Notes under the pieces: generated by a model | What the model was told of the DNA's origin: nothing | The model's input: the letters and a program-made list of their open reading frames with translations, nothing else | Database searches by the model: none | Position numbers and translations under genes: made by a program | IMG/VR virus record: IMGVR_UViG_3300034374_001520 | Coordinates: 1 to 20,782 of that record | Direction: 5' to 3' (one strand) | DNA length: 20,782 bases | Source of the DNA: a virus | Shown: one piece after another, positions 1 through 20,782 of the stretch | How the letters are laid out: each line of letters begins with the position of its first letter | Position numbering within the stretch: position 1 is the stretch's first letter

Positions 1-381
1 AAATTCTTGCTTCAGAAGATACCTCAAGTGGTAGGCAAAATAGCTGAGGACACTCCAGTAGGATCGGTTATAGAAGCTATCATAGGCGGCTCAGATATGC
101 CTCAAGAGGATAAGGATGTAGCTTTAAAAAAACTAGAATTAGAAAGAACAGAGATAGATGGAATCACTCGCAGATGGGTGGCTGATAGTCGCAGTAGCAG
201 TTGGCTTGCTCAAAATGTGCGACCTCTTACTTTAGCTTTTCTTACTGTGGCTTTTGTAGTAGGATGGTCTATGCAACTAGAGGAGCTAGAAGTAGTAAAA
301 GAGCTGCTTCAAATTGTTTTCATAGGCTACTTCGGATCAAGAGGAGCTGAAAAGATACTAGGAGACAAGCATCACAAATAA
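1..381 (+). CDS. Holin-like membrane protein (5'-truncated by the window edge)
   Basis: The frame is open from the first base, so the true start probably lies outside the window; an in-frame TTG at 7 is only a fallback. The visible part has an acidic, charged N-terminal half, then the motif WVADSRSSSWLAQNVRP, a hydrophobic segment (PLTLAFLTVAFVVGWSM) and a second hydrophobic stretch near the C-terminus (LLQIVFIGYFGSRGAEKIL). The D-S-R-S...vRPl pattern followed by membrane segments is typical of the three-transmembrane holin family of phages and gene transfer agents, which permeabilise the inner membrane for lysis. It ends with a lysine/histidine tail. It is the last gene before a non-coding region, so it may close a lysis or late unit coming from upstream. 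The fold is moderately sure; the lysis role is inferred from family resemblance. Confidence 0.6.
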   Translation, partial: KFLLQKIPQVVGKIAEDTPVGSVIEAIIGGSDMPQEDKDVALKKLELERTEIDGITRRWVADSRSSSWLAQNVRPLTLAFLTVAFVVGWSMQLEELEVVKELLQIVFIGYFGSRGAEKILGDKHHK

Positions 382-692
382 GCTCGTAGAAGCATTTTAA
401 GGTACTTTAGAGCGACTTTTAGTTGTTTAAGGTGTCTGAGTATTACTGAGCAAGAGATAAGCTCTTAGAGAGGCTCTATTTAACTCTCTTATCACAAACC
501 TTAAAATTCCCTGCTACTCTTAGAATAGCTAGTAGCAGTTATATAGCTACTCTAAGGATAGCTAGTTATTAGTTATTTAGTTATACTATAGAGTTACTCT
601 TAGAATAGCTACTCTTAGAGTTACTCTTAGTAGCTACTTCTTAGCTAGATGTAAAAAAAATAAAAAAAAATTGTAACTTGCAAGAAAAAGAT
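382..692. other. Non-coding control region, candidate replication origin
   Basis: This 311-base stretch has no convincing ORF on either strand. It holds repeated TACTCTTAG words, several copies of the palindrome TAGCTA, perfect inverted repeats (GCTACT 513-518 with AGTAGC 531-536; TAGCTACT 606-613 with AGTAGCTA 629-636) and an A-rich run at about 652-670. It separates a holin-like gene from the early replication and recombination genes. Iterons next to an easily melted A/T tract suggest an origin or an early control region. This is inference only; no initiator box has been matched. Confidence 0.45.
513..647. repeat. Iteron-like cluster of TACTCTTAG repeats
   Basis: TACTCTTAG occurs exactly at 515-523, 595-603, 610-618 and 622-630, with near copies TACTCTAAG at 548-556 and TACTTCTTAG from about 635. 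The last three exact copies are 15 and 12 bases apart. Many copies are flanked by TAGCTA, itself a palindrome, so the cluster can also form stems. No other such cluster was noticed in the window. Confidence 0.6.
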
Positions 693-947
693 ATGAAAAC
701 TTCTGAAGTATTAGATAGAGCTGCTAAGATAATGAGCTACAAAACTTATAGCACAAGAAGGAAAATAGATTCTTTGCTAGAGTTAGATAGTATGATGTAC
801 ACAGAGAGGGGTATTGACTCAACTCTTAGCGAAATGAGAGAAACAAAAAAAGCTAGTAAAAGAATTTACAGGATGATAGCAGATATATCTCCTGTGGATG
901 GATTTTTACTCAGAGCATTAAGCGTAGATATTCCTGAGATTGAATGA
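693..947 (+). CDS. Hypothetical early protein
   Basis: I do not recognise this protein of 84 residues. It is charged and probably mostly helical, with a stretch rich in Arg, Lys and Glu in the middle (TLSEMRETKKASKRIYRM). The ATG at 693 is preferred over an in-frame TTG at 678, because ATG is used by nearly all neighbours and the upstream sequence is an A/T run. Its TGA overlaps the ATG of the NinG-like gene (ATGA), so the two are probably co-translated. It is the first gene after the repeat region, and TAACTTG at 674-680 is a poor match to a TAnnTTTG box. Confidence 0.65.
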   Translation: MKTSEVLDRAAKIMSYKTYSTRRKIDSLLELDSMMYTERGIDSTLSEMRETKKASKRIYRMIADISPVDGFLLRALSVDIPEIE

Positions 948-1342
948 AACAAAAGAAACCTGCTAAAAAGCCAGTAAGATCCAAACTAGTAAAAAAGCTA
1001 GATGTGATTTTCTCTCAGTACATAAGAAACAAATATGCCAACAAAAGAGGGATAGTAAAATGCTTTACTTGTGATAGAGAGTATGAGGTGAAGAATATTC
1101 AAAATGGACACTTTATGAGCAGGAAAAACTATGCAACAAGATGGCACGAAGATAATTGCCGACCTCAATGCTATGGATGTAATGTTATGCAACAGGGGCA
1201 GCAGTATGTATTTGCAATGAAACTGGGAAAAGAAAAAGCAGATGAGATGTATCAGCTCAGCAAAGAGACAATCAAGTTCTCAAACTATGAGCTAGAAGAA
1301 ATGATAGAATACTATCAAAAAGAATTAAAAAAACTATTGTAA
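944..1342 (+). CDS. ninG: NinG-like recombination protein with HNH/zinc-finger core
   Basis: This protein of 132 residues has a lysine-rich N-terminus (KQKKPAKKPVRSK) followed by a metal-binding core: C40-x2-C43, the NGH motif with H56, then C72, C76 and C79 in NCRPQCYGC. The order CxxC ... GHF.SR ... NCRPQC.GCN ... G is the pattern of lambda NinG (Rap-like) proteins and related HNH nucleases, which act on branched DNA during phage recombination. It is shorter than lambda NinG, keeping mainly the C-terminal core. It overlaps the preceding gene by ATGA and is followed by a hairpin terminator at 1394-1433. The family is fairly sure; nuclease activity is inferred. Confidence 0.8.
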   Translation: MKQKKPAKKPVRSKLVKKLDVIFSQYIRNKYANKRGIVKCFTCDREYEVKNIQNGHFMSRKNYATRWHEDNCRPQCYGCNVMQQGQQYVFAMKLGKEKADEMYQLSKETIKFSNYELEEMIEYYQKELKKLL

Positions 1343-1393
1343 GTACTTAGAAATGCTTATATTTGCTGCAAGTTATATCATAATGCTTGTTAG

Positions 1394-1433
1394 AAAGAGG
1401 TTAGAGTTTAAAAAATTCTGCCTCTTTTTTTTT
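1394..1433 (+). terminator. Rho-independent terminator after the ninG-like gene
   Basis: AAAGAGG at 1394-1400 pairs with CCTCTTT at 1421-1427, and the right arm runs into an unbroken T tract ending at 1433. The loop is long (20 nt), so strength is uncertain, but its place between a stop codon and a new promoter box fits termination. Confidence 0.6.
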
Positions 1434-1460
1434 GCAATTAAAATTAGTTATCTATATTTG
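1431..1460 (+). promoter_or_regulatory. Bacteroidota-type promoter (TTTG / TAnnTTTG)
   Basis: TTTG at 1431-1434 is followed after 18 nt by TATATTTG at 1453-1460. This fits the -33/-7 promoter of Bacteroidetes main sigma factors. The first downstream ATG (1479) is 19 nt after the -7 box. It comes directly after the terminator, so it would start the unit 1479-2345. Confidence 0.65.
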
Positions 1461-1478
1461 TGAATAAATAACAACATT

Positions 1479-1619
1479 ATGAATATTAAATACTACACAA
1501 ACGAACAGCTTTGGGATGCTGTAAATAATCCTGAATTACTTGTAGCTTACAGAAGAGCTTGCAAAGAAGAGTTAGAGTCAAGAGGTAACTTTAAATTAGT
1601 AACTGATGACCTATACTGA
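1479..1619 (+). CDS. Small hypothetical protein (46 aa)
   Basis: It starts at the first ATG after the TATATTTG box and has 46 residues, beginning MNIKYYTNEQLWDAVNNPEL. It is charged, soluble-looking and probably helical, with no recognised domain. The TGA overlaps the next small gene's ATG by 14 nt. The promoter position and the chain of overlaps with 1606-1725 and 1715-2077 support it as a real first gene of an early unit. Confidence 0.6.
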   Translation: MNIKYYTNEQLWDAVNNPELLVAYRRACKEELESRGNFKLVTDDLY

Positions 1620-1725
1620 AGATTTGCTAAGACTCTATGTGGCTAGAATCGAAGCACTAGAGAATCGTATAGAGGAACTAGAAGCAAAATTAGAAATATC
1701 TAAAAACAATTATTATGCAAAGTAA
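1606..1725 (+). CDS. Small coiled-coil peptide (39 aa)
   Basis: This 39-residue frame encodes a heptad-like Leu/Glu-rich helix (ARIEALENRIEELEAKLEIS) ending in NNYYAK. It overlaps the end of the preceding small gene by 14 nt and the next gene by 11 nt, suggesting coupled translation. Leucines, isoleucines and glutamates spaced as in a short coiled coil are unlikely by chance. The function is unknown; it may be a dimerisation peptide. Confidence 0.5.
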   Translation: MTYTEDLLRLYVARIEALENRIEELEAKLEISKNNYYAK

Positions 1726-2077
1726 AATTACTCACGTAGAGCCAAAAGGAACGTGGAACAATGGACAGCGAACATTTAACAAGTATCAGGTTAGTTTCGC
1801 AAACGGAGACTCTCTTAGCTTTTTAGCGGTAGGAGAGTTTAAAAAGAAAGTAGGAGAAGTTATCTCTTATGAAAAGAATGAGCAGCATCAGACTGGTAAG
1901 CTAGTTTATGAGCAGCCTCAAGCACAAGCAAGTCCTAAAGATGATGTACAGAAATACATTATCAGACAAAGCTCACTAAACAGAGCTACAGATTTATTCT
2001 CAGGATCAGGAACTTGGGATGAAGAGCAGATTATAGAAACAGCAAGAATATTTGAAAATTACGTTTACAATGGATAA
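1715..2077 (+). CDS. OB-fold-like protein, possible single-strand DNA-binding accessory
   Basis: This protein of 120 residues begins with a beta-rich half: a G-W-N...F.KY.V.F.NGDS.SF pattern, a gap, then a G-E-V-I-S-Y strand (residues 10-55). That layout resembles small OB-fold proteins found beside phage single-strand-binding genes. The second half is polar and helical (KYIIRQSSLNRATDLFSGSG). It overlaps the next gene, a small protein with an SSB-like tail, by 8 nt. A role in replication or recombination is inferred from fold resemblance and context; I cannot confirm DNA binding from the sequence. Confidence 0.55.
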   Translation: MQSKITHVEPKGTWNNGQRTFNKYQVSFANGDSLSFLAVGEFKKKVGEVISYEKNEQHQTGKLVYEQPQAQASPKDDVQKYIIRQSSLNRATDLFSGSGTWDEEQIIETARIFENYVYNG

Positions 2078-2345
2078 CAAGAAACTTTTTGCAGATGGAA
2101 TGTTTGCATACGAAACAGACAAAGACTGGCTACCTATGAGAATATCTTTTAGAGTTAAAGAATTTGCAGAGACTCTAATTAAGTACAAAGACTTAGCAGA
2201 TCAGAATGATGGCAAGCTAAATATAGACATCAAGAAATCTTCTAAGGGAAGCCTCTTTGCAGAGATAAACACTTGGAAAAAAGAAAGAGAAGTAACTACT
2301 GCGGATCACTCACCTGATCGTCAGGAAGCAGATTTACCATTCTAA
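2070..2345 (+). CDS. Small SSB-like protein with DLPF tail
   Basis: The ATG at 2070 gives 91 residues; an in-frame TTG at 2052 would add six but lies deep in the preceding gene. Residues 1-65 alternate hydrophobic and charged residues, compatible with a small beta barrel. A polar linker (TTADHSPDRQEA) leads to the C-terminal DLPF. Bacterial SSB proteins end in an acidic tip such as DDDIPF that recruits replication and repair partners, so this ending in the last gene of a unit that begins with an OB-like protein is suggestive. It is shorter than usual SSB (about 110-180 residues). It is followed within 10 nt by a strong terminator. Confidence 0.6.
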   Translation: MDNKKLFADGMFAYETDKDWLPMRISFRVKEFAETLIKYKDLADQNDGKLNIDIKKSSKGSLFAEINTWKKEREVTTADHSPDRQEADLPF

Positions 2346-2350
2346 GACAG

Positions 2351-2376
2351 GGAGGCTTTTTGCCTCCTTTTTTTTT
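2351..2376 (+). terminator. Strong rho-independent terminator
   Basis: GGAGGC (2351-2356), a TTTTT loop and GCCTCC (2362-2367) form a perfect 6-bp G+C-rich stem followed by nine T (2368-2376). It lies five bases after the stop codon of the SSB-like gene and closes the 1479-2345 unit. Confidence 0.9.
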
Positions 2377-2406
2377 GTTTAACTTTTTTTTATATAACTT
2401 AGTATT

Positions 2407-3306
2407 ATGATATTAAACATACAAGACCAAATTGACAAGCTAAATAAGATCCGCAAAGGAGAAGTAAGACAAGCCTATACTCTTGGAATACCTGACTTTG
2501 ACGAGTATTTTAAATTATCCTTAGGACAATATAATATTATTTTAGGGCACGCAAACGTAGGAAAGACTACAACTCTTTTGTTTATTATGTTACTCTATTC
2601 TGTTAAACATAATTTAAGATGGTTGATATACAGCTCAGAAAATGAAGCTCACACTATTATTAGAAAGTTAGCTGAATACTTAACTGGACTTCCAATAAAT
2701 AAAATTGAGCAAGATGTATTTGAAGAAAAAGCTAAGTGGATAGATAAACATTTTAAAATTATTGACCCAAATACGTTATATAGTTATAAGAAACTGCTGA
2801 ATTTGGCACAAGAAATCAAAAAAGCGTGGGATTATCAGGGATTTATGATAGATCCTTATAACTCTCTAATGATAGACAAGACTGAGCTAAAGGGTATTTC
2901 TAAGCACGATTATGACTATGAAGCATCATCAGCATTTAGAGTATTTTGTAAAACAAATAATGTAACCATAATGCTATGTATGCACGCTGCTACAGAAGCT
3001 CTAAGAAAGCTACATCCTGCTAATCACGAATATGCAGGGCATCCTGTAGCTCCTTGGGGATCAGATGCTGAAGGAGGAGGCAAGCATATTAATCGTTGTG
3101 ATTCATTTTTAGTTTTTCATAGAATGACTCAACATAGTCAAGACTGGATGTATTCAATGATGCACGTTAGAAAGATAAAGGACATAGATACAAATGGGAG
3201 ACCCACTTCTATAGATAGTCCTATTATGATGAGGTCTGTGCAAAACAATGTAGGCTTTACGTTAAGAGGAGAAAATATGTTACACAAAACACTTGGAAAA
3301 ATATGA
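2407..3306 (+). CDS. RecA/DnaB-like P-loop ATPase, putative replicative helicase or recombinase
   Basis: This protein of 299 residues has a Walker A motif GHANVGKTT (47-55), a post-Walker acidic patch SSENE (76-80), a Walker B strand ending in D149 (GFMIDP) and a sensor-like strand IMLCMHA with H193. The order matches the RecA-like core of DnaB/RepA-type helicases and phage recombinase ATPases. There is no primase or separate N-terminal DnaB domain; the first 35 residues may be a short linker helix. It follows a terminator and probably has its own promoter in the A/T-rich stretch before it. The stop overlaps the next start (ATGA). The ATPase class is sure; helicase versus recombinase is open. 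Confidence 0.85.
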   Translation: MILNIQDQIDKLNKIRKGEVRQAYTLGIPDFDEYFKLSLGQYNIILGHANVGKTTTLLFIMLLYSVKHNLRWLIYSSENEAHTIIRKLAEYLTGLPINKIEQDVFEEKAKWIDKHFKIIDPNTLYSYKKLLNLAQEIKKAWDYQGFMIDPYNSLMIDKTELKGISKHDYDYEASSAFRVFCKTNNVTIMLCMHAATEALRKLHPANHEYAGHPVAPWGSDAEGGGKHINRCDSFLVFHRMTQHSQDWMYSMMHVRKIKDIDTNGRPTSIDSPIMMRSVQNNVGFTLRGENMLHKTLGKI

Positions 3307-3500
3307 TAGAGTTTTTCTTTTTTGATTATGCAGTAAACATTCAATTTATACCTATCTATGGGTGTAACTTGGGAGTGCTTTACTATAATCCTAATTTGCA
3401 GCCTGATGAAGAGGATGTGCCTGAGGATGAGTTTTATCATCAGATCACAGTTATGTTATTATTTTTTGGAATACACTTGACAATTTGGAAGTATTATTAG
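3303..3500 (+). CDS. Hypothetical protein with hydrophobic termini (65 aa)
   Basis: This protein has 65 residues. It starts with FFFFDYAVNIQFIPIYGCNLGVLYYNP, interrupted here by nothing but one Cys and two Gly, continues through an acidic middle (DEEDVPEDEFYHQ) and ends with a hydrophobic segment (TVMLLFFGIHLTIWKYY). I recall similar short proteins next to replication genes in flavobacterial phages, but no function is known. The hydrophobic end could anchor it in a membrane. It shares ATGA with the ATPase and overlaps the sigma-like gene by 16 nt, so expression is likely coupled. Confidence 0.65.
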   Translation: MIEFFFFDYAVNIQFIPIYGCNLGVLYYNPNLQPDEEDVPEDEFYHQITVMLLFFGIHLTIWKYY

Positions 3501-3973
3501 AAGCATATAGAAAACACAAAACGTGGGTAGATATTGTTAAGTCCTTCGGGTGCAATCCTGACACTGCTGAGGATATAGTACAGGAAATGTATATTAGACT
3601 AAATAGATTATCTAATAATGGATTAAATATTACTTATAAAAATGAATTGAATTATTATTATATATATAAAATTTTAAAAACTATGTTTTTAGATTTAAAG
3701 AAAAAAGAAAAAAAAATTATGTATATAGATAATCCTCAAGAATATATAAATCAATTAGAGGATAATATGGATGTTAATGTTTCTTATGATGATTTATATC
3801 AAAAAATTATGAGCGTGTTAAATGAATTATATTGGTATGATAGAAAAGTATTTGAATTATTAGATGGTGAAATAAGTATATCAGAATTATCAAGAAATAC
3901 TGGTATAACTTATGCTTCACTTTATAATACATATAGAAAAGTAAAACAAATATTAAAAAATAAATTATTATGA
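3485..3973 (+). CDS. Sigma-70-like transcription factor
   Basis: This protein of 162 residues has two parts resembling a small sigma factor. Residues 1-75 contain DTAEDIVQEMYIRL, close to region 2 of ECF-type sigma factors (core RNA polymerase binding and -10 recognition). Residues 129-158 (EISISELSRNTGITYASLYN plus the next helix) form a helix-turn-helix like region 4. A very A/T-rich linker joins them. No in-frame ATG exists between the last stop and the conserved part, so a TTG at 3485 is the likely start, overlapping the preceding gene by 16 nt. From about 3590 the base composition drops sharply (line 3661-3720 has only 5 G/C in 60), so the 3' part may be a recombinant segment. It could direct phage promoters such as the CGTTATATA elements; that is inference. 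Confidence 0.7.
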   Translation: MEVLLEAYRKHKTWVDIVKSFGCNPDTAEDIVQEMYIRLNRLSNNGLNITYKNELNYYYIYKILKTMFLDLKKKEKKIMYIDNPQEYINQLEDNMDVNVSYDDLYQKIMSVLNELYWYDRKVFELLDGEISISELSRNTGITYASLYNTYRKVKQILKNKLL

Positions 3974-4173
3974 GACTAGGAGATTTATTAGAAACAATAT
4001 TCAAGTACACAGGAATCAAGTGGCTAGTTAAAACAGTTACAGAAGCTGTAGGCGTAGAGGACTGTGGATGTGAAGATAGAAAGCAAGCACTTAATAAGAT
4101 TAAAATAGATAGAAAATATGGAAGCACAAGATCTACCGAAGTGGGAAAAGTTCAGAGAAAAAAAGAGAAATAG
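3970..4173 (+). CDS. Hypothetical protein with CGCxxRK motif (67 aa)
   Basis: This protein of 67 residues has an amphipathic N-terminus (LLETIFKYTGIKWLVKTV), then EDCGCEDRKQALNKIK and a basic tail. The C-G-C-E-D-R-K segment recurs, as far as I recall, in small proteins of flavobacterial phages of unknown function. The ATG overlaps the sigma-like gene's stop (ATGA). The last 56 nt are shared with the next gene in another frame, so its basic tail is constrained by two reading frames. No function can be given. Confidence 0.65.
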   Translation: MRLGDLLETIFKYTGIKWLVKTVTEAVGVEDCGCEDRKQALNKIKIDRKYGSTRSTEVGKVQRKKEK

Positions 4174-4315
4174 CATCACTAATGCAGAGTTTGAGTTAAT
4201 CTGTGAGCTGCACGCTAAATACTTTAATCACCAGTACTACAAGCCTTGTACTTGTAATCCTAAGACTGTAAAAAGATGGATAGCTGACCTGAATATGTAC
4301 TATGAGGCTATCTGA
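4118..4315 (+). CDS. Hypothetical protein with CTCNPKT motif (65 aa)
   Basis: This protein of 65 residues has a basic N-terminus (EKFREKKRNS), then FELICELHAKYFNHQYYKPC, TCNPKTVKRW and a terminal helix. The CTCNP segment plus nearby His could bind a metal but there is only one CxC pair. K-T-V-K-R-W-I looks like a DNA-contacting helix, which would fit a small regulatory or DNA-binding protein, but this is a guess. It starts inside the preceding gene (56-nt overlap) and overlaps the next gene by 14 nt. Confidence 0.65.
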   Translation: MEAQDLPKWEKFREKKRNSITNAEFELICELHAKYFNHQYYKPCTCNPKTVKRWIADLNMYYEAI

Positions 4316-4718
4316 TGTACACAAGTGGGAGAAAGCAGTAATAGCAGTTCTTAATTTTGATGGATGGGATCTGCAATGGTGTGGAGGTGGCTATGAGCAT
4401 TACGATGCTGTGGGTGCAACTCCTAAAGGAAACGAGTGTGTAATAGAGATGAAGTTTAGAACTACATACTATGACACTAAGATGCTAGAGAAATACAAAT
4501 ACGATCAGCTAATGGATATGCCTGCTGATATGGTTAAGCTATACTTTGTTAATGATCCTAAAGCTAATTATCTCTTTTGGCTTAATGAGATAGCTATGCC
4601 TGAGCCAGTAGAAATGTACTGCCCTGATACTACATTATGGACTAAGAGCAGAACAACAAAAGAAGTATATTTGTTAGAAGAGAGTCAAGCAACTATAATG
4701 AACCTAAACAATGAGTGA
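4302..4718 (+). CDS. PD-(D/E)XK nuclease-like protein
   Basis: This protein of 138 residues carries a readable PD-(D/E)XK core: D35 in EHYDAVG, then a strand ECVIEMKFR giving E49-x-K51, and a conserved-looking EKYKYDQL helix (63-70). Such cores occur in small phage resolvases and restriction-like nucleases that cut branched or specific DNA. It lies in the middle of the replication and nucleotide genes. The start at 4302 overlaps the preceding gene by 14 nt and the end overlaps the next start (ATGAGTGA). The fold is fairly likely; whether it is a Holliday-junction resolvase is unproven. Confidence 0.6.
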   Translation: MRLSDVHKWEKAVIAVLNFDGWDLQWCGGGYEHYDAVGATPKGNECVIEMKFRTTYYDTKMLEKYKYDQLMDMPADMVKLYFVNDPKANYLFWLNEIAMPEPVEMYCPDTTLWTKSRTTKEVYLLEESQATIMNLNNE

Positions 4719-5004
4719 TACAGTTACTAAGTATTTTGAGATGTTAGAAGCAGGAGGCTATATAACAGACACTACTGATGCTTTTATGATAGAGAAAGAC
4801 CCTATAGTAGAAGCAGTAAAGTTTGAGCTAGATCAGAGAAGCAGAAGAGGAGTGCAAAAATACGGCACTACACTCTATGACAGCAATGAGCCTTTAGAAG
4901 AGTGGCTGCAACACGCTAAGGAAGAAGCCTTAGACTTTGCTTGCTACTGTCAAAAGATGATAACTAAACTTAAAAACGAAAAGTATGCCAATTCCAAAGC
5001 CTAA
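4711..5004 (+). CDS. MazG-like nucleotide pyrophosphohydrolase
   Basis: This protein of 97 residues is all-helical, with the signature FELDQRSRRGVQKYGTTLY (38-56), EEWLQHAKEEALDFACY (63-79). The pattern R...G..KYG.tL...EWL.Ha.EEalD is seen in phage MazG/all-alpha NTP pyrophosphohydrolase relatives; EExxD (71-75) is the metal-binding part. These enzymes split (d)NTPs to (d)NMPs and PPi. The usual four-helix core is about 100 residues, so length fits. It may shape the dNTP pool together with the MazG domain at 7205-7936. The substrate cannot be read from the sequence. Confidence 0.65.
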   Translation: MSDTVTKYFEMLEAGGYITDTTDAFMIEKDPIVEAVKFELDQRSRRGVQKYGTTLYDSNEPLEEWLQHAKEEALDFACYCQKMITKLKNEKYANSKA

Positions 5005-5125
5005 AGCAGAAGAGCAGCAGAAAGACTACATACAAAGATGTATGAGCAACTCTACTATGAGAGCTGAGTATCCTGATGAGCAGCAGAGGTTAGCAGTATG
5101 CTATACCATATTTAGAAAAAAATAA
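4985..5125 (+). CDS. Small protein with RCM...EYPDEQQRLAVCY motif (46 aa)
   Basis: This protein of 46 residues begins MPIPKPKAEEQQ, then RCMSNSTMRAEYPDEQQRLA and VCYTIFRKK. The pattern MP.P.p..E.....RCm....EypD..QR.AvC.. is widespread as a short phage protein and as a domain attached to head proteins; its function is not known to me. It starts inside the last codons of the MazG-like gene (20-nt overlap). It ends just before an A/T-rich promoter region. Confidence 0.7.
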   Translation: MPIPKPKAEEQQKDYIQRCMSNSTMRAEYPDEQQRLAVCYTIFRKK

Positions 5126-5148
5126 TTTTTTTTTAAAGAAAACTTATT

Positions 5149-5156
5149 TATATTTG
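5149..5156 (+). promoter_or_regulatory. -7 box TATATTTG of a Bacteroidota-type promoter
   Basis: TATATTTG fits TAnnTTTG exactly and lies 17 nt before the ATG at 5174. The -33 position falls in a T-run (about 5126-5134) without a clear TTTG, so this is a partial promoter match. Confidence 0.55.
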
Positions 5157-5173
5157 TTAAAAAATACAACATT

Positions 5174-5467
5174 ATGATACAATCAAGAACTGATAAGGAA
5201 ACTACTTATCTAAAATTAGAAACTCTTGAGGATATTAAGTATATGAATAACTTCAACTTAGTGTCCTCTATGCTTTTAAAGTGGTCTAAGATTAAAAAGA
5301 ACCCTGACTTAAATTCTATGATGGAGGCTATGAATGAGATAGCTTTCTACAATCTCAAGCTAAAGAGAGAAAGAGATGACCTATTAGAGATTATCTCCAC
5401 ATATCGAGCTGATAAGATTAGAGCTATTGAAAGAGCTAGAAGATGTGAAGAAAAACTACAGAACTAA
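5174..5467 (+). CDS. Hypothetical coiled-coil protein (97 aa)
   Basis: This protein of 97 residues is charged and helical with no membrane segment. The C-terminal half (LKLKRERDDLLEIISTYRAD onwards) has the Leu/Ile and Arg/Glu spacing of a coiled coil. I do not recognise a family. It is the first gene after the TATATTTG box, and its stop codon shares a base with the ATG of the next tiny gene (TAATG). Confidence 0.65.
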   Translation: MIQSRTDKETTYLKLETLEDIKYMNNFNLVSSMLLKWSKIKKNPDLNSMMEAMNEIAFYNLKLKRERDDLLEIISTYRADKIRAIERARRCEEKLQN

Positions 5468-5550
5468 TGGGATGTGTAATATATATGCTAGCCTTTGGCA
5501 TTTTTGGATTTGTTATGGGAATAGCAGTAGCATTAAATAATAAAGAGTAA
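5467..5550 (+). CDS. Tiny membrane peptide (27 aa)
   Basis: This 27-residue frame begins MGCVIYMLAFGIFGFVMGIA and ends with ALNNKE: one membrane-spanning helix with a short polar tail. It fills the gap between two genes exactly (TAATG with the preceding stop, one base before the next ATG), which supports its being translated. The role is unknown. Confidence 0.45.
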   Translation: MGCVIYMLAFGIFGFVMGIAVALNNKE

Positions 5551-5551
5551 G

Positions 5552-6319
5552 ATGATAACATTACTAGATGGAACACAGCATAACAAAAAGGAGCTTATAG
5601 AGCAGATGCACTCAGATGAGTTCTACTACGGTTACTTATCAAAAGCAGCTCTTAGTAGTTCTTCTTTAAAACTATTGCTTACAAGTCCTAAGACGTATTA
5701 CAATGTTACTAAGTACGGTAATCCTGAAAGTCAAGCACTAAGAGATGGCTGGTTATTTCACACAGCTATACTAGAGCCTGATGTGTTTGCCTCTCAGATA
5801 TTTGTAGATGTGGACAGCAAGAACTCTAAGGCTTACAAGTTAGCGAAAGAGGAACACGGTAAGGTGTTTACTAGAAAGGAAAAGCAAGATGCTGAGAGAC
5901 TAGCTGATGCCTTTCTAAGAAACGAGAAGGCACTAAAGCTAATACAAGATGCAGAGTTTGAGATACCAATGATAGGAGAGGTGATGGGGATGCCTTTTAG
6001 AGCTAAAGCAGATGTATTAGGTAATAATAAAATCATTGATTTAAAGTCTACAAGCGATATAAAAGCTTTTCCTTATAGTGCTAAAAAATATGGATACTCT
6101 GTTCAGTGTTATTTATATTGTGAATTATATGGAATAGATTACAAAGACTTCACTTTTATTGCTATGGATAAAGGAAGTTTAGATGTTGGAATTTTCCATT
6201 GCTCAGAAGAATTTTACTTAGATGGAAAAGAAAAAACTATTAAAGCAATAGAAATATATGATACGTATTTTTTACAAGCTACAGATTTAGATCAATATTA
6301 CTTAGAGGGAATATTATGA
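5552..6319 (+). CDS. Exodeoxyribonuclease VIII-like PD-(D/E)XK nuclease
   Basis: This protein of 255 residues starts with a region containing LSSSSLKLLLTSPKTYY and G-W-L-F-H70-T-A-I-L-E-P, the entry motif of RecE/exonuclease VIII-like phage nucleases. The catalytic core follows: FRAKADVL (D154), IIDLKST (D163-x-K165) and YSVQCYLYCEL with Q185. Such enzymes resect double-stranded DNA in phage recombination, usually with a single-strand annealing partner; none is certain here. At about 6015, directly after D154, the gene turns strongly A/T-rich, suggesting a recombination joint inside the gene. It overlaps the next gene by 4 nt. Confidence 0.8.
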   Translation: MITLLDGTQHNKKELIEQMHSDEFYYGYLSKAALSSSSLKLLLTSPKTYYNVTKYGNPESQALRDGWLFHTAILEPDVFASQIFVDVDSKNSKAYKLAKEEHGKVFTRKEKQDAERLADAFLRNEKALKLIQDAEFEIPMIGEVMGMPFRAKADVLGNNKIIDLKSTSDIKAFPYSAKKYGYSVQCYLYCELYGIDYKDFTFIAMDKGSLDVGIFHCSEEFYLDGKEKTIKAIEIYDTYFLQATDLDQYYLEGIL

Positions 6320-6582
6320 ACATACTAGAAGAAGCAAATAAAATAGTAAACGAAAGATCAGAAGAAAAAGAAAGAATGTATGGACCTTTTTCTGAAGGAA
6401 TGAAAAGAGCTGCTATGATAGCATCTGGAGCTACGGGTAAAGATATTACAGCTAAAGATATGTATATGTGTTTAGTTGCTTTAAAATTGTCAAGAGAATC
6501 ATTTAATCATAAAGAAGATAATTTGTTAGACGCGGTAGCATATTTAGCTGCATTAAATAACTATAATAAAGATGATTTATAA
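6316..6582 (+). CDS. DUF6378-like protein
   Basis: This protein of 88 residues shows the pattern ERSEEKERMYGPFSEGMKR, then D-I-T-A-K-D-M-Y-M-C-L-V-A-L-K-L-S-R and a closing NLLDAVAYLAAL. R...YG.f.......a.........t..D......lKl.R.......D...D..gY.a is the outline of DUF6378 phage proteins; its D..aY helix resembles the end of MazG-like folds, so it may belong to the nucleotide module. It lies in the A/T-rich island and overlaps both neighbours (ATGA before, 11 nt after). Confidence 0.65.
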   Translation: MNILEEANKIVNERSEEKERMYGPFSEGMKRAAMIASGATGKDITAKDMYMCLVALKLSRESFNHKEDNLLDAVAYLAALNNYNKDDL

Positions 6583-7204
6583 TAATGCACAAGAAGCTTT
6601 TGAGTTTTATTATTCATATATATCTAAGTATGGTGTCAATTTTAATAACACAAAAGCATTGTTTAATCAAAGTTTTGAAATATTAAATCCATTAGACAAT
6701 AACATTAAAACAGAGTGGAGAAATTTTTCTATTAAATATGCTAAAAGAGAATGGCAATGGTATTTAAGTGGTGATCCTAATGCTAAAAATATAGCTTCTT
6801 TTGCTCCTATATGGAATAATATGATGGACAAAAATGGAAATGTTAGGTCAAATTATGGCTGGCAGTGGCAAAGAAACAATCAATTGTCTAAGGTCATAGA
6901 TATTTTAAAATCGGACAAAAATAGTAGGCAAGCAGCTATATCTATATATGATGGCAAAGAAATAAACACTTATAAATATGATACTCCTTGTACTTATGCT
7001 ATTCAATTTACTATATTAAATAATAAATTAAATATGAGTGTTTTAATGCGTTCTAATGATTTATGGTATGGATTCTGTAATGATCAATATTGTTTTAGCA
7101 AATTGCAAGAATTAGTTTGTAAAGAAATAAACATTGAAATAGGAACATATTATCATTTTGCTCACAACTTACATATATACAACAAATTTTTAAATAAAAA
7201 TTAA
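6572..7204 (+). CDS. Thymidylate synthase-family enzyme, possible dCMP hydroxymethylase
   Basis: This protein of 210 residues has the catalytic landmarks of the thymidylate synthase fold: E60 in KREWQWYLSGDPN, Y95-G in RSNYGWQWQ, R119 in NSRQAAISIY, the nucleophile C140 in DTPCTYAIQF, R160-S-x-D163, and H201-I-Y203. In E. coli ThyA, counting from R166-S-C-D, position +11 is N177, which selects dUMP. Here R160 +11 is D171 (RSNDLWYGFCND). Asp at this position is found in dCMP hydroxymethylases such as T4 gp42 and favours dCMP. The protein is shorter than ThyA (264) and T4 gp42 (246), mostly by losing loops. It lies in the A/T-rich island before a GIY-YIG/MazG gene. The family is sure; substrate and whether it methylates or hydroxymethylates are inferred. 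Confidence 0.8.
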   Translation: MIYNNAQEAFEFYYSYISKYGVNFNNTKALFNQSFEILNPLDNNIKTEWRNFSIKYAKREWQWYLSGDPNAKNIASFAPIWNNMMDKNGNVRSNYGWQWQRNNQLSKVIDILKSDKNSRQAAISIYDGKEINTYKYDTPCTYAIQFTILNNKLNMSVLMRSNDLWYGFCNDQYCFSKLQELVCKEINIEIGTYYHFAHNLHIYNKFLNKN

Positions 7205-7936
7205 ATGTATTATATATATCATATTCCAGAAATAAAAAAAATAGGATGTACTAATGATTTAAAAAACAGAGTAGAAAAACAACAGGGATATAAAAAATAT
7301 ATAGTATTATATAAAACACCAAGTATTAAAAAAGCATCAGAAAAAGAAATAGAGTTACAAAAAAAATATAATTATAAAATAGATATAAATCCTTATTTTA
7401 AAGCTAGAAGTATGCAAAGTAAAATATACAAAACATCACACACTACTACATTTATAAATAGCAATAAAGAGAACATACATACTTATAATTTTCCAAAATA
7501 TATAGATGTAAATGAAACAAGAATATATTTAAATGAAGATATGTTAAGGTGGATAAAGAGTAATAATCATAAATCTCAATACTCTGAAGAAAGATTTATA
7601 TATAATCAGTCATTATTTAATTATTATTCAGCTAACAAAAAAAATAATATTTTTGATGATATAAGATCGTGGGCAAATGAAAGAGGTATATATGATAAAG
7701 GGGATCCTAAAACACAATTAATTAAACTATATGAAGAAACAGGAGAACTTGCCCAAGCATTACTTAAAAATGATAGAAAAGGTATTATTGATGCTATTGG
7801 TGATAGTGTTGTTGTACTTACTAATTTCGCTAAACTTGTCGGTACAGACATTGAAACTTGTATACAGTCTGCTTATGATGAAATTTCTAATAGAACTGGC
7901 GAAATGAAAAATGGTACTTTTGTTAAAAATAAATAA
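7205..7936 (+). CDS. GIY-YIG nuclease domain fused to MazG-like pyrophosphohydrolase
   Basis: This protein of 243 residues has two recognisable ends. Residues 1-60: MYYIYHI and KKIGCTNDLKNRV form a GIY-YIG motif with the catalytic-type R22, then E.E..LQKKYNYKI supplies a Glu around 48-50. Residues 150-240: FDDIRSWANERGIY, LYEETGELAQALL (E177, E178, E181) and IIDAIGDSVVVL (D196, D200) form a MazG-like NTP pyrophosphohydrolase. The middle 61-149 is not recognised. It starts directly after the TAA of the thymidylate synthase-family gene. The MazG half could act on dCTP, as T4 dCTPase (an all-alpha NTPase) does before dCMP hydroxymethylation; the GIY-YIG half might be a captured nuclease or homing remnant. 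Composition is very A/T-rich. Confidence 0.75.
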   Translation: MYYIYHIPEIKKIGCTNDLKNRVEKQQGYKKYIVLYKTPSIKKASEKEIELQKKYNYKIDINPYFKARSMQSKIYKTSHTTTFINSNKENIHTYNFPKYIDVNETRIYLNEDMLRWIKSNNHKSQYSEERFIYNQSLFNYYSANKKNNIFDDIRSWANERGIYDKGDPKTQLIKLYEETGELAQALLKNDRKGIIDAIGDSVVVLTNFAKLVGTDIETCIQSAYDEISNRTGEMKNGTFVKNK

Positions 7937-7937
7937 T

Positions 7938-8348
7938 ATGACCACTGAAGTAAAAGTAGCTAAGCAGATTAGCAAGTTAGCAGGATTCGATATCCTAAAG
8001 AAAACAAGAAAAAGAGAATACATAGAAGCAAGATCATTACTATTCTATGTTCTTAGTAAGTACTACGAGCAAAGAAACTGTAGCATTAAGAGGCATATTA
8101 AAGTAGGAGGCAAACCACTAAACCACGCTACGATACTACACTCAGTAAAGAGTTTTGAAATATACAGAAGATACAACAAGAACTTAGACAAGTGGCTAGA
8201 TGCTATTACCATAGATGAGGATGACCAAAGCCCTAGAGAGCTAAAGATTAACTACATTAAAAGCAAGCTAGACTACTTACTACCTGAAGATATAGACCAG
8301 TTAGCAAATCAAGTCAGAGATATGTTTGAAGAAGCCATAATAGAATAA
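7938..8348 (+). CDS. DNA-binding protein resembling DnaA domain IV
   Basis: The ATG at 7938, directly after the preceding stop, is preferred to an in-frame ATG at 7911 inside the fusion gene. The 136 residues include KREYIEARSLLFYVLSKYY (25-43) and GGKPLNHATILHSVKSFEIY (57-76). The second matches the pattern of the DnaA C-terminal DNA-binding domain (RDHTTVLHA...). No P-loop domain is present, so it is a stand-alone binding domain with a C-terminal acidic helix (LLPEDIDQLANQVRDMFEEA). Roles as initiator, origin-binding protein or regulator are possible. Base composition returns to the phage average here. Confidence 0.65.
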   Translation: MTTEVKVAKQISKLAGFDILKKTRKREYIEARSLLFYVLSKYYEQRNCSIKRHIKVGGKPLNHATILHSVKSFEIYRRYNKNLDKWLDAITIDEDDQSPRELKINYIKSKLDYLLPEDIDQLANQVRDMFEEAIIE

Positions 8349-8419
8349 GATAGATTAAACCATTCAGACTTAGATATGAGCTATGTGGGCGAGCATTAAT
8401 TTATACAAATTACACACAA

Positions 8420-8767
8420 ATGAGAGATAAAGAGAAGTTTTTAGAAGTATTTGCCAATAACTTAGGCAATGTGCAGGACTCTTGCAAAGCAGCAGGCATA
8501 GCTAGAAAAACATTCTATAACTGGAAAGATGGTGATGAGGACTTTGCACAAGCAGTAGAAGAAATACAAGAGGGATTAATAGACTTAGCAGAAAGCAAGC
8601 TATTAGAGAACATAAAAAGTGGCAAAACAAATGAGATACTCTTTTACTTAAGAACAAAAGGAAAGTATAGAGGCTATGTAGAAAGGCAAGAGATAACAGG
8701 AGCTGATGGATCACCACATAAAATAGAAATAGAAATTGTCAATAAATTTGAAGATAAGGACGAATAA
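8420..8767 (+). CDS. terS: Terminase small subunit
   Basis: This protein of 115 residues has an N-terminal helix-turn-helix (EVFANNLGNVQDSCKAAGIA, then RKTFYNWKDGDEDFA), a long central helix (AVEEIQEGLIDLAESKLLEN) and a segment ending NEILFYLRTKGKYRGYVERQ, the usual layout of TerS. It would recognise the packaging site and assemble as a ring feeding DNA to the large subunit. It lies directly upstream of the large subunit and overlaps it by about 20-32 nt. The upstream gap of 71 nt has no clear promoter. Function is well supported. Confidence 0.9.
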   Translation: MRDKEKFLEVFANNLGNVQDSCKAAGIARKTFYNWKDGDEDFAQAVEEIQEGLIDLAESKLLENIKSGKTNEILFYLRTKGKYRGYVERQEITGADGSPHKIEIEIVNKFEDKDE

Positions 8768-9896
8768 GGTCTTTCACTCTCTGCAAAAATCTGATAAAAA
8801 GATAGTAGCACATCAGGGAGGGACAAGATCAGGCAAGACCTATAACATCTTGCTTTGGATTATCTTTGACTATTGCGACAAGAACACAGACAAGACTATA
8901 ACAATCTGTAGAAACACTTTTCCTGCTCTTAGAGCCACAGTAATGAGAGACTTCTTAGAAATCCTAAAGAAGCATCAGATATACTCAGAGCAATATCATA
9001 ACAAAACAAACTCAGAATATAAACTCTTTGGAAACCTAGTAGAATTTATCTCTTTAGATTTTCCACAGAAAGTAAGAGGTAGAAAAAGGGATTTGCTATT
9101 CTGTAATGAAGCAAACGAGCTAACATACGAGCAATGGAATCAGTTGGTATTTAGAACAGAGGGTAGGATAATAATTGACTTTAACCCATCAGATGAATTT
9201 CACTTCATATACGACAAGATACTAACTAGAGATGACTGCGACTTCTACATAACTAACTACACAGATAATCCTTTCTTAGATCCTAGCTTAGTAGAGGAAA
9301 TAGAAAGGCTAAAAGAAACAGATGAGCAGTACTGGCAGATATATGGACTAGGACTTAGAGGGATAAGCAAAGCTACTATATTTACTTTTACAGAAGGCAA
9401 GAGACCTGAGGATGCACAGCTAGTAGGATATGGTATGGATATAGGATATTCTGTTGATCCTAGCAGCTTAGTTGAGGTATATCAAAAAGACTACACACTC
9501 TACTGCAAGGAGCTGCTCTATAGAACAATGATGACCACAACAGACATTCATAGATTCCTACAAGAGCAAAACCTAGAGGAATATGTTTACATAGATTCAG
9601 CAGAGCCTAGATTGATAGAGGAACTCAGAAGAATGGGCAATATGGTAAGACCCACAATAAAAGGGCAAGATAGTATTAGAGCAGGAATCGACTTACTAAA
9701 GAGATACAAGCTAGTTATAGACCCTCAGAGCGACAATCTAATAAGAGAGATGCGTAACTATAAGTGGCAAGAAGATCGTACAGGAAAGCTGCTTAATAAG
9801 CCTCAGCAAGGTAATGACCACACTATTGATAGTTTAAGATATGCTACATATAACATCCTCTCTAGACCTAACTATGGAAAATATGCAGTAAGCTAA
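8736..9896 (+). CDS. terL: Terminase large subunit
   Basis: This protein of up to 386 residues has an ATPase half with Walker A QGGTRSGKT (27-35), a Walker B strand LLFCNE ending in E125 (catalytic), and coupling motif DFNPS (148-152). The nuclease half has D235 (GMDIGYS), D287 (YIDSAE) and D361/D365 (GNDHTIDSLRYA), all in the usual order. It drives DNA packaging and cuts the concatemer. No ATG is available: TTG codons at 8736 and 8748 are the candidates, the latter giving MKIRTNKVFHSL, which looks a more natural terminase start. It is shorter than most TerL but complete. Unusually, no portal gene follows it. Confidence 0.95.
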   Translation: MSINLKIRTNKVFHSLQKSDKKIVAHQGGTRSGKTYNILLWIIFDYCDKNTDKTITICRNTFPALRATVMRDFLEILKKHQIYSEQYHNKTNSEYKLFGNLVEFISLDFPQKVRGRKRDLLFCNEANELTYEQWNQLVFRTEGRIIIDFNPSDEFHFIYDKILTRDDCDFYITNYTDNPFLDPSLVEEIERLKETDEQYWQIYGLGLRGISKATIFTFTEGKRPEDAQLVGYGMDIGYSVDPSSLVEVYQKDYTLYCKELLYRTMMTTTDIHRFLQEQNLEEYVYIDSAEPRLIEELRRMGNMVRPTIKGQDSIRAGIDLLKRYKLVIDPQSDNLIREMRNYKWQEDRTGKLLNKPQQGNDHTIDSLRYATYNILSRPNYGKYAVS

Positions 9897-9909
9897 AAAA
9901 AAAGTTATT

Positions 9910-9917
9910 TTTATTTG
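9910..9917 (+). promoter_or_regulatory. Weak TAnnTTTG-like box
   Basis: TTTATTTG at 9910-9917 matches TAnnTTTG at seven of eight positions and lies in an A/T-rich gap 51 nt ahead of the small zinc-binding gene. There is no clear -33 box. It would serve the two tiny genes that follow. Confidence 0.3.
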
Positions 9918-9967
9918 TTAATTAAAAAAATAGTTATAAATTAGCTATAACATTAAAAACAAGTATT

Positions 9968-10111
9968 ATGAAAAACTACGATTGGACACCTGACAGAGAG
10001 CTAACACCTCCTGATGTTTACGAGAGAGAATGCTGCGAATGTGGCAGACCTATAAGCGATTATAGCGATTACTGGTGCAGCGATGCCTGCTTTGAAGCAA
10101 GTTTATTATAA
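9968..10111 (+). CDS. Small zinc-finger-like protein (47 aa)
   Basis: This 47-residue frame starts MKNYDWTPDRELTPPDVYER and contains ECCECGRPIS and YWCSDACFE. C23-x2-C25/26 and C37-x3-C41 make a likely treble of zinc ligands, as in the small zinc-ribbon peptides common in phages. It lies alone between the terminase and the tail block after an A/T-rich leader. The function is unknown; it might bind nucleic acid. Confidence 0.6.
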   Translation: MKNYDWTPDRELTPPDVYERECCECGRPISDYSDYWCSDACFEASLL

Positions 10112-10122
10112 ATTAAAGTATT

Positions 10123-10221
10123 ATGAAAGATTACATTTTTTTAACCACACCTTTTTTCATTTTGACCTTCATCTTTCTACTGCTTTGTAAATTTGCAGAT
10201 AGCTTGATGGGAATAGGTTGA
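10123..10221 (+). CDS. Tiny membrane peptide (32 aa)
   Basis: This 32-residue frame (MKDYIFLTTPFFILTFIFLL, then LCKFADSLMGIG) is a single membrane helix with a short tail. It starts 11 nt after the zinc-finger-like gene, with the same AGTATTATGAAA context around its ATG. It is followed by a terminator. Its role is unknown. Confidence 0.45.
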   Translation: MKDYIFLTTPFFILTFIFLLLCKFADSLMGIG

Positions 10222-10247
10222 TTTTTGTTTTTGTTTAATTGGGGAAG

Positions 10248-10277
10248 AGAGCAGCAGAAATGTTGCTCTTTTTTTTT
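10248..10277 (+). terminator. Rho-independent terminator before the tail operon
   Basis: AGAGCAGCA (10248-10256), loop GAAA and TGTTGCTCT (10261-10269) form a 9-bp stem with one G-T pair, followed by an unbroken T run to 10277. It ends just upstream of the CGTTATATA element and so separates the terminase unit from the tail unit. Confidence 0.85.
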
Positions 10278-10302
10278 ATTTTTAAAAAAAACTTGATTTA
10301 TA

Positions 10303-10314
10303 CGTTATATAGAT
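10303..10314 (+). promoter_or_regulatory. CGTTATATA late-promoter-like element, copy 1
   Basis: CGTTATATA at 10303-10311 lies exactly 12 nt (C to A) before the ATG of the tail chaperone gene. The same word has the same spacing at 18736 and 20573. TTATATA resembles a -10 box placed so close to the ATG that transcripts would begin at or near the start codon. This copy lacks the AAAATGCAAAA box found upstream of the other two. Confidence 0.6.
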
Positions 10315-10965
10315 ATGAAGATAGATATTACAGTACCTGATAAACTTTCTGAGATTACTCTAGGACAGTATCAGAAATTCTTAAAGATACAGAAGGAGTC
10401 AGAAGATGAGAGATTCCTATCCTCCAAGATGATAGAGATCTTTTGCAATGTTAATTTGTCAAAGGTGATGAACCTAAAGCTATCAGATGTGAATGGCATC
10501 TGTAGTATCTTATCAGATATGTTTAATGAAAAGCCTGCACTTAGACGTAGATTCTTTTTAAATGGAGTGGAGTATGGGTTTGTGCCGAACTTAGAAGATA
10601 TATCTTTTGGGGAGTATGTAGATCTTGATAACTATTTGTCGGACTGGGAGATGATGGACAAAGCTATGGGAGTTCTATACAGACCTATTAAGACTAAATA
10701 CGGAGAAAGATATTCTATTGAGGAGTATAATGCTAGTGATACTGGGGTAATGAAAGATATGCCATTAGATGCTGCTCTAGGTGCTGTGCTTTTTTTTTAT
10801 CATTTAGGGATAGACTTATCAACGACTATTCTGAACTATTTGGAACACAAGGAGGAGACAGCTTTACAGCAGTATCTCAATTTAGCAGGAAGTGGGGATG
10901 GTATCAATCTATTTACACGCTCGCTCAAGGAGATGTTACAAGATATGAAGATATCACTCAACTAA
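10315..10965 (+). CDS. Tail assembly chaperone, zero-frame product
   Basis: This protein of 216 residues begins MKIDITVPDKLSEITLGQYQ and contains GVEYGFVPNLEDISFGEYVD and AMGVLYRPIKTKYGERYSIE. I recall this order (E-I-T-L.QYQ ... YGFIPdle.is..EYvDL ... AM.VLYRPI ... Y.ie.Y) in tail assembly chaperone-like genes of flavobacterial phages. It opens the tail operon ahead of the completion and tape measure genes, the place lambda G/GT holds. The last third overlaps the -1 frame product after the T9 run at 10790. The structural role is inferred from position and frame arrangement. Confidence 0.65.
   Translation: MKIDITVPDKLSEITLGQYQKFLKIQKESEDERFLSSKMIEIFCNVNLSKVMNLKLSDVNGICSILSDMFNEKPALRRRFFLNGVEYGFVPNLEDISFGEYVDLDNYLSDWEMMDKAMGVLYRPIKTKYGERYSIEEYNASDTGVMKDMPLDAALGAVLFFYHLGIDLSTTILNYLEHKEETALQQYLNLAGSGDGINLFTRSLKEMLQDMKISLN
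10790..10798 (+). other. T9 slippery site for -1 frameshifting
   Basis: Nine T in a row give the zero-frame codons CTT TTT TTT TAT. A slip one base back on T TTT TTT reads TTA TCA TTT and enters an open -1 frame that has no usable start codon of its own. Polymerase slippage on the same run would give the same result. Confidence 0.7.
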
Positions 10966-11051
10966 ACGTACATAAAGCACTATTAGCATTGTCATTCATA
11001 AAAGAAAAATCAGAATTAGAATCTAAACAAATAAAAAGCAAGTTCAAATGA
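10797..11051 (+). CDS. -1 frame extension of the tail assembly chaperone (GT-like part)
   Basis: This frame is open from 10740 to the TGA at 11049-11051 and contains no ATG or GTG; its only TTG is near the end. After the T9 run it encodes 84 residues, including YSELFGTQGGDSF, QFSRKWGWYQSIYTLAQGD and a charged helix SFIKEKSELESKQIKS. The pattern WGWY.siY.lA.GD....e.it.l....aL..L.f.kek.E is one I associate with the second part of flavobacterial phage tail chaperones. A -1 shift would make a 245-residue fusion instead of 216. The stop overlaps the next ATG (ATGA), the usual coupling in this phage. No annotation based on start codons would find this part. Confidence 0.75.
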   Translation, partial: LSFRDRLINDYSELFGTQGGDSFTAVSQFSRKWGWYQSIYTLAQGDVTRYEDITQLNVHKALLALSFIKEKSELESKQIKSKFK

Positions 11052-11518
11052 GTTATCAAGCAGCAAGAGGCTTTTATTTAATAACAAACCTTATAGAGGA
11101 TTTACTTATAGCAGATGAATACATCAACACAGTTACTTATGGAGACATCTCTGATGTAGATCTAAACAAACAGACTATCTTTCCTTTAGGACACCTTATA
11201 GTAAACTCTATTACATCCTCAGAGCAGACACTTACTTTTAATGTTAGCATCTTAGCTATGGACTTAGTTAATGTAGAGAAGAAGCCAACTACAAACTGGT
11301 TTAGAGGTAATACGAATGAGCAAGATGTGCTTAATGCTCAATTCAAGGTACTTAATAAACTACTGCAAAAGATAAGAATAGGAGACCTTTACAGAGAGGG
11401 TTATCAGATTATAGGAGATGTATCATTTGAGCCTTTTACAGATAGATTTGAAAACCTATTAGCAGGATGGGCAGCTACATTTGATATAATGATTAACAAT
11501 GACCAATCTGTTTGCTAA
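11048..11518 (+). CDS. Putative tail completion/terminator protein
   Basis: This protein of 156 residues contains NTVTYGDISDVDLNKQTIFP, LGHLIVNSITSSEQTLTFNV and ILAMDLVNVEK, then DLYREGYQIIGD and LLAGWAATFDI. A beta-rich small protein between the chaperone and the neck protein fits a tail terminator or completion protein. I recall this layout from flavobacterial phages. It overlaps the frameshift ORF by ATGA and the next gene by TAATG. The exact role is inferred. Confidence 0.55.
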   Translation: MSYQAARGFYLITNLIEDLLIADEYINTVTYGDISDVDLNKQTIFPLGHLIVNSITSSEQTLTFNVSILAMDLVNVEKKPTTNWFRGNTNEQDVLNAQFKVLNKLLQKIRIGDLYREGYQIIGDVSFEPFTDRFENLLAGWAATFDIMINNDQSVC

Positions 11519-12021
11519 TGCAGCTAAAGAATACCAAAGATGAGCTAAACAAGTTTGCTAAGTATGTGATACAGCAAGCTAGGACTAATCTGTCTAAGCA
11601 AAAGAAAAATGTTTCTAGCGACTTATACGGCTCTCTAGGATATGATTTAAACGTATCAGCTAATAGCTTTTCTTTAGAGTTCTATATGCTGCCTTATGGA
11701 GCTTATGTAGATAAGGGGGTATCAGGTACAAAGAAGAAGTATAACACGATATTTTCTTTTACTAATAAACAGCCTCCTTCTGAGCCTTTAGCTAAGTGGG
11801 CAAAAGCTAAGAATATCAGATTAAGAGATGAGAAAGGAAGATATACTAAGGGAACATACAAAAGCATAGGATTTATTCTAGCAAGATCTATTAAGGAGAA
11901 AGGCATTAAGCCTTCTTTGTTTTTTACTAAGCCTTTTGAGAAAGCCTTTGAGAGACTTCCTGCTGACCTTATAGATAAATTCAATTTAGATTTAGATGAC
12001 TTATTAGATTTTACGACATAA
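11518..12021 (+). CDS. Neck/head-tail connector protein (HK97 gp10-like)
   Basis: The ATG at 11518, overlapping the preceding stop (TAATG), is preferred to an in-frame TTG at 11512. The 167 residues have an N-terminal helix (FAKYVIQQARTNLSKQKK), then SSDLYGSLGY, a strand region FYMLPYGAYVDKGVSGTKKK, and a C-terminal KPFEKAFERL helix. The order ...L..sl.y...... Y..YVd.GtsG....p..F...a is that of HK97 gp10-type neck proteins, which join head and tail. The insertion around 70-110 (KQPPSEPLAKWAKAKNIRLR) is like that of related phages. The function is likely. Confidence 0.65.
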   Translation: MQLKNTKDELNKFAKYVIQQARTNLSKQKKNVSSDLYGSLGYDLNVSANSFSLEFYMLPYGAYVDKGVSGTKKKYNTIFSFTNKQPPSEPLAKWAKAKNIRLRDEKGRYTKGTYKSIGFILARSIKEKGIKPSLFFTKPFEKAFERLPADLIDKFNLDLDDLLDFTT

Positions 12022-12935
12022 TGGCAAATATATTACTCAGATCACCTTACTACGAATACAACACTCAAGCAGGTTCAGCAACAGCTACTATGGAGCTTTT
12101 CATAGATGGCACATTAAGATATACACTCTCAAAAGATGTAGATTCTGCTGAGGGAGCATTATTTGAAATCAGCGAGCTAGCAAGAGATTACTTAGACATA
12201 ACATTTGATGGAACATACACCTCTCAAGTGCTAACCGTTACAGGAGATATAAAGTTCTACGATTCTAGTGATGCACAGGTAGGTTCTACAGTTAGCTTCT
12301 CACATAAGGGATTTGATGGCTATGGAGAGTTTTTAGATGGTGCTAATCCTACTATAACATCAGCAAGTCTGCTGCAAAGTAACACAACAATGTACTGGCT
12401 AGAAGGACAAGCAGGAAGAATACCTGAAGAAAGCTCAGGAGCTATAAACTATTACTCTTTTGGATCATCAGATACTACAGCATCAGCAGGAGGACAGTCA
12501 GTAACTATAAAGAGAGTTTGCGAGGCTAGATACACACCTATCTTAGTGACCTTTGTAAACAAGTTTGGAGCATTGCAAGATATGTACTTCTTTAAAAAAT
12601 CTATAGAAAGTGTTAGTACTAGTTCAGAGACTTACAAGCGGTCTTTAGTTGATAGCACAGGGAGCTACTCTACTAACAAGCACTCAGTAAGAACTCTCAG
12701 AACCATAGGCACTCAGTCAATCACTATGAATACAGGCTATATGGATCAGGGAATGAATCCAGTATTAGAGCAGCTATTAATGTCTCAGCAAGTGTGGATG
12801 AATTATGAGTCTAATGTAACGCCTATTACAATTACAAGCAATCAGCTAACTTATAAAACTAGCGTCAATGATAAGCTAGTAGATTACACTATAACAGCTC
12901 AGATGGCTTTTAATCTTGCAAATGACCTCAGATAA
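12021..12935 (+). CDS. Tail structural protein
   Basis: This protein of 304 residues is rich in beta strands and in Thr/Ser, without membrane or coiled-coil parts. It has FIDGTLRYTLSKDVDSAEG near the start, a mid region ending RVCEARYTPILVTFVNKFGA and a C-terminal YTITAQMAFNLANDLR. I recall similar proteins directly before the very large tail protein in flavobacterial phages. It could be a tail tube or baseplate component. TAATG at the start and at the end couples it to both neighbours. Family name not known. Confidence 0.55.
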   Translation: MANILLRSPYYEYNTQAGSATATMELFIDGTLRYTLSKDVDSAEGALFEISELARDYLDITFDGTYTSQVLTVTGDIKFYDSSDAQVGSTVSFSHKGFDGYGEFLDGANPTITSASLLQSNTTMYWLEGQAGRIPEESSGAINYYSFGSSDTTASAGGQSVTIKRVCEARYTPILVTFVNKFGALQDMYFFKKSIESVSTSSETYKRSLVDSTGSYSTNKHSVRTLRTIGTQSITMNTGYMDQGMNPVLEQLLMSQQVWMNYESNVTPITITSNQLTYKTSVNDKLVDYTITAQMAFNLANDLR

Positions 12936-15900
12936 TGCAGACAATACAGCTATACATAGATGGACAAAGAGTAGATCTTTTTAAAGATGAGTCAGTAAGC
13001 ATAACTCAGACCATACAGAATGTAAAAGATATAGCTAAGGTATTTACTGATTTTAGTAAGACCTTTAATTTGCCTGCCTCAAGAACTAATAACAAGATAT
13101 TTCAGCACTATTATAACTACCACATAGATGATGGCTACGATGCTAGAAAGAAAGTATCAGCAAGAATCGATCTAAACAACAAAGAATTTAGAAAAGGAAA
13201 AATAAAGCTAGAAGGAGTAGATTTAAAAGAGGGTGAGCCACATACCTATAGAATTACTTTCTTTGGCAATACAGTCAATCTTAAAGACTTAGTAGGAGAA
13301 GATACATTAAGCTCTTTAGACTGGCTAAACAACTTCAATGCTACTTACAATGCAGCGACAGTAAAAACAGCTCTTACAGCAGGAATAGACAAAACTGTAG
13401 ATTCTGTTACATACACAGATGCTCTAGTAGCACCTTTGATTACACATACTACAAGATTATTTTATAACACAGCCTACTCTAATATAGCTTATCCTGATGA
13501 GAACTCAGGCAACTTATATCCTAATGGCACTACCTCTCCAACTATGCACGGAGTTTATTACGGAGAGCTAAAATATGCCATAGCAGTACATCTTATAGTA
13601 AAAGCAATAGAAGAGACATATAACATAAGATTCTCAGATGACTTCTTTGATAGCACAAATGACAGCTACTATGATTTGTATATGTGGCTACATAGAAAGA
13701 AAGGAGATGCCTTTGAGGAGGATGAACCAATAACAGAGCTAATAGATAACTTTACAGTAGATACATCTTCTATGAGTAAGGTGCTATTTCTACAATCTAG
13801 CTTTTTTATATTTGGATTAGTAGGTTCTCAGTCGCTTCCTTACACTCTTACAGTTAATAGTTCTACATCTAATCCTTACACAGTTATCATTAAAAAGGAT
13901 GGACAAGTATTTGCTCAGCAAAGTGTTACTAGTGGCAATAATGTTTTAACAGGATATTTGACTAACAGCTCATCAGGCTACTCTGTTTACATTCAGACAG
14001 ACACAGCTATGACAGTTACCTCTGTTACAGTAGAAATTACAGATCCTTACATCTCACAAAGTAATACTTATTCTACTAGCGGTTCTTCATCAATAACCAC
14101 TACAAGAAACTTCATTATAACAGAGCAGATTCCTAAGATAAAAGTAATAGACTTCCTTACAGGACTTTTTAAGATGTTTAATTTGACAGCTTACTATGAT
14201 GGGGAGACTATTGCAGTAAAAACTTTAGATGAGTACTATTCAGATTCTACTACGACTTGGGATATTACAGAGTATGTAGATAACACTCAAGGATCAGTAG
14301 ATATAGCCTTGCCTTTTAAAGAGGTAGATTTTAGCTATGAGGGATTAGGAACTAAACTAGCACTAAGACACGAGCAAGATAATAATCAAGGATGGGGTAC
14401 TACAGAATATAGAGGGGGAGATAACTATGATGCAGGAGGGGATGTGTACTCTGTGAAAGCTCCTTTTGAACACGTTAAATATGAGAGGCTAATTGATGGT
14501 GCTACTTCGTCAGCTACCTTTGTGCAAGTGGGCTGGTTTGTAGATGATAACAATGATCCTTACTATGGAAAGCCTTTGTTGTTTTATCCTATTTTAAATT
14601 CAGGTACTACGATACGATTCTTAGAAGATTCGACAAGCACCTACTCAGATATATCAGCCTATTTCATTCCATCTAATAGCGTTTCTTTAAATTCACTTAC
14701 AAGCACTAGAAACATTAACTATAATCTAGAGGTAAATGAGTACACAGCAGATACTAGCTTTTCAGGAACGTTATTTCAGCAGTATTATAGCAGCTATATT
14801 TCAGAAGTGTATAACAACAAGCTAAGACTCACTAAATATAAAGCATATTTGCCTCTTAAATTCTTGCTTAATTACAGCCTAGCAGATGAGGTGCAAGTCT
14901 TAGATAGAAAATACAGAATAAATAGCATACAAACTAACTTAGAAACAGGAGAGAGCGACTTAGAGCTGCTTAATATAATCACCTTTCCTCCTCCTCCTGA
15001 GCAATCAGTAGCAGCAGTAGCTACGACTAGTCAAACATCAGTTACACAAACCTCAGCAGTATTTAATGGGCAAGTAACAGATGAGGGCAATCCTGCATAT
15101 ACAGAGAGAGGATTTTACTGGAAAGTAGGCACAGGCACTCCAACAGCTTCTGATAATAAGCAAGTAGTAGCAGGAACAGATACTAATTCTTACTCATACA
15201 CTAATAGCTCACTATCAGCAGGCACTACTTACACCTACATAGCCTTTGCTACTAACTCTATAGGCACTTCCACAGGTGCTGCTATAACTTTTACTACATC
15301 AGCAGCTCTTAGTTTGCCAGTAGTTCAAACATCAGGCACATCTTCAGTTACTCAGACCTCTGCTAACTTCTTAGGATATGTATCAAGTGTGGGTAATCCT
15401 AACTATACAGTAAAGGGATTCTATTGGGTGCAAGGTACAGGCACACCTACTGCTAGTGATAACGTGGTGAATGTATCAGGAACATCATCAGGATCATATC
15501 AAACAAACGTTACAGGACTTAGCTCAGCTACTTCTTACTCTATTGTGGCTTTTGCTACTAACACTCAAGGAACAGCTACAGGCTCTAAGTTTACTTTTAC
15601 TACTGCTGCTAGCACTTATGCTCCATCAGTAACAACTAATGCAGCTACAGGAGTGGGAACAGGAGGAGCTACATTAAACGGAGACATCACAGACGTAGGT
15701 AATCCTAATTACACAGAGAAAGGCTTTGTTTACTTAGCAGGATCAGGAACACCTACTACAGCAAACACAAAAGTAACAGTATCAGGCACGTCATCAGGAG
15801 CGTATAGCACGATTATAAGCTCTCTTAGCTCATCTCAGCTATATTCCTATAGAGCGTATGCTATAAACACAGTAGGAACATCCTATGGAGCTACACAGAC

Positions 15901-16966
15901 CTTTACAACAGCCTCTGCGGTTACCTGTGATGGAGGTACGTTATACTTCCAAAACCATCAAATATCAGGAATCAATGCTACACTAGCAAATGGTACTTTG
16001 ACCTATGGCACAGGAGAGTGTGGTGATCCTATTAGTCCTCAATTAGAATTACTATTCACTAACAATGAAGGAGAGTGGGTATCTACTTCTCAGATTACTA
16101 GCTTGCAGTTATACGAGGGAGCAACAAATGTTACAAGCCAGTACACTATTGGTGCTACACTAACAGGAGATGTGATGAAGATTACGCTATCAGGCAACTT
16201 CCCTAGTGATACAAATGATGGAGACCACACCTATAGCTTCCACATTACAGCTTACAATGTAACATCTTATACTACAACTATAACACTACCTACTGCTAGT
16301 GATGTAGAGAATAGCTCATTAACAGTTACTCCTGATACATCAGCTTCTTATCCTGCTTCTAAGACAGATACAGATTACAATGTATCTACTTTATATCCTA
16401 GAGGTGAGGTAGGAGATGCTTACAGATACACTTTGACATACACAGCAGATTCAGGATTTGAGTGGACAGGCTTAGGAAACATAACAAGCCCTACAGTTAG
16501 TCCATCAGGTACAGGGGTGTCAGCAACGGCAAGCTCATATACTAGCACAACACTTACAGTAATTATAAGTGGCACTATTCAGTCTAGCGATAAGTCAGCT
16601 ACTGTAGCTTACACAGGTAGTCCTATAGCTGATGCTGCCACATCAGTAAGTCAGATTAGATATAAATTATCAAGCGGATCAACTTGGATAACAGTTACTA
16701 CTCCTAGAGCTATTCAAGTTAATGAGAACACTTCTTATGATATTGAGGTAACAGCTAATGGAGCATACTATGTAAGCTATCAAAATAGCACACTCGTTGC
16801 ATCATTATCTCCAACAGTAAACGACACAGGAGATGTTATGGTACATACCTTAGTAACAAATAATGGCTTAGTAGGAGGTGGTGATTTGACAGGACAATTC
16901 TTGATTTATCCTAGAGGTAGTGTTACTCTACTATCAGGAGTAAGATTAGATTTTATAGATTCATAA
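12935..16966 (+). CDS. Large tail protein with three FN3-like repeats, likely receptor-binding
   Basis: This protein of 1343 residues has an N-terminal part (1-260) containing VFTDFSKTFNLPASRTNNKI and FGNTVNLKDLVGEDTLSSLD, the usual start of a large tail or baseplate protein in these phages. Residues 260-680 are beta-rich. After a proline linker (FPPPPEQ, about residue 688) come three repeats of about 95 residues (696-994), each with NP.YT..GF.......GTPT, a V.G....Y segment and FTT at the end. The remaining 350 residues are Ser/Thr-rich with glycine, suggesting an exposed tip. Repeats like these occur in Bacteroidetes surface proteins. Binding to the host surface is inferred; the tail location comes from context. 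Confidence 0.7.
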   Translation: MQTIQLYIDGQRVDLFKDESVSITQTIQNVKDIAKVFTDFSKTFNLPASRTNNKIFQHYYNYHIDDGYDARKKVSARIDLNNKEFRKGKIKLEGVDLKEGEPHTYRITFFGNTVNLKDLVGEDTLSSLDWLNNFNATYNAATVKTALTAGIDKTVDSVTYTDALVAPLITHTTRLFYNTAYSNIAYPDENSGNLYPNGTTSPTMHGVYYGELKYAIAVHLIVKAIEETYNIRFSDDFFDSTNDSYYDLYMWLHRKKGDAFEEDEPITELIDNFTVDTSSMSKVLFLQSSFFIFGLVGSQSLPYTLTVNSSTSNPYTVIIKKDGQVFAQQSVTSGNNVLTGYLTNSSSGYSVYIQTDTAMTVTSVTVEITDPYISQSNTYSTSGSSSITTTRNFIITEQIPKIKVIDFLTGLFKMFNLTAYYDGETIAVKTLDEYYSDSTTTWDITEYVDNTQGSVDIALPFKEVDFSYEGLGTKLALRHEQDNNQGWGTTEYRGGDNYDAGGDVYSVKAPFEHVKYERLIDGATSSATFVQVGWFVDDNNDPYYGKPLLFYPILNSGTTIRFLEDSTSTYSDISAYFIPSNSVSLNSLTSTRNINYNLEVNEYTADTSFSGTLFQQYYSSYISEVYNNKLRLTKYKAYLPLKFLLNYSLADEVQVLDRKYRINSIQTNLETGESDLELLNIITFPPPPEQSVAAVATTSQTSVTQTSAVFNGQVTDEGNPAYTERGFYWKVGTGTPTASDNKQVVAGTDTNSYSYTNSSLSAGTTYTYIAFATNSIGTSTGAAITFTTSAALSLPVVQTSGTSSVTQTSANFLGYVSSVGNPNYTVKGFYWVQGTGTPTASDNVVNVSGTSSGSYQTNVTGLSSATSYSIVAFATNTQGTATGSKFTFTTAASTYAPSVTTNAATGVGTGGATLNGDITDVGNPNYTEKGFVYLAGSGTPTTANTKVTVSGTSSGAYSTIISSLSSSQLYSYRAYAINTVGTSYGATQTFTTASAVTCDGGTLYFQNHQISGINATLANGTLTYGTGECGDPISPQLELLFTNNEGEWVSTSQITSLQLYEGATNVTSQYTIGATLTGDVMKITLSGNFPSDTNDGDHTYSFHITAYNVTSYTTTITLPTASDVENSSLTVTPDTSASYPASKTDTDYNVSTLYPRGEVGDAYRYTLTYTADSGFEWTGLGNITSPTVSPSGTGVSATASSYTSTTLTVIISGTIQSSDKSATVAYTGSPIADAATSVSQIRYKLSSGSTWITVTTPRAIQVNENTSYDIEVTANGAYYVSYQNSTLVASLSPTVNDTGDVMVHTLVTNNGLVGGGDLTGQFLIYPRGSVTLLSGVRLDFIDS
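15021..15915 (+). repeat. Three tandem FN3-like repeats within the large tail protein
   Basis: The units are roughly 15021-15300, 15316-15606 and 15622-15915. Each codes for a TS-type start, GNPxYTxxGF, GTPT, a Gly/Ser turn, an xxYAxN/FATN strand and a closing FTT. The copies differ in codons, so they are old duplications rather than recent copies. Confidence 0.75.
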
Positions 16967-16967
16967 T

Positions 16968-17120
16968 ATGTTAGAAAATATATTAGAACTGCTACGGCAC
17001 GTTAATGGAGAGACAGAGAATATCAGAATAGCACAAGGAAAGTATCTTTTGCCTGATGGTTTTAAAATGGTATACAGACAAGTTAAAAAGGAATATAAAT
17101 GGCACAAAAGTATCAAATAG
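16968..17120 (+). CDS. Small hypothetical protein (50 aa)
   Basis: This 50-residue frame starts one base after the TAA of the large tail gene and overlaps the tape measure gene by 22 nt. It begins MLENILELLRHVNGETENIR and contains KYLLPDGFKMVYRQVKKEYK. It is charged and amphipathic. The tight packing between two structural genes supports it as real; its role is unknown. Confidence 0.55.
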   Translation: MLENILELLRHVNGETENIRIAQGKYLLPDGFKMVYRQVKKEYKWHKSIK

Positions 17121-18712
17121 AAATTGATGTAGATTCTAGATCCTTAGGGGAGTTAGAAGATATGTTACAAGATGTTAATGAAGAGTTAAAAGACTTAGAC
17201 AGGAATAGTGATGCTTTTAAAGAGGCTGCTGCTAAATCTCAAATACTAAGCAAAGAAATTGAAAAAATCAACAATGAGATAGAGGGTTTTGATCTAGAGG
17301 ACAAAATAATGGCAGCAGATGGAGCTGCTAAAGTTTTTGGAGGATCACTCTCTGCTGTTGTCGGCACGTTGGGTACACTAGGTATAGAATCGGAGGCATT
17401 TGGTGAATTTGAAGAAAAGGCTGCCTCTGCTATTGCTGTAGGGTTAGGTATTAAAGATGTATCAGAGGGATTTGGTCAGCTTAGAATAGCTATTGCTAAA
17501 TCAGGGGGAGCATCTAAGTTATTTGGCATAACAACAAAAAAGGCATTAATAGCTACAGGTATAGGTGCTTTTGTAGTCGCAATAGGAAGTATAGTTGCTT
17601 ATTGGGATGAAATTAACGCTGCAGTAAAAAGGTTTGGGCAAAACGTGCCTTTTGTTGGTAAAGCTATAGAGTTAATTCAAGATAGTTTTAATTCACTTTA
17701 TGATGCTGCTAAGCCTGTATTGCAATTTTTAGGCATATTGCCTAGTGAGGCGGAAGAGGCACAAAAGAAAATAGCAGAAACTAGTTCAAAGACTATAAGA
17801 GAACTACAAAGAGAAATAGCATTAGCTCAAGCAAGAGGAGATTCAGAGAGAGAACTGTTCAAGCTTAGAGAAAAATTATTACAAGAAGAACTTTCAATGC
17901 TAGAAAGAGGTAATGCTGAGAAAGATGAAATATATAAAAAAGAAACAGAGTTACTTGCATTGCAATTAGCTGAGCAAAAAAGATTAAGAGAGGAGTCTGA
18001 ACAAACTGTAGTTAGAGAAAAGGTAAATACAGTAAATGCTATTAAAACTACAGCAGATGAAGAGGTAAAAACTGAAGGAATAAAAACTCAACAAATAAGC
18101 ATATTTAATAAAGCAGCACACGATCAAAACGCACAAATGCTCTTAGATCAAATAGATGCACAAGCTCAACTAGATGCAGCACGACAAAACTCACTTAACA
18201 ATATTATTGCAATAGCAGGTACTGAAAGCAGAGTAGGCAGGGCGGCATTAATAGCTAAACAAGTGCTATCTGCTCAAGAAATGATAATAAATGCTAAAAA
18301 AACTTTAAGTAATATAGCATCGAGTTCAGCAGAAGCAGGTGTATCTACAGCAACAGGATTTGCTCAGACATTAAAAGCTGGTTTCCCTCAAAACATTCCA
18401 TTGTTAATAGCTTATGCAGCACAAGCTTATAGTATTGGCGCAAGCATTGCATCTGCTATAGGTAAAGCAAAAAGCAGTGTTGGAGCGGCAGGCGGTGGTG
18501 TCAATATTCCTAGTATGAGTACTATATCTGCACCTACAGCATCAGCACCACAAGCACCTGCCTTTAATGTAGTGGGAGCATCAGGTATGAATCAGCTTGC
18601 AGAGGGGATAGCAGGCGCACAAGCTAGACCACAGAGAGCCTATGTAGTAGCTAATGATGTTACAACAGCTCAGGGTATGGATAGAAACATAGTAGAAGGT
18701 GCTAGTATTTAA
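17099..18712 (+). CDS. Tape measure protein
   Basis: This protein of 537 residues starts with a coiled-coil region (DMLQDVNEELKDLDRNSDAF onwards), has Ala/Gly-rich hydrophobic helices (including IGAFVVAIGSIVAYW), a long charged coil (REIALAQARGDSERELFKLR onwards) and a Gly/Ala-rich tail ending YVVANDVTTAQGMDRNIVEG. The layout and the conserved-looking C-terminus fit tape measure proteins of flavobacterial phages, which set tail length and are ejected with the DNA. If the usual ratio (about 0.15 nm per residue) holds, the tail would be near 80 nm. It ends the tail unit; its stop is followed by the second CGTTATATA region. Confidence 0.8.
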   Translation: MAQKYQIEIDVDSRSLGELEDMLQDVNEELKDLDRNSDAFKEAAAKSQILSKEIEKINNEIEGFDLEDKIMAADGAAKVFGGSLSAVVGTLGTLGIESEAFGEFEEKAASAIAVGLGIKDVSEGFGQLRIAIAKSGGASKLFGITTKKALIATGIGAFVVAIGSIVAYWDEINAAVKRFGQNVPFVGKAIELIQDSFNSLYDAAKPVLQFLGILPSEAEEAQKKIAETSSKTIRELQREIALAQARGDSERELFKLREKLLQEELSMLERGNAEKDEIYKKETELLALQLAEQKRLREESEQTVVREKVNTVNAIKTTADEEVKTEGIKTQQISIFNKAAHDQNAQMLLDQIDAQAQLDAARQNSLNNIIAIAGTESRVGRAALIAKQVLSAQEMIINAKKTLSNIASSSAEAGVSTATGFAQTLKAGFPQNIPLLIAYAAQAYSIGASIASAIGKAKSSVGAAGGGVNIPSMSTISAPTASAPQAPAFNVVGASGMNQLAEGIAGAQARPQRAYVVANDVTTAQGMDRNIVEGASI

Positions 18713-18747
18713 AATGCAAAACATTAAGATATAAACGTTATATAATT
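18711..18747 (+). promoter_or_regulatory. Late-promoter-like element, copy 2 (two-box)
   Basis: AAAATGCAAAA (18711-18721) and CGTTATATA (18736-18744) are separated by 14 nt, and the ATG follows at 18748. The first box overlaps the last base of the tape measure stop codon region. The spacing from the first box to TTATATA is about 16 nt, like -35 to -10. The same two boxes with equal spacing occur at 20548 and 20573. Confidence 0.65.
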
Positions 18748-19650
18748 ATGAGAATAGTAGAGCTTATCTTAGACGAGGATCAAGAGATGGCAGGAATCGA
18801 AGCCATTTCAGTAGTAGAGAATCCTGCAATAGAAGAGGACTTCATAGCTTTAAAAGCAGAAGAGATAAAACTAGCGGAAGTATCAAGTGAGAAAAGAATC
18901 CTTATGGGTGCTTTATTGATACCTAACAAGCCTATATATAGAAGATCAGGAGAAGATGAATATTACATATACTTTTCAAAAGATACTGTCTTAAAAGCCT
19001 CTCAAATGTATTTAATGAAAGGCAATCAGAATAACTCAACGCTAGAGCATCAATATGAATTATCAGGACTTAGCTTAGTAGAGTCTTGGATAGTAGAAGA
19101 TGAGGTACACGATAAGAGCAGAAAATATGGAATGAATGTTCCTATTGGCACTTGGATGGGTACTGTCAAAGTTAATAACTCTGATGTGTGGGAGAACTAT
19201 GTTAAAACAGGAAAAGTAAAAGGCTTCTCTATTGAGGGTTACTTTGCAGACAAAATGGAAAGACCTCAAGATAATGTAGGGATGAGCAAAGAAGAGCTAG
19301 AAGCAAATAGCCTTATAGAGCAAATTAAAGCCATTTTAAGAGAAGAACTCGAATCATATACAGATTATCCTGAATCAGCTTCAAACAACGCTAAGAAAGC
19401 CTTAGAATGGGCAGAAAAGAATGGATGGGGAGATTGTGGAGAGGCTACTGGAAAGCAAAGAGCAAACCAATTAGCTAACAAAGAGCCGATCTCAAGAGAC
19501 ACGATTGCTAGAATGGCATCTTTTAAGAGACATCAGCAAAACAAAGACGTTCCTTATTCAGAAGGATGCGGAGGTCTTATGTGGGATGCGTGGGGTGGCA
19601 CTAGCGGAGTAGAATGGGCAATCAATAAGCTAAAAGAAATAGATGGCTAA
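18748..19650 (+). CDS. XkdF-like prohead protease with C-terminal conserved domain
   Basis: This protein of 300 residues starts MRIVELILDEDQEMAGIEAI and has an S78-type serine protease core: H101 in NSTLEHQ, the nearby LVESWIVEDEVHD, and S161 in KGFSIEGYF, as in XkdF-like phage prohead proteases that cut scaffold and capsid proteins. A second conserved part (about 204-300) begins YTDYPESASNNAKKALEWAE and contains GKQRANQLAN, TIARMASFKRHQ and GGLMWDAWGGTSGVEW; this domain occurs at the ends of various phage head proteins. The two parts are linked by a coil. It heads the protease unit behind a CGTTATATA element and overlaps the next gene by 8 nt. Confidence 0.8.
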   Translation: MRIVELILDEDQEMAGIEAISVVENPAIEEDFIALKAEEIKLAEVSSEKRILMGALLIPNKPIYRRSGEDEYYIYFSKDTVLKASQMYLMKGNQNNSTLEHQYELSGLSLVESWIVEDEVHDKSRKYGMNVPIGTWMGTVKVNNSDVWENYVKTGKVKGFSIEGYFADKMERPQDNVGMSKEELEANSLIEQIKAILREELESYTDYPESASNNAKKALEWAEKNGWGDCGEATGKQRANQLANKEPISRDTIARMASFKRHQQNKDVPYSEGCGGLMWDAWGGTSGVEWAINKLKEIDG

Positions 19651-19777
19651 GATTCAAATATCAAACTATAGAAAAAAGCCAAAGGTTAGCAGACCTAATG
19701 TTCACGCTAAAACTAAGATGAGCAAACTAAAATCAAGCAAGAGCTATAAGAAACTATACAGAGGACAAGGTAGATGA
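19643..19777 (+). CDS. Small basic protein (44 aa)
   Basis: The 44 residues include MAKIQISNYRKKPKVSRPNV and a KLKSSKSYKKLYRGQGR ending. It is strongly basic with little hydrophobic content, so it could bind DNA or an acidic partner inside the head. I recall close relatives (HAKTK.SKLKSSK.YKK.YRGQGR) in many flavobacterial phages. It starts in the last codons of the protease and its TGA overlaps the next ATG. Confidence 0.7.
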   Translation: MAKIQISNYRKKPKVSRPNVHAKTKMSKLKSSKSYKKLYRGQGR

Positions 19778-20403
19778 TTAAAAACACTTCATATAAAGTA
19801 CAAGCAGACGTAGATAGCGAAGAAGTAAGACTCCAATACCAAATAGAGGAGGGTGCTTATGTTACTACTTCTACAGGAGTGTGGACTGTGTGGAATGGAG
19901 ATTGGAGAAAGATATATCCTCAGTCAGGAGCAGGATCAGGATTAGGATGGGGTAGATATATAGATACAGAGTACACAGAGGTAAGTCCATTATCTTTAGC
20001 TGCCGACACTTTAACTGTATTGCCAAACAATAAAGATAGCGTAATAACAAGCGATCCTTCTGTTGATTATTATGAGAATGGTGCTAATCAAAAAATAAAA
20101 GGAGACAACTTAAATGATGTTTTTATAATTACTATAGAATGGAAAGCACAAGCTCCTAATGCTAATCAAACTCACTTAAACTTATCAATACAGAATGGTG
20201 GCGGTATTATTGAAAATTTAGATATTGCCTTAGCATATGTAAAGGGCAATTCAGAAACACAGGTGTTTCATAATGTTTTTCAGTATTACATAGATCAAAA
20301 TTTCATAGATAATGGTGCTTCATTATATATACAGTCTCACGGAGGAACTTCTACTGTGTGGGATATAGAATATTTCATTCAAAAAACTCAAAGCTATGCC
20401 TAA
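19774..20403 (+). CDS. Hypothetical structural protein, possible head decoration or fibre
   Basis: This protein of 209 residues is beta-rich, with many aromatic and Gly residues: GVWTVWNGDWRKIYPQSGAG near the start, then a jelly-roll-like region (NQTHLNLSIQNGGGIIENLD) and YYIDQNFIDNGASLYIQSHG near the end. No signal or membrane segment is seen. It lies among head genes between protease and scaffold-like genes, which suggests a head surface protein. I recall similar proteins in flavobacterial phages, but the function is unknown. It overlaps the previous and the next small gene. Confidence 0.55.
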   Translation: MIKNTSYKVQADVDSEEVRLQYQIEEGAYVTTSTGVWTVWNGDWRKIYPQSGAGSGLGWGRYIDTEYTEVSPLSLAADTLTVLPNNKDSVITSDPSVDYYENGANQKIKGDNLNDVFIITIEWKAQAPNANQTHLNLSIQNGGGIIENLDIALAYVKGNSETQVFHNVFQYYIDQNFIDNGASLYIQSHGGTSTVWDIEYFIQKTQSYA

Positions 20404-20548
20404 ACACGACAACAAAACCCCTAGTAGAACATCACCTAAAGGAAGCAAGAGAGGCTGCCTTTGCAAAGACTCTAACACATATTCTAGCAAGTGCTGTGAT
20501 GGCTCTTTGTGGGCGCAGGGAATAGGTAACATCTACGGAAATAACTAA
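20396..20548 (+). CDS. Small Cys-rich basic protein (50 aa)
   Basis: The 50 residues include RTSPKGSKRGCLCKDSNTYS and SKCCDGSLWAQGIGNIYGNN. Four Cys in the pattern CLC...KCCDGS, with a basic N-terminus, recur in small proteins of flavobacterial phages and marine virus genomes, as I recall. A metal site is possible. It starts inside the preceding gene's last codons. Its stop codon touches the AAAATGCAAAA box of the next unit. Confidence 0.7.
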   Translation: MPKHDNKTPSRTSPKGSKRGCLCKDSNTYSSKCCDGSLWAQGIGNIYGNN

Positions 20549-20584
20549 AAATGCAAAATACTAATTAATAATCGTTATATAAAT
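20548..20584 (+). promoter_or_regulatory. Late-promoter-like element, copy 3 (two-box)
   Basis: AAAATGCAAAA (20548-20558), 14 nt, then CGTTATATA (20573-20581), and the ATG at 20585. The length from the first box to the ATG is the same as in copy 2, while the 14-nt interior differs between them. It would drive the scaffold and probably the capsid gene. Confidence 0.65.
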
Positions 20585-20782
20585 ATGAAAAATCCAACAG
20601 AAATGCTAAAAGAGATTAAAAACCTTCTAGGCATTGAGCTTTCTGAGGAAATTAAAGAGCGAGAAGTTACTACTGAGCAAGTAGAGGCTAGCTCTGAGGT
20701 AAATCTAGCTCAAGCAAAACTAGAAAACGGAACAGTCCTTGAAGCTGAGGCTTTCGAGGCAGGCAATGAAGTCTTCATCATA
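20585..20782 (+). CDS. Scaffold-like head assembly protein (3'-truncated by the window edge)
   Basis: The visible 66 residues begin MKNPTEMLKEIKNLLGIELS, are strongly acidic and helical, and continue with AQAKLENGTVLEAEAFEAGN before the edge. KLENGTVLEAE.F..G.EVFI is a segment I associate with short scaffold or assembly proteins found next to the major capsid gene in flavobacterial phages. It is the first gene after the third CGTTATATA element. The major capsid gene should follow outside the window. Confidence 0.6.
   Translation, partial: MKNPTEMLKEIKNLLGIELSEEIKEREVTTEQVEASSEVNLAQAKLENGTVLEAEAFEAGNEVFII

Follow-up and report, generated by a model that had tools for sequence, protein, structure and literature searches.

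The virus of marine flavobacteria analysed here and hundreds of its relatives appear to share a chaperone-like tail gene whose longer form is made by slippage on a conserved T run, most likely by RNA polymerase. In the window, by which we mean the whole stretch of 20,782 nucleotides that was analysed, an IMG/VR virus record, a G-like zero-frame ORF on the plus strand (10315-10965) encodes a protein of 216 aa, with an N-terminal domain (residues 1-167) and a 55-residue zero-frame tail. It contains a T9 run as putative slippage site (10790-10798, plus strand; codons CTT TTT TTT TAT), from which a T-like extension in the -1 frame (10791-11051, plus strand) runs on for 86 aa followed by a TGA (11049-11051). 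The -1 frame is open from stop to stop over 10740-11051 and contains neither ATG, GTG nor TTG in the window, so that a separate gene with its own start was rejected; in the relatives, the -1 frame opens just 0-44 codons upstream of the run. A shift within the T9 would join 159 zero-frame residues to the 86 residues of the extension, giving a conceptual product of 245 aa. Both frames are read in a dual-coding overlap (10799-10965, plus strand), which has no free wobble position and in which both proteins are constrained. In the +1 frame, the sequence holds a stop (the TAG of TTTAGGG, 10805-10807, plus strand) that would terminate the product of a 1-nt deletion or a 2-nt insertion. The TGA of the -1 frame overlaps the ATG of the next gene (11048-11518, plus strand). 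The preliminary description had placed the open -1 frame and the T9 at exactly these positions, had noted the lack of ATG and GTG, to which that of TTG can now be added, and had seen the overlap of TGA and ATG; its figure of 245 residues in place of 216 was reproduced on recalculation. The layout that it had compared to lambda G/GT, with a plain T run, also holds; the frame architecture is the same in 147/147 clusters.

To collect relatives, we used the proteins of both frames, the gene from the Nonlabens phage and two divergent members as queries in scans, which gave several hundred loci; genome searches contributed chromosomal copies. The set, drawn from isolates, prophages and metagenomes and including the window's own copy, comprises 473 loci with 380 distinct sequences, grouped into 147 clusters (85% identity over 300 nt). 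In 473/473 loci, the frame of the C domain is -1 with respect to that of the N domain. The run is a T9 in 405 loci, a T10 in 67 and a T12 in one, with none shorter, and each of the 147 clusters accordingly has a run of 9, 10 or 12. Nonlabens phages P12024L and P12024S, which alone were recovered when phage collections were searched for distant fused relatives, show the same layout, a T9 and the -1 relation, and the prophage copies L088 (Flagellimonas onchidii), L472, L474 and L475 agree in layout. The preliminary description had named stops or indels in relatives and a sequencing error in the T run as grounds for doubt; instead, the run and the open -1 frame are kept in isolates, prophages and metagenomes alike. 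A sequencing error or a frame open by chance is scarcely conceivable to us: homopolymers are error-prone, but hundreds of independent assemblies, isolates included, agree, which rules out an error, and both frames are constrained. Phase variation, in which DNA polymerase slippage would make genomes switch frames, is very improbable as well. A T9 is a mutable tract, yet the -1 relation is invariable across the loci, and none of the records joins the domains in a single frame or by +1; replicational phase variation was rejected because the domains never share one frame. At a single locus (L072:1460-2110), the T10 is kept, yet a -1 stop stands 7 codons past the run; a close relative (L074) differs there, and the stop is either a mutant or a sequencing error. 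A pattern this regular is far above what chance would give: T runs of at least nine are otherwise rare in the coding sequence of these contigs, with just three in 603 kb. In the coding regions of 124 cluster representatives, these three T9 runs and ten A9/A10 runs were seen within long ORFs, and it is possible that they mark other slippage genes.

The -1 frame bears several marks of a coding sequence. When the codons of the zero-frame protein were resampled, chance kept it open in 0.9% of cases, and random synonymous codons for either protein left the other frame open less than 1% of the time. The -1 extension reaches 82-85 codons past the run in most clusters, the zero-frame tail 16 to 84 codons, and a WGW motif is among the invariant positions of the extension. 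Moreover, in 123/129 clusters with a call, the next ATG is offset by -23 to 0 nt relative to the end of the -1 stop, the commonest junction of this stop and the next start being ATGA. Among the 29 clusters of equal length, identity in the overlap is 56% for the zero frame, where the -1 protein alone would lead one to expect 32%, and 62% for the -1 frame, where 27% is expected; these resampled expectations ignore shared ancestry. For this reason the contrast in entropy is the stronger evidence: wobble entropy is 1.31 upstream of the overlap and 1.13 in the part read in the -1 frame only, while entropy in the overlap is 0.53-0.78 at all three codon positions. The pattern indicates that selection acts on both frames of the overlap. 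In addition, at least six proteins of 240-267 aa in the fold library (A0A516L5A8, A0A516L611, A0A6J5N0W0, A0A6J5N3F3, A0A6J5SVK3, and A0A6J7WJY4) reach a probability of at least 0.8 in matches to the N model as well as to the C model, which suggests that they may be natural in-frame fusions of both domains. Sequence evolution thus shows the fusion frame, a run of at least nine and dual coding, and from the conserved -1 relation, the T run and the dual selection we predict that the gene product is a 245-aa fusion beside a 216-aa form.

The composition of the run was analysed in clusters of the class NTT TTT TTT TA/TG. There, the final base of the second TTT could be C without any effect on the zero-frame Phe or the -1-frame Leu; the heptamer T TTT TTN would stay usable, while the run would be cut to seven. 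This doubly synonymous base is T in 115/115 clusters, whereas control doubly synonymous bases elsewhere in the overlap are C in 45/129 (35%); a first pass had given T in 100/100 vs. C in 45/128 at the controls. TTC makes up about 20% of Phe codons in these genes. Furthermore, where codon 4 does not start with T, codon 1 is TTT in 4/4 clusters, compared with 7/143 of the others (Fisher p 1.8e-5), and where codon 1 lacks the middle T, codon 4 is TTN in 3/3, compared with 25/144 (p 0.006), these seven compensation clusters representing about five independent lineages. A loss on one flank is therefore offset on the opposite flank, so that the run stays at nine or more and is found in three codon phases. 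Both tests argue that the length of the run is conserved, not the ribosomal heptamer. In many bacterial genomes, selection against slippage is evident at nine A or T, and this length has served as the working criterion for slippage genes (PMC1088944), runs of nine A's or T's give high-efficiency slippage in vivo (PMC5009743), and poly(T) is favoured by E. coli RNA polymerase (PMC6260861).

Programmed -1 ribosomal frameshifting of the lambda G/GT kind, with tandem tRNA-Phe slipping on T TTT TTT, is possible but in our judgement doubtful. Such a shift would use a heptamer that is present in the zero-frame phase at every site, and it would follow the established route for tail chaperones (PMC5009743). 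The extra T's would then stem from amino-acid constraints or raise efficiency; in most clusters the flanking T's can indeed be explained by hydrophobic I/L/V ahead of FF and Tyr/Trp behind it. Ribosomes may also require UUU over UUC or make use of the extra U's. However, not one site has T TTT TTC, which would be silent in both frames, runs of seven or eight are absent, and lost flank T's are compensated. No excess of structure was detected in six flanking ranges, either upstream or downstream (mean z between -0.24 and 0.40), and no conserved upstream SD-like element was seen in the alignment. The absence of structure is weak evidence, because some lambda-type and other phage ribosomal shifts do without stimulators (PMC5009743). 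That polymerase and ribosome both slip at the run seems improbable to us; the sequence suits each, and co-occurrence at one site is possible according to a review (PMC5009743), but the two contributions are inseparable by sequence alone. In view of the doubly synonymous T, the compensation and the run of at least nine, we rank transcriptional slippage first and ribosomal slippage second, and RNA polymerase slippage is favoured. We consider it rather probable that the gene encodes a G/GT-like tail-assembly-chaperone pair whose switch is mainly transcriptional.

In the transcriptional scheme, the host RNA polymerase would slip on the T9, and a fraction of the transcripts would gain one U or lose two. 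Unslipped mRNA would yield the 216-aa protein by ordinary translation, and slipped mRNA the 245-aa fusion carrying the WGW helical domain. Transcripts slipped the opposite way would stop 2-3 codons past the run and give an N-domain protein of roughly 164 aa; the +1 frame stops at that distance in 140/147 clusters, and this stop is partly a by-product of conserved TTTAGG (Phe-Arg) codons. By analogy with lambda, the short form may coat the tape measure protein and the rarer fusion may recruit the tail tube protein. That it is the polymerase which slips, that the products arise in such a ratio and that they act as chaperones is what we infer here.

For the zero-frame protein, AF2 gave a pLDDT of about 82 over residues 1-167 and under 50 over residues 168-216, and the -1 extension was modelled as a helical domain (pLDDT 77). 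Residues 1-74 placed the HK97 tail assembly chaperone 2ob9 first in VIA-align (Z 4.4, rmsd 3.5, 66 residues), ahead of an unrelated runner-up (Z 2.9), although a Z of 4.4 over 66 residues is within the range of common arrangements. The C domain, in a second look, had no match among PDB structures. In the viral fold library, a protein named tail assembly chaperone was matched at E 0.0095, and R9VW65 of Flavobacterium phage 6H, from a 191-aa gene among tail genes, at E 1.5e-5. This N-domain fold relative in phage 6H (L390, 10352-10927, minus strand) lacks the T9, and an open -1 frame lies downstream, past a stop directly behind a T6; given that open frame, another junction is possible there, and the 6H relative may use a different one. 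The zero-frame protein matches PHROG 32199 (E 1e-22), which corresponds to the N half of the gene, while PHROG 38404 corresponds to the C half; they are kept as two unrelated families, with function unassigned there. PHROG 166, 'tail protein', was matched weakly by 22/63 members (best E 3e-5). No significant sequence match was found in Pfam, NCBIfam or the PDB; a Pfam Phage_TAC_7 hit (E 0.028, 1/25 members) was not counted as evidence. The fold, library and PHROG matches, each of them weak, agree with a chaperone, and a tail assembly chaperone role is likely. The label given in the preliminary description thus stands as far as the weak fold match and the gene context go, not on a sequence family.

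Chaperone genes of the G/GT type usually lie just before the tape measure gene, and their products bind tape measure and tube proteins and are absent from the virion. In the window, the chaperone-like gene is in the late cluster, directly after terL and with tail genes beyond, and four genes separate it from a tape-measure-like ORF (17099-18712). The 420-nt gap after terL holds a strong intrinsic terminator just upstream of the chaperone-like gene (10241-10276, plus strand; 16-bp stem, GAAA loop and T tail; fold -18.5 kcal/mol, z -5.3), which lies between terL and the gene, so that the latter probably begins its own transcription unit. Upstream, a 162-aa protein (3485-3973) has weak matches to sigma-70 region 2 and phage sigma factors (E about 1e-3), and the genomes of P12024L/S have, in a comparable position ahead of terL, a protein annotated as sigma-70 region 2. 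Besides, the product of 7205-7936 combines a MazG-like C-terminal domain with an N-terminus in which visual inspection suggests a likeness to GIY-YIG nucleases, and it is possibly a GIY-YIG-like/MazG-like fusion.

As in lambda G/GT, a short product and a -1 fusion are predicted from the sequence for one gene in a tail gene cluster, with an alternative C-terminal domain and a start-less second ORF, and the best match of the N-domain model is a chaperone, 2ob9 of HK97. In contrast to lambda, where the shift takes place on a heptamer such as GGGAAAG, the gene has a plain T run of at least nine and a dual-coding overlap of about 55 codons, and it stands beside terL; it shows no detectable sequence similarity to curated chaperone families. 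Shigella mxiE/spa13, Thermus dnaX and IS transposases share with it an A9 or T9 run and a conserved shifted-frame extension, and a ribosomal stimulator is not needed in such bacterial slippage genes (PMC1088944, PMC5009743). They differ in that ours is a phage morphogenesis gene with slippage deduced from sequence; it is conserved in 147 clusters, with the extension confined to the -1 frame and, in 140 of them, a +1 stop soon after the run. The same gene pair is found in the Inhavirus phages P12024L and P12024S (genes 40/41 and 38/39), but their records annotate two separate hypothetical proteins and do not mention a frameshift. In published genomes, L082:7995-8689 and L083:7995-8689, the two halves are annotated as separate genes.

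Chaperone pairs made by frameshifting are widespread in long-tailed phages. The tail-chaperone frameshifts covered in a review are all ribosomal, of -1, -2 or +1 (PMC5009743), and the freely accessible literature that was searched yielded no tail chaperone for which transcriptional slippage is described. What we describe is probably a transcriptional variant of the known G/GT frameshift. The fusion protein is split or overlooked by gene callers, and PHROG places its halves in separate families. If the polymerase slips, the product ratio would follow host polymerase and nucleotide conditions, and the run would represent a new evolved route to the same two-protein ratio. With somewhat more than even confidence, we propose that in a large clade of Bacteroidota phages the ratio of the tail chaperones is set during transcription, with three isoforms of 216, 245 and roughly 164 aa. 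If this is true, tail assembly in these phages would hinge on polymerase fidelity, not on ribosome slippage.
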